Positions 1-64,000 of a stretch of 64,000 nucleotides of DNA are shown here, one piece after another. Origin of the DNA: Bacteroidetes bacterium 43-93 (lineage in GTDB: Bacteria > Bacteroidota > Bacteroidia > Chitinophagales > Chitinophagaceae); assembly GCA_001897855.1 (NCBI GenBank), contig MKUO01000001.1, positions 496,001 through 560,000 of the forward strand, written 5' to 3'. Under the pieces are notes generated by a model that did no database searches, had not been told where the DNA came from, and was given only the letters and a program-made list of their open reading frames with translations. Numbering within the stretch: position 1 is the first letter of the stretch; the number at the start of each line of letters is the position of its first letter. Made by a program: the position numbers and the translations under genes.

Positions 1-75
1 AAGTTACGTAATACCGTTCATCGTTAATATGACGGGAGGCAGAAATTTACTACGATGAATGATTTTAACACTGTT

Positions 76-1524
76 TTAATTTATCCTCGCAAACATGTAA
101 TCCTCGCCTACCCGAAACACCTTTTTTATATATACGGGATGCTCTTCGTTGTAGATTTTATTAGCTAAAAGCAGTAATTGCCCGCTGTGGTATCGGGCAT
201 CTGAGATATTGTCGATTTTCAGCATGGGTTTTTGCTGCCATTCGGCATATAATAAGATGTTTTGATAAGGGGCGCCTAAACAAATGATTGTATCACAGCT
301 ATGCAGCGTATCCGCATTTTCTTTGATAGCCAGGTGTAATTCCTCGGGCTCGGTAACGATATTAATAACATGCCTTACGGTAAGCGCTAACCACAGGCCT
401 AAGAATAAATACCCGGCTTGTCTCCTCCTTGCTGCGAAATATTGCATCCCGCTAACTAAGATAATGGTTAACTGGGGCCAAACTGGTGCCAGGTACCAGT
501 CGTGCTGGTTCATAGATAGTGTTAGGAAAAGGATAGGTAGTACGCTAAGAGAAATAGCAAAAAATATCGCTGGATGGTGTTGGGTGTAATTTCTCAGGTC
601 TTTGCGATGTTTATATAATAGTATACAGCCGGTGAATGCTATTAGGTAAAAAATATAGTTCCAGATGTTCATTCGCACATCAAAAGCATGTGCACAGAAA
701 AAATAGTCTCTTATATATTTGCCATGATCAAAATCGGCATCTGTAAAACGCCTTACCACATCATGCCAGAGCAATACTTCTATTGAGCTATTACTCCCGT
801 ATCTTGATTGCCCCGGATCAGTTCGGAGCCCATAGAGGCTTTGCAGTAAAAGCCACGATGCTGCAATTAATATAGAAAGTGCCACCGCTAACCAGGTAAG
901 TTTGTCCTTTAGTATTTGTTTCCATTTACCGCTATAGATGGCGTAAAGCATAAGACCCGGTATAAATAAAAACGCGGCAGGCCCTTTTGCATAAAAAGCA
1001 AGCCCGGTAAATGCTCCGGTTAGGAGTATGGCAGCCCGGTTACCCCCATCAATATATCTCACAAAATAGTAGGCGGATGCAGTCAGAAACCAGGTAAGTA
1101 GTATATCAAAATCGCCTGTTAACCCCACATGCATACCCAAAATAGCTTTGCATGAGAGTAGCAATAGGCAACAGTACATAGCTGTTCGCCGGTCTTTTAA
1201 GTTCTTCACCAGCAAATAGAAATAAGTAAAGAATGCTAGAGTAAACACGAACGAAGGGAAACGAAGCCCCCATTCATTATATCCAAAAAGATTATACGAG
1301 GCAACAATACACCAGGTTAGTAATGGCGGTTTGGCGTTCCATGTATCTGGTTCACCGGCATAATAGAGATTGAAATAGTCGTGGTTTTGAGCCATTTCGT
1401 AGGCGTTCACTCCATTTCTGGCTTCATCCCATTCCTGTACATTAAAATGGCCAATGTTTGGCAAGACAAAAACTGTTACAAGGACAAGGGTAATTAGTAA
1501 GTAGTAGTTTTCAAGTTTTTTCAT
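76..1524 (-). CDS. ArnT-like membrane glycosyltransferase (GT39/GT83 type)
   Basis: A 482-aa polytopic membrane protein of the dolichyl-phosphate-mannose/undecaprenyl-phosphate-sugar transferase superfamily. It should move a sugar from a lipid-phosphate carrier onto an envelope acceptor on the periplasmic side. The N-terminal membrane segment is followed by the acidic first-loop motif WDEAR (D33, E34), where this family has its catalytic acid, and by KPPLLTW a little further on. About ten more hydrophobic segments follow, then a soluble C-terminal tail of about 90 residues. The acceptor and donor cannot be read from the sequence. It is divergent from rpsA across about 120 bp and has no obvious operon partner inside the window. 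Confidence 0.8.
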   Translation of the reverse strand: MKKLENYYLLITLVLVTVFVLPNIGHFNVQEWDEARNGVNAYEMAQNHDYFNLYYAGEPDTWNAKPPLLTWCIVASYNLFGYNEWGLRFPSFVFTLAFFTYFYLLVKNLKDRRTAMYCCLLLLSCKAILGMHVGLTGDFDILLTWFLTASAYYFVRYIDGGNRAAILLTGAFTGLAFYAKGPAAFLFIPGLMLYAIYSGKWKQILKDKLTWLAVALSILIAASWLLLQSLYGLRTDPGQSRYGSNSSIEVLLWHDVVRRFTDADFDHGKYIRDYFFCAHAFDVRMNIWNYIFYLIAFTGCILLYKHRKDLRNYTQHHPAIFFAISLSVLPILFLTLSMNQHDWYLAPVWPQLTIILVSGMQYFAARRRQAGYLFLGLWLALTVRHVINIVTEPEELHLAIKENADTLHSCDTIICLGAPYQNILLYAEWQQKPMLKIDNISDARYHSGQLLLLANKIYNEEHPVYIKKVFRVGEDYMFARIN

Positions 1525-1600
1525 ACCTGGGGCAGCGATTGAAAATATGTAAAAAACATTAAAAACTCTCGGTAACTGCGCTTTTTATAGATTTTATTAA

Positions 1601-1646
1601 TATCTTTGCCGTCCCAAAAATTTCACTTAAAAGGAGGGACTAAACA
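1601..1646 (+). promoter_or_regulatory. rpsA promoter box and strong Shine-Dalgarno
   Basis: TATCTTTG at 1601-1608 matches the Bacteroidota -7 consensus TAnnTTTG. AAGGAGGG at 1631-1638 is fully complementary to the 16S anti-Shine-Dalgarno core and sits 9 nt before the TTG at 1647. An in-frame TAA at 1641-1643 rules out a longer reading frame. The Shine-Dalgarno therefore fixes the start at TTG; the next in-frame ATG is more than 40 codons inside. Such a strong site is unusual in this phylum. Confidence 0.8.
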
Positions 1647-3485
1647 TTGGAAGAAAACCAAATTATTAACCAAACTGCGGCTCTGCCAGACAGCCAGAGC
1701 GGCGCTCACGACGATTTCGATTGGAGCGTAGACAAAAGGAACGTAGCTTCTTACAGTAAAGATAAGCGCGTTGAAATGGAAAAAGTGTATGACAGCACTT
1801 TTAAAACTATTGACGAAGCACAACTGTTGCAAGGTACTATCGTAGGCCTTACAAAAACAGATGCTATCGTTAACATCGGTTTCAAATCAGATGGCCTGAT
1901 CTCTCTGAACGAATTCCGCGATATGCCTGATGTTAAGATCGGTGAAGATATCGAGGTAATGGTTGTAGAGAAAGAAGACAGGAATGGCCACTTGCACCTG
2001 AGCCGCAAAATGGCTCGTGCTGCACGCGCATGGCAGAAGATCGTTGACTTCTACAAAACCGGCGAAGTGGTTACTGGTACTATCACCAGCAAAACCAAGG
2101 GCGGTCTTATCGTGGATGTTTACGGACTGGAAACATTCTTACCTGGTTCACAAATAGATGTGAAACCTGTAACTGATTACGATCAGTACGTGGGTAAAAC
2201 AATGGATTTCAAAGTTGTTAAGATCAACGAAGCTATCCGTAACGCTGTTGTGTCTCACAAAGCGCTTATCGAAAGCGATATCGAACAGCAACGCAGCGTT
2301 ATCATTTCTCAGCTCGAAAAAGGACAGGTACTGGAAGGTACTGTTAAGAATGTTACCGATTTCGGTGCGTTCATCGACCTGGGTGGTGTTGACGGATTGT
2401 TATACATCACAGACATTAGCTGGGGCCGCGTAACGCATCCTAGCGAAGTGCTCGAAAACGGACAGAAATTGAATGTGGTTGTTCTTGACTTCGATGACGA
2501 GAAGAAACGCATCAGCCTCGGTCTGAAACAATTGACTGCTCATCCTTGGGATAGCCTGCCAGAAGATATTAAGGAAGGTGCTAAGGTGAAGGGTAAAGTA
2601 GTAAACATCGAAGATTACGGCGCATTCCTGGAAATCATGCCTGGCGTAGAAGGCCTGGTACACGTTTCTGAGATCACCTGGTCTTCTCAGCCTATCAACG
2701 CGAAAGAATTCTTCCGCATGGGCGATGAATACGAAGCAGTTGTTGTAACACTTGATAAAGACGAGCGCAAAATGAGCCTGTCTATCAAACAACTGACTGA
2801 AGATCCTTGGGATACAATCGAAAATAAATTCCCGATCGATAGCCGCCACAAAGGCATCGTTAAAAACATCACTCCTTACGGCGTATTCGTAGAACTGGAA
2901 ACAGGTATCGGCGGTATGATCCACATCAGCGACCTGAGCTGGATCAAACGTTACAACCACCCAAGCGAATTCACTAAAGTTGGTGATGAGATCGAAGTAG
3001 CAATACTGGGTATTGATAAAGAAAACCGCAAACTGTCTCTGGGACACAAGCAACTGGAAGACGATCCTTGGAATACATTTGAAACTGTATTCCCTATCGG
3101 TAGCGTACACGAAGGTACTGTTACCCGTAAGGACGATAAAGGTGCTACTGTTCAACTTCAATATGGCCTGGAAGCTTACGCTCCTGCACGCCACCTGAAG
3201 AAAGAGGATGGCAGCACGGTAGAAGTGGAAGCTGTTTTACCTTTCATGATCATCGAATTTGATCGTAACGACAAACGTATCATGGTTTCTCACACTAAGG
3301 TTTGGGAACAAGGTAAGGTAGAAGAAAAAGAAGCTGCTAAGAAAGAAGCCACTGCTGAAGGTGAGAAAACCAAGAAAGCAGTTAAGAACATCCAAAGCAA
3401 GGTTGAAAAACCAACTTTAGGTGATCTGGGCGCTCTGGCTGCTCTGAAAGACAAAATGAAGAAAGCTGAAGGCGAAAGCGAATAA
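1647..3485 (+). CDS. rpsA: 30S ribosomal protein S1
   Basis: A 612-aa protein with a run of S1/OB-fold RNA-binding repeats. Several repeats carry the typical pattern of G-x-V-x-x-(I/V)-x-x-(F/Y)-GAF(I/V), then a GLxHxSE/D segment and a KRISLGLKQL-type ending. Six repeats are expected for a bacterial S1 of this length. The N-terminus is acidic; the C-terminal 60 residues are rich in Lys, Glu and Ala and probably disordered. It binds mRNA and delivers it to the 30S subunit. The start is TTG, forced by an upstream in-frame stop and supported by a full Shine-Dalgarno. The gene is monocistronic, ending at a strong hairpin terminator. Confidence 0.96.
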   Translation: MEENQIINQTAALPDSQSGAHDDFDWSVDKRNVASYSKDKRVEMEKVYDSTFKTIDEAQLLQGTIVGLTKTDAIVNIGFKSDGLISLNEFRDMPDVKIGEDIEVMVVEKEDRNGHLHLSRKMARAARAWQKIVDFYKTGEVVTGTITSKTKGGLIVDVYGLETFLPGSQIDVKPVTDYDQYVGKTMDFKVVKINEAIRNAVVSHKALIESDIEQQRSVIISQLEKGQVLEGTVKNVTDFGAFIDLGGVDGLLYITDISWGRVTHPSEVLENGQKLNVVVLDFDDEKKRISLGLKQLTAHPWDSLPEDIKEGAKVKGKVVNIEDYGAFLEIMPGVEGLVHVSEITWSSQPINAKEFFRMGDEYEAVVVTLDKDERKMSLSIKQLTEDPWDTIENKFPIDSRHKGIVKNITPYGVFVELETGIGGMIHISDLSWIKRYNHPSEFTKVGDEIEVAILGIDKENRKLSLGHKQLEDDPWNTFETVFPIGSVHEGTVTRKDDKGATVQLQYGLEAYAPARHLKKEDGSTVEVEAVLPFMIIEFDRNDKRIMVSHTKVWEQGKVEEKEAAKKEATAEGEKTKKAVKNIQSKVEKPTLGDLGALAALKDKMKKAEGESE

Positions 3486-3507
3486 GCTGATTCAATATAG
3501 TTTTATG

Positions 3508-3540
3508 AAGCCGCACCAAATAGGTGCGGCTTCTTTTTTA
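3508..3540 (+). terminator. Intrinsic terminator of rpsA
   Basis: A perfect 10-bp stem (AAGCCGCACC at 3508-3517 with GGTGCGGCTT at 3523-3532) with loop AAATA is followed by a T-rich tract to 3540. It lies 23 nt after the rpsA stop. Confidence 0.93.
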
Positions 3541-3634
3541 TATCTGTATGCTTATTCAGTGTTTTATTATATTGATGATTGGTTTCTTATCCATGTGTAG
3601 CCTTGTTTTCACATCTAATAACAATGGTACCAAT

Positions 3635-3666
3635 AAAAAAGACGCTCCATAGAGCGCCTTTTTATT
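3635..3666 (-). terminator. Terminator for the DUF4397 gene
   Basis: GACGCTC (3641-3647) pairs with GAGCGCC (3652-3658), one G-T pair, loop CATA. The stem is flanked by A6 on the left and T5ATT on the right, so it can work both ways. It lies just past the stop of the leftward gene ending at 3684. Confidence 0.85.
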
Positions 3667-3683
3667 GTCTTTAAAATAGCGGT

Positions 3684-5360
3684 TTATTTACTGAAGCGCA
3701 GGGCGGCTATTTGTCCCTTGTAAACAAATTTGAGCACATAATTGCCGGGTGCTAATGAAGAAGTATTTAAGATATTATTACTGAGTTTTTGATTTTGTAA
3801 AACAGTTCTGCCTGTTATATCAAGCACATCTGCCGATAAGATGGTTTGATTATCTAACGTACTTATGCGTAAGGAATTCTGTACGGGGTTGGGCCAGATT
3901 TTAAAGTCTTTATTGTAGGCAAGTTTAAATACAGACTCTGAAATCGGTAACTTTTTTAAAGGCCCACCTGCTGGTAAGGCAACCCATAAACCAAAATTGG
4001 GGCCATTAGAATTGGCAGATTGGGTAACAAATCCTGAAGCAACTATTGCGACAGCCAGGTTCTGCAATCCCAAATTGCCTAAGTCTGCATCGTAATCGGT
4101 TGTCTTAGAGCCTTGGGTAAGAGATAAACGATGGTAGGAACTTGACAAGGATTGATAAGAACTAAATGAGCTGTAGCTTGCACCGCTAACCAACGTATTC
4201 CCACTCTCCTTGAGGTCCATAAGAGGGGCATCGGTGCTACCTTGCACAAAGCTAACGTCTGTATTGCCATTACTTGCAGCATCTTCCATAGCATTTTTAC
4301 TATAGTGCAGTACATAAGGTAAAGCAGGAGTATAACCAGCTGAACTTTGTATACCATCTGCAACGAACATGTATTTTTTTCCTGAATCCAGGCTTATAGA
4401 TAAATGGTAAAATTTATCATTTACTGAAGAGCTGTTTTTAGGTGCCACATCAATATCATGCGCCGTTTTTGCTGTCATATCCATAAACGCACTTGCAGTT
4501 CTGAATGCAAAATCGTCCAGGATCTTTGTGTTATCTAGATACACATCCACGGTATCTGCTGTGGTATCCGCGCAGTTATTAATGAATTGAGCACGAGATA
4601 AAGCTTCGGGTGTTGTTGTTTGCAATTGTGTCATTTGCCCACCAAGAGGTGTGGCAAGCCAAAGGCCAAAACCAGGCCCATTGCTATTGCTTGAAGGATC
4701 CATAAATCCTGAGCTAACGATGATACATGCTTCATTGGTCAGGTTTTTAGCGGCAAAATCTGCGTTGTAGGTATTAATGGTTTTGCTGCCGGTAGTATTA
4801 GTAAGCCTCATCTTAAAATCGGATGTAGGTGTAGATGTATATCCCGCTGTAAAATTACCATACGCCAGGTCATTGCCCACCATATTCAATCCCGATCTTA
4901 CATCAAAGATGGGAGCATCTGTTGATCCGTTCATAAGTATATAATCGGTATTTCCGTTTATAGATGCATTTAATACTGCATTATTGAAAATGTCGACGCT
5001 CATCTTTTTATACGGACTATATCCGGCGGCACTGCGTACGCCGTTGATAACCGCAATACACGGCGTTGGTGTAGTAAAAGTTATCGACGTGGAAAAAAAC
5101 GTATCATTAACGGTAGCACTGGTTGCAGGGGCAATGGCTATTTCCAGTTTGTTTATGGGTACAGTAAAATAATCTGTAAATACTGTAGCTGCCCTAAAGT
5201 TAAGGTTGTCTACCGCAAGCACACCGTTAACGTATATATCTACACCATTAAGTGAAACATCTGCGCAGTTGTTAATAAACTGCATTTTTATGGCCTGTGC
5301 ACCGGCATCTATTGTACCTGTTGATAGAAATAACGCAGCTAGTAGAGTTTTTACCCTCAT
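3684..5360 (-). CDS. Secreted DUF4397 protein with T9SS C-terminal tail
   Basis: A 558-aa protein. Residues 1-22 form a Sec signal peptide. Two homologous halves follow (about 26-250 and 258-470), each opening with FINNCAD and carrying a SNGPxFGLW(L/V)A block near its end; this matches tandem DUF4397 modules. The last 73 residues (from KIWPNPVQNSLRIS, through DVLDITGRTV to LAPGNYVLKF) form a type A T9SS sorting domain, so the protein should be exported across the outer membrane and anchored or released there. No catalytic motif is visible; a surface or adhesive role is inference. It is divergent from the T9SS protease at 5498. Confidence 0.85.
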   Translation of the reverse strand: MRVKTLLAALFLSTGTIDAGAQAIKMQFINNCADVSLNGVDIYVNGVLAVDNLNFRAATVFTDYFTVPINKLEIAIAPATSATVNDTFFSTSITFTTPTPCIAVINGVRSAAGYSPYKKMSVDIFNNAVLNASINGNTDYILMNGSTDAPIFDVRSGLNMVGNDLAYGNFTAGYTSTPTSDFKMRLTNTTGSKTINTYNADFAAKNLTNEACIIVSSGFMDPSSNSNGPGFGLWLATPLGGQMTQLQTTTPEALSRAQFINNCADTTADTVDVYLDNTKILDDFAFRTASAFMDMTAKTAHDIDVAPKNSSSVNDKFYHLSISLDSGKKYMFVADGIQSSAGYTPALPYVLHYSKNAMEDAASNGNTDVSFVQGSTDAPLMDLKESGNTLVSGASYSSFSSYQSLSSSYHRLSLTQGSKTTDYDADLGNLGLQNLAVAIVASGFVTQSANSNGPNFGLWVALPAGGPLKKLPISESVFKLAYNKDFKIWPNPVQNSLRISTLDNQTILSADVLDITGRTVLQNQKLSNNILNTSSLAPGNYVLKFVYKGQIAALRFSK

Positions 5361-5497
5361 AATCGGATTTTAAGTGTTATCAAGTCTGTTTTTATATCTA
5401 TAAATATAGCGAAAAAAGGGCTTCCATACGTTTGTCATATTCTATATAACTCAAACCCTATATCAAACTAATACAGTAAATTGTATTTGATATTATT

Positions 5498-8400
5498 ATG
5501 AACAAAAGATCTGTACAGTTAACGATAGGGTTGTTATGGATGGTCTTGCTGCTTTGCGTAAGCGATACCATCGCACAATCAGCTGACGTCAATAGAATAA
5601 GTATAAAGAACAATACAATAACCATTACTGCTAACGCGGATGCATGGTATCAGGATATAGCAAAGAATCGTACATCGGGTAATGTGCAGGCCCTTGTGCA
5701 TCTTACACGTCTGCCCGGTGTACAAGATCGTACGCTCCTTGCGTCCGCCGGTATCCAATTACAGGATTATATTCATGGTAAAACCTATGTTGCGACGATA
5801 GATATATCAAAAAAGGTAAGCAGTCTCCCGGCTATCGTATATGGTTTTACCGATGTTAATCCTGCCTGGAAGCTGGATGATATACTTCTACAGGAAAAGC
5901 CACAAAACGAAATACAGGTATTGGCCTCATTCTTTACAGGCATACCGGCCGATAGTATCGAGGCAAATATTAAAAAGCTGGGTGCTTCCATTATACCAAA
6001 TGAACTGCAGGGCGTACATGTATATCAACTTCGTATAAAGGCAGGCTCACTATTGCACTTGGCAGGCTTTTATGGCTTACAGTATATCAGTAAATACAAT
6101 ACTCCGATTCCTTTAAATTTTGAATCTCGTTGCGCGTCGAAAGCTGCTATTGCTTCGCTCCCGGTAGTGTATGGTGGTTATGGTTTAAGGGGAGCCGGCG
6201 TTACGGTAGGGGTCGGTGACAATGTATCAGGCAACTTCCATATAGACCTGAAAGACAGGATCATTAATTACAATCCCCAGCCATATACAAATCACGGTGT
6301 ACATATAAACGGTATTGTAGGTGGTGCCGGCATAATGGATGTCAAAGGAGAGGGTGTAGCGCCGGAAGCCAAACTTATCGATCACTTGTTTGATGCTATC
6401 TGGCAGCGCACAGGTACTTTCTTCCCTCAGTACAATATGACCATTACCAACAATTCTTATGCTGCCGTTATTAATGATTGCAGCTATTCCGGCACCTACA
6501 ATGCGTTGTCTGTGGCGGTAGATAGAATGTCCCTGCAATATAATAAGGTGCTGCATGTTTTTGCCGCGGGGAATGATGGTTTGCTTAATTGTACACCTTA
6601 CCCTAATGGTTTTGGAAATGTATCCGGTGGATACCAGCCCGCTAAGGATAATATTGTTGTTACCAGCACCGACAAATATTATGTAGATGCTGACGATGCA
6701 TCCCGCGGCCCCGCAAAAGATGGCCGGTTGAAGCCGGAGATCACTGCAGTAGGCCGGGGGGTAGTGTCTACAACTAACACTTTTGAATACCTGGAAGCGG
6801 GTGGTACCAGTATGGCATCGCCCGGCGTTGCGGGCGGCCTTGCCTTGCTTACAGAGCGATACAAACAATTAAACGGTGGTAACAATCCCAATGCCGATCT
6901 GCTAAAGGCGGTATTGCTGAATGGTGCTATGGATATGGGCAATCCTGGTCCCGATTATACTTTTGGTTTCGGCTTCATGGATGTATATCGTTCCCTGCAG
7001 ATGTTGGATAGCGGCAGATACGCAACACGTACTATTACAAACGGCGGACAGCAGGATATCGACTTTAGTGTGCCTCCCAATACAGCACAGCTAAAGGTGA
7101 TGTTGTATTATCACGATGCGGTTGCTAACCCGCTTGCGTCCGCAGCTTTGGTAAATGACCTCGATCTGCAGGTTACAGAACCTTCTTCAGCTATCCATAC
7201 TCCATTGATATTAGATCCTTCACCGGCCAACGTAAAGAATAATGCAAAAGAAGGTGTAGACAGGCTTAACAATGTAGAGCAGGTTACGATAAATAATCCT
7301 GCCTCGGGCACATATACTGCCAGCGTAAAAGGGTTTAATATACCCTCGGCTTCGCAGGATTTTGTAATTGCTTATGATTACATTCCTGTTGGTGTCATGC
7401 TCGCTTACCCAACTACAGGAACGGCTGTCATGGCCGGCGATAGTGCACGTTTATATTGGACGGCATCAGACAATTCAAATTCCTTTACGCTAGAGTATAG
7501 TACGGATGGCGGTGCTAACTGGACTGTTATTTCCAATACCATTGGCGATTCAGTACGACAGTTCAGGTGGGGGGTGCCTGCAAATATCAGTAGCGGTAAA
7601 TGTAAAATGCGCCTGACCCGTAATGGCACAGGTCAGCAATATACAACAGGCCTGTTTGCTGTTACCCCCCGCCCTGTTGCCGCACTCGATGCCGTTCAAT
7701 GTCCCGGCTATATACATATCAAATGGACGTCGGTACCATCTGCCTCCGGCTATGAGGTGATGATGAAAAAGGGCATTAAAATGGTGGTGGTAGATACAGT
7801 TACTGATACCAGTTACACATTCAGCGGGCTGTCTTTAGACAGCACCTATTATGTTGCTGCCAGGCCTGTTATCGATGGTATGAGTGGCTACCGTAGCCTG
7901 GCTATTTTTCGCACACCTAAGGATGGCAATTGCACAGGCCATATCTCTGATAACGATTTGATGGTACAAACGCTCGTAAAACCTTCAACCGGCCGTAAGC
8001 TTACCAGTACAGAATTGACCGCTAATGAAACTTTATCAGTATTGGTACGCAACCTCGACGATGTAAAGGTGGATAGCTACAGGGTATCATATAGCATCAA
8101 TGCTGGCACCTGGCAATCCAAAGTGATGACCATGCCAATTGCAGCAAATAGCGTAGGGTTGGCAACTATTCCCGGCATCGACCTTTCAGCATCGGGTATA
8201 TATCAATTGCGCCTTGCTGTTCAGAATCTCTCTGCTACCGATCCGGTTCCTGCAAATGATAGTATTATAAAAGTACTCAAGCAGTTAGATAATCCACCTG
8301 TAAACATTGCCGGTACTTTTACGGATGGGTTTGAGGCCTGGGATGCGCTGGAAACGGAAAATGATAGCATAGGTATTTCTCCTGATGGCCGTTGGGACTA

Positions 8401-10003
8401 TCACAATGAGAATGATACCTGCCGTTTAAGGAGTATTGTAAACTCAACGATCACGATCACAGGTAATCGTTCCATCAGCCTTGATGCTATTTACAATGCC
8501 GGTCGAAACCATGCAAATGAATTTACCGGGACGTTCAATATGATTAACTATGATGTAGCTAATGATGAAGTACGCCTTGAGTTTGATTATATATTGCATG
8601 GCACGCCATTGGCACCTGAAGACAATGCGGTCGCGGTTCGTGGAGCTGATACGAAGAACTGGTCAAAGTTATATGTATATAAAACTTCAACAGCGGGTTC
8701 GGGCAATGCTGTCAACTCAGGTTCTTTATCTATAACTGATGCTTTGCAGGCTTCCGGCCAGGCATTTACCACCAGTACACAAGTTGATTTCCTGCAGGAC
8801 GATAAATCGCTCATTAGCGAACGGAATTATGGTTCGGGTGTTACCATTGATAATGTGAAATTATATATGGTGCAAAACGATATTCAGTTATTATCTATTG
8901 TTACCCCTGGTATCATTGAATGTGGCTTAAATGGCCAGGTGCCGTTGGTTATCCGGCTACGCAATGGTGTTAACCAAACACTTAATAATGTGCAGCTTTA
9001 TTATAGGTTTGATGGTGGGCCGGTAGTTAACGAAACCCTTAGTACTCTCGCCGGCAAACAAACGGTTGACTATAGCTTTAATGCATTAATGGACCTTTCC
9101 AAAACTGGTGGTCATACCTTGGATGTTTGGGTTGCCGCTACTGGCGACAGTTATACAAAGAATGACAGTATTTTAAATTACTCTTTCCACAATCAGCCAC
9201 TTGTTGCATCATTCCCATACAAAGAAACTTTTGAGAATGGCGATGGAAATTGGTACACAGAAGGTGCTTCAGATTCCTGGGCTTATGGTACACCTGCATC
9301 TCCGAAGATAAATAAGGCTGCGAGCGGTACTAAAGCATGGAAGACCAACCTTAGCGGTAATTATAATCCGCTGGAGCTTTCCTATTTGTATTCACCATGT
9401 TTCGATGTTAGTTCGCTAAAATATCCAAAATTCAGGTTTGCTATTGCACACGATATAGAAGATTGCGGAATTGTCCTTTGCGATGGCGCAGCTTTGCAAT
9501 ATAGTACAGATGGGGTCGTTTGGCAGCGGCTGAATGATTCGACTCAAAGCGCTAACTGGTACACAGATACTTCCTATAATATCTGGACAGGTGAGCGAAC
9601 AGACTGGCATAGCGTTTCTGTAAAGCTGCCTAAAGGGCTTCAGACAGTCCGGTTTCGCTATATTTTCTTCTCAGATCAGGGTAGCGAAAAGGAGGGATTG
9701 GCTGTTGATGATGTAGAGATTTTTGATGATATACCTGTTCCTGCCGTAGATAACCTCATAGGCATAAGCCCTAACCCCACACGTGACGGTAAGCTGAATA
9801 TAGAGTGGAGTGCTGTTGGTGGTACCGATCTGCAACTGGCTATGTTCAATTCCATAGGCAGGCAGGTGTTTACGCAAACCATCAAGTCCGATGCAGGTTA
9901 TAACAAGGCTACGTTGAACACTCCACATTTTTCAAGTGGGGTATACATCTTGCATATCATTTTAGGCGATAAAAAGTACGCGCGGAAAATTGTGTACCTG
10001 TAA
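5498..10003 (+). CDS. Subtilisin-like (S8) protease with T9SS tail
   Basis: A 1501-aa secreted serine protease. A signal peptide (about 1-26) is followed by a propeptide-like region. The S8 catalytic domain has Asp241 in VGDNVSG, His266 in HGVHINGIVGG and Ser438 in GGTSMASPGVAGG. All three triad motifs are present, so the enzyme is predicted active. Downstream come beta-sandwich regions, one resembling fibronectin type III (about residues 725-805), then a jelly-roll/MAM-like segment, and a C-terminal T9SS sorting domain (ISPNPTRDGKLNIEW through SSGVYILHI). It probably degrades proteins outside the cell. It is much longer than a bare subtilase because of the C-terminal modules. The ATG at 5498 is the natural start for the signal peptide. 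Confidence 0.92.
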   Translation: MNKRSVQLTIGLLWMVLLLCVSDTIAQSADVNRISIKNNTITITANADAWYQDIAKNRTSGNVQALVHLTRLPGVQDRTLLASAGIQLQDYIHGKTYVATIDISKKVSSLPAIVYGFTDVNPAWKLDDILLQEKPQNEIQVLASFFTGIPADSIEANIKKLGASIIPNELQGVHVYQLRIKAGSLLHLAGFYGLQYISKYNTPIPLNFESRCASKAAIASLPVVYGGYGLRGAGVTVGVGDNVSGNFHIDLKDRIINYNPQPYTNHGVHINGIVGGAGIMDVKGEGVAPEAKLIDHLFDAIWQRTGTFFPQYNMTITNNSYAAVINDCSYSGTYNALSVAVDRMSLQYNKVLHVFAAGNDGLLNCTPYPNGFGNVSGGYQPAKDNIVVTSTDKYYVDADDASRGPAKDGRLKPEITAVGRGVVSTTNTFEYLEAGGTSMASPGVAGGLALLTERYKQLNGGNNPNADLLKAVLLNGAMDMGNPGPDYTFGFGFMDVYRSLQMLDSGRYATRTITNGGQQDIDFSVPPNTAQLKVMLYYHDAVANPLASAALVNDLDLQVTEPSSAIHTPLILDPSPANVKNNAKEGVDRLNNVEQVTINNPASGTYTASVKGFNIPSASQDFVIAYDYIPVGVMLAYPTTGTAVMAGDSARLYWTASDNSNSFTLEYSTDGGANWTVISNTIGDSVRQFRWGVPANISSGKCKMRLTRNGTGQQYTTGLFAVTPRPVAALDAVQCPGYIHIKWTSVPSASGYEVMMKKGIKMVVVDTVTDTSYTFSGLSLDSTYYVAARPVIDGMSGYRSLAIFRTPKDGNCTGHISDNDLMVQTLVKPSTGRKLTSTELTANETLSVLVRNLDDVKVDSYRVSYSINAGTWQSKVMTMPIAANSVGLATIPGIDLSASGIYQLRLAVQNLSATDPVPANDSIIKVLKQLDNPPVNIAGTFTDGFEAWDALETENDSIGISPDGRWDYHNENDTCRLRSIVNSTITITGNRSISLDAIYNAGRNHANEFTGTFNMINYDVANDEVRLEFDYILHGTPLAPEDNAVAVRGADTKNWSKLYVYKTSTAGSGNAVNSGSLSITDALQASGQAFTTSTQVDFLQDDKSLISERNYGSGVTIDNVKLYMVQNDIQLLSIVTPGIIECGLNGQVPLVIRLRNGVNQTLNNVQLYYRFDGGPVVNETLSTLAGKQTVDYSFNALMDLSKTGGHTLDVWVAATGDSYTKNDSILNYSFHNQPLVASFPYKETFENGDGNWYTEGASDSWAYGTPASPKINKAASGTKAWKTNLSGNYNPLELSYLYSPCFDVSSLKYPKFRFAIAHDIEDCGIVLCDGAALQYSTDGVVWQRLNDSTQSANWYTDTSYNIWTGERTDWHSVSVKLPKGLQTVRFRYIFFSDQGSEKEGLAVDDVEIFDDIPVPAVDNLIGISPNPTRDGKLNIEWSAVGGTDLQLAMFNSIGRQVFTQTIKSDAGYNKATLNTPHFSSGVYILHIILGDKKYARKIVYL

Positions 10004-10005
10004 TA

Positions 10006-11262
10006 CTATCGGTTGAATAGTATTTTAGCATAGAACGATGGCTTTTTGAAAAGCTCCCGCAGGTTCAGGTCTGTGAACATAAAACTGATGGTCTTGCTCA
10101 GTTCGGGGCTTTTGTTTGCCTTATTGGCAATCAGGTTGAATAACCATGGGAATCTGCAAAGTCTTTGCAATGATGTGCTCAGCTTCAGTTCATTCCCCAG
10201 GCGCTTGTATAGCGGTCCATCGTATGCCTCTTTCAGGAATGCAGCGTCATATCTATTCTCCTGCATGGCTTTTTCTATTGCATAGGCTGCCAGCATACCA
10301 CTATATAAGGCATTTCCTATTCCCTCCCCACTAAAAGGGTCTACCAGGCTGGCTGCATCACCGGTCAATAAAAAGTTGTCTCCTGATACCGGTAATAATT
10401 CTACGCCCATAGGCAATCCCCATCCCTGTATTTTATCTACAAGCTTTGCATTGGCAAACCGGTGGCTGATGTTAGGATTGTTTTTGATGGCATCCAGCAT
10501 CTTTTCCCTCAGGTTTATTTTTTTACTCCTGATGCGTTCCGACAGTATGCCAACACCTACGTTAGCCATGCCATTCGGCATCGGGAATATCCAAAAATAA
10601 CCCGGCAGTAATTCCGGCAGAAAATGCAGTTCAATAAAATTTTCCTGGTGCAGTCCGGTTACACCTTCATAATATCCCCTTAGGCCTACTGTATATGCCT
10701 TGTGCGAAAAGTGCTCACCCAGCATGGTTCTGCGTGTAATGCCTTTATCGCCATCTGCGCCTACTATAAGTGGTGCAGTGACTTCTATTGTTTCCTCACC
10801 TTGTGCAAAACTCACGGTGATAGTTTTATCAGCATTGCGCACAATAGTCTTTACGTTGGCATCCTGGTATATGGTAGCGTATGGAGAAGGTAGCTTTTCA
10901 AAAAGGTAATTATCAAATACCATCCGTGGGGTGGTGAAGCCCGGTGCTGTTTCACCCGGTTGCCTGCTTGGGTTGTAGGGGATATTAATAGCCCTGCCGT
11001 TGGGAGCTACCATTATAATGCCGTGGCTCGGCATGAAGTCTGTCTCACGGCTGAATATCTCTTTTAGCCAGTCGGGATTGGCTTTGCGTAGCACAAATGC
11101 TGTCTTGCCACTGCATCCGTCGCCGCATACTTTGTCGCGGGGAAATACTGCCTTATCTATGATCACATGGGGTATCCCCGCTTTTGTTAAATAAATAGAT
11201 GTACCCGCGCCCGCCGGGCCTGCTCCTATAATGATAACGTTTGTGTCTATGCTCTTAGCCAT
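10006..11262 (-). CDS. Geranylgeranyl reductase family FAD-dependent oxidoreductase
   Basis: A 418-aa flavoprotein of the geranylgeranyl reductase/digeranylgeranylglycerophospholipid reductase family. The N-terminal Rossmann motif IIGAGPAGAG (11-20) binds FAD. PRDKVCGDG (41-49) is the family signature, and GDAASLVDPFSGEGIGNAL is the second FAD-contact motif. Such enzymes reduce double bonds in isoprenoid chains or related lipids; the exact substrate here is unknown. There is no adjacent isoprenoid gene. The gene converges on the T9SS protease with a 2-bp gap and is divergent from a PadR regulator. TAAATTTG on the minus strand at 11283-11276 would give a leader of less than 10 nt. Confidence 0.87.
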   Translation of the reverse strand: MAKSIDTNVIIIGAGPAGAGTSIYLTKAGIPHVIIDKAVFPRDKVCGDGCSGKTAFVLRKANPDWLKEIFSRETDFMPSHGIIMVAPNGRAINIPYNPSRQPGETAPGFTTPRMVFDNYLFEKLPSPYATIYQDANVKTIVRNADKTITVSFAQGEETIEVTAPLIVGADGDKGITRRTMLGEHFSHKAYTVGLRGYYEGVTGLHQENFIELHFLPELLPGYFWIFPMPNGMANVGVGILSERIRSKKINLREKMLDAIKNNPNISHRFANAKLVDKIQGWGLPMGVELLPVSGDNFLLTGDAASLVDPFSGEGIGNALYSGMLAAYAIEKAMQENRYDAAFLKEAYDGPLYKRLGNELKLSTSLQRLCRFPWLFNLIANKANKSPELSKTISFMFTDLNLRELFKKPSFYAKILFNR

Positions 11263-11275
11263 AATCGATGTGCGG

Positions 11276-11283
11276 CAAATTTA
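11276..11283 (-). promoter_or_regulatory. TAnnTTTG promoter box for the reductase gene
   Basis: Minus-strand TAAATTTG ends 13 nt before the ATG at 11262. No clear -33 TTTG is visible, so support rests on the box and its position. Confidence 0.5.
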
Positions 11284-11320
11284 GGGGGATTATAGTATGA
11301 TTTGGTATTTTGTATAACTA

Positions 11321-11360
11321 TACCTAATTTTATTAGGTAAATACCTCACTAAATTAGGTA
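11321..11360. promoter_or_regulatory. Tandem PadR-type operators
   Basis: TACCTAAT-TTT-ATTAGGTA at 11321-11339 is a perfect 8-bp inverted repeat. A second 19-bp copy at 11342-11360 (TACCTCAC-TAA-ATTAGGTA) keeps the right arm exactly and 5 of 8 positions of the left arm. The centres are 21 bp apart, two helical turns, so two dimers could bind the same face. The second copy ends 6 bp before the padR ATG at 11367. Autoregulation by the PadR protein is the natural reading. Confidence 0.75.
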
Positions 11361-11366
11361 ATAAAA

Positions 11367-11705
11367 ATGGAGCCGAACCCGGTAGTAAAAGGCAGTCTTA
11401 CCACCATTATCCTCAAATTGCTGGAGGATAATGGACGCATGTACGGCTATGAAATGACGAAAGCGGTGCGGGAAAGTACCGCAAACAAAATGAGTATAAC
11501 CGAAGCAGCGTTGTATCCTGCATTGCATAAACTGGTGGAGGATGGTTTGCTCACCACTACAAGCGAAAAAGTAGATGGCAGGATACGCAAGTATTATGCA
11601 CTTACCAAACAAGGAAAGAAGGAAACACAAAGCAAGATACAGGCGCTGAAAGAAGCGCTGGAATCCGTTCAGTTAATACTAAACCCCAAACTAAGCAATG
11701 GATAA
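11367..11705 (+). CDS. PadR family transcriptional regulator
   Basis: A 112-aa winged-helix regulator of the short PadR type. The N-terminal core (LTTIILKLLEDNGRMYGYEM) and the pattern ALYPALHKLVEDGLLTTT match the PadR helix-turn-helix and wing. The C-terminus is a short dimerisation helix. The stop overlaps the start of the next gene by 8 nt, so the pair is translationally coupled; in Bacteroidota such PadR genes usually control an adjacent membrane protein. The tandem palindromes just upstream are its probable binding sites. Confidence 0.9.
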   Translation: MEPNPVVKGSLTTIILKLLEDNGRMYGYEMTKAVRESTANKMSITEAALYPALHKLVEDGLLTTTSEKVDGRIRKYYALTKQGKKETQSKIQALKEALESVQLILNPKLSNG

Positions 11706-12381
11706 AATAATTTTGACCGAGGAACAACTACAACAATTGAGAAAGTTCATCAATTCTCGTGGCTTTAAAGATGAGTTGGTAGTAAATGAGATACTGGATC
11801 ACTTTGCATGCAAAGTGGAGGAGGAGCTGGCTAAAGATACTCGCATCGATCTGCAGCATGCGATGCAGAATGCCCACCGTAGTTTCGGCACCCTTGGCTT
11901 TTATGTGATACAGGCCAATTTCGAGAAGAATATGCGTAGTCGTTATCGTAGATTATACTGGCAAAGCATGAAGAGTGTCCTTACATCTATACCTTATTTA
12001 CTTTTAAGTATTGGTTTATGGTGGGGTATCTACAAATTTTCTTTGTGGGCTGCTGCAAATGATTATTACGATTTTTTTGATCAGAACTATGCCTCAGATA
12101 TTGTGATGTTCGGAATATTTGGGGGAATGATATATACACTGATACGTTATAAGCCTCATGATAACTATTATTACCAAATAGCGAGGCAAACAAGCTTATG
12201 GTATATACCTGTGTGGACTGGTATCATAACAGGTAATAATGGGCATACGCATATACATGCACATGCCATTTTCACCGCAAGCGTTGCAACTATATGTTTT
12301 GTGCTACTAGTGGTACAATGTCGAATATTAGATGCTGCAGCTATCGATTATAGGGAATTCAAGCAACTGAATGCCGAATAA
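11698..12381 (+). CDS. PadR-linked membrane protein of unknown function
   Basis: A 227-aa protein. Residues 1-75 form a soluble helical domain (LTEEQLQQLRKFINSRGF, then EILDHFACKVEEEL and AHRSFGTLGF) of the type found at the N-terminus of Bacteroidota membrane proteins encoded next to PadR genes. Four hydrophobic segments follow (roughly 88-110, 130-147, 160-178 and 188-208). No enzyme motif is visible. The 8-nt overlap with padR indicates one transcript, closed by a strong terminator at 12382. It may sense or respond to envelope stress, but that is inference from context only. Confidence 0.7.
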   Translation: MDKIILTEEQLQQLRKFINSRGFKDELVVNEILDHFACKVEEELAKDTRIDLQHAMQNAHRSFGTLGFYVIQANFEKNMRSRYRRLYWQSMKSVLTSIPYLLLSIGLWWGIYKFSLWAAANDYYDFFDQNYASDIVMFGIFGGMIYTLIRYKPHDNYYYQIARQTSLWYIPVWTGIITGNNGHTHIHAHAIFTASVATICFVLLVVQCRILDAAAIDYREFKQLNAE

Positions 12382-12417
12382 AACAAACGCCTCCGAAATC
12401 GGAGGCGTTTGTTTTTA
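12382..12417. terminator. Bidirectional terminator between the PadR operon and pdhB
   Basis: AACAAACGCCTCCGA (12382-12396) pairs perfectly with TCGGAGGCGTTTGTT (12399-12413) around a 2-nt loop, followed by more T residues. It lies between convergent genes ending at 12381 and 12432 and can serve both. Confidence 0.9.
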
Positions 12418-12431
12418 GTTCGTTTAGACAA

Positions 12432-13424
12432 TTACTTTTTCATGTACATCACTTCTTTCACCAGCTTCACCGTACGTGGTACATCAGGCAGGTAAGCTGC
12501 TACCAGGTTGGGTGCATAGTGCATATTGGCATCTGCAGATGTAATGCGGCGTATCGGTGCATCCAGGTAATCGAATGCATCTTTTTGTACCCTGTAGCTG
12601 ATCTCAGAAGAAACCGAGCTAAATGGCCATTGCTCTTCTACGATCACCAGGCGATTGGTTTTCTTTACAGATTCTATGATGGTTTCAGAATCCAGTGGGC
12701 GGATGGTACGCAGGTCTATTACCTCTGCTTCAATACCTTCTTTTGCCAGTTCTTCAGCAGCGCCCAATGCCACCTTCATCATCTTATTATAAGACACGAT
12801 GGTCACATCCTTACCTGCACGTTTAATATCGGCCTTACCAATCGGTATCAAATATTCTTCTTCAGGTACTTCGCCCATTTCACCATACATTACCTCACTT
12901 TCCATGAAAACTACCGGGTCATTATCCCTGATGGCAGATTTCAGTAAGCCTTTAGCGTCGTACGGGTTCGATACAGAGATCACTTTCAGGCCCGGTATGT
13001 TGGCATACCAGCTTTCAAAAGCCTGTGAGTGCTGTGCACCCAGCTGGCCTGCAGAACCGTTAGGCCCGCGAAATACAATAGGACAGCTAAACTGTCCTGC
13101 ACTCATCGATACCATTTTGGCCGCGTGGTTCAGTATCTGGTCCAGTGCCAGTACGGCAAAGTTCCAGGTCATAAATTCAATTACAGGGCGGGTACCGTTG
13201 GTGGCAGCGCCTACGCCTATTGCTGCAAAACCCAGCTCAGCTATCGGGGTATCTATTACCCTGCGTGCTCCAAATTCATCAAGCATACCCTGGCTTACTT
13301 TATAAGCCCCGTTATATTGTGCTACCTCTTCTCCCATCAGGAATACTTTGTCATCACGACGCATTTCTTCTTCTAATGCTTCGCGTAGAGCCTGGCGGAA
13401 AGGTATTGTGCGCATGTTTGCCAT
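12432..13424 (-). CDS. pdhB: Pyruvate dehydrogenase E1 component, beta subunit
   Basis: A 330-aa transketolase-like subunit. The N-terminal half has the thiamine-diphosphate contact region ([19 protein letters not shown], then [17 protein letters not shown]), and the C-terminal half is the transketolase C domain ([30 protein letters not shown]). With an E1 alpha partner it decarboxylates pyruvate and passes the acetyl group to lipoyl-E2. The length is normal. No E1 alpha, E2 or E3 gene is present here, so those must lie elsewhere, as is common in this phylum. It is the last gene of a leftward set but 55 bp separate it from the lipoprotein gene upstream. Confidence 0.94.
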
Positions 13425-13479
13425 ATTATTATATGAATGCCCTGTTTTTAAGGGCGCGTAAAGATACTAAGTAAACGGA

Positions 13480-14001
13480 TTATTTGCTATCAGGACGAAA
13501 GGTTACTGTGCTGGTGCCACCATTATCATTATAACGCAGCTTTAAAGAGGTATCGCTCAGTGATACAATCTCCATCTTTATGCTCACAGCATTTGGTTTA
13601 CTTTTTGGTTCTGTAAGAATGAGGCTGCCGTCTTTGTCAATAGTCCATTTGCTGGAATCTGCCTGTCCGCTGAAGTTCATGATCACAACACCGTCTTTCT
13701 TGAAGTCGAACCAGGTATTCTCCACCGCATGTTGCTGCATGTCTTTCATATCTTTCCATTCTGCCTTCAGCGACTGGCGAAGGCTGTCCACATTACGGAA
13801 ACCGTATATCTTTTCATTGGTTTCAGGATCGCTGTTCCGGCCAAATGTATCCAGGAACACCTGGCGGTCTGCTATCAGGGAATCAAGCGCAGGGTTGGCA
13901 ACAGATATTGCCCGCCATTTCCTCGCTATCATATCTTTCTTATCGCCTTTGCATGAGTACAGTACTACTGCCAGCGATGCAAATAATATTATCTTTTTCA
14001 T
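13480..14001 (-). CDS. Lipocalin-like lipoprotein of unknown function
   Basis: A 173-aa predicted lipoprotein. The signal sequence ends in the lipobox LYSC, with Cys at about residue 17. The mature part starts with a lipocalin-like pattern (IARKWRAISV), and later a VMNFSG and a DGSLILTEPKSK strand pair resemble the small beta-sheet lipoproteins of Bacteroidota. It is probably an inner-leaflet or periplasmic lipoprotein; no function can be assigned. It lies 6 bp after the DUF4476 gene in the same direction. Confidence 0.7.
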   Translation of the reverse strand: MKKIILFASLAVVLYSCKGDKKDMIARKWRAISVANPALDSLIADRQVFLDTFGRNSDPETNEKIYGFRNVDSLRQSLKAEWKDMKDMQQHAVENTWFDFKKDGVVIMNFSGQADSSKWTIDKDGSLILTEPKSKPNAVSIKMEIVSLSDTSLKLRYNDNGGTSTVTFRPDSK

Positions 14002-14007
14002 GTAGTA

Positions 14008-14928
14008 TTATGGTAGTATTAATTTGAAATAGTCTTTCCACTCACGGCTGCGAAGCAGGTTTTCCAAAGCAGGAAATACCGATTGATCCGTAACGCGGGA
14101 ATAAGCTTTCTTTAAAAAAGTATAACGCTCAGGATCATTTTTCAAAGTCCCCGTAAGTATTCTTATTTGATTGGTAGTAAAGCAGTTATCTGATGTTTTA
14201 TCAAGTAAGTATTTAAGTCTTGCCGATTCGGGTTTGCCTTCTGCTTTCTTGTATATAGCATCAAAAAGGTCATTATCTATAGCATGTGGGCAGTCGCTGT
14301 TTACAATGGCTACCTTGCCCTTAAAGTCTTCATCGCTCTTCGGGGTTTTATCATTTTCCAGTACCCTGGTGTTATTCAATTCCATGTCCATGAAAGCCGG
14401 GCTGATATTCCCGGGTTGATTCGTTGTGGATGGCGTAGTTGTAGTAGCAGGAGTGTTGGCTGCTAAGTTAGTTGCTTCGGGCTGTAATTGTTCTTGATTT
14501 TCTGCTGTAGCTGATGCTTGTAGTTCGCTGATTTGCAAGTTGTTGTATTCTGGAACCCTGTCGTCCGATTCCGAATTGCCATCCCTCAAATAGAACTGTT
14601 GGTCAATATCATACAGAGAGAAACTTTCTCCTTTCCTGGTTAATAAAAAGCCACGCGACCCTCCTTCAGGTACCAATATGGTAAACTTCTGTGCCGGATA
14701 TACGTTCTGCTGAAATAATATCTGTATGTGTATGGGGCCGGGTGTTAACTCCGGGATGATGCAATAATTTTTGCCATATCTGGGTAGCATCTCGTCCTCA
14801 AACTTTACATAAAAAGGGGTCTGCTTGTCACCTTGGATATATACGTAAGAAAATTGATCCGCTGCTGCTTTTAGCGCCGGTATAGACAGTAATACTGCCA
14901 GTACGATCTGTTTCAGTAAATGTTTCAA
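14008..14928 (-). CDS. DUF4476 domain secreted protein
   Basis: A 306-aa protein with a signal peptide (about 1-23). An N-terminal beta-rich region (about 25-125) is joined by a Thr/Asn/Pro-rich linker (about 130-180) to a C-terminal DUF4476 domain (about 205-306). That domain shows its usual pattern: NCFTTNQIRILTG, DPERYTFLKKAY and ALENLL. The biochemical role of DUF4476 is not known. It sits 3 bp after the biotin carrier gene and 6 bp before the lipoprotein gene, so all three probably share a transcript. Confidence 0.82.
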   Translation of the reverse strand: MKHLLKQIVLAVLLSIPALKAAADQFSYVYIQGDKQTPFYVKFEDEMLPRYGKNYCIIPELTPGPIHIQILFQQNVYPAQKFTILVPEGGSRGFLLTRKGESFSLYDIDQQFYLRDGNSESDDRVPEYNNLQISELQASATAENQEQLQPEATNLAANTPATTTTPSTTNQPGNISPAFMDMELNNTRVLENDKTPKSDEDFKGKVAIVNSDCPHAIDNDLFDAIYKKAEGKPESARLKYLLDKTSDNCFTTNQIRILTGTLKNDPERYTFLKKAYSRVTDQSVFPALENLLRSREWKDYFKLILP

Positions 14929-14931
14929 GGT

Positions 14932-15432
14932 CTATTCCAGTTCTATAAGTATGGCTCCTTTTTCTACCGCCGTTCTTTCTATTGCTTTAATTGATTTAAC
15001 CGTTGCATCTGTACTGGCTTTCAATACGTTCTCCATTTTCATCGCTTCCAGTATCAGCAATCCGTCGCCCTTGGATATTTGTTGGCCGGGCTCTACCAGT
15101 ACTTTCAGTATCATACCCGGCATGGGGGCTTTTACCGGCTCTGCCTTTTGCATAGCCTTCAGATCCAAACCCATGCTGCTGAGCAGTTGGTCAATAGGCT
15201 CTTTTATTGCCAGTGTGTACGGCTGTCCGTCTATCTTTACGGTAAGTTCCTTGTTCCTGGTATCGATCTTCTCAACGGTAGCGGTAAAACTTTTGTTGTT
15301 ATACAAAATGCTGATGAGTCCGTTTGGCTGCATTTGTATATCCAGGTTTGCCGGCTTGTTGTCTATTTGCCATTGGCCTTCATCGTTTGTTATAGCAAAG
15401 GTCTTCTTATTATTTACTGTGGCCTGCAACAT
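14932..15432 (-). CDS. Biotin carboxyl carrier protein (acyl-CoA carboxylase subunit)
   Basis: A 166-aa biotin/lipoyl-attachment protein. The C-terminal domain has PMPGMI (about 103-108) and the biotinylation site EAMKMEN with Lys132. The N-terminal 85 residues form a beta-rich region like that in the carrier parts of acyl-CoA carboxylases. It carries carboxybiotin between a biotin carboxylase and a carboxyltransferase; neither enzyme is encoded nearby, so the partner is unknown. It heads a leftward transcript with the DUF4476 and lipoprotein genes. Confidence 0.88.
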   Translation of the reverse strand: MLQATVNNKKTFAITNDEGQWQIDNKPANLDIQMQPNGLISILYNNKSFTATVEKIDTRNKELTVKIDGQPYTLAIKEPIDQLLSSMGLDLKAMQKAEPVKAPMPGMILKVLVEPGQQISKGDGLLILEAMKMENVLKASTDATVKSIKAIERTAVEKGAILIELE

Positions 15433-15563
15433 GTGCGTGTGTAAATTAGGTCACAAAAATAATCATTTAAAGGTCTGCATTGTTATCTTTTATAAGATAT
15501 ACCCTCTATAAGGTGATGGTATAACAATGACGGATATGTACTTTAGCATTTTTATAAGATTTG

Positions 15564-18182
15564 ATGAAGGGTAATTCTATAGGCAGGCAAGTAATATTCT
15601 TTGTTTTGCTCGCCGGTATTATCTCTTCCTGCGGACCGAGCAGGAGAGCGAAGAAAAGGGTGGAATTGGATGCGATAACCGTTTCTGCAAAAAATAATCC
15701 GCTGGATATTTACAGGGAAACTTCAACTAAATCATGGGAGCTGGTAAACTCACATGTTGCGCTGAGTTTTAATTATAAGGACAAAACAGCAGAGGGTAGA
15801 GAATGGATAACCATGCATCCCTACTTTTATGTTACAGATTCAGTAGTGCTCGACGCTAAAACGATGAAGATTGATTCTGTTAAGATAAAAGCTGTTACCG
15901 AAAGTAAAACTTTAGCTTATTCTTATCATGATGATCAACTTCATATCAAGTTAGATAAGAAGTACACTAATGGAGATACCATAAAACTTTATATAAAATA
16001 TACTGCGATGCCTTACTCCGGCAAAGCGGGTGGCAGCAGTGCAATTGCCGAAGACAAGGGTTTGTACTTTATAAATACCGATAATGCGGTTCCTAATAAA
16101 CCTGTTCAGGTATGGACACAGGGTGAAACAGAATCCAACAGCCGCTGGCTACCAACTATCGACAAACCAAATCAAAGAACTACAACCCGGCTTGAGCTTA
16201 CGGTAGCTGATAGCTTTACGACTTTAAGTAATGGTTACCTCGATCATCAGGTTAAATCTGTCAACGGCATGCGTACCGATATATGGATAATGGATAAACC
16301 TATACAGGTATATGCTATCATGTTTACCATCGGCAAGTTTTCCATTGTGCCAGATAAGGATTGGAACGGGAAGCCGGTTAATTATTACGTGGAGCCCGCG
16401 TATGCACCTTACGCAAAAACGATGTTCAAGCATACACCTGATATGATCGGGTATTTCTCTGAGGTTACGGGTGTTTCTTATCCATGGAATAAATATAGCC
16501 AGGTAGTGGTGCGCGACTATGTTTCGGGTGCGATGGAAAATACCTCTGCAACCTTGTTGGGCGAATTTCTGAACCAGAACGATCGGGAGAATAAAGATGA
16601 GGATTTCGAGGATGTGGTATCACATGAGTTATTTCACCAATGGTTTGGCGATTATGTTACTGCCGAGTCCTGGAGTAATCTCACTTTAAATGAATCTTTT
16701 GCTACATATGGTGAGCAGCTTTGGCGCAGGCATCATTATGGAAACGCGTCTGCTGACTTGTTGCTATGGAAAGACTTGCACACCTACTTAAGTAGTGCGC
16801 AGGTAAATCAGCCGCTGGTTCGTTTTCATTACCGCGATAGGGAAGACATGTTCGACCGGGTCTCTTACCAGAAAGGAGGCGCTATTTTGCATTACCTCCA
16901 CGGCCTGATGGGCGACGAGGCATTCTCAAAATCTATGCAGCTATACCTGCAAAAGCATGCCTTGCATCCTGCAGAGGCCACACAATGGCGGCTGGCTATT
17001 GAAGAAGTTACCGGGCAAGACTGGAACTGGTTTTTTAATCAATGGTATTATAAAGGCGGTCATCCTAAGTTGGATATCAAATATCGTTATGATGATGATA
17101 TAAAACAACTAACGGTGACTGTTGCCCAAACCCAGGATGGTGGCAATTATAAATTACCTATGAAAACAGCTGTTTGCTATGGCACTGACAAAGAATTGAT
17201 AGATTGGAATATTACAGATAAGAACACTACATTCTTTTATCCGTATAAAGATGGTAAAAGGCCCGTTGTCATTCCCGATGTCCGGCATTGGGTTGTTGGA
17301 GAGATCAATGAAGATAAGGCACCGGTCGATTGGCTGGCCACTTTTAAAAATAGTAGTGATGACATAATAGATAAAATAAAATCACTCATCAGCATAGATA
17401 AGAAATATGACGATACTGCAAATAGGGCGATCATTGACCTTGCATTGCAGGATAAAGATTATGCTATTAAAACAACTGCTTTAAGTATGCTGGACAAGAT
17501 TACAGCCAGCCAACATCAAAATAAGTGGATGAGCACGGTAGAGTACCTAGCTGAGAATGACGGTAACAATAAAGTGAGAGCAGGGGCTTTGGAAGTACTA
17601 GGTGACTGGAAGGTATCTAAAGCAAAAGATAAGATCTACGCTGCCCTGAACGATAGTTCTTACCTGGTAGCAGGTGCCGCACTTGGTGCGCTTAATGAAT
17701 TTGATAAGGACACAACTTACAAGCTCTCAAAAGCGATGCTGGCAAATGATCCTAAAGGTGAGCTGGAAGCAACAGTATGGGATATAATAGGGGAGCGTGC
17801 CAAGGACGATGATGCGCCCCTCTTCGAAAAAAGGGTTCCTTATTACTATGGCAATAAAAAGATCCAGCTGGCAAGTAGCCTTGCAGATTATTTAGCTAAT
17901 GTTATTTCAAGCAAATCTTTCGATCGGGGACTGGATGTTTTTCGGGCGATGGTAAAGGGCGAGCCTATCAATTCTTATCGTTCTTCAATTGGTACTTATT
18001 TAATAACCGTGGCAGTACGTTACAAGGATAAAAAGAAAAAGGCCCGCACCAATGCAGATGTGGCAACTTATGAATCAAGGATAGATGCTGTGAAAACGGC
18101 TACTGAAGAAATGATCAAAAACGAAGCAGATGAAGGGACTAAAAGTACCTTCCGCAATTATTATAAGATAGTGTTTGAATAA
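15564..18182 (+). CDS. M1 family aminopeptidase (lipoprotein)
   Basis: An 872-aa zinc aminopeptidase. I choose the ATG at 15564 over the TTG three bases upstream. A lipobox (ISSC) follows the signal sequence, so it is membrane-anchored. The M1 domain has the substrate motif GAMEN and the zinc site HELFH (His354, Glu355, His358) with the third ligand Glu377 in NESFA. C-terminal to about residue 600 is a helical HEAT-like region. It removes N-terminal residues from peptides, probably in the periplasm. Its stop is immediately followed by the convergent coaE stop with no spacer. It is divergent from the biotin carrier gene, and a 6-bp hairpin (15484-15499) lies between the two. Confidence 0.92.
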   Translation: MKGNSIGRQVIFFVLLAGIISSCGPSRRAKKRVELDAITVSAKNNPLDIYRETSTKSWELVNSHVALSFNYKDKTAEGREWITMHPYFYVTDSVVLDAKTMKIDSVKIKAVTESKTLAYSYHDDQLHIKLDKKYTNGDTIKLYIKYTAMPYSGKAGGSSAIAEDKGLYFINTDNAVPNKPVQVWTQGETESNSRWLPTIDKPNQRTTTRLELTVADSFTTLSNGYLDHQVKSVNGMRTDIWIMDKPIQVYAIMFTIGKFSIVPDKDWNGKPVNYYVEPAYAPYAKTMFKHTPDMIGYFSEVTGVSYPWNKYSQVVVRDYVSGAMENTSATLLGEFLNQNDRENKDEDFEDVVSHELFHQWFGDYVTAESWSNLTLNESFATYGEQLWRRHHYGNASADLLLWKDLHTYLSSAQVNQPLVRFHYRDREDMFDRVSYQKGGAILHYLHGLMGDEAFSKSMQLYLQKHALHPAEATQWRLAIEEVTGQDWNWFFNQWYYKGGHPKLDIKYRYDDDIKQLTVTVAQTQDGGNYKLPMKTAVCYGTDKELIDWNITDKNTTFFYPYKDGKRPVVIPDVRHWVVGEINEDKAPVDWLATFKNSSDDIIDKIKSLISIDKKYDDTANRAIIDLALQDKDYAIKTTALSMLDKITASQHQNKWMSTVEYLAENDGNNKVRAGALEVLGDWKVSKAKDKIYAALNDSSYLVAGAALGALNEFDKDTTYKLSKAMLANDPKGELEATVWDIIGERAKDDDAPLFEKRVPYYYGNKKIQLASSLADYLANVISSKSFDRGLDVFRAMVKGEPINSYRSSIGTYLITVAVRYKDKKKKARTNADVATYESRIDAVKTATEEMIKNEADEGTKSTFRNYYKIVFE

Positions 18183-18773
18183 TTAAGCCTTGCGGACATT
18201 AAGAAATCGGTGATGTAATTCCATCACCTGGGGAATGATGGCAGTCTTGTCATCGTTGTGGATCACATAATCGCACCTGCTCATCTTTTCTTCTTCATTC
18301 ATCTGGTTGGCCATGCGCTCCAGTATTTTGGCTTCGCTCACTCCGCTACGTTTCAAGGCACGTTGCAGGCGTATTTCCCTGGGAGCATATACACCCACCA
18401 TCACGTCCATTTCTTTATAGCTGCCGCTTTCAAAAAATATGGCCGCCTCTTTAATAACGTATGGCGTGGTTTGCTGTAGCATCCAGTCTTTACCATACTG
18501 TATCGTAGCAGGATGCATTACTGCATTAAGTCCTTGCAACAAAATGTTGTTACTGAATACAAGCTCAGCAATTCGTTCGCGATTAGGTTTGTTATTTGCA
18601 TAGATATCGTCGCCAAACAGATTCTTTACAGACGCTATCACCCCGGCATCATGTTCCATCAAATACCTGGCCGCATCGTCTGCATTGAAAACAGGTATGC
18701 CAAGTGTCTGGAACACCTGGCATACTACTGACTTTCCGGAGCCAATGCCCCCCGTAATACCTACTTTAAGCAT
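18183..18773 (-). CDS. coaE: Dephospho-CoA kinase
   Basis: A 196-aa P-loop kinase doing the last step of coenzyme A synthesis: phosphorylation of the 3'-OH of dephospho-CoA. The Walker A motif GGIGSGKS (8-15) is followed by the family's NADDAARYL segment and the lid with HPATI. The length is standard. It is the last gene of the nusB-DUF1573-yajC-coaE operon, 10 bp after yajC, and abuts the M1 peptidase gene tail to tail. Confidence 0.95.
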   Translation of the reverse strand: MLKVGITGGIGSGKSVVCQVFQTLGIPVFNADDAARYLMEHDAGVIASVKNLFGDDIYANNKPNRERIAELVFSNNILLQGLNAVMHPATIQYGKDWMLQQTTPYVIKEAAIFFESGSYKEMDVMVGVYAPREIRLQRALKRSGVSEAKILERMANQMNEEEKMSRCDYVIHNDDKTAIIPQVMELHHRFLNVRKA

Positions 18774-18783
18774 AGGTATCGAA

Positions 18784-19131
18784 CTATTTTGCTGCTACGG
18801 CAGTACCTTCTGTTTTCTTACGGAAGGCATTGGTCATTTCCATAGAAACCGCACTGCGGTCTATGATCATAAAATTGCCGCGGCTTACTTCTATTTGCAG
18901 GGTACCGTCTTCGTTTACCCTGTTGATCACGGCATGGATGCCGGCAGTGGTAACTATCTTCTCACCCGCAGATATAGATTCTGTAAATTTCTTTTGTTCT
19001 TTTGCGCGTTTGGATTGCGGACGCAGCAGGAAGAAGTACATTACGATAAACATACCCACCATGATGAGTAATTGAGGTACTGCACTTGGTGCCTGCGCTT
19101 GCAATAAAATTGAATTCAGCATTACTGACAT
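18784..19131 (-). CDS. yajC: Preprotein translocase subunit YajC
   Basis: A 115-aa inner-membrane protein with one membrane span (about 18-38, ending in FLLRPQSKRAKEQ) and the typical cytoplasmic domain with AGEKIVTTAGIHAVINRV. It is an accessory of the SecDF complex. The position between DUF1573 and coaE is the conserved Bacteroidota order. Confidence 0.95.
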   Translation of the reverse strand: MSVMLNSILLQAQAPSAVPQLLIMVGMFIVMYFFLLRPQSKRAKEQKKFTESISAGEKIVTTAGIHAVINRVNEDGTLQIEVSRGNFMIIDRSAVSMEMTNAFRKKTEGTAVAAK

Positions 19132-19152
19132 TGTATTGGTTTTATATAATAA

Positions 19153-19638
19153 TTATTCGTTTGGTAGGCTGCCATCGTTTCTTGGGTTCACATCTGCTTT
19201 TATATATAGCATATGCGTTCCCCTTTTCGAATTGGTAGCTATGGTCACTGATTTTTCCTGGTGGTATTGTTTTCCCTCAGAGTTGTATTTCACTTTGATC
19301 ACAGCTTCTTCTCCGGGATTGATAGGCCTGTGCGGATAATCGGGTACCGTACAGCCACAAGAGCCGGCCGCACTGCTGATGATGAGCGGTTTTTTGCCGT
19401 TGTTCTTAAAGCTGAAGTCATAAGTTACCACCTCGCCTTCCTGCAATTGCCCAAAGTCGTGTGTAGTATCTGTAAAATCCATCGTAGGCATGGCATTCAA
19501 TACTGCTGTATCAGCGCCGTCGGCAGATACCGGGTTACTTACGAGGTCTGCAGACAGTGTACCCTTAGGTTTGTTGTCATCTGAATTGCCGCATGCAGCA
19601 AGTACAGAAACTGATAATATAAATACAAGCCTTTTCAT
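19153..19638 (-). CDS. DUF1573 domain lipoprotein
   Basis: A 161-aa lipoprotein with a lipobox LAAC (Cys at 16). The mature domain has DTTHDFGQLQEGEVVTYDFS and SAAGSCGCTVPDYP, the hallmark of DUF1573, an immunoglobulin-like fold. The GCTVP motif includes two conserved cysteines. Function unknown; in this phylum it is often found in the nusB operon, as here, 13 bp after nusB. Confidence 0.88.
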   Translation of the reverse strand: MKRLVFILSVSVLAACGNSDDNKPKGTLSADLVSNPVSADGADTAVLNAMPTMDFTDTTHDFGQLQEGEVVTYDFSFKNNGKKPLIISSAAGSCGCTVPDYPHRPINPGEEAVIKVKYNSEGKQYHQEKSVTIATNSKRGTHMLYIKADVNPRNDGSLPNE

Positions 19639-19651
19639 AACAGGTGCAAAT

Positions 19652-20590
19652 TTAAGACTTACGGCTGTGATCTTGCTTGCGTATCTTGTTTTCTTTCTCC
19701 AGGTCTTTTAAAATATTGTCCAGCACACCGTTAACGAACTGGCCACTTTGTGGGGTACTATACAGCTTCGCAACCTCAATATATTCATTGATGGTCACTT
19801 TGGTAGGTATAGTAGGGAAGTATAATAACTCACAAACACCCATACGCAGCAGCAACAGGTCTATCAGTGCTACACGCTCTGCATCCCAGTTGATGAGCTT
19901 TGGCTGTATCAGGCTCATGCAATATTCTTCCTTATCCAGCACGGTGTACATTAGCTGATGGGCATATTCTTTCTTTTCTGTAGATATCAGGTTCAGGAAG
20001 TTGATCTTGGAATTACTTTTGAAGAAGTTTTCCATCAGCATCTTAGCCATTTGCTTATCATCTTCCCATCCCGGCAACTCGTCTGTAAAATGCTCTTGCA
20101 GGGCTTCATTTTCCCAAACCAGGTTTTCCCAGATATACTGCATAATGGCTTTTTCGCCGGCCGGTGTGCGTTCGTTAATGGCTATATAATTTTTGTACTC
20201 CCCCTTTTCTGCAAGCTGCAGATACAGTTTCCTGATCCATTCTTCATCTATGTATTGCTCCAGCTTCGCCTGCTTTATTTTTTCTTTAAAGGTTTCGTTG
20301 GCCAATACTTTCCACATAAACTCATTGCCCGCGATCTTGGTGCTGACATTCAGATCTTCCGCTGTAGGCAAAAATTTAGCAGAGCGTTGTACAGCAATTA
20401 CCTCAGCATGTTGTGCTGTGCGGAAAGTGTACAATATAGATACAATAAATAGGTCGAGGGAGCGGTTAAGTTTGTCGTCAAGAATGGTAGAGCCTGTCTT
20501 TTTAGTCAATTCCATCGATCCGGGCTCCATAGAAGTAAGTGTGTACAATGTCTGCATCACTTTTACCCGGATGTTTCTGCGGCTTATCAT
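19652..20590 (-). CDS. nusB: Transcription antitermination factor NusB
   Basis: A 312-aa protein. The C-terminal part (about 170-300, with the LINWDAERVALIDLLLLRMG and TKVTINEYIEVAKLYSTPQS motifs) is the NusB RNA-binding helical domain that, with NusE/S10, acts on rRNA antitermination. Bacteroidota NusB proteins carry an extra N-terminal region of about 150 residues, seen here. The gene starts the operon leading to DUF1573, yajC and coaE; a promoter lies just upstream. Confidence 0.93.
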   Translation of the reverse strand: MISRRNIRVKVMQTLYTLTSMEPGSMELTKKTGSTILDDKLNRSLDLFIVSILYTFRTAQHAEVIAVQRSAKFLPTAEDLNVSTKIAGNEFMWKVLANETFKEKIKQAKLEQYIDEEWIRKLYLQLAEKGEYKNYIAINERTPAGEKAIMQYIWENLVWENEALQEHFTDELPGWEDDKQMAKMLMENFFKSNSKINFLNLISTEKKEYAHQLMYTVLDKEEYCMSLIQPKLINWDAERVALIDLLLLRMGVCELLYFPTIPTKVTINEYIEVAKLYSTPQSGQFVNGVLDNILKDLEKENKIRKQDHSRKS

Positions 20591-20616
20591 ATTATAAAGA
20601 ACCTGTTTTAGCCGCG

Positions 20617-20645
20617 CAAAGGTACATAATCGGGCCTAAACCAAA
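20617..20645 (-). promoter_or_regulatory. Promoter of the nusB operon
   Basis: On the minus strand TTTG (20645-20642) is followed after 17 nt by TACCTTTG (20624-20617), matching both the -33 and -7 elements of the Bacteroidota primary sigma factor. The leader before the ATG at 20590 would be about 20 nt. Confidence 0.8.
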
Positions 20646-20688
20646 AAATGATAACCCAATATACCTGTGAATCAATAAAGTAGTGTTC

Positions 20689-21942
20689 CTAAAGTACTGC
20701 TTTTACAGTAGCGGGCGCAACGGTAGTGCCATCTGCATTATTTGCCTGGGCTGCTTCCAACTCTTCCTTTGCGTTATCACCGCTTACAATGGTGCTGTAC
20801 TTTACTTTAGCACGCAGGAAGCGTTTTTCAAAGAATTCATACGAAACCACAGCCATCAGGATGCATAACCCGAAGGTGATCACGTAATACACCACATTGC
20901 TCAGGAACAGGTTGTTAGGATCCACGTAGCGCATTCCCAGTTTTATGGCTATTACGATGGCTATATAATGGTACAGGTACAGCCCATAAGTTATCTTTCC
21001 CAGGTAGCTAAGTATCTTATTTTCAAAGGAGATAACCGTCTTGGGATTGGCAGCCAGGTTGATGATCATAATGGCGAAGAAAACAGCATAAACTTCATAG
21101 GTAACGTGTGGCACAGCTATACCTTTAACGGTAATAATAGCCAGCGATACATAGGTGATCCATTGAACATATTTATTAAACAGGAACTTCAGCACTTTTT
21201 CCTTCCTATAATATAGAATACAGGCCATAATGCCACCCAATGCAATATCATCTATACAGAAGAACGTCCAGAAATAATTTTCATTATCAAATAGTGCGTT
21301 CTCGGGGTATTTATAATTCAGGAATTCAAGGGTGAATTTTACAATAAAATAGAAGCAGATAATATAGGTAAGCGTCCGCATCAGGTTCTTGGAATACTTC
21401 ACCAGCCATGGCCATATGAAATAAAACTGCTCTTCTACACCTACCGACCAGGTTTGGTCTGTATATGGGATAGGAGTATGCCTGTATATAGTATCAATAA
21501 TATTAGGCATGAAGAAGATCATAAAAAATACCTTGATGCCAAAATGGTCGTGTACAAACTCAGACCTACCCGGTACGGAAAGAAAAGGTATATGTGGTAG
21601 TATGAACAGGCCGGTAAGGACGATTAAATAATACAGAGGCCATATCCGCAGCATCCTCCTGATATAGAAGTGTTTTACAGATATAGTACCAGTTTTTTCC
21701 TTTTCCTTTAATAAAAGATAGGTAATCAGAAAGCCACTCAGCACGAAGAACATAATGATGCCGAGCTTGCCAAATACACCACCCACAAAGGAGGTACGGT
21801 ACACATTCTTTAGCCCGAATATATATTTATGCTGCTCCAGGTGGTGCATGATCACACCCAGTGCAGCTACGAAACGTACCCCGTTCAGGCTCGGGAAATA
21901 TACGCTCGATGATTTCTTCTCTATGGTAGTAGTCGACGTCAT
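20689..21942 (-). CDS. Acyltransferase family 3 membrane protein (OafA/YrhL-like)
   Basis: A 417-aa integral membrane acyltransferase. The opening SLNGVRFVAALGVIMHHLEQ carries the conserved Arg and the His-His pair of this family, and about ten membrane spans follow, with SVGVEEQFYFIWPWL as a second signature. It probably O-acylates a cell-surface sugar or lipid; the substrate is not visible. The C-terminal 40 residues are a soluble Ala-rich tail. It is transcribed alone, divergent from the small gene at 22062. Confidence 0.88.
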   Translation of the reverse strand: MTSTTTIEKKSSSVYFPSLNGVRFVAALGVIMHHLEQHKYIFGLKNVYRTSFVGGVFGKLGIIMFFVLSGFLITYLLLKEKEKTGTISVKHFYIRRMLRIWPLYYLIVLTGLFILPHIPFLSVPGRSEFVHDHFGIKVFFMIFFMPNIIDTIYRHTPIPYTDQTWSVGVEEQFYFIWPWLVKYSKNLMRTLTYIICFYFIVKFTLEFLNYKYPENALFDNENYFWTFFCIDDIALGGIMACILYYRKEKVLKFLFNKYVQWITYVSLAIITVKGIAVPHVTYEVYAVFFAIMIINLAANPKTVISFENKILSYLGKITYGLYLYHYIAIVIAIKLGMRYVDPNNLFLSNVVYYVITFGLCILMAVVSYEFFEKRFLRAKVKYSTIVSGDNAKEELEAAQANNADGTTVAPATVKAVL

Positions 21943-21999
21943 TCAGTCTGTCTATTGTAGTAGTAGATGTAAACATACTACGGTTTTTATATCTATATG

Positions 22000-22035
22000 T
22001 ACATTTGATATACCCTTGACATGTTGTTAACATGT
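22000..22035 (+). promoter_or_regulatory. Promoter box and palindromic operator before the 131-aa gene
   Basis: TACATTTG at 22000-22007 matches TAnnTTTG. Just downstream ACATGTT-GTT-AACATGT (22019-22035) is a perfect 7-bp inverted repeat that would overlap the transcript start, a classic repressor position. The regulator is not identified. Confidence 0.5.
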
Positions 22036-22061
22036 AAATTACATCGCCTTAACCAATAACT

Positions 22062-22457
22062 ATGAAGGTAAAAAAGATCTGGACAGATGCTGATTTTGAC
22101 GAAATGTGCTGGCACGACAGCATCATAAATTCCATTCTGTTGCCCTCTAGCGATAAGAACCTCAACCTCAATATAGATTATATATATGATTGGGTAGACG
22201 ATGAAGCGAGTCGTACATACCATATCTGGAAGGGCCCCTGCTCACTCAGTTTTAGTGAAGTGAACGATTTGGCGTTTAGTCAAACCAACCAGGATATACA
22301 AGGTACATACATTAGTGAAATCAGCCGCCGGAAGACAGATGACGATCATTGGTATTTTGAGATAGTGACCGGACTGGGTATCATAAGCTTTGTTGCCTTA
22401 GGATATACTCAAATCGCTAAAGAGCAACCCGTTTATTTGATTGAAGGAGGGAAATGA
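22062..22457 (+). CDS. Hypothetical protein, 131 aa
   Basis: A soluble acidic protein with no signal peptide or membrane span. It begins MKVKKIWTDADFDEMCWHDS, has a LNLNIDYIYDWVDDE strand, and ends in a conserved-looking LGYTQ segment. The Trp/Asp-rich opening recalls small Bacteroidota proteins of unknown role, some of them immunity-like, but I cannot assign a family. It has its own promoter box and a palindrome upstream, and 30 bp after it begins a 59-aa membrane protein gene. Confidence 0.7.
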   Translation: MKVKKIWTDADFDEMCWHDSIINSILLPSSDKNLNLNIDYIYDWVDDEASRTYHIWKGPCSLSFSEVNDLAFSQTNQDIQGTYISEISRRKTDDDHWYFEIVTGLGIISFVALGYTQIAKEQPVYLIEGGK

Positions 22458-22487
22458 GCTAATTTTATATCACTAAAAACCTCAGAC

Positions 22488-22667
22488 GTGAAAACTATCA
22501 CAAACATCATATGGCCGCTCATCAATGCGATACTTTTGATTTATGTCTTTTTTCATCTCGATACAAGGTCTGACAGATTAAGTCAAGGAGTATATGCGTT
22601 AGTCATGCTGTCCACAACAATGAACCTTTTGGTTAAATACCTGGTATTGAAACCGGCTAAAAAATAG
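22488..22667 (+). CDS. Small two-span membrane protein, 59 aa
   Basis: An open frame from GTG at 22488 to TAG at 22665-22667, 59 codons. It opens VKTITNIIWPLINAILLIYV and has a second hydrophobic stretch GVYALVMLSTTMNLLVKYLV, separated by a short charged loop (HLDTRSDR), ending in PAKK. It lies 30 bp after the 131-aa gene and just before a strong terminator, so both are probably one transcript. No ATG is available upstream in frame, and function is unknown. Confidence 0.55.
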   Translation: MKTITNIIWPLINAILLIYVFFHLDTRSDRLSQGVYALVMLSTTMNLLVKYLVLKPAKK

Positions 22668-22684
22668 ATAGATTAATAAAACAC

Positions 22685-22716
22685 AAAGCCCCTGTTCAAC
22701 ACAGGGGCTTTCATTT
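22685..22716. terminator. Bidirectional terminator
   Basis: AAAGCCCCTGT (22685-22695) pairs with ACAGGGGCTTT (22701-22711), loop TCAAC, followed by CATTTATT. It separates the rightward small genes from the leftward efflux operon ending at 22734. Confidence 0.88.
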
Positions 22717-22733
22717 ATTCTCATTTAATTGTC

Positions 22734-24317
22734 TTAGTGCATTGCTTCAGACATGTCTATCTTGCCTTGTTTCTTATTGCCTTTCACCATCAATATGAAT
22801 GGTATACATATCAGGAACAGGATACCCAGGTACATGAATATATCCATGTACGATAAAACTGTTGCCTGCTTGTTCACCGAGAAATCGATCATCTGGTAAG
22901 CACTTCGGGTAGCATTTTCAGGTGTCATACCATGTGCTATGAAATTGCCTTCCATGCCATGTAGTTTTTGCTGCATCATCGGGCTGTTCGATGTCAGGTT
23001 TACCACAAGGTCGCTGCGGTGCGCCATATTCCTGCGCGATATCATAGTGGTGATCAACGCCACACCAAACGAACCACCCAGTTGGCGCATCATCCCGGTA
23101 AAGGCCGCGCCTTGTCCTATCTGCTGGCCCTTCAGGGTAGAGAGCGACAGGGTAGTGATGGGGATAAACAGCATACCCATACCTACACCACGCACTATCA
23201 GCATCCAGAAGAACGCATCCTTGCCGGTATCGGGTGTTAGTATCTTATACCCCCATAGGCTGAATATAGCAAACAGGAACATACCACCTGCTACCAGGTA
23301 TTGCTGTGGCACACCTTTCTGTAGCAGGTTACCTATTATGGGCATCATAAAGGCCGTGGTCAGCGCCGCCGGTATCATCAGCATCCCAGACTGTTGTGCG
23401 GTCCATCCCAGTGTTGCCTGTGTATATAAGGGTATCACAAAGGTAGAACCATACAACCCGAATCCTAATATAAAGGACAGGATAGTACCAATGCGCAGGT
23501 TACCATTCTTCAATACCCTCAATTCTACGATCGGGTTCTTGTATACCAACTCACGCCAGATGAAGAAATAAAAGCCAAGCCCCGCCACTATTGTAAGTAC
23601 TACAATACTCGTAGCGTTAAACCAGTCATCTTCCTGCCCGCGTTCCAGTACATATTGCAGGGAACCTACAGCTGCTGCAAGGAAGGCAATGCCCCACCAG
23701 TCGATCTCGTTGGCAGCTTTCTTCTCAGCATATTTAGGACTGCGTACAAATTGCAGGGTAAGCAATGTTGCTATAACACCTATCGGAATGTTGATATAGA
23801 ATATATACGGCCATGAGAAGTGGTCTACTATATAACCTCCTAATGGTGGTCCTAAAGTAGGGCCAATGATCACACCTAAACCATAGATCGCCTGCGCCAT
23901 ACCTCGTTTTTCAGGAGGGTAGCTTTCGGTGATGATGGTTTGCGACGTTACCAGCAGGGCGCCCCCCCCCAAACCTTGTATAAAGCGGAAGAGCACCAGC
24001 TCCCATATATTGGTTGCATTACCACAGAGAAAGGATGATACGGTAAAGATGATGATGGATGCGGCAAAATAGTTGCGCCTGCCAAACTGCTGCGATAGCC
24101 AGCTGGTCATCGGCACTACTATTACGTTGGCGATGGCATACGCGGTGATCACCCAGCCCACTTCGTTAAGGGTGGCACCCAGGTTACCGCGCATATCATT
24201 CAGCGCCACGTTTACGATGGTGGTATCTACGATCTCCAGCAGGGCACAGAATATCGCTGTGATGGTGATAATGACCCTGCGGGCACCGTATTCTACCAAT
24301 GAATTTTGATCTGTCAT
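22734..24317 (-). CDS. DHA2 family (EmrB/QacA-type) drug efflux MFS permease
   Basis: A 527-aa transporter with 14 predicted spans. The motif C segment (GLGVIIGPTLGPPLGGYIVD) marks proton-coupled drug antiporters, and WLSQQFGRRNYF is the MFS loop 2-3 motif A. With the membrane-fusion protein (24352) and TolC (25497) it would form a tripartite pump expelling hydrophobic compounds. The substrate is unknown. It is last in the tetR-tolC-emrA-emrB-like operon, 34 bp after the fusion-protein gene. Confidence 0.93.
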   Translation of the reverse strand: MTDQNSLVEYGARRVIITITAIFCALLEIVDTTIVNVALNDMRGNLGATLNEVGWVITAYAIANVIVVPMTSWLSQQFGRRNYFAASIIIFTVSSFLCGNATNIWELVLFRFIQGLGGGALLVTSQTIITESYPPEKRGMAQAIYGLGVIIGPTLGPPLGGYIVDHFSWPYIFYINIPIGVIATLLTLQFVRSPKYAEKKAANEIDWWGIAFLAAAVGSLQYVLERGQEDDWFNATSIVVLTIVAGLGFYFFIWRELVYKNPIVELRVLKNGNLRIGTILSFILGFGLYGSTFVIPLYTQATLGWTAQQSGMLMIPAALTTAFMMPIIGNLLQKGVPQQYLVAGGMFLFAIFSLWGYKILTPDTGKDAFFWMLIVRGVGMGMLFIPITTLSLSTLKGQQIGQGAAFTGMMRQLGGSFGVALITTMISRRNMAHRSDLVVNLTSNSPMMQQKLHGMEGNFIAHGMTPENATRSAYQMIDFSVNKQATVLSYMDIFMYLGILFLICIPFILMVKGNKKQGKIDMSEAMH

Positions 24318-24351
24318 ACGTTTATTATGAAACGTGATAAGTTATAATGGA

Positions 24352-25452
24352 TTAATCTAAGTGTACATCAACCTGCACGTTCATACCGGGGCGCAGCTGA
24401 TCTACCAGTTTATCGTTCTTGTTCACAAAATCTATGCGAACAGGTACGCGTTGCACTACTTTGATGAAGTTGCCGGAAGCATTGTCGGGAGGCAGCAGGG
24501 CAAATTTAGCGCCTGTTGCAGGAGACAATGAAGATAACCTTGCTTCGAAGTCATGGCCGGGGAATGCATCCACACTCACGATCACTTTTTGGCCTTCTTT
24601 CATTTTTTCCAGCTGTGTTTCTTTAAAGTTGGCTGTTATCCATATACCGCCTGTGCCTACTATGTTAAACAGGGATTGGCCTGCCTGTACCAGTTGGCCT
24701 GGTTGAATGTTTATTTTAGACAACCTGCCATCCTGTGGTGCAGTGATCACCGTATAAGACAATTGCAGTTTTGCATTCTCCACTTCTGCCATCCTTTGTT
24801 TGATGGTAGCATTAGCTACACCCACCTGCTGAGAAGTAGCTGCACTTTGTGATGATGCGGCACTTGCCTGGCGGGATGCTACGTTCTTTTGTTCTGTCAG
24901 TCCCTGCAATTGGCGTTCTGCAGTTTGCTTTGCAGCTTGTGCCTGCTCGTATTGTTGCTGGGTGATGGAGTGATCTTTTATCAGGTTGGCATACCTGTTA
25001 TAGTCTTGTGTAGCGCGCCATACGTTCACTTTTGCTGCTTCTATCTGCGCATCCAGTGCAGATACATTGGCTTGCGAACCGGCAACGCTCGCCTGCGATG
25101 CTGTGGTAGTGGCTTCTGCAATACCAAGGCTGCTTTGTGCGGCAGCAAGGGCAGCTTCTGCCTGCTCCAGTTTTATCTTCAGGTCGCGGTCATCCAGTAT
25201 CAGCAAGGTATCACCCTTCTTTACCAGTTGGTTATCTGCAACACGTATTTCAGTTACGTATCCCGGTACGCGGGGTATCACGGGGCTGATGTAGGCATCG
25301 ACCTGTGCATCATCTGTGTCTTCGTGGTGTAGAGAGTGTACATATTTGGTAATGCCGAATGTAGCACCTACCACTACCAGCGCTCCTAAAACGATGGCAA
25401 AACGTCTGTTCTTTGGTTTTGGCTGTTGAGCTTGTGTTGTATCCTGTGACAT
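24352..25452 (-). CDS. HlyD/EmrA family membrane-fusion protein
   Basis: A 366-aa periplasmic adaptor. One N-terminal membrane anchor (about 18-38) is followed by the first half of a lipoyl domain (AYISPVIPRVPGYVTEIRV), an Ala/Gln-rich coiled-coil hairpin (about 80-215), the second lipoyl half (TVITAPQDGRLSKINIQPGQ) and a beta-barrel domain. It bridges the MFS pump and the TolC channel. The Ala/Gln/Ser repeats in the coiled coil explain its low complexity. Confidence 0.93.
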   Translation of the reverse strand: MSQDTTQAQQPKPKNRRFAIVLGALVVVGATFGITKYVHSLHHEDTDDAQVDAYISPVIPRVPGYVTEIRVADNQLVKKGDTLLILDDRDLKIKLEQAEAALAAAQSSLGIAEATTTASQASVAGSQANVSALDAQIEAAKVNVWRATQDYNRYANLIKDHSITQQQYEQAQAAKQTAERQLQGLTEQKNVASRQASAASSQSAATSQQVGVANATIKQRMAEVENAKLQLSYTVITAPQDGRLSKINIQPGQLVQAGQSLFNIVGTGGIWITANFKETQLEKMKEGQKVIVSVDAFPGHDFEARLSSLSPATGAKFALLPPDNASGNFIKVVQRVPVRIDFVNKNDKLVDQLRPGMNVQVDVHLD

Positions 25453-25496
25453 ATATTCTGTATTAATAGTTTTGATTAATGTGTAATAATGAGTGG

Positions 25497-26858
25497 TTAT
25501 TGATTATTTGTTTGTTGATCCAGGGCACCTGCGGTCAGCAGTAATTTTTTATAGGCCACTACGGCATCTGCTTTAGAGAAGGCATAGTTCAGTTGCGCCT
25601 GTAGTTGTGCTACGTCCGCATCCAGCAGGTCTGTAGTGGTAGCAAGGCTGTTATCGTATTTGTTCTTTACTATACGGTAGTTCTCGTTAGCCTGCTCGCG
25701 GGCTGTATTATATACATCTATCTTCTTGGTGGCAGACAGGTAGTTTTGATAAGCCTGGGCTACCTGCAGCCTTATGTTATCGCTCATCATATCCTGGCTC
25801 ACTTCTGTCTGGTGAAGGCGTGCCTTGGCTTGCGCTACTTTTGATCCTGTTTTCCATAGGGAAGACGGGCTGTATTTCAAGCCAACACCGCCGTTGATCA
25901 CGTTGGTCAGCGTTACCAGGTTCGGGATGTCAGCAGCTATATAACCACCTGTCAGCGCCAGGCTGGGGTAGTAGTCGCCCTGTGCGGCTTTCACGCCTGC
26001 TTTCGCAGCTTTGATGCGCCAGTTCATGGCATCCAGGTCTTTACGGTTTTGCAGGGCTGCAGTCTCCCATGTTTCAAAGTTTTTGCTATCGCTTACCGGT
26101 ACAAATGCTGTAGAATCCGGTATCAGGATAGTTTCTTCCGGCAGGCCCAGCATCAGGTTCATGCTGATGTAGGTGATCTTCCAGTTGTTTTCTGCATCCA
26201 GCAATGCACTTTCAATGTTCGATTGCTGCAGTTGCACTTTTAGCAGGTCGTTACGTGCCATCAGGCCGTTCTTTTCCATATTGCTGAAGTCCTGCACACG
26301 TTGCTTTGATTGTTTCAGGTTTTCTTTAACGATCTCCAGCGCTGCTTTTGCCTTATACATATTGCTATATGCTGCAATGGTATTGGCGATCACCTCTTCG
26401 CGGTCGTTCTCCGCATCCAGCGTAGTGGCTTTCTGCAGGTACTTAGCCGCATTGATGCCGTTTTGGATCTTAAAACCCGCAAACACCGGTATGGCAAGGT
26501 TGGCCATAGCATAGGCCGCCTGGTTTACAGTAGGCATTGCGCTGGCAGAGGAGCCCGATCCTGAACCTCCTTCGCCACCCGAGCCGCTGCTACCCAGCTT
26601 CAGCTTCAGGTCTATATTAGGCTGGTTCAGCCTCAGGTAAGACCCAGAAACGTTCAGGTCGGGCAGGCGGCGTTCCCTTGCTTCGCGCAGGGAGGCGGCA
26701 GCCTCACTTACCTTAGCGCCGTTTAGTTTCAATTGTTTACTGTTTTGCAGGCTCAGGGTGATGGCTTCATCGAGAGACAGGTTTCTTGTCTCTTGTGCAT
26801 AAGCGCTCACTGATAAGACAACAGCCATAAAAGCTGCTATATATTTATTGTTCTTCAT
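25497..26858 (-). CDS. TolC family outer-membrane efflux protein
   Basis: A 453-aa outer-membrane channel. A signal peptide ends near AYA-QE (about residue 21), and two OEP repeats follow (about 25-220 and 240-440), with the NLSLDEAITLSLQNS opening typical of the family. A Gly/Ser-rich stretch (about 92-106) lies in a loop. Its start overlaps the tetR stop by 14 nt, so translation is probably coupled. Confidence 0.93.
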   Translation of the reverse strand: MKNNKYIAAFMAVVLSVSAYAQETRNLSLDEAITLSLQNSKQLKLNGAKVSEAAASLREARERRLPDLNVSGSYLRLNQPNIDLKLKLGSSGSGGEGGSGSGSSASAMPTVNQAAYAMANLAIPVFAGFKIQNGINAAKYLQKATTLDAENDREEVIANTIAAYSNMYKAKAALEIVKENLKQSKQRVQDFSNMEKNGLMARNDLLKVQLQQSNIESALLDAENNWKITYISMNLMLGLPEETILIPDSTAFVPVSDSKNFETWETAALQNRKDLDAMNWRIKAAKAGVKAAQGDYYPSLALTGGYIAADIPNLVTLTNVINGGVGLKYSPSSLWKTGSKVAQAKARLHQTEVSQDMMSDNIRLQVAQAYQNYLSATKKIDVYNTAREQANENYRIVKNKYDNSLATTTDLLDADVAQLQAQLNYAFSKADAVVAYKKLLLTAGALDQQTNNQ

Positions 26859-27477
26859 AAGTCAGTATTGCTTTAAAGATGGATTTTAAATGTAGTGTTA
26901 GCTTCTTTTTTATCAGTTTCTGAAATTCTTCTTCAGGCATATCTGCCAGGTTGTTCACTTCTTTATAGAAGGGCAGGGTGGTCATTACCTGGTTAGCAGT
27001 CCCCAGCATCGTGGCCATCATCATAGGTATATCTATGTTCTTTTTAAATACACCTTTCTTTTGTCCTTCCTTTATTATCTGCTTTACCAGTTCCTGATTG
27101 CGGCGCTTCATCTCCAGCAGCATATCGGTGGCACAGCTTAGCTTATTGGCCATTTGCTCGCGCAGCACTATTTTATGAAAGCTCATCTGGCCGAAGTACT
27201 TCTGCAGGTAGCTGTCAATGAGCTGGTACACCTTCTGCATAGGTTCCATTTTATCGTCCGCTATCAGGCTTTCCAGTTGCAGCCTTATATAATTCGAATG
27301 TTTTTCAAAAACAGCTTCCAGCAGTTTTTCCTTCGAGCCGAAGTAATACGATATCATCGCAATGTTCACATCCGCCTCTTTTGCTATATCACGTACCGAA
27401 GTGCCATCGAAACCGTTCTTGGCGAACAGCTTCTGGGCTACCTCCAGTATTTGCGTTTTTTTATCTGTAGACTCCAT
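26845..27477 (-). CDS. TetR/AcrR family repressor of the efflux operon
   Basis: A 210-aa regulator. The N-terminal helix-turn-helix region reads FAKNGFDGTSVRDIAKEADV then NIAMISYYFGSKEKLLEAVF, a textbook TetR signature. The C-terminal ligand domain is variable, so the inducer cannot be guessed. It is the first gene of its own operon, followed by tolC, the fusion protein and the pump. A 30-bp inverted repeat over its promoter is the likely operator. Confidence 0.93.
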   Translation of the reverse strand: MESTDKKTQILEVAQKLFAKNGFDGTSVRDIAKEADVNIAMISYYFGSKEKLLEAVFEKHSNYIRLQLESLIADDKMEPMQKVYQLIDSYLQKYFGQMSFHKIVLREQMANKLSCATDMLLEMKRRNQELVKQIIKEGQKKGVFKKNIDIPMMMATMLGTANQVMTTLPFYKEVNNLADMPEEEFQKLIKKKLTLHLKSIFKAILTYEEQ

Positions 27478-27499
27478 GAGTATTATGGTTATTGCGCCG

Positions 27500-27536
27500 C
27501 AAAGTTAAACGCTTGTTTAAAATCAAACAAACGTTT
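27500..27536 (-). promoter_or_regulatory. tetR operon promoter and TetR operator
   Basis: Minus-strand TAACTTTG (27507-27500) is the -7 box; CAAA on the plus strand at 27528-27531 gives a -33 TTTG 20 nt away. Between and over these is the inverted repeat AAACGCTTGTTT (27507-27518), 6-bp spacer, AAACAAACGTTT (27525-27536), 11 of 12 positions symmetric. Binding here would block the polymerase, giving autorepression of the whole pump operon. Confidence 0.8.
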
Positions 27537-27616
27537 AATTAAGTTTTTATCTATAGGCTATATAGAGATAATTGATGGAGGGCTTCTGGCTTCATTCTAG
27601 CGGGGTTCCCCTTGTC

Positions 27617-27701
27617 GTCATTGCGGAGCTAATCCGCAAACTTCCTCCACCTTTGTCATTGCGGGCTTGACCCGCAATCTAACTTTTGACGTCAGTCAAG
27701 T
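27617..27701 (+). repeat. Palindromic repeat unit L1
   Basis: Three hairpins in a row: TTGCGGA-GCTAA-TCCGCAA (27621-27639), ATTGCGGG-CTTGA-CCCGCAAT (27658-27678) and TTGAC-GTCA-GTCAA (27686-27699). The first two are joined by ACTTCCTCCACCTTT. The unit aligns end to end with L2 (27771-27854), and its second half is nearly identical to R (28301-28347). Confidence 0.88.
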
Positions 27702-27713
27702 GTTTAATAACGC

Positions 27714-27770
27714 ACTATTATCGCGTTAATAGTAGATGCTGCATCGAGTTCAGAGTGCCTTCCCCATCTC
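27714..27770 (+). repeat. Linker palindromes preceding L2
   Basis: ACTATTA-TCGCGT-TAATAGT (27714-27733) is a perfect 7-bp inverted repeat. It is followed by AGATGCTGCATCGAGTTCAG, a degenerate form of the TGCTGAATCAAGTTCAGCA palindrome found intact at 28219, then GTGCCTTCCCCATCTC, which matches the bases ahead of copy R. Confidence 0.7.
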
Positions 27771-27854
27771 GTGATTGCAGGCCCGGCTCGCAGACTTCCT
27801 CCAGCTTTATCATTCCGGGCTTTACCCGTAATCTACTTTTGACGGTAGTCAAAT
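27771..27854 (+). repeat. Palindromic repeat unit L2 (degenerate), overlapping the nuclease stop
   Basis: It has the same order as L1 with decayed stems: GATTGCAGGC..., ACTTCCTCCAGCTTT, ATTCCGGG-CTTTA-CCCGTAAT, then an intact TTGAC-GGTA-GTCAA (27839-27852). The last palindrome contains the stop codon (27849-27851) of the leftward GIY-YIG gene. Confidence 0.8.
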
Positions 27855-28154
27855 CTCCCAATCTTTGGAAAGGTCCTCCATATGAGGATTTAGCTCTTTA
27901 ATTAAAGCTTCTTTCCATTCTCTTTTCCAGTTCTTTAACTGCTTTTCTCTTGCAATCGCGTTACTTATATCAGAATATTCTTCATAATGCACAAGTATAT
28001 TACAATTGTATTTTGAAGTAAATGATTCCGCATCTCCCAATTTATGTTCTTGCAACCTCCTTTCAAGATTAGAAGTAACACCTATGTATAATACCGTTCT
28101 GTACTTGTTAGCCAATATATATACATAGCCTTTCTTCATTGTATAAATATACAT
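27849..28154 (-). CDS. Single-domain GIY-YIG endonuclease
   Basis: A 101-aa protein consisting only of a GIY-YIG (URI) nuclease domain. GYVYILANK gives the first motif (GY-x-YIL variant), VLYIGVTSNLERRLQEHK the second with the catalytic Arg, FTSKYN follows, and Glu in AIAREKQLKNWKR is the metal ligand. No DNA-binding domain is attached. A second ATG at 28139 (MKKGYVYIL) is an equally good start. The coding end lies in a palindrome of unit L2, and further palindromes sit just upstream of the gene, so it appears enclosed by a repeat cassette. Its role in moving or maintaining the repeats is inference. Confidence 0.85.
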   Translation of the reverse strand: MYIYTMKKGYVYILANKYRTVLYIGVTSNLERRLQEHKLGDAESFTSKYNCNILVHYEEYSDISNAIAREKQLKNWKREWKEALIKELNPHMEDLSKDWEI

Positions 28155-28196
28155 GTACGGCTGTTACCTCCGCAATAGTGAAGTGTTATGATAAAT

Positions 28197-28286
28197 TTAC
28201 CGTAGCCGGTAATAGTAGATGCTGAATCAAGTTCAGCATGACAAAAAAGAGAGGTACATAACATCCTGCTGAATCAAGTTCAGTAT
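28197..28286 (+). repeat. Palindrome cluster upstream of the GIY-YIG gene
   Basis: TTACCG-TAGC-CGGTAA (28197-28212), ATGCTGAA-TCAAG-TTCAGCAT (28219-28239), and a second copy TGCTGAA-TCAAG-TTCAGTA (28267-28285) with one mismatch. The TAATAGTAGATGCTG string at 28210-28224 also occurs at 27727-27741, with the preceding hairpin replaced by an unrelated one. Confidence 0.85.
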
Positions 28287-28300
28287 GCCCTCCTCATCTT

Positions 28301-28347
28301 GTCATTGCGGGCTTGACCCGCAATCTACTTTTGACGTTAGTCAAGTG
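28301..28347 (+). repeat. Palindromic repeat copy R
   Basis: ATTGCGGG-CTTGA-CCCGCAAT (28304-28324), CTACTT, then TTGAC-GTTA-GTCAA (28331-28344). This 47-bp stretch matches 27655-27702 of L1 apart from a one-base indel and one substitution, in the same orientation. It lacks the first hairpin of the L units. Confidence 0.88.
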
Positions 28348-28456
28348 TTACGAAACATGTTATATGCTTCAGTTCTAAACCATTTTTTGCAACCTCACCC
28401 ATATTCCCGAACTTTGTACTATTCTGTTCTTTGACATCCTGTAAACCCCGGTAAAA

Positions 28457-28550
28457 CATTACCGCATCATCACATTTTCGCATTGCCGCATTTATGAAAA
28501 CACCAAAAAGACTAGCAAAAACTAGCATTTTCTAACATTTTATAACATTT
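28457..28550. repeat. Short-period 8-bp and 10-bp phased repeats after recG
   Basis: CATT or CATC starts at 28457, 28465, 28473, 28481 and 28489, an exact 8-bp spacing. From 28511 a 10-bp period takes over: ACTAGCAAAA, ACTAGCATTT, TCTAACATTT, TATAACATTT. The array lies just beyond the recG stop. No gene is supported in 28348-28566; a 63-codon frame here draws part of its sequence from copy R and the phased repeats. Confidence 0.65.
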
Positions 28551-28566
28551 CCGGATTTTTGAGAGG

Positions 28567-30678
28567 CTAACTGATCTTTGCCCAGTGCGATTGGTGAGAT
28601 TTCTCGGCAAGCATAGCACGGAGCGGGTAGTATTGTGCAGAAGTAAGCCCCGGGTCTTCGCTAATGATCTGTTGTGCTGCAATACGCGTTTGTTCTAATA
28701 TGGCGCTGTCTGCTACTATATCCGCTATCTTAAACTTCAGTACGCCGCTTTGTTGTGTTCCAGATAGGTTGCCCGGCCCGCGCATCGCTAAGTCCTTCTC
28801 TGCTATGATAAAGCCATTGCTGGTGCTTACCATTATCTTCATACGCTCGGCACTGTCGTTGCCCAGCTTGTTGCCGGTAAGCAGTATGCAGTAAGACTGC
28901 TCCGCACCACGGCCAACCCGCCCGCGTAGCTGGTGCAGTTGCGATAGCCCAAAGCGTTCAGCGCTTTCTATCAGCATCACGCTGGCATTAGGTACGTTCA
29001 CGCCTACTTCTATCACGGTGGTAGATACCAGTATATTGGCCTCGCCCGATACAAAGCGTTGCATATTGCGTTCCTTTAGTGCGGCTTCCTGCTTGCCATG
29101 CACCATCGCTATCTTATACTTGTGCTCCGGAAACCAGATCTTCACCTGCTCATAGCCAGCCATCAGGCTTTCGTAGTCCATCTTCTCAGACTCTTCTATC
29201 AGCGGGTACACAATGTACGCCTGTCGTCCTTTGTTGATCTCGCTCTTGATGAACTCCATCACATTGGCACGGCGCATCTCGTTGCGGTGTACGGTCTTGA
29301 TCTCTTGTCTGCCCGGCGGCAGTTCATCTATCACCGATATGTCCAGGTCGCCATACATGGTCATAGCAAGGGTACGTGGTATAGGCGTGGCGGTCATCAC
29401 TAATACGTGTGGCGGTAGTTCGTTCTTCTTCCATAGCTTGGCACGTTGCTCTACGCCAAAGCGGTGCTGCTCATCTATAATGGCAAGCCCCAGGTTCTTG
29501 AACTGCACGGCATCTTCTATCAAGGCATGGGTGCCCACAATAATAGGTAGCTCTCCTGTGCTCAGTTGTTGTAGTATGGCCTTGCGTTCCTTGCCCTTCA
29601 CATTACCTGTAAGGAGGGCAACAGGTATGCCCATCTCAGCCAATAGCGACTTGATGCCGTTATAGTGTTGCGTAGCTAATATCTCGGTAGGCGCCATCAT
29701 ACATGCCTGGAAGCCGTTATCCATCGCCAGCAGCATAGACATCACCGCAACAATGGTCTTACCGCTACCCACATCGCCTTGCACCAGTCGGTTCATTTGC
29801 TTGCCGGTGGCAGTATCTACGCGTATCTCCTTCAGTACACGCTTCTGTGCTCCTGTAAGGCTAAAGGGCAGATGCTTGTTGAAGAAGTCGTTGAAGTAGT
29901 CACCTACCTTCTCGAACTTGAAGCCCCTTTGTATGGTATGCTGCAACCGCAGTTGCGCTATCTTTAGCTGAGATACCAACAGCTCTTCAAACTTCAGCCT
30001 GTGTCTTGCAGCCTGCAGATGCTCCTCACTATCCGGGAAGTGTATCCACAGAATAGCCTGGTAGCGGTTGCATAGTTTGTATTGCGCGAGTATATGATGA
30101 GGCAACGTCTCAGGTATATCACCCGGGCGTATACGCTCAAACAGGTTCTGTGTGATCTTGGCAAAAGACCGGTTGCTGATGCCTTTCACACGCAGCTTCT
30201 CGGTAGTAGAGTACACGGGCTGCATGCTTGGTACGCTGGCATCTGTCGTTAAAGGTTCCAATTCAGGATGGGCTATGTTGTATGCCCCATTGAATACCGA
30301 CACCTTACCAAAGAGTATATACCTGCCACTTTCTACAAGCGACTTGCGCACCCATTGTATATTCTGGAACCATATCAGCTCTATGCGTCCCGTATCATCA
30401 TAAAAGGTAGCTGTGAGCCGCTTCTTGCGGGCATCGCCTTCTTCGTAGATGTTCACCAGCGTACCTATTAGCTGCACATACTCGGTAGTGCCGCCAATAG
30501 CAGCCACCTTATCCACGCGCGACCTATCGAAGTAGCGGTAAGGGTAGTGCTCCAGCAGGTCGCCAAAGCTGGCGATCTGTAGTTCCTTACGCAGCAGTTC
30601 GCCACGTTGGGGGCCAACGCCTTTCAGGTATTCTACCGGTGAATCTAATATGGGGGCTGTATTGCTGATGCTGATAAT
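28567..30678 (-). CDS. recG: ATP-dependent DNA helicase RecG (non-ATG start)
   Basis: RecG reverses stalled replication forks. Helicase motifs present include Walker A GDVGSGKT, DEQHRFG (motif II), TATPIPRT (motif III), and the C-terminal QLRGRVGRG. The OB-fold wedge domain is N-terminal. The first GTG (30516) gives 649 aa but cuts off a conserved opening (SPVEYLKGVGPQRGELL, then HYPYRYFDRS) that is in frame upstream. Between the upstream stop (30726-30724) and that GTG there is no ATG, GTG or TTG. I place the start at ATT 30678, giving about 703 aa, the usual RecG length; the exact codon is uncertain. A TATATTTG box ends only 6 nt before it, so the mRNA may be leaderless. Confidence 0.88.
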   Translation of the reverse strand: MISISNTAPILDSPVEYLKGVGPQRGELLRKELQIASFGDLLEHYPYRYFDRSRVDKVAAIGGTTEYVQLIGTLVNIYEEGDARKKRLTATFYDDTGRIELIWFQNIQWVRKSLVESGRYILFGKVSVFNGAYNIAHPELEPLTTDASVPSMQPVYSTTEKLRVKGISNRSFAKITQNLFERIRPGDIPETLPHHILAQYKLCNRYQAILWIHFPDSEEHLQAARHRLKFEELLVSQLKIAQLRLQHTIQRGFKFEKVGDYFNDFFNKHLPFSLTGAQKRVLKEIRVDTATGKQMNRLVQGDVGSGKTIVAVMSMLLAMDNGFQACMMAPTEILATQHYNGIKSLLAEMGIPVALLTGNVKGKERKAILQQLSTGELPIIVGTHALIEDAVQFKNLGLAIIDEQHRFGVEQRAKLWKKNELPPHVLVMTATPIPRTLAMTMYGDLDISVIDELPPGRQEIKTVHRNEMRRANVMEFIKSEINKGRQAYIVYPLIEESEKMDYESLMAGYEQVKIWFPEHKYKIAMVHGKQEAALKERNMQRFVSGEANILVSTTVIEVGVNVPNASVMLIESAERFGLSQLHQLRGRVGRGAEQSYCILLTGNKLGNDSAERMKIMVSTSNGFIIAEKDLAMRGPGNLSGTQQSGVLKFKIADIVADSAILEQTRIAAQQIISEDPGLTSAQYYPLRAMLAEKSHQSHWAKIS

Positions 30679-30683
30679 TTTGG

Positions 30684-30691
30684 CAAATATA
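30684..30691 (-). promoter_or_regulatory. TAnnTTTG promoter box of recG
   Basis: Minus-strand TATATTTG. A transcript start 4-7 nt downstream would fall at about 30680-30677, on top of the first codons of the conserved RecG reading frame. Confidence 0.6.
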
Positions 30692-30731
30692 AATAACGCT
30701 GCGAGACCTGAACTAGTTGTAAATTACACAC

Positions 30732-31430
30732 ATGAGTTTGGATAATACCTTGCTGATGGTGCGCCGTAACGATTTTCTTGCAAAGCTGTCGGACGCAGAC
30801 TACGAAAATCTGAATATAGAGCATAATTATGTGATCGCAGAAAAGGGCAAGTACATTTACTTTGATGCACCTTCTCTTAACAAGTTATACTTCGTAAAAG
30901 ATGGTCATGTGAAGATCGGCAACATAGATGAAGATGGGAATGATATAGTAAAGGAGATACTGCAGCCGGGTGATATCTTCGGTCAGTTTACCTTGGAGCG
31001 CAATAACCTGGAAGGGGAGTACGCACAGGCATACAAGACGGACGTAAGTCTTTGTGCATTTACCATAGAAGACTTCCAGCGGTTGCTGACGCATCGCCCT
31101 GATATGTCCATACAATATGCCAAGAAGGTAGGGCAGAAACTGCGTAAGGTAGAAAGCCGCCTGGTAAACCTCCTGCAAAAGGATGCACGCAGCAGGATAC
31201 TCTATTTCTTCTGGACACTGTTACCGGAAGGGGAAAAGATGCAACAAGGTTCTTATAGCATTGATAATTACCTGACGCATGAAGACATCGCAAGGTTAAC
31301 GGGCACCAGCAGGCAAACTGTGACGACGCTTATCAATGAATTCGCCAATGAAGGCATCCTTGATATTGACCGTAAGAAGATAGTGATACACAACATCCGC
31401 TCTTTGCAGAAGATGGCGAGAATAGGTTGA
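30732..31430 (+). CDS. Crp/Fnr family transcriptional regulator
   Basis: A 232-aa regulator. The N-terminal cyclic-nucleotide-binding-like beta-roll (about 20-140) includes LYFVKDGHVKIGNIDEDGND and LQPGDIFGQFTLE. The C-terminal winged helix has THEDIARLTGTSRQTVTTLI as the recognition helix. There are few cysteines and no FNR-type iron-sulfur cluster pattern, so the ligand is unknown. It is divergent from recG across about 50 bp and meets exbD tail to tail with no spacer. Confidence 0.9.
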   Translation: MSLDNTLLMVRRNDFLAKLSDADYENLNIEHNYVIAEKGKYIYFDAPSLNKLYFVKDGHVKIGNIDEDGNDIVKEILQPGDIFGQFTLERNNLEGEYAQAYKTDVSLCAFTIEDFQRLLTHRPDMSIQYAKKVGQKLRKVESRLVNLLQKDARSRILYFFWTLLPEGEKMQQGSYSIDNYLTHEDIARLTGTSRQTVTTLINEFANEGILDIDRKKIVIHNIRSLQKMARIG

Positions 31431-31838
31431 TTATTTACCTTCCTTATCTACTGCCAGTACGGTCTTAAGGTTCAGTGCTTTCGCTGCTTTCATTACTGCT
31501 ACAATGCTCTCTGCCTCGGCTTTCTTGTCGGCATTGATCACAACGGTTGGCTCCGCATCCTGCGATTTGGCAACGATGGCAGATATGGCAGGTTGCAGCG
31601 AATCCACGGCTACAGCACGCGTACCTACGAAGAAGTGTTGCTCCGGGTCTATAGATACCACCACTGTTTGCTTCGCCTTAGTATCGCTTTGCGCATGGGG
31701 TATGGAAAGCTTCACCACATTGGGATTAGCCAGCGTAGATATGATAAGGAAGAAGAACAGCAGTATGAACAAGATATCGTTCAGCGCAGAGGTATGCGGC
31801 TCCGATGAATTGTGCCTGAGTCGTTTTCTGAGATCCAT
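31431..31838 (-). CDS. ExbD/TolR family biopolymer transport protein
   Basis: A 135-aa protein with one N-terminal span (about 17-38, LNDILFILLFFFLIISTLAN) bearing the Asp that carries protons in ExbD/TolR. A periplasmic domain with VVINADKKAEAESIVAVMKA follows. With ExbB it forms a proton-driven motor energising outer-membrane transport through TonB or Tol. It lies 6 bp after the exbB gene; no tonB is adjacent. Confidence 0.92.
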   Translation of the reverse strand: MDLRKRLRHNSSEPHTSALNDILFILLFFFLIISTLANPNVVKLSIPHAQSDTKAKQTVVVSIDPEQHFFVGTRAVAVDSLQPAISAIVAKSQDAEPTVVINADKKAEAESIVAVMKAAKALNLKTVLAVDKEGK

Positions 31839-31844
31839 GGCAGT

Positions 31845-32534
31845 TTATTTAACAGGTTCCTGCAATATGTCCAGAAACTCCACAGATGCAGCTTCCATGC
31901 GGTTTACGTTCTTATTGATCTGTGCGTTCAGGTAGTTGTAAGCCACGTATGCCAGCAAGCCAATGATAAGGCCCACTGCAGAGGTAACCATCTTGGTATA
32001 GATACCACCGGCTATGTTCTCTAAAGAGAAGCCCTGGTGTTGTATATTGAAGAACAGTATGATCATACCCGCGATGGTACCAAGGAAGCCAAACATGGGC
32101 GCTATACCTGCAATAGTAGATAAGATGGACAGGTTCTTTTCCAGTTGGTATATTTCCAGTTTACCTGTATTCTCCATCGATTTTTCTATTTGGTCGATAG
32201 GCCTGCCTATACGGCTCAATCCTTTCTCTATCATCCGGGCTACGGGGCCTTGTGTATTCCTTGCCAGTGACTTTGCTGCCGGTATGTTGCCTTCTGTCAC
32301 CTGCTCGCGTATGCGGGGCATAAAGGTTGGGTCCACGTCAGATACCTTGCGGATCGCCATCCATCTCTGTGCAAACACATAGACAAGTATTACGGAGCAT
32401 ATCAGCAGTGGTATCATCAGGATACCCCCTTCTTTCAGCAGGTATAGCAATGATATCTCCTCTTGTTTGGCTACGGTAGTGGCAGCAGCTTGCGCAGCGG
32501 TATCGGCCTGCAATAAGATGGACAGAATTGTCAT
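31845..32534 (-). CDS. MotA/TolQ/ExbB family proton channel
   Basis: A 229-aa channel with three main spans (about 35-55, 135-158 and 178-200) and the family loop AGIAPMFGFLGTIAGMIILF. It is the ExbB/TolQ half of the motor with the downstream ExbD. The N-terminal hydrophobic stretch may add a signal-like segment. A TATATTTG box lies just upstream. Confidence 0.93.
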   Translation of the reverse strand: MTILSILLQADTAAQAAATTVAKQEEISLLYLLKEGGILMIPLLICSVILVYVFAQRWMAIRKVSDVDPTFMPRIREQVTEGNIPAAKSLARNTQGPVARMIEKGLSRIGRPIDQIEKSMENTGKLEIYQLEKNLSILSTIAGIAPMFGFLGTIAGMIILFFNIQHQGFSLENIAGGIYTKMVTSAVGLIIGLLAYVAYNYLNAQINKNVNRMEAASVEFLDILQEPVK

Positions 32535-32553
32535 GTTGTGAATTTGATACGCT

Positions 32554-32581
32554 CAAATATAGTGATTCCAGTTTTTTTCAA
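32554..32581 (-). promoter_or_regulatory. Promoter of the exbB-exbD operon
   Basis: Minus-strand TTG (32581-32579), 17-nt spacer, TATATTTG (32561-32554), 19 nt before the ATG at 32534. Confidence 0.65.
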
Positions 32582-32587
32582 CTTGTT

Positions 32588-32623
32588 AAAAATAACAAAG
32601 CCACCTGCGTGGCAGATGGCTTT
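32588..32623 (-). terminator. Terminator of the FKBP gene
   Basis: AAAGCCA (32597-32603) pairs with TGGCTTT (32617-32623), with an inner CTGC-GTG-GCAG stem. On the minus strand the hairpin is followed by GTTATTTTT. It lies about 20 nt after the FKBP stop at 32645. Confidence 0.8.
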
Positions 32624-32644
32624 ATAAACTTGTTATTGAATGAA

Positions 32645-33076
32645 TTATCCTTCGATAGATACCAGTTCGATCTCGAATATCAGATCCTGGCCTGCAAGCG
32701 GGTGGTTTGCATCCAGCAACACTACATCTTCCTTCACGTCTGCGATCACTACAGGGAATACATTGCCTGCGTTATCGCTCATATGCAGTTCCAGTCCTAC
32801 TACAGGTTGCATATCAGCAGGGAAATCGCTCTTAGGGTATTCCATGATCATATCTTCATTACGTTGTCCGTACGCATTATCAACCGGTATTTGTACTGTC
32901 TTCTTTTCGCCGATGGTCATATCTATCAGGGCATCGTCAAAACCTTTGATCACCTGGCCTGTACCTACTGTAAACTGTAGAGGTTCGCGGCCTTCAGAGC
33001 TATCAAATGTAGAGCCGTCTGTCAGTTTACCGTGATAGTGCACATTAACGGTGTCCCCGCTTTTTACTTGTTGCAT
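32645..33076 (-). CDS. FKBP-type peptidyl-prolyl isomerase (SlyD-like)
   Basis: A 143-aa prolyl isomerase with the insert-in-flap layout of SlyD. VNVHYHGKLTDGSTFDSS and GTGQVIKGFDDALIDM form the FKBP core; the middle part (AYGQRNEDMIMEYP to DANHPLAGQDLIFEIEL) is the chaperone insert and closing strand. The cytoplasmic location follows from the lack of a signal peptide. There is no His-rich metal-binding tail as in E. coli SlyD. It is transcribed alone and is divergent from the DUF1343 gene. Confidence 0.92.
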   Translation of the reverse strand: MQQVKSGDTVNVHYHGKLTDGSTFDSSEGREPLQFTVGTGQVIKGFDDALIDMTIGEKKTVQIPVDNAYGQRNEDMIMEYPKSDFPADMQPVVGLELHMSDNAGNVFPVVIADVKEDVVLLDANHPLAGQDLIFEIELVSIEG

Positions 33077-33162
33077 GTTAATTTATTTAATAAAACTAAT
33101 AATGATGCAAGTTAGCCATAATATCGGAAACACAGGATTATCTTTATGCTAAAATAGGGCCA

Positions 33163-34383
33163 ATGTATCGTAGGAATATATATGTCATCTTTCTTTTCGT
33201 ATTAGGAATTATTTGCTTGTCTGAAAATCATGCATTTGCAGCCTATAAACCTTTAAAAACTGGTGACAGCGTAGTACCCGGTGCGTGGAGAATGCCTGAA
33301 TATATGCCTTTGGTGAAAGGCAAAAAAGTCGCTTTGCTCATCAACCAGACCTCTATGATCGGCAAAACCAGCCTGTTGGATACTTTGTTGTCGTCCGGGG
33401 TGAAGGTAGTCAAGGTGTTTGTTCCCGAACATGGTTTCAGAGGTACAGAAGAAGCCGGCGCTACGGTGGAAAGCAATGTAGATTCAGCAACAGGCTTGAC
33501 TATAGTTTCTCTTTATGGAAGCAACAAGAAGCCAACTGCGGAGCAATTGAAGGATGTAGATGTATTGATATATGATCTGCAGGATGTAGGTGCACGTTTC
33601 TATACCTATATATCTACCATGCAATATGCTATGGAGGCCTGTGCGGAAAATAAGAAGCAGTTCATTATACTGGATCGCCCTAATCCTAACGGACATTATG
33701 TTGATGGACCGGTATTGAAAAAGGAACTGGCATCGTTCGTGGGCATGCAACCTGTGCCAATAGTATATGGTATGACAGTAGGCGAATATGCAAAAATGCT
33801 GATAGGCGAGAAATGGGTAAAAGGCACCGAGAAGATGAATATTAAAGTCATCAAATGTGCCAACTACGATCATAGTACCTTGTACACGTTGCCAGACAGG
33901 CCATCACCTAACCTCAAGTCGCAGGCTGCCATACTTTGTTATCCAAGTATATGCCTGTTCGAAGGTACGGTGGTAAGTGTAGGCCGTGGCACATCCATGC
34001 CATTCCAGGTGTGGGGGCACCCGCTATTTGGCGGTAAAACTATCTATGCGTTTCGCCCGGTACCGGTATGGGGACACAAAACAGAGCCTTTATATGCTTA
34101 CCAGGATTGCTTTGGTCAGTTAGCAGCCGCTAATGTCGATGAGGCTTTGAAAATGATGAACCATCGTATCCGTCTCTTTTGGTTGATTCGTGCATATGAC
34201 TGGTATCCCTACAAAGACAAGTTCTTTAACGACTTTTTTGATAAACTGGCAGGAACGAAAGAATTGAGAAAACAGGTAGAGCAGGGCATGACGGAAGATC
34301 AGATCGTTGCTACCTGGCAAAAAGATCTGATCGTATTTAAGAAGATCAGGAAGAAATACCTGCTATACCCCGACTTTGAATAG
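33163..34383 (+). CDS. DUF1343 exo-beta-N-acetylmuramidase (NamZ-like)
   Basis: A 406-aa secreted protein of the DUF1343 family, whose characterised members (NamZ, GH171) release MurNAc from the non-reducing ends of peptidoglycan chains. Signal peptide about 1-26. Family blocks are clear: VFVPEHGFRGTEEAGA, LIYDLQDVGARFYTYISTM, DRPNPNGHYVDGPVL, and LCYPSICLFEGTVVSVGRGT. The length is normal. It probably works in cell-wall recycling. It is followed after 32 bp by the large trifunctional gene, possibly one transcript. Heptamer repeats begin at its stop. Confidence 0.9.
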   Translation: MYRRNIYVIFLFVLGIICLSENHAFAAYKPLKTGDSVVPGAWRMPEYMPLVKGKKVALLINQTSMIGKTSLLDTLLSSGVKVVKVFVPEHGFRGTEEAGATVESNVDSATGLTIVSLYGSNKKPTAEQLKDVDVLIYDLQDVGARFYTYISTMQYAMEACAENKKQFIILDRPNPNGHYVDGPVLKKELASFVGMQPVPIVYGMTVGEYAKMLIGEKWVKGTEKMNIKVIKCANYDHSTLYTLPDRPSPNLKSQAAILCYPSICLFEGTVVSVGRGTSMPFQVWGHPLFGGKTIYAFRPVPVWGHKTEPLYAYQDCFGQLAAANVDEALKMMNHRIRLFWLIRAYDWYPYKDKFFNDFFDKLAGTKELRKQVEQGMTEDQIVATWQKDLIVFKKIRKKYLLYPDFE

Positions 34384-34401
34384 TAGTTAGTAGTTACCCC
34401 T
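34381..34401 (+). repeat. Heptamer repeats at the DUF1343 stop codon
   Basis: TAGTAGT, TAGTAGT, TACCCCT: period 7 starting with the stop codon TAG itself. The array is short, so chance is possible, but it matches the arrays at three other stops. Confidence 0.45.
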
Positions 34402-34415
34402 TACGAAAGCAAAAC

Positions 34416-37400
34416 ATGCAGTTTTTATTTGTTTCGATCTACAATTTTTTTCATCGCAATAAATTTCTCTATTGGATCATATTCCTGCTAAGTTTTGGCG
34501 TGTGTATATTCTTTACTGCACGCATAAAGCCCCAGGAAGATGTAAGCAGTCTGTTACCGGATAGCAAAGCGCTGAAGGCGATGAATGATGTGATTAGTCA
34601 TACGCAGGCCGGTGAGCAGGTGGTGTATATGATGTCGTTCAAAGACAGTACTGTTACCGACCCCGATAGCCTGATAGCTGCTGCGACAACTTATCAACAG
34701 GAACTACAAGCGAAATGTGCAAAGTGGATCGATACCATTTCCCTGCAAATCGGCGGTGGGTATGAAGAAGCGCTAGTTAATATCATTCAGCAAAATTTAC
34801 CATTGCTGCTTACTGAAAACGACTTTGCAAGGCTCGATACCTTGTTGACACCTGAGCATATTAATGCCACTTTGCAAGCCAACAGGAAGATATTACTATC
34901 GCCGGCTAGTGTGGTATATAAAAATCTTGTTGCGCAAGATCCTGCTGGTATATCAGGTTTAGTCTGGGGTAAACTTAGAGCCCTGCAATTCGACCCAAGC
35001 TATGAAACCTATGAAGGCTATCTATTCTCCAATAACCAGCGAAACCTGACCTTTTTTCTAAAACCAAAGTATAAAGCATCCCAGACAGGGAAGAACGGGC
35101 CATTTTTTGAAGAAGTAGAAAAGCTTACCGATCAATGGGAAGCAAAACATCCCAATATCCATATCACTTATTTCGGTGGTCCGGCAGTTGCGGCAGGGAA
35201 TGCTATACAGATGCGTACAGATACTATAGTCACGCTTTCTGTAACTATAGTACTGCTGCTGATACTCACGTATTATTTCTTTCGCAGAAAGCGAACGCCG
35301 TTATTATTAATGGTGCCGGTTGTGTATGGGGCTGCCTTTGGGTTAGCGATCGTGTACCTGGTGCAAGGAACTATATCTGTAATAGCATTAGGAGCCGGGG
35401 CTATCATATTAGGTATCGCTATTGACTTCTCCATACACTTCTTATCTCACGCAAGACATACAGGCAGCCTTAGAGAAACAGTACATGAACTGGCACATCC
35501 ATTAACCATTGGCAGCTTTACTACAATAGCTGCATTCTTCTCCCTGCGCTTTGTGCATACACCAATACTGCAAGATCTTGGTTTGTTTGCAGCCGGCAGT
35601 CTCACAGGAGCTGCAATATGTACATTGGTATTTCTCCCGCATTTGCCATTAGGTATAAAGCATGGCGATGACCGGCAGACGATCTTTGATAAACTGGGCA
35701 ACTGGCACCCCGAGAAGAATAAATGGCTGGTGCTGGGGATATTTGTGCTAACACCGGTAATGTATTATTGCATTAATGGTGTATCATTCGATAGCGACTT
35801 AATGCACCTTAACTACCTGTCTCCGAAAATGCAAAAAGCACAAGATGAGATAAGTAAAGCCAATGCCTTTGCACTTAGTTCTGTATTTGTAGTTGCGAAT
35901 GAGCCAAATGAAGAACAATCTCTTCAAAACCTGGAACGAATTGGTGGAAGTCTTGATACGATGATGACTAAGGGGTGGGTACGTAGTGCATCCAACCCAA
36001 CAATATTGCTTACCTCAAATGCAGAACAGGAACGACGTATCAGCAGGTGGAAAAAATACTGGACACCGGAAAAACAGGCAGAGGTATTGAACTATGTACA
36101 TACAGCGGCGATTGCCAATGGTTACAATCCTGATGCCTTCGGCCGTTTTAACGAAACACTGAACAAACAATACCAACCGTTTGACAAGCAATCGAAGGCA
36201 ATATTAAGATCTCTATTCCCCGGAGGGTTCTCTACGGATAGCAATAATCACTATGCCATCGCAGCATTGAAAGTAAGCCAGCAGCATAGGCAGCAGGTAT
36301 TTAATTATTTAAAGAGTGCAACCGGGGTAACCGTTACAGACAGGCAGCAAGGTGCTACGCAATTGGTAGGGATATTGAACCGTGACTTTACCAATATTGC
36401 CATATACTCTTCCCTCATCGTATTCTTTGCACTTCTTATTGGCTATGGGCGAATAGAGCTGGCAGTAATAGCTTTCCTTCCTATGGCTATATCATGGGTA
36501 TGGATACTTGGGCTAATGTCTTTGCTTGGATTACAATTCAACATTGTAAACATCATTATCTCTTCGTTGATCTTTGGCCTTGGGGATGACTATGCAATTT
36601 TTACCATGGATGGCCTGATAGAGCGGTACAAAACAGGTGGCCATAAACTGGCATCTGTACGGTCAGCCGTATATGTATCTGTACTCACGGTAATAATTGG
36701 CCTGGGTGTATTGTTGCTTGCAAAGCATCCTGCATTGCGATCTATAGCTTTTATTTCGGTGACCGGACTTCTCTGTGTCCTGTTTATATCGCAAACACTG
36801 CAGCCTTTCCTTTTCAACTGGTTTATTCAAAACAGGGCAAATAAAAAACTCCTGCCATTTACGCTCCGCAGTTTTCTGATCTCCGTATTTGCATTTAGCT
36901 ATTTCTTTATTGGTTCTTTTATACTCACTATACTCGGTGTGGTATTCACCAAAATTTGGCCATTCGGTAAAGAAAAGGGCAAATACTTGTTTCATATTTG
37001 GGTGAGTAGGTTTACCTGGAGCATGATGCATATCATGTTCAATCAAAAAGTGCGCGTTTATAATTTGTCTGGCGAGGACTTTAAGAAGCCTGCCGTGTAT
37101 ATTGCAAACCATACATCGTTCCTGGATATCCTGATCACAACCATGCTGCACCCACGGCTGATATTGCTCACCAATAAATGGGTATGGAAGAGCCCGGTGT
37201 TTGGTGCTGTAGTGCGTATGGCCGAGTATTATCCGGTTGCAGAAGGTGCAGAAGATAGCATTGAACCGCTACAGGACCTTGTGAACAGGGGCTATTCTAT
37301 AATGGTTTTTCCCGAAGGCACCCGCTCGTATGACGATAAGATAAAACGCTTTCATAAAGGGGCATTTTTTATAGCAGAACGTTTGCAATTGGATATAGTA

Positions 37401-38246
37401 CCGGTGGTAATGCACGGGGTACACTATGTAATGCAAAAAGGCGACTGGTTGCTTAAAGATGGTACCAGCTCCGTATATATACATCCTCGGATCACTATTG
37501 CTGACAAAAGCTACGGAGATACTTATAGTGAAAGAGCCAAGTATATTGGAAAGTGGATGAGGGTAGCACTGCAAAAAGTAAAAGAAGAAAAAGAAACACC
37601 CTCCTACTTCCGCGAACAGCTGCAGAGAAGCTATACTTATAAAGGGCCTGTATTGGAATGGTATTGCAGGATAAAAGTGAAACTGGAGCAATATTATGAA
37701 CCATTCCATAAACTACTACCACGGGAAGGTGTATTCTATGACCTGGGCTGCGGTTATGGCTTTATGACCTATATGCTGCATTGGGCAGCGCCCGGCAGGA
37801 AGTTTACCGGGATAGATTATGACGAAGAAAAGATAGAAACAGCGCAAGGTAATTTTTTGCGAGATGATAATATACAATTTCAGCAGGGGGATGTTACAGG
37901 GCTGGACCTGTTGCCATGCGATGGTATCATTATCAGTGATGTACTGCATTATTTATTGCCGGAGCAGCAATCAGCTTTGCTGGAACAATGTGCCCATGTG
38001 CTAAATGCAGGGGGAACCCTGATAATAAGGGATGGCGTATCTGAAATGCAGCAACGCATTAAGGGAACCAAGCTTACGGAATTGTTCAGCACGCGTATTA
38101 TTGGCTTCAACAAAACGCAGAACGAACTGCATTATATAAGCAAAGCATTTATTAAAGAGTTTGCAGCGAGACATAATATGTCGGTAGAAATTCTGGACAA
38201 TGCAAAGCTGACGGCAAACCTGATATTTGTACTAAGAAAATCCTAA
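34416..38246 (+). CDS. Trifunctional MMPL transporter/lysophospholipid acyltransferase/methyltransferase
   Basis: A 1276-aa fusion. Residues 1 to about 830 form an MMPL/RND-type exporter with two similar halves, each with a large extracytoplasmic domain and a membrane block containing GIAIDFSIHFLSH (first) and GLGDDYAIFTMDG (second); the Asp residues suit proton coupling. About 870-1070 is a PlsC-like acyltransferase with NHTSFLD (His899, Asp904) and FPEGTRS (Glu967). About 1090-1276 is a class I SAM-dependent methyltransferase with DLGCGYG (1109-1115) and a GIDYDEEK ribose-binding motif. All three active sites look intact. Such fusions occur in Bacteroidota and are thought to handle lipid or aryl-polyene/flexirubin-like products; no polyketide genes are near, so the substrate here is open. 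Confidence 0.9.
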   Translation: MQFLFVSIYNFFHRNKFLYWIIFLLSFGVCIFFTARIKPQEDVSSLLPDSKALKAMNDVISHTQAGEQVVYMMSFKDSTVTDPDSLIAAATTYQQELQAKCAKWIDTISLQIGGGYEEALVNIIQQNLPLLLTENDFARLDTLLTPEHINATLQANRKILLSPASVVYKNLVAQDPAGISGLVWGKLRALQFDPSYETYEGYLFSNNQRNLTFFLKPKYKASQTGKNGPFFEEVEKLTDQWEAKHPNIHITYFGGPAVAAGNAIQMRTDTIVTLSVTIVLLLILTYYFFRRKRTPLLLMVPVVYGAAFGLAIVYLVQGTISVIALGAGAIILGIAIDFSIHFLSHARHTGSLRETVHELAHPLTIGSFTTIAAFFSLRFVHTPILQDLGLFAAGSLTGAAICTLVFLPHLPLGIKHGDDRQTIFDKLGNWHPEKNKWLVLGIFVLTPVMYYCINGVSFDSDLMHLNYLSPKMQKAQDEISKANAFALSSVFVVANEPNEEQSLQNLERIGGSLDTMMTKGWVRSASNPTILLTSNAEQERRISRWKKYWTPEKQAEVLNYVHTAAIANGYNPDAFGRFNETLNKQYQPFDKQSKAILRSLFPGGFSTDSNNHYAIAALKVSQQHRQQVFNYLKSATGVTVTDRQQGATQLVGILNRDFTNIAIYSSLIVFFALLIGYGRIELAVIAFLPMAISWVWILGLMSLLGLQFNIVNIIISSLIFGLGDDYAIFTMDGLIERYKTGGHKLASVRSAVYVSVLTVIIGLGVLLLAKHPALRSIAFISVTGLLCVLFISQTLQPFLFNWFIQNRANKKLLPFTLRSFLISVFAFSYFFIGSFILTILGVVFTKIWPFGKEKGKYLFHIWVSRFTWSMMHIMFNQKVRVYNLSGEDFKKPAVYIANHTSFLDILITTMLHPRLILLTNKWVWKSPVFGAVVRMAEYYPVAEGAEDSIEPLQDLVNRGYSIMVFPEGTRSYDDKIKRFHKGAFFIAERLQLDIVPVVMHGVHYVMQKGDWLLKDGTSSVYIHPRITIADKSYGDTYSERAKYIGKWMRVALQKVKEEKETPSYFREQLQRSYTYKGPVLEWYCRIKVKLEQYYEPFHKLLPREGVFYDLGCGYGFMTYMLHWAAPGRKFTGIDYDEEKIETAQGNFLRDDNIQFQQGDVTGLDLLPCDGIIISDVLHYLLPEQQSALLEQCAHVLNAGGTLIIRDGVSEMQQRIKGTKLTELFSTRIIGFNKTQNELHYISKAFIKEFAARHNMSVEILDNAKLTANLIFVLRKS

Positions 38247-38249
38247 TGC

Positions 38250-38987
38250 ATGAGGCTCTGGCTTCTTATCATATTGTCTTGTTTATGTGCATCTGTTAAT
38301 GCACAAAGCGATGTATTTCAAAAATCGAATATCAGAGTGCGTGGATTAGCAAAGTCTATGCGGTGGAAGAGTGATATGGTAAGGATGGTGGATGATACAC
38401 TGGTATATGGTGAGAACAGGGGGATACATTGGTATGGGCTTGATGAAGATAATAAGATAGTATCAGACACTTTTATTACCGATTATAATCATGATACCGT
38501 TCGATACACGTATAATTATGATTGTGAAGGACACCTGCTAACTATGAAACCGGATAAAGAACCGGTGCAGATACAGTATACTTATGACGGGGATAACCTT
38601 ATGCATATGAGTAGTGTGGATAAGCAGGGCGATGTTATTGTAGATGTGAGCTACACTTATTTTAGAGATTCTACTGTAAGAAAACAGCGGTACAAGCATT
38701 TATCCATTACGACATCCACAAGTACATTCTTTTATGATGATAAGCATGAACATATAACGGTGATACATGGTAGCGACAGCAACGGCAATGTCTTGAGCAG
38801 TACATTGCTGGAATATGATATGTTCGATAATCCATCTAAACAAACCGTGTACAACGATAAAGGTGAGATCGAATATGAGTACACCTATGAATATGTATAT
38901 GATGCGCATCATAACTTCCTGAAGCGTACTGAATACAGGAATGGCAAACCGTTCTCGATTACGAAAAGGGAGATCGTATATAGATAA
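38250..38987 (+). CDS. Secreted YD-repeat-like protein of unknown function
   Basis: A 245-aa protein with a signal peptide (about 1-18, ASVNA-QS). The rest is made of short beta strands in the RHS/YD style: YNYDCEGHLLTMKP, YTYDGDNLMHMSSV, LEYDMFDNPSKQTVYN, YVYDAHHNFLKRTEY. It may form a partial shell, but is far too short for a toxin-bearing RHS protein. It follows the trifunctional gene by 3 bp, so it is co-transcribed and possibly co-functional. Its stop abuts the stop of the convergent ABC permease gene. Confidence 0.7.
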   Translation: MRLWLLIILSCLCASVNAQSDVFQKSNIRVRGLAKSMRWKSDMVRMVDDTLVYGENRGIHWYGLDEDNKIVSDTFITDYNHDTVRYTYNYDCEGHLLTMKPDKEPVQIQYTYDGDNLMHMSSVDKQGDVIVDVSYTYFRDSTVRKQRYKHLSITTSTSTFFYDDKHEHITVIHGSDSNGNVLSSTLLEYDMFDNPSKQTVYNDKGEIEYEYTYEYVYDAHHNFLKRTEYRNGKPFSITKREIVYR

Positions 38988-40283
38988 CTACTGTACGGAA
39001 TAGGCTCTCGTCTTATTGATACGCAGGCTAACTAACCATAATAATGTACTAAAAGCAAGTAAGACACTTAGCGCCAGGAAGGATCCTGAAAGTTTATTAT
39101 CTCTTAAAATAATATCATTCACCGCATCAAGCCCCCAGTAGAGTGGGGAAGCCATTGCAAGTTTCTGCATAGCGGCAGGCATTATATCGGTCGGGATCCA
39201 GATACCACCTAGGGCAGATAATATCACTACAGAGATAGCGCCAAAAGGCATGGCTTGTGTTGCAGTCTTAAATAATGTGCCAATAAAGAAACCGTAAGAT
39301 GTAGCAGAAAGGCCGATGCACAATACAATTGGCAGTAGTGCTAACGGATGCAGACCTAGGTACAAAGCAGGTAAACCGAATACAGGTAGCAGCCAAAGAC
39401 CAATGCATAGCATCAGGGCAAACTGTAACATACACACCAGGGTGTAGAAGAATATCTTGCCCAATGCTACCGAGCTATTGGCATTTGGTATCAGTTGAAC
39501 ACGTAGTGCACTACGCTCATCGCGTTCACGGATCATATTGCCTGCCAACGGAATTACAATAAAGAACATCCCGAAAATAGCCCATGCAGGTACGTTGTGC
39601 TGTACGGAGTTGATATGTGCCGTATCTTTTGTTTTATCATTCAGTGCCTCTTCGCGTATGCCTATGCCGCTGAACATCTTCCTGAAATCTTCTGTGGGAG
39701 GTGCAGAAGCGGTATCGCCCGATAGCTTTGACATACGGTCGATGAGTACATTACTGCAAGACGCTGTTATCAATTTATCGAGTGCAAAATTTACCGACAT
39801 GCGGAAGGTAGGCCTGCTTACCGGGTCGAAGTAGATGCGGACATATTTATTGCTTCTTGCCTCGCGGGCGGGTAATTTACCCACACCTATTTTCTCCGCT
39901 ATTTTGTTAGCGACGGTATTGGCGGTATTTACCATCTCTGCAGTAGCACCTGCCGGGATCACAATTCCTACCCGGTAGTTTCCTTGTTGCAATAACTGCT
40001 TTAATGCAGAATCGGATAGGGGTTGATTATCTATACTGTCGATGACATGAAAATTGTCGCTTTGTTTTAGTCCGCGTGTTATCTCCGCCGCCAGCCTTCC
40101 ATGGTCGTTATCGGCAAGAAGCAGATCGAAGCGCAGGTTTTGGTAATCTTTAAACGGGGCGTCCTGTATCAACGCCATTACCACAATAAGTATCGCCGGC
40201 ATCAGGAACAAAAGCATGAACCCTGCCACATCCCTGCGCAGTAGTATCCATTCTTTTATGATAGTAGCGATTACTTTTCTCAT
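38988..40283 (-). CDS. ABC-2 type transporter permease
   Basis: A 431-aa permease of the ABC-2/YhgE-NatB type. One N-terminal span (about 22-42) is followed by a large extracytoplasmic domain (about 45-225), and six further spans fill the C-terminal half. LSALGGIWIPTDIMPAAMQKLAMASPLYW is the typical ABC-2 closing region. It forms an exporter with the ATPase gene 2 bp upstream. The substrate is unknown. Confidence 0.9.
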   Translation of the reverse strand: MRKVIATIIKEWILLRRDVAGFMLLFLMPAILIVVMALIQDAPFKDYQNLRFDLLLADNDHGRLAAEITRGLKQSDNFHVIDSIDNQPLSDSALKQLLQQGNYRVGIVIPAGATAEMVNTANTVANKIAEKIGVGKLPAREARSNKYVRIYFDPVSRPTFRMSVNFALDKLITASCSNVLIDRMSKLSGDTASAPPTEDFRKMFSGIGIREEALNDKTKDTAHINSVQHNVPAWAIFGMFFIVIPLAGNMIRERDERSALRVQLIPNANSSVALGKIFFYTLVCMLQFALMLCIGLWLLPVFGLPALYLGLHPLALLPIVLCIGLSATSYGFFIGTLFKTATQAMPFGAISVVILSALGGIWIPTDIMPAAMQKLAMASPLYWGLDAVNDIILRDNKLSGSFLALSVLLAFSTLLWLVSLRINKTRAYSVQ

Positions 40284-40285
40284 GA

Positions 40286-41032
40286 TTAATCTCTAACGCT
40301 GTGGCCAGTATAGTGCAGGAATACATCCTCCAGTCGTTTACAACCAGGGGTGTTATTTATTAACTCCTTTGGAGCACCTTTGGTAATAAATTTCCCTTCA
40401 TCTATGATCACTACCTCATCGCATATTTGTTCTGCTTCCTCCATCAGGTGCGATGTATAGACGATTGTTTTCCCCTGCTCGTTGTATTCTTTCAGAAAAT
40501 CGAGGATCATTGCGCGACTTTGTACGTCCACGCCGGCAGTGGGCTCGTCCAGTATCAGCATCTGCGGCTGGTGGAGCAGCGAGGCAATGATATTAGCCCT
40601 TCGTTTCATGCCACCACTATAGCGACCCACACGTTTGTCGGCATGGGCATCCAATCCCAGGCGTTTCAGCAAGTTGCCCGCACGCTGGGTGATCTGTGTA
40701 TTACTAAGCCCATAAAGCTTCCCGAAATAGCGGAAATTTTCCCATGCAGTAAGCTGGCCAAACAGGGCGATCTGTTGCGGTACTACGCCAATTACAGAAC
40801 GTACAGTCACGGTATCTGATACACAGTCTTTGCCAAATATTTTAGCAGTTCCTTTATCCGGAATTACCAATCCGCAGAGGATGTTTATGGTCGTGCTTTT
40901 GCCTGCGCCGTTAGGCCCCAATAAACCTAATAGCTGGTTTTCACGTACAGAAATATCCATCCCGTCCAAAGCAGGGCTCCAGCCGCCTTTGTACATTTTA
41001 TAAAGACCCTGTATATCCAGAGCTAAAGCCAT
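40286..41032 (-). CDS. ABC transporter ATP-binding protein
   Basis: A 248-aa ATPase. Walker A GPNGAGKST (39-47), Q-loop VVPQQIALF, signature YSGGMKRRANI, Walker B LILDEPTAGVD and the H-loop (TSHLMEEAEQICDEV) are all present, matching the drug/lipid exporter (NatA/CcmA-like) class. Partner permease starts 2 bp downstream. Its start follows the tryptophan dioxygenase stop by 2 bp. Confidence 0.93.
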   Translation of the reverse strand: MALALDIQGLYKMYKGGWSPALDGMDISVRENQLLGLLGPNGAGKSTTINILCGLVIPDKGTAKIFGKDCVSDTVTVRSVIGVVPQQIALFGQLTAWENFRYFGKLYGLSNTQITQRAGNLLKRLGLDAHADKRVGRYSGGMKRRANIIASLLHQPQMLILDEPTAGVDVQSRAMILDFLKEYNEQGKTIVYTSHLMEEAEQICDEVVIIDEGKFITKGAPKELINNTPGCKRLEDVFLHYTGHSVRD

Positions 41033-41034
41033 GC

Positions 41035-42042
41035 TTACTGAAAGCTCAATTGATCTGTGATATCCTTAGGCAATGCAGGTAATGCATGCCTTGGAAGCAG
41101 GAAAGAGGTCAGCTCTGCCATTTCCTTGAAGATGATGTGTGAGTCGGCTGCACCCTTCAGGTAATCGGCTCCCGTGCTACCACCTGTGCCTACACGCTTA
41201 CCAATGGTGCGCTGCACCATGTGTATATGCCTGTGTCGCCACATAGAAAGACCCTCATCTATCTCCAGCAGGCTGCTTACCAGTTCGAACGGCAGGTGCA
41301 GCAATGGATAATCGCGGTAGAGCATAATGAACAACGCGCTGCGATTCGCTGCCATGCTGAAACGCCTTGCCGGGTCGTATTCACCTTCGTTCACGAATAG
41401 TTTATCAAAAGTCTTCAGGTTACCCATTTCTACATCCAGCAAAGTGGATGCGTAATCTTCGCGGTAACTAAGCCAGAATTTTGCATTGTCTTTAATAAAA
41501 GGCATTCTTTCCAGCCATTGGTTGATGAGTACCAACAATGATACCTGGCTTTCCGCTTCCTTTACACGCTCCCTGTCCTTTTCGTTCAGTTGAGAAAGAT
41601 AATAGTTCTGCCCGTGGCGCTGATCGTAAGTAAGGCCAAGGGTAGCTTCTATCATCTTGAACTGTATGCTCTGGAAACCGGAAGCAGGTCGCAGCAGATC
41701 GCGGAAATCTAGAAAGTCGAGCGGGGTCATCGTTTCAATGATACCCATTTGTGTAACTGCAAGGCTCAATACCTGGCTCACTCGCTTGATGCGGTGCACA
41801 CAATTATATATATCAGGAGAATTGTTCGGAATGTTTTCCTGGCGGAAAATATCGCGTATGATATTCAGTTCGTGGAGTATCTCTTTGAACCAAAGTTCGT
41901 ATGCCTGGTGAATGATAATAAAGAGCATCTCATCATCGGCACGGATACCGTCCTTGGTGCTTTCAGGATTCTGTGCATTCAGAATTTTATCCAGTTGCAG
42001 GTATTCGCTATAGTAGACCGGGGCTCGCTCTTTTTTTTCCAT
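41035..42042 (-). CDS. Tryptophan 2,3-dioxygenase family protein
   Basis: A 335-aa heme dioxygenase. ADDEMLFIIIHQAYELWFKE is the N-terminal active-site helix; WRHRHIHMVQRTIGKR with GTGGSTGADYL contains the heme-ligand His and the substrate-binding loop of TDO. It should open the indole ring of tryptophan to N-formylkynurenine using O2. It lacks kynurenine-pathway neighbours and instead leads an operon with an ABC exporter. It is slightly longer than the bacterial norm of about 280 aa. Confidence 0.88.
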   Translation of the reverse strand: MEKKERAPVYYSEYLQLDKILNAQNPESTKDGIRADDEMLFIIIHQAYELWFKEILHELNIIRDIFRQENIPNNSPDIYNCVHRIKRVSQVLSLAVTQMGIIETMTPLDFLDFRDLLRPASGFQSIQFKMIEATLGLTYDQRHGQNYYLSQLNEKDRERVKEAESQVSLLVLINQWLERMPFIKDNAKFWLSYREDYASTLLDVEMGNLKTFDKLFVNEGEYDPARRFSMAANRSALFIMLYRDYPLLHLPFELVSSLLEIDEGLSMWRHRHIHMVQRTIGKRVGTGGSTGADYLKGAADSHIIFKEMAELTSFLLPRHALPALPKDITDQLSFQ

Positions 42043-42093
42043 GCAGCTAAATTATAAAATCTTACCCTAAGCGCATACATATTAGCGTTGCGG

Positions 42094-42840
42094 CTATTTG
42101 ATTATACCTGCCCGCATGAACAGCGGAATATTCAGTTCTCTTGATTCGCCCGGAGCCCATACCTGTTTTATTCGCTCTTCCAATATCGGTATAGGGTCTG
42201 TTCCATTCTGCGCTATATAATCCTGCACGCTCGACCAAGAGCCTACATATCCTATCATTCGTTCATAAGTCCATACTTCTTTAATGCTTAAGGATGGCAC
42301 AGGTATCTCTTCGAAGGGAAATGGGATAGTTTTGTATTGTTCTTCTATATAATGTCTTTCGGGCTGCCAGTATTTGCCAACGGTACCAAAGGCAAAATCA
42401 TCAATAGTATTTTCTATTTCGTTATCGGAGCGGAAAAGACCATAAGACCAGGCAGCAATAGGAGCACCTTGTCTCCCCACACGCTTCACTTCCCTGTAGA
42501 AGTTATCAAAATCGAACCAGTGAATAGCAGTGCCTACCGTCACTAGGTCAAAACTATCATTCGCAAAATTGGTATGTTCGGCTCTTTGCTTGCTATAAAA
42601 GATATTATCCTTTTTTGTGGCATGTGCCATCTGTTGTTCGCTGATGTCAGAAGCCTGTACCTTGTCGAAACGTGTTGCAAGTACTGATGCTACCTGTCCG
42701 TTGCCGGTTGCACAATCCCATGCCCGATGGTATTGTTTTGTTATGCTGAACAGGAAGTCGAATAACTCTTCGGGATAGGTAGGGCGAAAAGCGGCATAGC
42801 TGCCGGCTTGTTTAGAGAATAAGTCTTTTGCCTCTTTCAT
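42094..42840 (-). CDS. Class I SAM-dependent methyltransferase
   Basis: A 248-aa methyltransferase. Motif I reads WDCATGNGQVASVLA (about 40-54); QASDISEQQMAHA and SFDLVTVGTAIHWFDFDNFY follow, a pattern seen in the UbiE/trans-aconitate-type small-molecule methyltransferases. The substrate is unknown. It is transcribed alone and is divergent from the DUF4375 gene with only about 45 bp between start codons. Confidence 0.85.
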   Translation of the reverse strand: MKEAKDLFSKQAGSYAAFRPTYPEELFDFLFSITKQYHRAWDCATGNGQVASVLATRFDKVQASDISEQQMAHATKKDNIFYSKQRAEHTNFANDSFDLVTVGTAIHWFDFDNFYREVKRVGRQGAPIAAWSYGLFRSDNEIENTIDDFAFGTVGKYWQPERHYIEEQYKTIPFPFEEIPVPSLSIKEVWTYERMIGYVGSWSSVQDYIAQNGTDPIPILEERIKQVWAPGESRELNIPLFMRAGIIK

Positions 42841-42886
42841 AGTATCCGTAAAGTTATTTTATATTATTTTAGTGATACGATTTAGC

Positions 42887-43396
42887 ATGAAGAGTTTATA
42901 CTTACCTGAAATACCAACTGAAGCCTTTGAACACGCATTAGCATCTGAAGACAAAGGAGAATTGTACGACCTGCTGGTACAACCATTACACGAGGAATTA
43001 TACCGTCGGCAGGATTTTACCTTTCTTGATGATCTTTCTGAAGGGCAGCAACTGATGCTTACCTATGATTATGTGCAGATGCAGGTGATGCAGGGTGGCT
43101 TTATACAACTGATACAGAACGGTTATATAGGCTTGCTCCCGCAACTGCCGGGATGGCTGCAGGCATTGGGCGATATGGAAATGGCACAGATCATCGATGA
43201 TGTATTGAAAGTATATGTGCTAAACAGGGAAATGCTGGACAAGAAAACCACCGTGGAAGAGTTCGCACAGCTATATAATGAATTTAAGGAGTTTGAGGCG
43301 CTGGATGAACGTTTCAGGGAACTGAATTCAAAAACCAATAACGATATCGTAAAATATGCATCTACGCATATAGAAGAATTTGCGAAGCTGGTTTAA
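42887..43396 (+). CDS. DUF4375 domain protein
   Basis: A 169-aa cytoplasmic protein from the ATG at 42887; a GTG five codons upstream (42872) is less likely. The DUF4375 core is visible in SEGQQLMLTYDYVQMQV, GGFIQLIQNGYIGLLP and GDMEMAQIIDDVL. Function is unknown; relatives occur beside many unrelated genes. A heptamer repeat array begins directly at its stop codon, separating it from the ABC-F gene. Confidence 0.82.
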   Translation: MKSLYLPEIPTEAFEHALASEDKGELYDLLVQPLHEELYRRQDFTFLDDLSEGQQLMLTYDYVQMQVMQGGFIQLIQNGYIGLLPQLPGWLQALGDMEMAQIIDDVLKVYVLNREMLDKKTTVEEFAQLYNEFKEFEALDERFRELNSKTNNDIVKYASTHIEEFAKLV

Positions 43397-43445
43397 CAGT
43401 TTACAGTCGGCAGTTTTCAGCAGGCGGTATGCAGTTAGCAACGGA
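43397..43445 (+). repeat. Heptamer repeat array after the DUF4375 stop
   Basis: Seven consecutive 7-mers from the base after TAA: CAGTTTA, CAGTCGG, CAGTTTT, CAGCAGG, CGGTATG, CAGTTAG, CAACGGA. Six start with CA and five with CAG, in exact phase. Confidence 0.75.
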
Positions 43446-43472
43446 AGTCTTAAATGGTATGAATTTGTGTTG

Positions 43473-43591
43473 TATCTTTGTAACCAGTCAAATCACTAAA
43501 ATCTAAGAATAGAATATAACGATGTAGAATAATTTCTTTCCAACGAAATAGGGACTAAAACAATAGTCATTCATTTTTTAAAGAAAGAATT
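43473..43591 (+). promoter_or_regulatory. Promoter and structured leader of the ABC-F gene
   Basis: TATCTTTG at 43473-43480 gives a leader of about 105 nt, long for this window. It holds a start-stop ORF (ATG TAG at 43522-43527), a hairpin GACTA-AAACAA-TAGTC (43553-43568) followed 5 nt later by T6 (43574-43579), and GAAAGAAT near the start codon that can pair with ATTTCTTTC upstream. Attenuation is possible but unproved. Confidence 0.45.
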
Positions 43592-45190
43592 ATGCTTATT
43601 CTTAGAGATATTACATATATACATCCTGATAAAGATCAGCTGTTTACAGGTATTAATCTTACTGTAAACGATCACGAAAAAATAGCACTTGTAGGTAATA
43701 ATGGCTCGGGCAAATCTACCCTTTTGAAGATAATTGCAGGCATTTTACAACCATCCGCAGGAATCCTCAGTTCCAGCGAAATGCCTTATTATGTTCCGCA
43801 ACTGGTTGGGCAATACAATGACCTGACCATTGCACAGGCACTTGATATTGATACGAAGTTGCAGGCGCTGAAAGGTATATTGGCAGGCGATGTAACCGAA
43901 GAAAATATGACCCTGCTCGATGACGACTGGACCATTGAAGAGCGGTGTGCGGAAGCTATGAGTTACTGGAAACTGGAAGGACTGGATCTGCAGCAGAAAA
44001 TGGCGAGCCTTAGTGGTGGACAAAAGACAAAAGTATTGCTTGCAGGCCTCACCATTCATCAACCCGAGATCGTTTTGCTGGACGAGCCCAGTAATCATTT
44101 AGATACTGAGGGTAGGGAGTTGCTGTACCATTATATACAAACTACCAATGGTAGCCTGGTAGTGGTAAGTCATGATAGGGTATTGCTAAACATGCTGAAT
44201 AATGTGGCGGAACTTAGTACACAAGGGCTTACATTATATGGCGGTAATTATGATTTCTATGCCGAGCAAAAAGCCATGGAAGAAAGTGCGCTGAATGAAA
44301 ATCTGCGCGACAGGGAGAAAGCACTGCGCAAGGCAAAAGAAACTGAACGCGAGATGATGGAGCGCCAGCAAAAGCTGGATGCGAGGGGTAAAAAGAAGCA
44401 GGAAAAGGCGGGTGTGCCTACTATTGCTATGAATACCTTACGCAATAACGCGGAGAAAAGCACTGCAAAGGCAAAAGATGTGCATGCTGAGAAGATAGAT
44501 TCTATAGCGAAAGAAGTTGGTAGGCTTCGTAATGAATTACCCGGTGCAGATAAAATGAAGATAGCGCTGGACAATTCTTCTCTGCATAAGGGCAAAGTAT
44601 TGGTAACTGCAAAGGACATTAATTTTAGGTATGCTGAGCGGTCATTATGGCGAACACCCTTGAGTTTTGTAATAACGGGCGATGAACGAATGGTTATTAA
44701 AGGGTTGAATGGCTCCGGCAAAACCACGCTGATAAAAATATTACTGGGGATACTGCAACCTACTGCGGGACTGATACAACGTGCGGACATTAATGCTTTG
44801 TATGTAGACCAGGATTATTCGCTTATTGATAACAAACTCTCTGTTTATGAGCAGGCGCAGCAATATAACCTGGACCACCTGGAGGAACATGAAGTGAAGA
44901 GCAGGCTTAACAGGTTCTTATTTACTAAAGAGTATTGGGCTAAACCTTGCAGTACACTCAGTGGTGGTGAAAAAATGCGCCTCATGCTTTGCTGCCTTAC
45001 CATTGGCAATAAGGCACCCGATATGATCATCCTTGATGAGCCGACAAATAACCTGGATATTCAGAACATAAAGATATTAACCGCCGCTATTAACGAATAT
45101 AAAGGTTGCGTGATCGTGGTATCACACGATACAAGGTTTGTGGAGGAGATTGGGATAGAGGGGGTGATGGAGTTAGTAATTCGCAATTGA
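43592..45190 (+). CDS. ABC-F family ATPase
   Basis: A 532-aa soluble protein with two ABC domains and no membrane span. Domain 1: GNNGSGKST (36-44), LSGGQKTK, LLDEPSNHLD. A charged helical linker (about 225-315, rich in Lys, Glu and Arg) corresponds to the ribosomal P-site tRNA-interaction motif. Domain 2: GLNGSGKTT, LSGGEKMR, ILDEPTNNLD. ABC-F proteins act on the ribosome, either as translation factors or as antibiotic-resistance proteins; which applies here cannot be told. Its long leader with a mini-ORF recalls the attenuators of inducible resistance ABC-Fs. Confidence 0.9.
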   Translation: MLILRDITYIHPDKDQLFTGINLTVNDHEKIALVGNNGSGKSTLLKIIAGILQPSAGILSSSEMPYYVPQLVGQYNDLTIAQALDIDTKLQALKGILAGDVTEENMTLLDDDWTIEERCAEAMSYWKLEGLDLQQKMASLSGGQKTKVLLAGLTIHQPEIVLLDEPSNHLDTEGRELLYHYIQTTNGSLVVVSHDRVLLNMLNNVAELSTQGLTLYGGNYDFYAEQKAMEESALNENLRDREKALRKAKETEREMMERQQKLDARGKKKQEKAGVPTIAMNTLRNNAEKSTAKAKDVHAEKIDSIAKEVGRLRNELPGADKMKIALDNSSLHKGKVLVTAKDINFRYAERSLWRTPLSFVITGDERMVIKGLNGSGKTTLIKILLGILQPTAGLIQRADINALYVDQDYSLIDNKLSVYEQAQQYNLDHLEEHEVKSRLNRFLFTKEYWAKPCSTLSGGEKMRLMLCCLTIGNKAPDMIILDEPTNNLDIQNIKILTAAINEYKGCVIVVSHDTRFVEEIGIEGVMELVIRN

Positions 45191-45205
45191 CAATTCGCAA
45201 TTGGT
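45178..45205 (+). repeat. Heptamer repeats across the ABC-F stop
   Basis: AATTCGC, AATTGAC, AATTCGC, AATTGGT: four in-phase 7-mers. The TGA stop codon (45188-45190) is inside the second unit. Confidence 0.7.
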
Positions 45206-45304
45206 AGCGGATAACACTGCATTCTGCAAACAGCATGGGCTATACCGCTTAATATAATTAATTAGTTTTACTAATATTATTGCTTTCTTTCACCGTAGTA
45301 ATTT

Positions 45305-46294
45305 ATGAACGAAAAAAAGAGAATTACTCAAAAAGCCTTAGATTCATTTCTTCTTATATCTTTTGTATTCTTTGCCTTTTTTATAATAATCAACATTTTC
45401 TTTATTTATAGATATAGTATCTATGAATTTGTTCTTATTCTGTTTGGCGTGATCATTTTATTTATGCTTGGGATAAGAAAAAAGAGAAAAAGATATAAAG
45501 ATAAGTATGGTGTACAAGAAGTAAAGCCGAAGATTCGAATATTATATTTATCAACATCAATTTTTATCCTACTTAAGGGTATTGTGCTTCCATTAATGTT
45601 TCTCTACGCAGTTAATTATACATATCACGCTGTTAAAGTTGATCCTGATATAGAGGAATATGAGCGTCAAAAAGAACTTTCCTTTTTAGACCAGTATTTT
45701 AAGCTAATAGATACTCAAAAGATTATTTTACTAAGGAAACTTTTAAATTCAAACCATCCCGATCTATACAAGGACCGTCAAAACGAAAAATCGAGTCTTA
45801 ATTTAACTACAGTATATCCGTTAGATACTTTCGTCCTTGAAGAAAAACAGCACATCCCGGCTATTATAGGTGATCCTAAATGCACGTTTTTTTTAAAAGA
45901 CAAAAAAGGGAAAGAAATTACGCATATAACGATTAGTAATCCTACGGATAATTTTGGGGGTCAGCCAAGACCTCCTAATAAGACAATTCGGGAGTCAGAT
46001 ACAGCCAATGAAAAACAACTTAGGTATGTAATATTAAAAACTCTGGAAGAATTAGAATATGCAGAAGAAAGCACGAAAAGTAGAAGATTAAGTTTAGAAA
46101 GCAAGAGTACTAAATGGACCTATGCTATGATGCTGCCATACATAGTATTTGATAGTGAATATATTCACTATCAAAGCCCTTTAACAATTTCCGTATATGG
46201 AATTAGTAAAATAATTTGTGATGCTCTATTGCTGGCGATTATTGGAACTGTAGTCTATGATATTATATCAGGCAATAAAAAGCAAGAATCATAA
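45305..46294 (+). CDS. Orphan multi-span membrane protein, AT-rich
   Basis: A 329-aa protein I do not recognise. Two N-terminal spans (about 15-37 and 40-57) and a third at about 83-105 precede a long soluble part (about 110-290) with Lys/Glu-rich stretches and a predicted helical segment (KEITHITISN, then GGQPRPPNKTI). A last span lies at about 300-320. Codons are clearly more A/T-rich than in neighbouring genes, which suggests recent acquisition or relaxed constraint. It stands alone between the ABC-F gene and the sigma factor hairpin. A sensor or lineage-specific envelope protein is a guess. Confidence 0.6.
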   Translation: MNEKKRITQKALDSFLLISFVFFAFFIIINIFFIYRYSIYEFVLILFGVIILFMLGIRKKRKRYKDKYGVQEVKPKIRILYLSTSIFILLKGIVLPLMFLYAVNYTYHAVKVDPDIEEYERQKELSFLDQYFKLIDTQKIILLRKLLNSNHPDLYKDRQNEKSSLNLTTVYPLDTFVLEEKQHIPAIIGDPKCTFFLKDKKGKEITHITISNPTDNFGGQPRPPNKTIRESDTANEKQLRYVILKTLEELEYAEESTKSRRLSLESKSTKWTYAMMLPYIVFDSEYIHYQSPLTISVYGISKIICDALLLAIIGTVVYDIISGNKKQES

Positions 46295-46308
46295 TATCAT
46301 AAAACAAT

Positions 46309-46329
46309 CACCCCGGCATTGCCGGGGTG
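46309..46329 (-). terminator. Terminator of the sigma factor gene
   Basis: CACCCCGGC (46309-46317), ATT, GCCGGGGTG (46321-46329), perfect 9-bp GC-rich stem. On the minus strand it is followed by ATTGTTTTATG. It also lies between convergent genes. Confidence 0.78.
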
Positions 46330-46360
46330 TATACATAAATTATCAGTAAAATATCAGGGA

Positions 46361-47218
46361 TTAACCCAGGTACACTTTTAATGCGTTGCTATAACGTGCT
46401 TTTTGCAGACGTTTGATAGCGCGTTCCTTGATCTGGCGGATACGTTCTTTAGTAAGGTCGTATTTTTCACCGATCTCTTCGATGGTTGGTCCACCGTCGC
46501 CTTCCAGGCCAAAGTAAGCACCGAGTATCTCCGCTTCGCGAACACTCAGCGATTTCAGGATACGTTTGATCTCGTTACGAAGTGAATCCTTCATTACATC
46601 ATCATCTGTATCATTCGCGCCTTCAAGCAGGTCCCCCATAGCTACGTCTTCTGCCTCGTGTACAGGTGCATCCAGCGAAGTGTGGCGGGTATTGCTGGTA
46701 AAGATGTTGGTAATTTCCGTTTCACTCATATCCAGTATCTCTGCCAGTTCTTCAGTAGATGGCTCCCGTTCGTTTTCCTGCTCAAATGCTATGAAAGCTT
46801 TATTGGCCTTGTTATAAGTACCAATTTTGTTTTGTGGCAGGCGTACAAGACGGCCCTGTTCTGCTAAAGCCTGCAGGATAGATTGACGGATCCACCATAC
46901 GGCGTAAGAGATGAATTTGAAACCTTTGGTTTCATCGAAGCGCTGCGCAGCTTTGATAAGGCCCAAATTACCTTCATTGATCAGATCACTTAAAGACAAT
47001 CCCTGGTGTTGGTATTGTTTTGCCACCGACACAACGAAACGCAAATTGGCTTTTACCAATTTCTCCAGAGCGCGCTGATCGCCCATGTGAATTTTCTGGG
47101 CCAGCGTTGTCTCTTCCTCCGGAGTGATCATCGAGATCTTACTGATCTCCTGCAGGTACTTTTCTACAGCTTGCGAATCGCGGTTGGTGATCTGGGTGGC
47201 AATTTTTAACTGCCTCAT
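46361..47218 (-). CDS. rpoD: Primary RNA polymerase sigma factor (Bacteroidota type)
   Basis: A 285-aa sigma-70 factor. Region 1.2 (AVEKYLQEISKISMITPEEE), region 2 (ANLRFVVSVAKQYQHQGLSL with DLINEGNLGLIKAAQRFD, then GFKFISYAVWWIRQSILQAL), region 3 and region 4 (GPTIEEIGEKYDLTKERIRQ) are all there. It lacks the long region 1.1 of Proteobacterial RpoD, as is normal for the primary sigma of this phylum, which reads the TAnnTTTG promoters seen across this window. The conserved residues and single-copy look make the primary factor more likely than an alternative one. Confidence 0.9.
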   Translation of the reverse strand: MRQLKIATQITNRDSQAVEKYLQEISKISMITPEEETTLAQKIHMGDQRALEKLVKANLRFVVSVAKQYQHQGLSLSDLINEGNLGLIKAAQRFDETKGFKFISYAVWWIRQSILQALAEQGRLVRLPQNKIGTYNKANKAFIAFEQENEREPSTEELAEILDMSETEITNIFTSNTRHTSLDAPVHEAEDVAMGDLLEGANDTDDDVMKDSLRNEIKRILKSLSVREAEILGAYFGLEGDGGPTIEEIGEKYDLTKERIRQIKERAIKRLQKARYSNALKVYLG

Positions 47219-47556
47219 ATATTATCCTGGTTTAAATATTACTAATTTGTTTGTTTGCCCGGAAACCGGTTTAAAATAGACGAGCGAACTGCTAAAAAAG
47301 TTTGTTAGTCTACTGCACTTTAACTAATTTCATTTACCGCAAATTTCGTTCCGTTTTAGCGTGATTTTTTATAATATATTATCAAAATCATTCAACAATA
47401 ACGTGAAACCGTTCTGAACTTGTATTTGCAGCTCTATGAATTTAAGCTATAGGGCAATAGGCGGTTACCGAAAATGGCAGTCTTAGCCATTATTTATGCA
47501 AAGCTATATCGCAACTGTCAAAAATGCTACCTTTGCGCCACTATTTAACAAATACT
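47219..47556. other. Intergenic region between divergent rpoD and glutaryl-CoA dehydrogenase
   Basis: No gene is supported here. It holds a 10-bp self-complementary AAACCGGTTT at 47263-47272, an AT-rich stretch (47361-47400), and TACCTTTG at 47528-47535, a good -7 box for the rightward gene. I found no convincing box for the leftward sigma factor gene. Confidence 0.6.
47528..47535 (+). promoter_or_regulatory. TAnnTTTG promoter box of gcdH
   Basis: TACCTTTG, 21 nt before the ATG at 47557. It overlaps codons 2-4 of the longer reading frame, which argues for the downstream start. Confidence 0.65.
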
Positions 47557-48735
47557 ATGCAAAAAGACTTGTATCAACAGCCGGATTATTATCTTTTGGA
47601 CGAGCTACTGACAGATGAGCATAAATTAATACGCGAGTCGGTGCGCGCTTATGTAAAAAAGGAAATATCCCCAATAATAGAGGATTATGCGCAGCGTGCG
47701 GCTTTTCCTTCACAGATAATCAAAGGATTAGGTGAACTGGGTTGTTTTGGCCCGTTTGTGCCTCAAAAATATGGCGGTGCAGGCCTTGATTATATATCAT
47801 ACGGTATTATGATGCAGGAACTGGAGCGCGGAGATTCCGGCGTACGGTCTACCGCATCTGTGCAGGGTTCCCTTGTAATGTTCCCGATCTACAAATTTGG
47901 TAGCGAGGAGCAAAAGATGAAATACTTGCCTAAACTGGCAACCGGTGAAATGATGGGTTGTTTCGGGCTTACAGAACCGGACCACGGTTCTAACCCTGCG
48001 GGAATGCTTACCAATTTCAAGGATGCGGGCGACCATGTGATCCTGAATGGTTCAAAAATGTGGATCTCTAACGCACCATTTGCAGATATTGCTGTTGTTT
48101 GGGCGAAAGACGAGGCCGGCGAGATACATGGTATGATCGTAGAGCGTGGCATGGAAGGCTTCAGCACACCTGAAACGCATGGTAAATGGTCGCTGAGAGC
48201 ATCTGCCACGGGTGAGCTGGTATTTGACAACGTAAAAGTTCCTAAAGAGAATATACTGCCGGGCGTTAAAGGACTGAAAGGGCCTTTGACCTGCCTTAGC
48301 AGCGCGCGCTATGGTATAGCCTGGGGGGCATTGGGTTGTGCTATGGATTGCTATGATACTGCGTTGCGCTATGCAAAACAGCGTGTACAGTTTGGCAGGC
48401 CGATAGCCGGCTTCCAACTGACGCAGAAGAAACTGGCAGAAATGATCACAGAGATTACGAAAGGACAGTTACTGAACTGGCGCCTGGGTGTGCTGCGCGA
48501 CCAGGACCGTGCTACACCGGCACAGATATCTATGGCAAAGCGTAACAGCTGCGATACCGCGCTGAAGATTGCTCGTGAAGCCCGCCAGATATTAGGTGGT
48601 ATGGGTATTACCGGCGAATTCAGCATCATGCGCCATATGATGAACCTGGAATCTGTAGTTACCTATGAAGGTACACACGACATACACCTGCTAATAACAG
48701 GTATGGATGTAACGGGTATCAATGCTTTTCAATAG
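47557..48735 (+). CDS. gcdH: Glutaryl-CoA dehydrogenase-like acyl-CoA dehydrogenase
   Basis: A 392-aa flavoenzyme. I choose ATG 47557, because an in-frame ATG at 47524 lies before the TACCTTTG promoter box. Acyl-CoA dehydrogenase landmarks: GCFGLTEPDHGSNP (FAD/substrate), KMWISNAPFADIAVVWA, RIQFG-like RVQFGRPIAGFQL and the catalytic Glu371 in YEGTHDIHLLITG, a form typical of glutaryl-CoA dehydrogenase. That enzyme converts glutaryl-CoA to crotonyl-CoA in lysine and tryptophan breakdown. Heptamer repeats begin at its stop. Confidence 0.88.
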   Translation: MQKDLYQQPDYYLLDELLTDEHKLIRESVRAYVKKEISPIIEDYAQRAAFPSQIIKGLGELGCFGPFVPQKYGGAGLDYISYGIMMQELERGDSGVRSTASVQGSLVMFPIYKFGSEEQKMKYLPKLATGEMMGCFGLTEPDHGSNPAGMLTNFKDAGDHVILNGSKMWISNAPFADIAVVWAKDEAGEIHGMIVERGMEGFSTPETHGKWSLRASATGELVFDNVKVPKENILPGVKGLKGPLTCLSSARYGIAWGALGCAMDCYDTALRYAKQRVQFGRPIAGFQLTQKKLAEMITEITKGQLLNWRLGVLRDQDRATPAQISMAKRNSCDTALKIAREARQILGGMGITGEFSIMRHMMNLESVVTYEGTHDIHLLITGMDVTGINAFQ

Positions 48736-48757
48736 TCAATAGATAATTCACGAATAA
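48730..48757 (+). repeat. Heptamer repeats at the gcdH stop
   Basis: CAATAGT, CAATAGA, TAATTCA, CGAATAA in 7-bp phase; the TAG stop is in the first unit. Only the first two units are closely alike. Confidence 0.45.
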
Positions 48758-48761
48758 TATT

Positions 48762-48787
48762 AAGGCCCTCATTATGAGGGCCTTTCT
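48762..48787. terminator. Terminator between gcdH and the SET-domain gene
   Basis: AAGGCCCTC (48762-48770), ATTAT, GAGGGCCTT (48776-48784), followed by TCTT on the plus strand and preceded by A-rich sequence that gives T residues on the minus strand. It overlaps the stop of the leftward gene by a base. Confidence 0.82.
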
Positions 48788-49242
48788 TACTTCTTCTTAG
48801 AAGCCTTCTTCTGTTTCTTCTTTTCTTCTTCTTTATCAAGTCGGATGTTGTTGCGTACAGTTTCCCAGTATTCTTTGCCGTAGCCAACAAATATTTCTTC
48901 ACCGGCTTGTATATCGCGTGTGGCATCAATAAAGATGCGGTTGTTCTCGTTTACGTATTTAGTATTGTTGCGTACACCTTTAATGCGGGTTAATCCTGCG
49001 GCGTCATTAGCATAGCGGGCTTTGCTATTTTTCATTTTTCCCGCGTCTATTACATTGTCGTCGTCTATGTAAAAGATATACCCGTTATCTGCATCTTCGG
49101 CCACATCTTCCCAATTGGTATAGCGGCCTTCATATTCGGTAATGCGTGTGCCTTTTTTAATAAATACGTTCGTAAATAATCCTTTGCCTGCATTGGGGAG
49201 TGTTGATGTTTTTACTTCCAGGTTCTTTTTAGCGAAAGCCAT
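48787..49242 (-). CDS. SET-domain protein (putative lysine methyltransferase)
   Basis: A 151-aa protein that is almost entirely a SET domain. The opening TSTLPNAGKGLFTNVFIKKG with TEYEGRYT matches SET motif I; ARYANDAAGL takes the place of the usual RxxNHS SAM-binding motif; GEEIFVGYGKEYW matches the ELxxDY-type motif with the active Tyr. The last 20 residues are nearly all Lys/Glu/Ala, a probable nucleic-acid or partner-binding tail. Such stand-alone SET proteins are known in scattered bacteria and may methylate lysines of ribosomal or DNA-binding proteins; the target here is unknown. Confidence 0.85.
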   Translation of the reverse strand: MAFAKKNLEVKTSTLPNAGKGLFTNVFIKKGTRITEYEGRYTNWEDVAEDADNGYIFYIDDDNVIDAGKMKNSKARYANDAAGLTRIKGVRNNTKYVNENNRIFIDATRDIQAGEEIFVGYGKEYWETVRNNIRLDKEEEKKKQKKASKKK

Positions 49243-49272
49243 ATCGTTGTATAAGTCTGTCTTGTTTTGGTT

Positions 49273-50094
49273 TTATAAAGAGGTTATATGCTCAACCATT
49301 CTGGTCAATACTTTTTGATCTGTAATAATACTGTGCCCGGCCGCAACATTATCCTTCATATGGGCCGGGTTAGCGGTAGCCGGTATTGCACAGGTTACTG
49401 CGGGATGAGATAGGATATACTTCAGCATAAACTGGCTCCAGGTACTGATGTCGTATTCCGCACACCAGCCTGGCAGCGTAGTGTTACGTACTTTGCTGAA
49501 TATTTTACCCACATCAAGCGGTCGGTTGATGACAGTTGCTATACCATGTTCTGCAGCAACAGGCAGCAAGCGCTGTTCCGCATCACGGTCGGTTATGGAA
49601 TAGTTGAATTGTACAAAATCCAGCGGTACTGTGCGGATCATTTTCACCAGTTCGTCGTGCATATCGCTGACATAATGTGTGATACCTATATAACGTATGC
49701 GGCCAGCCTCTTTCCACTCCTGCAATGTTTTTAATTGCGTCTGCCAGTCGACCAGGTTATGTATCTGCACCAGGTCTATAGTATTGCGTTGCATCAGGCG
49801 GAAAGAGTTTTCCAACTGTCGAATGCCTTCTGCTTTACCTGTAGTCCACACTTTGGTAGCATAGAAGAAATCATCAGCGTAGTCGCTTTGCTGCGTGAGT
49901 ATGCCGACTGAACGTTCGCTGTTGCCATACATGGGGGAGCTATCTATAAGCCGCCCGCCAGCTGCATGAAAAGCTGAAAGGACGTCTGTAAGGTCAGGAG
50001 ATGCATTGGGATCGGCAACATCTAATACCTGCCAGGTACCCAAACCTATAACAGGTAAGTGTTCGCCGGAAGATGGTATTTGCCGTGTGAGCAT
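49273..50094 (-). CDS. Aldo/keto reductase
   Basis: A 273-aa NAD(P)H-dependent oxidoreductase with a TIM-barrel fold. The tetrad Asp51 (DSSPMYGNSE), Tyr56, Lys81 (ATKVW) and His112 (VQIHNL) is complete, so activity is expected. The cofactor region is CAIPATANPAHMKDN. The GLGTWQVLDV opening is normal for the family. Substrate unknown; it is transcribed alone. Confidence 0.92.
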   Translation of the reverse strand: MLTRQIPSSGEHLPVIGLGTWQVLDVADPNASPDLTDVLSAFHAAGGRLIDSSPMYGNSERSVGILTQQSDYADDFFYATKVWTTGKAEGIRQLENSFRLMQRNTIDLVQIHNLVDWQTQLKTLQEWKEAGRIRYIGITHYVSDMHDELVKMIRTVPLDFVQFNYSITDRDAEQRLLPVAAEHGIATVINRPLDVGKIFSKVRNTTLPGWCAEYDISTWSQFMLKYILSHPAVTCAIPATANPAHMKDNVAAGHSIITDQKVLTRMVEHITSL

Positions 50095-50197
50095 AATGGA
50101 AATTGCGCCGCAAAATAAGGGTTTATATCCAACCGAAATAATGAAGTTTTCTGGAGCGATTTTTTAGAATATAATAATGAACTAAATCGACGACATC

Positions 50198-50392
50198 ATG
50201 AACACCGAAATGCCAACGAACCCGGAGCTGCCGGGTACAACGCCAACCGAGATACCAGATGTGCCCAAGCCACTGGAACCACCGAAGCCTGAAGAGCCTG
50301 TAATACCTGAACCGGAGCCTGCTACCACGCCACAGCCTCAAAAACCGGAAATGCCACCTGTGCCGCCAAAACCAGAGATACCGCAGACCTGA
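50198..50392 (+). CDS. Proline-rich mini-protein
   Basis: A 64-aa frame starting at ATG 50198, about a third proline, with PKPLEPPKPEEP, PEPEPATTPQPQKPE and PPVPPKPEIPQT. There is no signal peptide, membrane span or Cys. The third positions vary among Pro codons (CCG, CCA, CCT, CCC), which argues that Pro itself is selected. It may act as a spacer or a binding target. It stands alone just ahead of the helicase gene. Confidence 0.55.
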   Translation: MNTEMPTNPELPGTTPTEIPDVPKPLEPPKPEEPVIPEPEPATTPQPQKPEMPPVPPKPEIPQT

Positions 50393-50425
50393 ATGCCGGA
50401 TACTTAAACCGCGCGGCATTATTAG

Positions 50426-50433
50426 TATCTTTG
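50426..50433 (+). promoter_or_regulatory. TAnnTTTG promoter box of the helicase gene
   Basis: TATCTTTG ends 8 nt before the ATG at 50441, so the transcript would start within a few bases of the start codon: nearly leaderless. Confidence 0.6.
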
Positions 50434-50440
50434 GCCACTC

Positions 50441-51676
50441 ATGAAATTTGAAGACTATCATATTTCCGCCGATATAAAGCGCAGCCTGGAAGAACTTGGA
50501 TTTAAACGTCCGACTGATATACAATTCAAGGCGATACCTTCTATACTGAAAGGAGATGATGTATTAGCTATAGCGCAAACAGGTACCGGTAAGACAGCAG
50601 CCTTTGCCATCCCGGTACTGCATTTGCTGCAGCAGCGCGACAGGCGTAATAAAAACGGTACGGTCAGTTGCCTGGTAATGGTGCCTACACGCGAGCTGGC
50701 AATACAGATAGCTGATGTATTTAAACAGATCGGTAAATATACCAGGCTGGATATTCTTGGATTATACGGTGGTGTAGAGCAGGAGCAGCAGGTAAATAAA
50801 TTAAAGAAAGGTGTAGATGTATTGATAGCTACGCCGGGCAGAATGTTTGACCTGGTACATCAAAAACACCTGGATCTGTCTGCGGTGGAGATACTGATAT
50901 TGGACGAGGCTGACTTTATGCTGGACCTCGGCTTTATAAAAGATATCCGTGATGTGCTGAGGCATCTGCCTAAAAAACATCAAACCTTATTCTTCTCAGC
51001 GACTATCGATAAAGAGATCAAAGACCTGGCTTATGATATAGTACGCAATCCTATACGCATCCAGATATCTCCCAAAGACCCTGTATCTAAGAATGTAAAC
51101 CATTCCGTTGCTTATATAGAGATGGATGATAAACGTTTCTTCCTGGAGCGTTTGGTGAAGGAATTTCCTACAACCAAAATATTGGTGTTTGTACGAACCA
51201 AGGTGAGAGCGGAACGTGTGTTTGCTGCCATGCAACGGGTGGGAATTGAGTCTTTGGTGATGCACGGGGGAAAAGAGCAGGACGACAGGTTATCTGTGAT
51301 GGAAGAATTTAAGCAAGGGAAAATCAACTTGCTCATTACTACAGATGTAAATGCGAGGGGTATAGATATACCCGGCATAGATTATGTGGTGAACTATGAC
51401 CTGCCGGACGTGCCGGAAAACTATGTGCACAGGGTAGGGCGTACGGGCCGTGGCGTGCGTAAAGGACAGGCGGTTTCTTTTTGTAGTACGGAAGAGAAGC
51501 CAATGCTGGCCGCGATAGAGAAGTATATGCAAAAGGCCATCCCGGAGATGAAAATTGATAAGAACGATTACAGGGAAACAATCAGCTTTTCAGAAGACAT
51601 TCCTAACGATAACTGGCAGTTGTTGCTGGAACAAAACGAACAAACAGAAAAAAAGGCCAAAAGAAAAAAGAAGTAA
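50441..51676 (+). CDS. DEAD-box RNA helicase (RhlE-like)
   Basis: A 411-aa helicase with the full motif set: the Q motif (PTDIQFKAIP), AQTGTGKTAA (Walker A), PTRELAIQ, DEAD in LILDEADFM, SAT, and in the second RecA domain TDVNARGIDI and HRVGRTGRG. The C-terminus is a short basic tail (KKAKRKKK) that can hold RNA. It unwinds short duplexes in ribosome assembly or mRNA turnover. The length and tail fit the RhlE group. Confidence 0.92.
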   Translation: MKFEDYHISADIKRSLEELGFKRPTDIQFKAIPSILKGDDVLAIAQTGTGKTAAFAIPVLHLLQQRDRRNKNGTVSCLVMVPTRELAIQIADVFKQIGKYTRLDILGLYGGVEQEQQVNKLKKGVDVLIATPGRMFDLVHQKHLDLSAVEILILDEADFMLDLGFIKDIRDVLRHLPKKHQTLFFSATIDKEIKDLAYDIVRNPIRIQISPKDPVSKNVNHSVAYIEMDDKRFFLERLVKEFPTTKILVFVRTKVRAERVFAAMQRVGIESLVMHGGKEQDDRLSVMEEFKQGKINLLITTDVNARGIDIPGIDYVVNYDLPDVPENYVHRVGRTGRGVRKGQAVSFCSTEEKPMLAAIEKYMQKAIPEMKIDKNDYRETISFSEDIPNDNWQLLLEQNEQTEKKAKRKKK

Positions 51677-51717
51677 GCGTTTTAATGTGATAAATTTATA
51701 ATGCTAAATAATATCAC

Positions 51718-52101
51718 ATGGATAATACAAGTCTTGCGCATATAACCAATACATTGAATGATTGGCTAAGAGCTTTGGAGTTTTACAAAACAGAGCTAGG
51801 TATTCTTAAAAGCAGGCTTACAGAAATAGGCGGCAAAAACACCGGCCGCGATATGCTGAGGCTTGTAGAGCATTATGAAAGCCAGTTTGCCTTGCATCAA
51901 GAGAATATCGACAAGCTATCGCACGATATTAATGCGACGCTTGCCGCTATCCACGAAGGGTTAAGGCACAGCCATTCACAATCCCCGTCTGACATCGTAT
52001 CGCAGGGATATGACCTGCTGGCCCACCGTTTTGAAACGGAGGAAACAGTAGTGAGCGAACTGCGTCGCGCGTTTAACAGGTTTTCATCCGTTTGGATGTG
52101 A
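51718..52101 (+). CDS. Hypothetical helical protein, 127 aa
   Basis: A soluble, mostly helical protein. Heptad-like stretches (ITNTLNDWLRALEFYKTELG, LVEHYESQFALHQENIDKLS, then HRFETEETVVSELRRAFNRF) suggest a coiled-coil or four-helix bundle. No known domain is visible. It is 41 bp after the helicase gene and may share its transcript. Its stop is 2 bp from the stop of the convergent SRPBCC gene. Confidence 0.65.
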   Translation: MDNTSLAHITNTLNDWLRALEFYKTELGILKSRLTEIGGKNTGRDMLRLVEHYESQFALHQENIDKLSHDINATLAAIHEGLRHSHSQSPSDIVSQGYDLLAHRFETEETVVSELRRAFNRFSSVWM

Positions 52102-52103
52102 GA

Positions 52104-52550
52104 TTAAGTGCTTTGTGCTTCCGCCATTTGCTTCACTATCTCTAATCCTTTCGGAAAAGCAATGGAGAATTCTTCCACAAATTCGTCAGCCATATCCATG
52201 TTGACGGATAGTTCTGTTTTATTGCCTGATGGCTTTAAGATATATTCTTCGATAGCGCCTGCCCATTGCTTGGCCTGTTCACTTATAGAGTCTTCTGTAC
52301 CATTGGTTACTTCGCCCAGGTGTTGGAACGTCATCTTTTCATTAGGGATAAGTTCTTTGATATGAGAAACCATCCCGTTGTTGTTGCTATCTACAAACAG
52401 AACTTTGCTGCCTTGCTTCCAGTCTGTGATAGCATGTGAATCGGGTGCAAATACAGATGTCCATGCACGGTAACTTTCGTCGTTCCATAGTACCTGCCAT
52501 ACAGTTGCGGGTGATGCATTGATGGTAATACTGAATGTTTTATTGGTCAT
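52104..52550 (-). CDS. SRPBCC (AHSA1-like) domain protein
   Basis: A 148-aa START-fold protein. The pattern FSITINASPATVWQVLWNDE, then SYRAWTSVF, GSKVLFVD and PNEKMTFQHLG is typical of AHSA1/activator-of-Hsp90-like SRPBCC proteins, which bind hydrophobic ligands. Function in bacteria is mostly unknown. It is transcribed alone. Confidence 0.85.
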   Translation of the reverse strand: MTNKTFSITINASPATVWQVLWNDESYRAWTSVFAPDSHAITDWKQGSKVLFVDSNNNGMVSHIKELIPNEKMTFQHLGEVTNGTEDSISEQAKQWAGAIEEYILKPSGNKTELSVNMDMADEFVEEFSIAFPKGLEIVKQMAEAQST

Positions 52551-52625
52551 AGTTTACAGTTTAGGTTACAAAGATCGGTATATGTCATAACGTGTGCAGG
52601 GTATATAGCGACAATAGTAGGGCGT

Positions 52626-52949
52626 ATGACGAAATTTTCTCAATTTCACAGCAGACAGATGAAAGAAATTTACTACAAGTTTGCACCACTACGCATCACA
52701 TGGCTGATAATGCTGGTAGTCATTGTTTTCCTTGATATTGTAAGTTTTGATGCAAAGTTTCTGCTACTGATATGCTTTTTTAATATCATCATGCTGGTAT
52801 TCGCCGGCCTGGTATATGCAGCTAACCGTATAGTAAATGTGGTAGTTAAGAACCCGGCGCCGTGGTGGGGATGGCAGTTGCTGCTATCTTCTATTGTATT
52901 ATATCTAATAATCAGCCGGCTACTGGACTCGTACCCGGCTAATTATTAA
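52626..52949 (+). CDS. Small membrane protein, 107 aa
   Basis: A protein with three hydrophobic segments (about 23-40, 45-65 and 82-100) and a basic N-terminus. The third segment follows a KNPAPWWGW interface motif. I recognise no family. Its stop overlaps the mutS2 stop on the other strand by 4 bp. Confidence 0.6.
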   Translation: MTKFSQFHSRQMKEIYYKFAPLRITWLIMLVVIVFLDIVSFDAKFLLLICFFNIIMLVFAGLVYAANRIVNVVVKNPAPWWGWQLLLSSIVLYLIISRLLDSYPANY

Positions 52950-55078
52950 GCCTGTTTCTTTTTTGTTTTCTGCTTTGCGGGCTGTTCTTTCTTTTTCACC
53001 ACAATCCATTCATCGAGCGATACATTGAATGGCATCTGCCCGATCTGCACAATAGCCTTTTTGCCTCTGATTTCTGTCAGGCGCCCAACCTGATGGTTGT
53101 CTTTATTCCGCACCATATCACCCACTTTAGCCTCTCCACCTACTGTATCGTAGTTCTTGTCGGCCTTTTTGGCAATAGCCGCGTTAGATGCTACCTGTTT
53201 CCTTTTGAACAAAACGTTCTCTGCAGCCGCGATCACTTCTCCTTTATTCTCTGCTTTCTTCCAGTCAAATATGATCTGCTTGAACTTACGCTCCATATCG
53301 CGCAGGTAGTCCAGCTCTTCTTTCTTGATCTTGTTCTGCAGCCTTAGGGTATTAAAGTGCTGTTCTTTCTTTTCTTTATCTATCAGCGTTTCAAACTCTT
53401 TTTCGAGGTCTTTATTCTTCTTTAGGAGCTTATCCAGTTCTTTTTCTTTGTTGGCCAGTTTCTGCGATTGCTGCTCGGTCTGGTGCAGCATTTTATCCAG
53501 TTTAAAGTGCCCACGTTCGGTAAGTTGCCGCGCCCTGTTGATCACGTCGGGCGACAGGCCACTACGCTGCGCAATGGCGAAAGTATAAGAGCTGCCCGGC
53601 TTGCCTATGTTCAGTTGATACAATGGTTCCAGTTTATCCTCATCAAACGCCATAGCACCGTTAACGATGCCCTGCACCTTGCCGGCCATGACCTTCAGGT
53701 TCAGGTAGTGGGTGGTAATGATGCCAAGTGCATGACGTTTTGCTAACTCTTCAACAATTGCTTCTGCAAAGGCACCGCCCAGGTTAGGATCAGATCCGCT
53801 GCCCAGTTCGTCTATAAAGAATAAAGTCTTACCGTTGGCGAAGTCCATGAAGTATTTCATATCGCGCAGGTGCGCGCTATACGTACTCAACTCATGCTCT
53901 ATCGACTGGGTGTCGCCGATATGTATCATCAATTGCTTGAAGATGCCGATCTCTGAATCAGGTGAACACGGTATCAGCAAACCGGCCTGGGTCATTAGCT
54001 GCAGCAAACCCACAGTTTTCATAGAAACTGTTTTACCACCGGCATTAGGCCCGCTGATAATAAGGATGCGCTGGGTTCTATCCAGTTTGATATTCAAAGG
54101 GATAACAGGTTTATTATTTAGCCTGTTATGCAATAACAGCAGCGGATGATAAGCTTTTACCAGTTCAATATGCGGATGCGGGCTAAGCCTTGGCATCTCC
54201 GCATTCATATCGGCTGCCAGTAATGCTTTAGCTTGTATAAAATCAAACAAGCCGCACAATTCATAATAACTAAGCAATAGCGGCTGGTACGCAGATAAGG
54301 AAGCGGTAGTTTGTGCCAGTATACGTTGTATCTCCCTGGCTTCGGCTCTTTCAAGGGAAGCAACTTCGTTATTAGTTTCTATCGTCTCTTCCGGTTCTAT
54401 GAACACCGTGCGTTGCGAATCACTTTCACCATGAAGAATACCTTTTACTATGCGTTTATGTTCCGCAAAAACTGCAACCACACGCCTGCCGTTCAGGAAG
54501 CCTTCGGCTATATCTGCCAGGTAACCTTGTTTATTCAGCTTGCGTAATACACCTTCAAACAACTTTCTCAGCTCATTACGTTTTGACGATAGGTCGGCAC
54601 GAATGCTCATCAGCTCGCGGGATGCATTATCACGCACATGGCCCAGGTCGTCTATCACGGCCCCAATAATAGAACTGATCTGCTTTTCGTAGATAATCTT
54701 TTCTGTCAGCTCACGCAGATGAGGGTAGAGGGTATCATGGTTTTTGAACCATGTTAGTATATCACGTATGGTTAACGCAAGCTTTTGAAAAGAGAGCAGG
54801 TCGAGCCCCGAAAGTACGGCACCTGGCACCGCCAGCAACTTCAATTCTTTTTCCAGGTTGGTAATAAAGTCATTCGGAAAAGTATTACCTGTCCGAACTA
54901 TGGAAGTGTACTCATAGGTTTGCTGCAGTGCACGCTCTACATATTCTAAACGGGTATGAAAACGCAGGGACTCCACACGTTCGCGCGCGGCATCCGTCCG
55001 GCATTTTTGCTTCAGTAATTGAACAACCTTGTTAAACTCTAACGACTCAGCAGCGTGAGCCGGGTATATCAGCATCAT
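52946..55078 (-). CDS. mutS2: MutS2 family ATPase without Smr domain
   Basis: A 710-aa MutS2 homologue. The helical core/clamp (about 1-300) is followed by the ATPase with Walker A GPNAGGKTVSMKT, then the DELGSGSDPNLGGAFAE Walker B region and THYLNLK. A long coiled coil (about 510-610, KDLEKEFETLIDKEKK) and a KOW/SH3-like strand pair (DMVRNKDNHQVGRLTEI) follow. Most MutS2 proteins end in an Smr nuclease domain of about 80 aa; here the protein stops in a Lys/Gln-rich tail instead. MutS2 acts on branched DNA or on collided ribosomes; without Smr it probably binds but does not cut. Confidence 0.9.
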   Translation of the reverse strand: MMLIYPAHAAESLEFNKVVQLLKQKCRTDAARERVESLRFHTRLEYVERALQQTYEYTSIVRTGNTFPNDFITNLEKELKLLAVPGAVLSGLDLLSFQKLALTIRDILTWFKNHDTLYPHLRELTEKIIYEKQISSIIGAVIDDLGHVRDNASRELMSIRADLSSKRNELRKLFEGVLRKLNKQGYLADIAEGFLNGRRVVAVFAEHKRIVKGILHGESDSQRTVFIEPEETIETNNEVASLERAEAREIQRILAQTTASLSAYQPLLLSYYELCGLFDFIQAKALLAADMNAEMPRLSPHPHIELVKAYHPLLLLHNRLNNKPVIPLNIKLDRTQRILIISGPNAGGKTVSMKTVGLLQLMTQAGLLIPCSPDSEIGIFKQLMIHIGDTQSIEHELSTYSAHLRDMKYFMDFANGKTLFFIDELGSGSDPNLGGAFAEAIVEELAKRHALGIITTHYLNLKVMAGKVQGIVNGAMAFDEDKLEPLYQLNIGKPGSSYTFAIAQRSGLSPDVINRARQLTERGHFKLDKMLHQTEQQSQKLANKEKELDKLLKKNKDLEKEFETLIDKEKKEQHFNTLRLQNKIKKEELDYLRDMERKFKQIIFDWKKAENKGEVIAAAENVLFKRKQVASNAAIAKKADKNYDTVGGEAKVGDMVRNKDNHQVGRLTEIRGKKAIVQIGQMPFNVSLDEWIVVKKKEQPAKQKTKKKQA

Positions 55079-55100
55079 ATCTATTCCTGTCTAAGGCTTG

Positions 55101-55108
55101 CAAAGGTA
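55101..55108 (-). promoter_or_regulatory. TAnnTTTG promoter box of mutS2
   Basis: Minus-strand TACCTTTG ends 22 nt before the ATG at 55078. No clear -33 element. Confidence 0.55.
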
Positions 55109-55173
55109 CGTATTAGCGGATTTTTAAGTTTATTGAAACATTATTTCTGTTATATTGCGTATAGCAGAAAACA

Positions 55174-58100
55174 ATGACTAATTACGACCGGCTGATATCG
55201 AACCTGGATGCATTTATACGCAAATATTATGCAAACCAGCTGTTACGTGGCACCCTTATCATATTGATATGTATTATAGCTTATATCTTGTTAGCCACGG
55301 TAGGTGAATATTACCTGTACCTGCCGGTTTGGGGTAGAATTACCATTATTTCTATTTTTTTAATTGCAGGTTTAACAGCTTTAGGCTGGCTGGTGATCTT
55401 GCCCTTGTCGAAGATGGCAAGGATGGGTAAGGTGATCTCGCATGAGCAGGCTGCTACCATCATCGGCAGGCATTTCCCGGAAGTGAGCGATAAGCTGCTG
55501 AATATTTTACAGTTAAAAAACCAACATGATATTACTGCCAGCAAGGAATTGATAGAAGCCAGCATCGGGCAGAAGGCTGCGCAGATCGCGGTTGTTCCCT
55601 TTACAGGTGCGGTAGACCTGGCAAGGAACAGGAAGTATCTTCCTTATCTCTTGCCGCTTATACTAGTTGGTGTATTCATCCTGGTGGCAGCGCCTAATGT
55701 TTTTAAGGATGGCTCCCGCAGATTATTACAGCCGACTACGACATTTGAGCGGCCCACACCTTTCCGTTTTATAGTGAAAAACGATAAGCTGCAAACCGTT
55801 CGCAATGCAGATTTTGTATTGCAGGTTATAGTAGATGGAAATGCCCTGCCTGCCGAAATGTATATGGCAACTGGCAATGATAAGATACTGATGCAGACAA
55901 CCGGCAAAAATGAATTTCAATACACATTCAGAAATGTGACTGAGCCTGTTACCTTTCATTTATACGCTTCCGGTTTTTATTCAAAAGAATATACGCTTAC
56001 AGTAGCACAAAAACCGGTGCTCAAAGCATTTAGGGTGAAAGTGAATTATCCTGACTATACAGGACGGAAAGATGAAGAACGCAGCAGCCTGGGCGATATG
56101 ACTGTACCTGCAGGCACCTATGTTAGCTGGGCATTTGCGGCGGCCTATACTGATGAGGCCAGGATTAGGATGGGGGATGGTGCAGCACAGAAGCTGACAT
56201 CACAGATGGGTATGTTTGGAGCGCAGTATCGTTTTATGAATGATACATCTTATGTGTTGACTCTAAAGAATAATGGTTCCGGCATCACAGACAGCTTTAC
56301 CTATCATATAAAAGTGATACAAGACGAATATCCTGTTTTGCAAGTGCAGGAGTTTAAAGATACCGTAAACGGCACACAGGTATTAATTAATGGCACTGCC
56401 GGTGACGATTATGGTGTCAGCAAGGTATTATTCCATATTAAACAAACCGGTGCTGATAAGAAGGTTATTGCCGAGAAAGTAGTGCCGCTTAAAACTACGC
56501 CCGGTACCCTTACCACCTTCCAACATTATTTTGATGTATCTGTATTTAATCTTCAGCCAGATCAGCAGCTGACCTATTACATAGAGGCATGGGATAATGA
56601 CGGTGTGCATGGCAGCAAGGCCACCCGTAGCGCGGAAATGTCTTACAAGATGTTCTCCGTTGAGCAAATAGACTCCGCCATGAATGCCAACTCGCAACAG
56701 ATCAATTCCGGCTTAAGCAATAGTGCAGAACATACGCAGGAACTGCAATCTCAATACAAAGAGATGCAAACCAAAATGCTGCAGAGTGACAACCTCGATT
56801 TCGAGCAGAAGCAGAACCTGCAGCAGATGGCCAATATGCAGCAGCAACTGCAGCAGCAGATGGAAGCGGTAAAGAAAAGGCTTGAGGACCAGATAGAGCA
56901 AAGCAAGCAAAAGGAATATAGCGAAGACCTGAAAGATAAACAGGATGCTTTGCAAAAACAGATGGATAACCTGCTGAATAAGGAGTTGAAAGAGCAGATG
57001 AAGCGCCTGCAGGACCTGATGAAGCAGCTGAATAAAGACAAAGCATTACAGGCTATGAAGGAAATGGAGCAGGAAAATAAGCTCTTCAACATGGACCTGA
57101 AGCGTATGCAGGAACTGATGAAACAGATGGAAATGCAGATGCGCCTGGAAGATCTTGCCAACAAAATGGATAAGCTGGCCGAGAAGCAGCTGGACCTGAA
57201 ATCGCAAACAGATAAAGGAAAGAAAGATAAAGAACAGCTAAGCAAGGAGCAGGATGCGTTGAAGAAGGAACTGGAAAATGCAATGAACAAAGAGATGAAA
57301 GAGGCGCAGGACCTGAACAAGCAACAGGAAAGCCCGCAAAATCTCGATGATGTAGCAAAAACAGGTGACGAGGCTAAGAAAGAGATGCAGCAAAGCAGCC
57401 AGCAATTAAATGATGGTAAAGCAGGCGCATCCAGTAAATCGCAAAGCCAGGCAGCGCAAAACCTGCAGTCTATGGCACAGAGCATGCGCAATTCTGCAGG
57501 TGGTATGGACGTGCCGACTATTACTAAAGATATACGCGCGGTTCGCCAGATATTGACAAACCTGGTGCGCCTTTCTTTTGATGAAGAGCGATTAATGAAG
57601 ACAGTGCGTGTAACACCAGTTGCCAGCCAGGCTTATTTGAATAACCAGGATGAGCAAAAGCGCCTTCATGCCAACTCGCGCATGATACGTGATAGCCTGT
57701 TTGAGATGAGCAAGAAAATCGCAAAGCTCCATGCAAGTATCAATAAAGAAACTACAGAGCTGGAAAAAGAAATGTCTGCGTCTGTTACCGGGCTGGAGAA
57801 CCGCCGTATCGATGAAGTGGTAGTAAGACAGCAAGGCGCTATGATGCATACCAATAACCTGGCCCTGATGCTGAATGAAACATTGGCAAACCTGATGCAG
57901 ATGCAGGCACAGGCAATGAAACAAGGCAAGGCCGGAAGCTGTAATAAACCCGGGGGGATGACACCTAAGCCGGGGCCAGGTGAGCAATTAAGTGATATCA
58001 TTACCAAACAGCAGCAACTTGGTGATGCTATGCAACAGATGAAGAACGCCCAGCAACAAAGAAATGGCTCTGAGCAAGGAGATAAACAAGGCGACAAGCA

Positions 58101-58587
58101 AGGTGAACAAGGTGGTAAAAACAATAACAATAACGGTAAGCAAGGTAATGGCGAATACGGGGATCCGCAGCAACTGGCCATGCTGGCACAACAACAAGCT
58201 GCACTAAGGCGCCAGTTGCAGCAATTGAATAGCCTGCTAAACAGCAAAGGAATAGGTAATGCAAAGGTGCTGAAGGATATACAGGATAAAATGGACCGTA
58301 CTGAAACTGACCTTGTAAATCGCAGGCTCAGCAATGAATTGCTGCAAAGACAAAGAGAGATCATGTCGCGATTGCTGCAGGCAGAAAAATCTTTGCGGGA
58401 ACAGGAGCAGGATGATAAAAGATCTTCGAAGAACCCGGAAGAGATCAGCAGGCCCGTGCCGCCTGAATTGCAGAAGTATATCAATCAACGCCAACAGTTG
58501 CTGGAGCAATACAAAACCGTTCCTGCGCAATTAAAGCCATATTACCGTGATATGGTACAGCAATACTATCAGAAGGTTGGTAAATAA
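55174..58587 (+). CDS. DUF4175 family large coiled-coil membrane protein
   Basis: A 1137-aa protein. Two spans near the N-terminus (about 22-45 and 52-75) and a third at about 160-178 are followed by beta-rich regions (about 190-490, immunoglobulin-like). Residues 510-1100 are a Gln/Lys/Met-rich coiled coil, with long runs of QM, QL and KE, and an Asn/Gly/Gln-rich stretch at about 970-1000. It matches the DUF4175 proteins of this phylum, of unknown role, perhaps in envelope organisation. The low complexity creates long antisense frames that are not genes. The gene is divergent from mutS2. Confidence 0.87.
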   Translation: MTNYDRLISNLDAFIRKYYANQLLRGTLIILICIIAYILLATVGEYYLYLPVWGRITIISIFLIAGLTALGWLVILPLSKMARMGKVISHEQAATIIGRHFPEVSDKLLNILQLKNQHDITASKELIEASIGQKAAQIAVVPFTGAVDLARNRKYLPYLLPLILVGVFILVAAPNVFKDGSRRLLQPTTTFERPTPFRFIVKNDKLQTVRNADFVLQVIVDGNALPAEMYMATGNDKILMQTTGKNEFQYTFRNVTEPVTFHLYASGFYSKEYTLTVAQKPVLKAFRVKVNYPDYTGRKDEERSSLGDMTVPAGTYVSWAFAAAYTDEARIRMGDGAAQKLTSQMGMFGAQYRFMNDTSYVLTLKNNGSGITDSFTYHIKVIQDEYPVLQVQEFKDTVNGTQVLINGTAGDDYGVSKVLFHIKQTGADKKVIAEKVVPLKTTPGTLTTFQHYFDVSVFNLQPDQQLTYYIEAWDNDGVHGSKATRSAEMSYKMFSVEQIDSAMNANSQQINSGLSNSAEHTQELQSQYKEMQTKMLQSDNLDFEQKQNLQQMANMQQQLQQQMEAVKKRLEDQIEQSKQKEYSEDLKDKQDALQKQMDNLLNKELKEQMKRLQDLMKQLNKDKALQAMKEMEQENKLFNMDLKRMQELMKQMEMQMRLEDLANKMDKLAEKQLDLKSQTDKGKKDKEQLSKEQDALKKELENAMNKEMKEAQDLNKQQESPQNLDDVAKTGDEAKKEMQQSSQQLNDGKAGASSKSQSQAAQNLQSMAQSMRNSAGGMDVPTITKDIRAVRQILTNLVRLSFDEERLMKTVRVTPVASQAYLNNQDEQKRLHANSRMIRDSLFEMSKKIAKLHASINKETTELEKEMSASVTGLENRRIDEVVVRQQGAMMHTNNLALMLNETLANLMQMQAQAMKQGKAGSCNKPGGMTPKPGPGEQLSDIITKQQQLGDAMQQMKNAQQQRNGSEQGDKQGDKQGEQGGKNNNNNGKQGNGEYGDPQQLAMLAQQQAALRRQLQQLNSLLNSKGIGNAKVLKDIQDKMDRTETDLVNRRLSNELLQRQREIMSRLLQAEKSLREQEQDDKRSSKNPEEISRPVPPELQKYINQRQQLLEQYKTVPAQLKPYYRDMVQQYYQKVGK

Positions 58588-58841
58588 TATAAGGGATTTC
58601 ACCTGCTTTGCCAAAATGTGATTTTCCTCAGATGTGCATAACCTGTTAATATGCAGATGTTTTTTCTTTTCTTTGTAAGTTGTTGATTGTCATTATTTTG
58701 TCTTTTAAGAATGGCACGCTTTTTGAACATATTAAAAATGAAGGTTAAATTTTAATTTGCCCTGTATTGCGGTGGTTGATTATTGTACTTAACTTTCATA
58801 TAATAAAAAAAGTAAGTAGTTCTTAACCAAAAAAAGTGCCT

Positions 58842-59312
58842 ATGATATTCTCACGAACTTACCGGTATCAATCTTCAATGCGTCCGGATGATATAAAAGG
58901 ACGCCTCGTTGGTAAGCATGTAAAAGTGCACAATATGGACTTCGAGGTGTCTGAAAAAGACCGCATGTTGCGGATCATTCCTCACGCAGAAGAAGAGAAC
59001 GAGATCAAAACATTGCCGATTACTCATGTAGAACTTACAGGAAAGGGAGACAAAACACAGGTAGTCATCAGCGCTAAAATGCGCAAGATTGACTCCGGGG
59101 GGCCGATGCTTATATTAATATTCTGTTTGTTCTTGTTGATAGGATCCGGTGCCACATTCTATTTTGGGAAAAATGAGTACCTGACTTATACCTATACATT
59201 AGGTACCATCGGAGTACTTATTTTATTAGTGTTCTGGCTGCGGATGGAGAGAGGCTATTTTGATTATGTGCGTAAAATACGCGACTATATAAAAAATCAA
59301 AGCGTAGCTTAA
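58842..59312 (+). CDS. Hypothetical membrane protein, 156 aa
   Basis: I choose ATG 58842 over the GTG at 58836. A soluble N-terminal part (about 1-88, with MRPDDIKGRLVGKHVKVHNM and LPITHVELTGKGDKTQVVIS) precedes two spans (about 90-108 and 118-138) and a basic tail. No family recognised. The last codons (KNQSVA) are the left arm of a perfect terminator stem. 254 bp upstream of the start hold no gene I can support; T-rich segments there resemble promoter sequence but no clean TAnnTTTG box is seen. Confidence 0.65.
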   Translation: MIFSRTYRYQSSMRPDDIKGRLVGKHVKVHNMDFEVSEKDRMLRIIPHAEEENEIKTLPITHVELTGKGDKTQVVISAKMRKIDSGGPMLILIFCLFLLIGSGATFYFGKNEYLTYTYTLGTIGVLILLVFWLRMERGYFDYVRKIRDYIKNQSVA

Positions 59313-59330
59313 GTTACGCTTTGATTTTTT
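59291..59330. terminator. Bidirectional terminator overlapping the end of a gene
   Basis: AAAAAATCAAAGCGTA (59291-59306) and TACGCTTTGATTTTTT (59315-59330) form a perfect 16-bp inverted repeat around GCTTAAGT. The stop codon TAA (59310-59312) lies in the loop and the last codons are in the left arm. T6 on one side and A6 on the other allow termination from both directions. Confidence 0.92.
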
Positions 59331-59372
59331 AATATCTAACGATTGGTTCTTACCGTCGTCTATAATTTTTTT

Positions 59373-59963
59373 CTACTGTATATAAGGCTTCAGTGAGTCT
59401 AACGGAGTATCGCTGGTAAAGATCTTTATCAGTTTCCTGTCCTTATCGTAAATATTGATCTGCGGAAGCGATTTATAGATAAAAGTTTTGTCTATAAATT
59501 TTGTTTGGTCGTTATCAATGGTAACGGCTATTGCAGGAAACCTATCTACATTGGTAACATTGGTAAAATACTCCATGTAGTTTTCCATAGCGTATGCTGC
59601 CATCAGCATGATCTTCGACTTCTTAAAAAGATCCAGGTTCCTGGTTAGCAGCACGGTTTCATCCTGGCAGTGCTCGCATGTTGGGTTAAACATCATAACG
59701 AACAAATTTGCGCCATTATCCAGATCCTTTTGCGTCAGGTAATCATCTGTAAATACTTTGTTGTGTAAAGTCTTTAACATGAAAGGCGGCATAGGCGCGC
59801 CAATTTCTTTATAGTTGATCTTTACCGAAGTATCTTTAGGGCTGTATTTCTTTATCCAGGCTCCTACGGGGTCACCCGTTAATTCCTGTTTTTTCTTCTT
59901 TTGGCCATAAGCTGTGAATACAGTGCTTACAAGGCAGATAATGATTAGTAATTTGCGTTGCAT
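59373..59963 (-). CDS. Thioredoxin-like (TlpA/DUF5106-type) periplasmic protein
   Basis: A 196-aa protein with a signal peptide (cleaved near AYG-Q, residue 20). The thioredoxin fold carries CEHC (Cys96, Cys99) in FVMMFNPTCEHCQDE, and a cis-Pro in YKSLPQINIYDKD. This is the TlpA-like redoxin type with a CxxC site, likely reducing or exchanging disulfides in the periplasm. It is divergent from rarA by 42 bp. Confidence 0.87.
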   Translation of the reverse strand: MQRKLLIIICLVSTVFTAYGQKKKKQELTGDPVGAWIKKYSPKDTSVKINYKEIGAPMPPFMLKTLHNKVFTDDYLTQKDLDNGANLFVMMFNPTCEHCQDETVLLTRNLDLFKKSKIMLMAAYAMENYMEYFTNVTNVDRFPAIAVTIDNDQTKFIDKTFIYKSLPQINIYDKDRKLIKIFTSDTPLDSLKPYIQ

Positions 59964-60005
59964 AGAGCGAATTTAGGGATTTACATCAAAAAGAATAGCT
60001 AAAAT

Positions 60006-61277
60006 ATGACAGCCAAATCGCAAATACCGTTGGCGGAAAGAATGAGGCCTTTGGTGCTGGAAGATTTTATAGGCCAGCAACATCTTGTAGGTAAAGGAAA
60101 GGTATTAGAACAGATGATCCATCATCGTAAAGCATATTCTATCCTGTTCTGGGGCCCGCCGGGTGTTGGCAAAACCACGCTGGCACAGATCATAGCACAC
60201 GCTATGGATATACCCTTCTTTACCCTGAGTGCGATAGATAGCGGCGTGAAGGAAGTGCGTAATGTAATAGAAATGGCACGCAAGGCAGGGCATGCCCTTT
60301 TGTTTATAGATGAGATACACCGTTTTAACAAAGCACAGCAGGACAGCTTGTTGGGCGCGGTAGAAAAAGGCATTATTACGCTGATAGGCGCTACCACGGA
60401 AAATCCTTCCTTTGAAGTAATTGGCGCGTTGCTAAGCCGCTGCCAGGTATATGTATTGCAGCCGCTATCAGAAGAGGAACTGAAACAAATGGTATTGCAG
60501 GCGATTGAAAAAGATAGCTGGCTTCAGTCTACCGGTGTAGCAGTACAAGATTGGGATGCATTGCTGCAGCTAAGTGGCGGCGATGGGCGTAGATTGCTCA
60601 ATTTGCTGGAACTGGTAGTATCGTCCATGCCGGAAGACCAGAAGCAGATCACAAATGAGATAGTACAGGATGTAGTGCAGCGCAAAATGGCATTGTATGA
60701 TAAAACAGGGGAGCAGCACTACGATATTATATCGGCGTTCATTAAATCGTTACGCGGCAGCGATCCTAATGCAGCAGTATATTGGCTGGCGCGCATGATA
60801 GAGGGTGGGGAAGACCCCAAGTTCATTGCACGCCGCATGGTAATATTAGCGAGCGAAGATATAGGCAATGCGAATCCCAATGCGTTATTGCTGGCGACAA
60901 CAACCTTCCAGGCAGTAGAGTTGATAGGCTACCCGGAATGCAGAATCATACTTTCGCAATGCGCAACCTACCTGGCGTCTTCGGCTAAAAGCAATGCGTC
61001 TTACATGGCCATCAATAAAGCACAGTCGCTGGTATCGCAAACGGGAGACCTACCGGTGCCACTCGCAATACGCAATGCGCCCACTAACCTGATGAAGAAA
61101 ATGGATTATGGTAAGGGTTATCAATATGCGCACGACTATACAGGTAATTTTGCACCACAGGAATTCCTGCCCGAAAAAATATCAGGTACAAAACTTTACG
61201 ACCCCGGCAATAATGCGTCAGAATCGAGGTTGAGAGATTACCTGCGGCAATGCTGGAAAGATAAGTATGGTTATTAA
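60006..61277 (+). CDS. rarA: Replication-associated recombination protein RarA (MgsA)
   Basis: A 423-aa clamp-loader-like AAA+ ATPase. Walker A GPPGVGKT (50-57), Walker B LLFIDEIHRFNKAQQD, sensor 1 GATTENPSFE, and the C-terminal tetramerisation part with GSDPNAAVYWLARMIEGGED and ASEDIGNANP are all present. It acts at stalled forks with SSB. The length is normal. Its stop overlaps that of the convergent cytochrome gene by 4 bp. Confidence 0.95.
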   Translation: MTAKSQIPLAERMRPLVLEDFIGQQHLVGKGKVLEQMIHHRKAYSILFWGPPGVGKTTLAQIIAHAMDIPFFTLSAIDSGVKEVRNVIEMARKAGHALLFIDEIHRFNKAQQDSLLGAVEKGIITLIGATTENPSFEVIGALLSRCQVYVLQPLSEEELKQMVLQAIEKDSWLQSTGVAVQDWDALLQLSGGDGRRLLNLLELVVSSMPEDQKQITNEIVQDVVQRKMALYDKTGEQHYDIISAFIKSLRGSDPNAAVYWLARMIEGGEDPKFIARRMVILASEDIGNANPNALLLATTTFQAVELIGYPECRIILSQCATYLASSAKSNASYMAINKAQSLVSQTGDLPVPLAIRNAPTNLMKKMDYGKGYQYAHDYTGNFAPQEFLPEKISGTKLYDPGNNASESRLRDYLRQCWKDKYGY

Positions 61278-62245
61278 GCCTTTAATTCTATCAAGGTCTT
61301 TTCTACCTTATTCCTTACCGGCTTTACAGTTTGCAGGTATCTGTAAATAGCTTTCAGGTTGTCATCGCTCATACGCCTGAATGGCCCCCAGGGCATTGCG
61401 CTGTGTTTTATCAGCTTACCCATACGAAAGCGCTTGATGAACACATCTTCGGTCCATCCGGCCAGTTTTCCCGTTTCTTTGTCGGGGGTAAGGTTAGGTG
61501 TAATACACGCGAAGTGTGCCTGGTCTATCGGTGATTCAATCTGGAAGCCGCCGGCAAAATCTTCGCCAATAAAAGCGCCTGTTTTCAGGTCTCTGTTTGT
61601 GTGGCAGCCACGGCAGTTCGCCACACTGTTAGCAAGATATTTGCCATACTCAACAGATGTATCTTCTTTTACAGATTTAGGAACCTCTACCGTCGGCCCC
61701 GCGGGTTTTATCAGGAAGGCTTTTACCACTTTGCCCAGCACATTGAGGTGCGATTCGGGCACGGGATGCTTAACAGACTGCATAGTACTCAGGTAAGAAA
61801 ATATAGCAGTCATATCCTCATCGCTGGTATTATGAAACGGCATAAAATCAAATAGTATAGAGCCATCAGGCTTCACTCCATACCTCAAAGCACGTGCTAA
61901 TGCCTTTACCGGGGTGTTCCCTACACCTGTTTCTTTATCAGGAGTGATGTTGGGTGCATAGACATAACCAACGGGAAGATTGAATTTAAAGCCACCTTCC
62001 AGGGGCACCATATCTCCCCGTTCTTTTTCTGCCAACATATCTACCTTGCCGTGGCAATCTGCACAGTGGCCCGGGCCATAGACAAGATATTCGCCTCTTT
62101 TTAGCACAGTACTGTCAGTAGAAATAGCAATGTCAGGATAAGGAGCGTCATATTTGAGATTTTGCCTGGAGGCTACAGCTATGGTAATACCAATGACAAT
62201 GAGGAGCAGGATTATACCTGTCCATTTAAGGATACGTTTAAGCAT
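61274..62245 (-). CDS. Di-heme c-type cytochrome
   Basis: A 323-aa protein with an N-terminal membrane anchor (about 9-26). Two heme sites: CADCH (61-65) and CRGCH (211-215), each followed by a Met ligand candidate (MPFHNTSDEDM; MPWGPFRRMSDDNL). The two halves are homologous (NITPDKETG and NLTPDKETG). It probably passes electrons at the periplasmic face of a respiratory chain. There are no neighbours that name a dehydrogenase partner. Confidence 0.9.
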   Translation of the reverse strand: MLKRILKWTGIILLLIVIGITIAVASRQNLKYDAPYPDIAISTDSTVLKRGEYLVYGPGHCADCHGKVDMLAEKERGDMVPLEGGFKFNLPVGYVYAPNITPDKETGVGNTPVKALARALRYGVKPDGSILFDFMPFHNTSDEDMTAIFSYLSTMQSVKHPVPESHLNVLGKVVKAFLIKPAGPTVEVPKSVKEDTSVEYGKYLANSVANCRGCHTNRDLKTGAFIGEDFAGGFQIESPIDQAHFACITPNLTPDKETGKLAGWTEDVFIKRFRMGKLIKHSAMPWGPFRRMSDDNLKAIYRYLQTVKPVRNKVEKTLIELKA

Positions 62246-62390
62246 AAGTGGGTGTGTTTCGCCGCAAAAATAATATACACGTATTATATATACAATAATA
62301 TCTTATTATTTTTTAGTTTATCTGCCACAAAATCAATGCTATACTAACTGTTAGTACGATTTTTGTAAATTATAGCTTTAAAGAGCTTGC

Positions 62391-64000
62391 TTGCGTAGAA
62401 TACCCTTATTTATACTTTACTTATTGCTGTCTGTAAGCGGTCTTGCGCAGCCTGCAACTGATACACTTAACCTTGACAGTGTTCATATCGGTAATAAAGA
62501 TAACCTCATCAATAAAGCTCTTAAGGAAACCATCCAATCGATATCCAATACACCTGACCGGCCCAAAGCAACCGTGAAAAGTGAAGACATATTTCGGAAG
62601 TACAACGGGCGCTTCATCAGGCATATTACTTACAATCAACTGGGCTTTGAAAAGCGCGTAAACGATACTACCACCGTTCGCACGAATATTGGTACCCGGT
62701 TGATGACGAGGTTTCATTCCATGTCTAAAGACTGGGTAATACATGACAACCTGTTTACCCATGAAGGCGATATGGTAGATGCATACAAAATTGCTGATAA
62801 CGAGCGCTATATCCGCACATTGCCATTCATGCAGGATGCCCTGATCCGTTTGATACCGGTAAAAGGGCATCCAGATTCGGTAGATATGGAAGTGATCACC
62901 AGGGATGTATTTAGTGTTGGTGGTAAGATAGATGTAAGCAGCACGCACCATATAAAAGCCGCCATTAACGATGGAAATTTCCTGGGAATGGGGCAGAAGC
63001 TGGAGTTTACAGGGCTGCTGGACCAGGAGCGGTATCCTAAATTTGGCCACCAGTTTACCTATGAAAAATATAACGTAAAGGGCAGTTTTATTGACGCCAT
63101 GGTAGGGTATTCCGTTATGTACCCCAACAAATATGATGATCGGGAAGAAGAAGACAATATTTTCCTCCAGTTAAATAAAGCGCTTGTATCGCCCTATAGC
63201 AAGACCGCAGGAGGGCTTCAGATCAGCTACGCAGAAAGCTACAATCGTTATCCCTCGGTACGCCCCGACACCGCTTTTTATAAGTATGCTAACTATACCT
63301 TTGATGTATGGGGAGGCTATAACCTGGCCAGTAAAAAGCTGCTGCATAGCGAAGTGCGCGACCGGCGTTTTCTTGCAGCCCGCTATGCCAGGATCGATTT
63401 TAACCAGGTACCGGTACAAGTAGGTAACCGGATAGACCTGAAATTTAACGATGTGGAAATGGCGCTGGCCTCGATGACCTTCTTTCGCCAGGATTTCTAC
63501 AAAACCAATTATGTGTACGGCTTCGGTATTACCGAGGATATCCCATACGGATATAACATAGCAGTGACGGCAGGCTGGTACCGGCAATTGCAGCTTAATC
63601 GGCCATATACAGGCATCAAGGCGGAAGGCTATGCTATATCTGATCATGAGGACTTTTACCGTTACTTCTTCCGGCTGGCTTCTTTTTACAACCATGGGTT
63701 TGAAGATGCAGGGCTGTTGGTTGGCGGTAGCTGGTTTAGCCGCCTTATGAATTACGGTCGTTATAAAGCACGCAATTTTATATCTCTGAGCTATACGCAC
63801 CTGTTCAATACGGTTACTAATGAGCCGCTGAGGATAGATAATCCATTTGGATTGCAATACTTTAGCTACCAGTACATTTATGGGTACGACCGTATAGGTA
63901 CCAACCTGGAGACGACTGTTTTTCTGCCTTATAAGCTATGGGGCTTTAAGTTTGCCCCCTTTGCCAACATCAATATCTCTGTTATTACTCCGCCCAATCA
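62391..64000 (+). CDS. Outer-membrane beta-barrel protein, 3'-truncated by the window
   Basis: An open frame from TTG 62391 to the end of the window, 536 codons so far. An in-frame TAA at 62379-62381 and no ATG before about 62700 make TTG the start. A signal peptide (LRRIPLFILYLLLSVSGLAQ) is cut near residue 20. A POTRA-like region follows (about 105-190: RYIRTLPFMQDALIRLIPVK, then VDMEVITRDVFSVGGKIDV), then many amphipathic strands ending in aromatic residues. It resembles Omp85/BamA-like barrels, but the C-terminus is not seen. Antisense frames over it are shadows. Confidence 0.78.
   Translation, partial: MRRIPLFILYLLLSVSGLAQPATDTLNLDSVHIGNKDNLINKALKETIQSISNTPDRPKATVKSEDIFRKYNGRFIRHITYNQLGFEKRVNDTTTVRTNIGTRLMTRFHSMSKDWVIHDNLFTHEGDMVDAYKIADNERYIRTLPFMQDALIRLIPVKGHPDSVDMEVITRDVFSVGGKIDVSSTHHIKAAINDGNFLGMGQKLEFTGLLDQERYPKFGHQFTYEKYNVKGSFIDAMVGYSVMYPNKYDDREEEDNIFLQLNKALVSPYSKTAGGLQISYAESYNRYPSVRPDTAFYKYANYTFDVWGGYNLASKKLLHSEVRDRRFLAARYARIDFNQVPVQVGNRIDLKFNDVEMALASMTFFRQDFYKTNYVYGFGITEDIPYGYNIAVTAGWYRQLQLNRPYTGIKAEGYAISDHEDFYRYFFRLASFYNHGFEDAGLLVGGSWFSRLMNYGRYKARNFISLSYTHLFNTVTNEPLRIDNPFGLQYFSYQYIYGYDRIGTNLETTVFLPYKLWGFKFAPFANINISVITPPN

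Follow-up and report, generated by a model that had tools for sequence, protein, structure and literature searches.

The hairpin repeats and the GIY-YIG nuclease gene between tetR and recG in Bacteroidetes bacterium 43-93 probably represent a copy of a mobile element of about 0.4 kb, in which a standalone GIY-YIG gene lies between CGTC REPs and encodes the enzyme that spreads them (probability roughly 0.6). The evidence consists of the linkage of gene and repeats across phyla, the anatomy of the unit, and its presence or absence at corresponding sites. The role of the nuclease as the enzyme that would spread the CGTC REPs, including the cutting, the choice of site and the repair, is inferred. 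The wider proposal, that the standalone GIY-YIG subfamily comprises the missing enzymes of the CGTC REPs and thereby a new class of mobile element, which moves by a structure-selective hairpin nuclease and has no DDE, HUH, tyrosine or serine recombinase, is evenly poised between acceptance and doubt. If it is true, a unit of ~0.4 kb with one gene of ~100 codons, found in many bacterial phyla, is among the smallest autonomous elements, and a nuclease class of repair and homing powers its own family of tiny elements, parallel to the RAYT/REP pair.

The repeat block in the window

The window is the 64-kb stretch of DNA that was analysed (G000:C1:496001-560000), part of a 3.99-Mb genome. Here a tetR-like gene (26845-27477) and recG (28567-30516) enclose a block of hairpin repeats with the GIY-YIG gene. 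Among records of a plasmid collection the five best matches to its RecG, at 49-55%, point to Bacteroidota. The gene (27849-28154, minus strand) encodes a protein of 101 aa (P0001) and was identified by its PF01541 match, an alignment and an AlphaFold model. The entire inserted block extends from 27600 to 28376, with edges that are approximate and set by eye. Four genomes of the same genus lack it and have a tetR-recG spacer of only 94-137 bp. An efflux-like set of genes (22734-27477; MFS transporter-like, membrane-fusion-like and outer-membrane-like, named from their translations) stands beside the TetR-like regulator, whose spacer contains the nuclease element.

The element itself runs from 28242 to 27809 (434 bp). 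It begins with a 5' REP of the TGCTGAA type, the GTC tag of which points outward from the gene (28218-28242, minus strand; strict motif, fold z -4.1). This is followed by an accessory hairpin TTACC-GGTAA in the interval between the REP and the gene (28197-28212; read from the sequence and able to fold), the gene, a second accessory hairpin TTGAC-GGTA-GTCAA over the nuclease stop codon (27839-27852; read from the sequence), and a degenerate 3' REP of the TTGCGGG type with three mismatches, also with its tag outward from the gene (27809-27833, plus strand). The two ends differ in type, TGCTGAA versus TTGCGGG. Both accessory hairpins recur in a gene-less unit on contig C17 of the same genome.

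The gene-less, MITE-like unit L1 (27655-27757; direct-repeat families D1-D4) is comprised of an intact REP at its outer end (27655-27679, plus strand; strict motif, fold z -5.4), a TTGAC-GTCAA hairpin (27686-27699) and a degenerate REP of the TGCTGAA type. Two degenerate REPs on the plus strand were recognised by eye within an 81-bp repeat (27606-27686 / 27760-27840): GTCATTGCGGA-GCTAA-TCCGCAA at 27617-27641, and the degenerate REP of unit L2 at 27771-27795, where the repeat is 77% conserved. On the other side of the gene lie a second, degenerate TGCTGAA-type REP (28265-28289, minus strand; family D3, 95% over 21 bp) and an intact REP, R (28301-28325, plus strand; strict motif), followed by a TTGAC-GTTA-GTCAA hairpin (28331-28344).

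The original prediction of nine or more hairpins of three kinds around the nuclease is borne out, some copies being degenerate. TTGCGGG-CTTGA-CCCGCAA is present at 27655, 27809 (three mismatches) and 28301, TTGAC-N4-GTCAA at 27686, 27839 and 28331, and TGCTGAA-TCAAG-TTCAGCA at 28218 and, in degenerate form, at 27735 and 28265. Likewise, L1 and L2 align end to end as predicted (81 bp at 77%, offset 154 bp), and the nuclease stop codon lies within the last palindrome of L2, TTGAC-GGTA-GTCAA. The claim that all repeats share one orientation is correct for the strings of letters. Judged by the unpaired GTC tag, however, the TTGCGGG copies are plus and the TGCTGAA copies minus; these opposed tag directions are the informative feature. 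Shuffled sequences fold worse than both intact 25-mers. The pattern GTCAT+3nt..rc+ATC has three matches in the 64-kb window, all of them at the GIY-YIG gene, a clustering that exceeds chance.

In their features the repeats that surround the GIY-YIG gene agree with the CGTC REP superfamily. According to the available text of Di Nocera et al. 2013 (PMC3733652), CGTC REPs have an unpaired CGTC (or TGTC, CCTC) tag, a stem of 8-9 bp starting with AT, a loop of 4-5 and a short tail, and are known from five phyla, Bacteroidetes included. Both main palindromes of the window share with them the unpaired YGTC tag, an 8-bp stem starting with AT, a 5-nt loop and a short tail, the folded forms being ATTGCGGG-CTTGA-CCCGCAAT and ATGCTGAA-CTTGA-TTCAGCAT. 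The tag reads CGTC at 27616 and TGTC at 27654 and 28300, and of 145 outward REPs that flank nuclease genes, 115 have a pyrimidine at position -1. The copy number in the genome is modest, with 10 matches of a 24-mer (up to 3 mismatches) and 23 of a wider GCG pattern. A run of masked N lies near a REP at C27:181000-186000 (L309), so that REP counts on this contig may be lower bounds.

In the available text of the same survey, GTAG REPs pair with RAYTs, CGTC REPs have no dedicated transposase, no RAYT is flanked by CGTC repeats, and GIY-YIG is absent from the main text (PMC3733652). Because no transposase flanks CGTC REPs, the survey left their spread open. The repeats described here differ from that account in that a nuclease partner is proposed and in that several repeats of other paralogues have loops much longer than the CGTC definition. 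A hairpin-bounded partner with a single gene makes the spread of CGTC REPs directly testable.

The nuclease

Pfam assigns the whole 101-aa protein to one GIY-YIG domain (PF01541, E 1.9e-18). A T5orf172 match is weak and overlaps this domain, the single NCBIfam match is far under its cut-off, and Pfam gave no second domain, in agreement with the predicted lack of a DNA-binding domain. The residues that never vary in an alignment of 82 homologues include Y12, Y23, G25, R33, H37, E70 and N89; all of these except the glycine belong to the GIY-YIG catalytic set. The Pfam match and the conserved residues place the protein in the GIY-YIG superfamily.

In the AlphaFold model (pLDDT 89.9) the protein consists of a GIY-YIG fold and nothing more. 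The nearest solved fold is that of UPF0213 BH0048 (Foldseek; best match 1zg2, E 2.8e-4), phmmer returned 1ywl (UPF0213, E 4e-5), and the small GIY-YIG proteins of UPF0213 have the size and fold of the 101-aa protein. Slx1 entries occupy places 2-11 among the Foldseek PDB matches, with weak E-values of 0.04-0.17, and some are titled for branched-DNA processing. Slx1 has the GIY-YIG fold in common and acts on branched DNA by these titles, but it works with Slx4 and is larger. This match of the model to an Slx1-like fold is the sole structural hint, and a weak one, that the enzyme may cut hairpins selectively.

The reading frame is open across the nuclease match at the loci of 78 of 80 relatives. 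The pN/pS ratios of three nuclease pairs, 0.11, 0.14 and 0.24 (the last from four changes only; a fourth pair is identical), suggest purifying selection. The genome has six PF01541 matches, four of them small and two large (UvrC-like and a 458-aa frame).

REPs beside related nucleases

A profile of the four small GIY-YIG proteins was compared with genome contigs, and the best 80 of at least 577 loci, from many phyla, were analysed. The strict motif, GTC-AT-3nt ... 3nt'-AT-C with a spacer of 4-25, was set from the small GIY-YIG loci of the genome itself and from the available text of PMC3733652. It is present no more than 300 bp from the gene in 64 of these best 80 relatives. Its density is 3.02/kb at 0-300 bp (144 in 47.6 kb) versus 0.058/kb at 5-10 kb (33 in 565.7 kb), and five control motifs with permuted tags gave 0-2 matches each near the gene (0-0.042/kb) and no peak. 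A relaxed motif occurs within 300 bp in 79 of the 80 relatives, at 4.64/kb near the gene versus a background of 0.37/kb. The possibility raised with the original prediction, that nucleases of this family usually have no repeats beside them, is dispelled for this subfamily by both figures.

The phylum also supplied 13 multi-copy genomes with 66 nuclease genes in 60 regions. A strict match lies beside 47 of these genes and a relaxed one beside 57, which leaves 19 with no strict and 9 with no relaxed match. Within the genus a REP is present at 20 of 23 nuclease loci when loops of up to 40 nt are allowed. Three of six plasmid loci have a strict match, and at another, from Sphingobium, a variant of the GTCAC type was recognised by eye. 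Three of the four small GIY-YIG genes of the genome itself have strict matches adjacent to them, with differing stem types or loops; the fourth locus (L012) has a degenerate REP only, by eye. Strict REPs were found neither alongside the two large GIY-YIG genes of the genome, nor in the 83.9 kb of 26 loci that encode large GIY-YIG proteins, nor at six small GIY-YIG genes outside the subfamily. A match with a long loop does occur at the edge of one of these six loci (L199).

The REPs have a preferred arrangement around the gene. Among the nuclease relatives, the nearest upstream REP is plus in 39/53 and the nearest downstream REP minus in 41/54. The commonest layout, REP+ / gene / REP- with GTC outward, is found at 29 of 43 two-sided loci, the other 14 being arranged otherwise. 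The left and right REPs have the same 3-nt stem code at 35 of the 43 (mean of 10,000 shuffles 6.8, maximum 16). Within genomes, stems match in 20/36 pairs from the same gene versus 14/82 between genes, a result reached by 4 of 10,000 shuffles. The REP+ gene REP- unit has a median length of 418 bp (range 343-563, n=35). In some lineages the REPs are direct and not inverted, or gene and REP are repeated in tandem (L048, L049, L055, L189); L189 (G066:C86:42039-49140) consists of three tandem copies of the nuclease and two hairpins with a period of ~420 bp.

Copies and nuclease lineage

A genome can contain up to 13 copies of the nuclease. Copies from two sites of one genome agree at 93.8% over 481 bp in one case (L168/L170) and at 92.8% over 609 bp in another (L147/L148). 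The homology between L168 and L171 (78.6%) covers 2937-3349, the REPs spanning 2939-3348; it starts 2 bp before the left GTC and ends 1 bp past the right GAC. In the two closest pairs the homology extends beyond the REPs: in L168/L170 on one side, for about 60 bp, and in L147/L148 on both sides, one copy there having no strict upstream REP.

Nucleases with the same REP type are more alike. In cross-genome pairs with labels shuffled within genomes, 0/5000 shuffles reached the observed value both in family f21 and overall; the relation is weaker in the genus of the window, with 176/5000. A REP-type label was available for 73 of 93 nuclease genes. Co-inheritance of gene and repeat as one element accounts for this tracking no less well than enzyme specificity.

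Proposed mechanism and related systems

The nuclease would recognise the REP hairpin in single-stranded or extruded DNA, as the structure-selective Slx1 does on branched DNA, and would cleave next to the GTC tag, after which repair or recombination would carry the free end into a new site. GIY-YIG enzymes hydrolyse only, so that joining would need host functions. Gene-less copies, such as L1, the C17 unit and solitary REPs, would be mobilised in trans, as is thought for REPs by RAYTs.

REPtrons, composed of a RAYT and GTAG REPs, resemble the window element in that a small single-gene unit lies between REPs and gene-less REPs are dispersed. Their enzyme is repeat-specific, and the same is proposed for the GIY-YIG element. 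They combine an HUH tyrosine transposase with GTAG REPs, whereas the window element combines GIY-YIG with CGTC REPs. The window element has no Y1/HUH gene between GTAG REPs and is not itself a REPtron, which leaves the claim that it works like one unaffected. Nor does it behave as a classical DDE insertion sequence: target-site duplications are absent from 43 of 52 loci, as in shuffles, and the duplications of 10-11 bp at 3 of the 52 belong to a single repeat array, L185. No paper linking GIY-YIG nucleases to REPs was found in the searched literature, which excludes most subscription journals and bioRxiv. In the available text of a pangenome paper (PMC9465073), GIY-YIG and extragenic palindromes are both mentioned, but in passages that have no connection, and one of the two mentions is in the list of references.

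Filled, empty and gene-less sites

Gene-bearing, gene-less and REP-only states occur, and the site in the window is empty in relatives. The gene-less unit at C17:113132-113286 has both ends of the window element with the gene missing, its identity to the element being 45/48 (28242-28195) and 35/43 (27852-27810). L1 agrees with this unit at 56/67 positions over the REP end, its other end being degenerate, and the stretch of REP R (28350-28301) is identical to it at 44/50.

At four of 13 same-genus recG loci (L246, L249, L256, L257) the tetR-recG spacer is only 94-137 bp and has neither the nuclease nor a strict-motif REP. Three genomes (L252-L254) have 576-615 bp of other sequence between tetR and recG. 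Six of the 13 loci yielded no tetR within their limits; one of them, L247, shows only 124 bp of that side. The nuclease is present at none of the 13 recG loci, and the sole strict REP (L248) lies ~0.8 kb from recG.

Plasmids give further examples. The REP/nuclease block is present in two Shinella strains, and two others have neither the gene nor a visible REP. Three Sphingobium plasmids have REP-gene-REP, with the reading frame interrupted in one of them (TomTYG73). Among four gene-free Sphingobium plasmids, two have one same-stem palindrome, one has another hairpin (by eye) and one has neither. The gene-free allele of the two, TomTYG74 and TomTYG64, contains one palindrome, GTCAC.. to ..GTGAC, with the same stem as in the filled relatives.

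The Sphingobium sites suit a different explanation, homing, in which a free-standing endonuclease targets gene-free CGTC REPs, repair copies the gene and a REP in, and the REPs spread otherwise. Homing endonucleases of the I-TevI type have a GIY-YIG catalytic domain and a gene that is present or absent at orthologous sites. The window element differs from them in having neither an intron nor a separate DNA-binding domain, and in having REP hairpins as its ends. With homing, the empty allele is expected to keep a cleavage site that the filled allele no longer has; TomTYG74 and TomTYG64 agree with this, against REP-gene-REP in three relatives, and direct REP copies are present on both sides at some loci (L048, L049, L055). 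The tetR-recG and Shinella sites do not conform to this pattern. The empty spacers of four same-genus genomes have no strict REP and the two empty Shinella sites no visible one, and insertion is therefore not confined to REPs. The REP type, moreover, tracks the nuclease lineage, and the gene-free Sphingobium allele could equally have arisen by a deletion between half-stems. Homing is unlikely, although it retains a real foothold in the Sphingobium plasmids.

Domestication is improbable. The host or the repeats would keep the nuclease to remove or trim REP cruciforms, and the REP flanks would regulate its expression. The signs of purifying selection, the position of the outward hairpins ahead of the aligned nuclease start (interquartile distance 28-71 bp, n=45) and the weak Slx1-like fold match agree with such a role. 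Against it, the nuclease reaches 13 copies per genome, is arranged in tandem at L189, is present or absent at orthologous sites and has left a gene-less derivative, all of which give it the look of a mobile element and not of a fixed host gene.

Specificity of the association

It is improbable that REP-rich intergenic hot spots gather small genes, this nuclease among them, and that it has no role in REP biology. REPs are intergenic, the tetR-recG spacer contains the other sequence of L252-L254, and here and there outward REPs enclose genes other than the nuclease. The enrichment near the nuclease, however, persists in noncoding DNA alone, where it is ~16-fold (91 in 21.0 kb near the gene, 4.33/kb, versus 17 in 63.3 kb far from it, 0.27/kb). 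REP pairs that enclose the nuclease are +/- in 35/52, whereas non-nuclease pairs 400-3000 bp apart are so in 8/38 and have no bias; close pairs less than 150 bp apart are +/- in 46/100. The left and right stems usually match, and other small GIY-YIG genes are unflanked (0/6 strict).

The nuclease is present in 14 of 15 genomes of the genus, and the same 14 carry the GCG-type REP pattern in 3-23 copies each. The exception, a genome 84% complete, has neither the nuclease nor the GCG-type REP. A reversed control pattern has 3 matches across all 15. In a set of 148 genomes from the phylum, one or other of two REP patterns is present in 52/81 with the nuclease versus 10/67 without it (p 8e-10, Spearman 0.57), statistics that ignore kinship and use patterns picked from nuclease flanks in part of the same sample, which favours association. 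Subtraction of two neighbour REPs per nuclease gives 33/81 versus 10/67 (p 6e-4); with four subtracted, at 22/81 versus 10/67, significance is lost (p 0.11). The association weakens because it partly counts REPs adjoining the nuclease.

REPs also occur in genomes without this nuclease subfamily: G036 (46), G133 (10), G020 (5), G043 (4), G126 (2) and four genomes with one each. In G002 a single REP pattern reaches 406 copies, and the GIY-YIG matches of this genome are only UvrC-like and 460-aa. The original prediction had named equal abundance of the repeats in close relatives lacking the nuclease as evidence against it. Such equality is mostly not what the genomes show. The genus (14/14 versus 0/1) and the phylum (52/81 versus 10/67) speak for the prediction, the 406 copies of G002 and the p value of 0.11 against it. 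G002, a single contig with the highest REP count met and no small GIY-YIG match, has either lost the nuclease recently or has a second mover. In G020 and G036 a different small GIY-YIG gene lies just downstream of tRNA-Asn, with no strict REPs (L200, L204). It was rejected as a REP partner in these two genomes, as it has no strict REP and the G020 frame has a stop.

It is very improbable that a RAYT-type Y1 tyrosine transposase mobilises the REPs and that the GIY-YIG gene takes no part. The available text of PMC3733652 pairs GTAG REPs with RAYTs, the genome has four Y1_Tnp matches (among the matches listed, a fragment with a stop), and Y1 and REPs are associated at p 0.03 before the nuclease is considered, but a strict CGTC REP lies within 300 bp at 0/27 Y1 loci (three of 30, at contig ends, were left out), the association disappears within nuclease-positive and within nuclease-negative genomes (p 1.0 in each), Y1 is uninformative once the nuclease is known (logit -0.05), and the same text of Di Nocera et al. 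has no RAYT flanked by CGTC repeats. The pairing envisaged in the original prediction, like that of REP and RAYT with GIY-YIG in the place of the RAYT, is supported by REPs at 64/80 relatives and at 0/27 Y1 loci; as was also suggested there, the nuclease may cut or spread the repeats.

Other genes between REPs

At some same-genus loci (L300-L303, L307) non-nuclease genes lie between outward REPs. Identical outward CGTC REPs enclose a 629-aa SIR2/ThsA-like protein in the same-genus genome G153 (L302, 828-3410), a 235-aa protein of that genome that has no Pfam match and is HEPN-like by eye (L301, 870-1679), and a 218-aa protein (L300). REPs may thus bound defence-like cargo locally. Cargo cassettes as a general rule were rejected, since the 38 non-nuclease pairs 400-3000 bp apart, from 80 loci, have no outward bias. 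Two species have different inserts between apparently the same two flanking genes, at C27:76500-84500 of the genome itself (L308) and at C8:82000-90500 of G161 (L305). In both, the left REPs are plus, with one exception in L308, and the right REPs are minus, like nested brackets.
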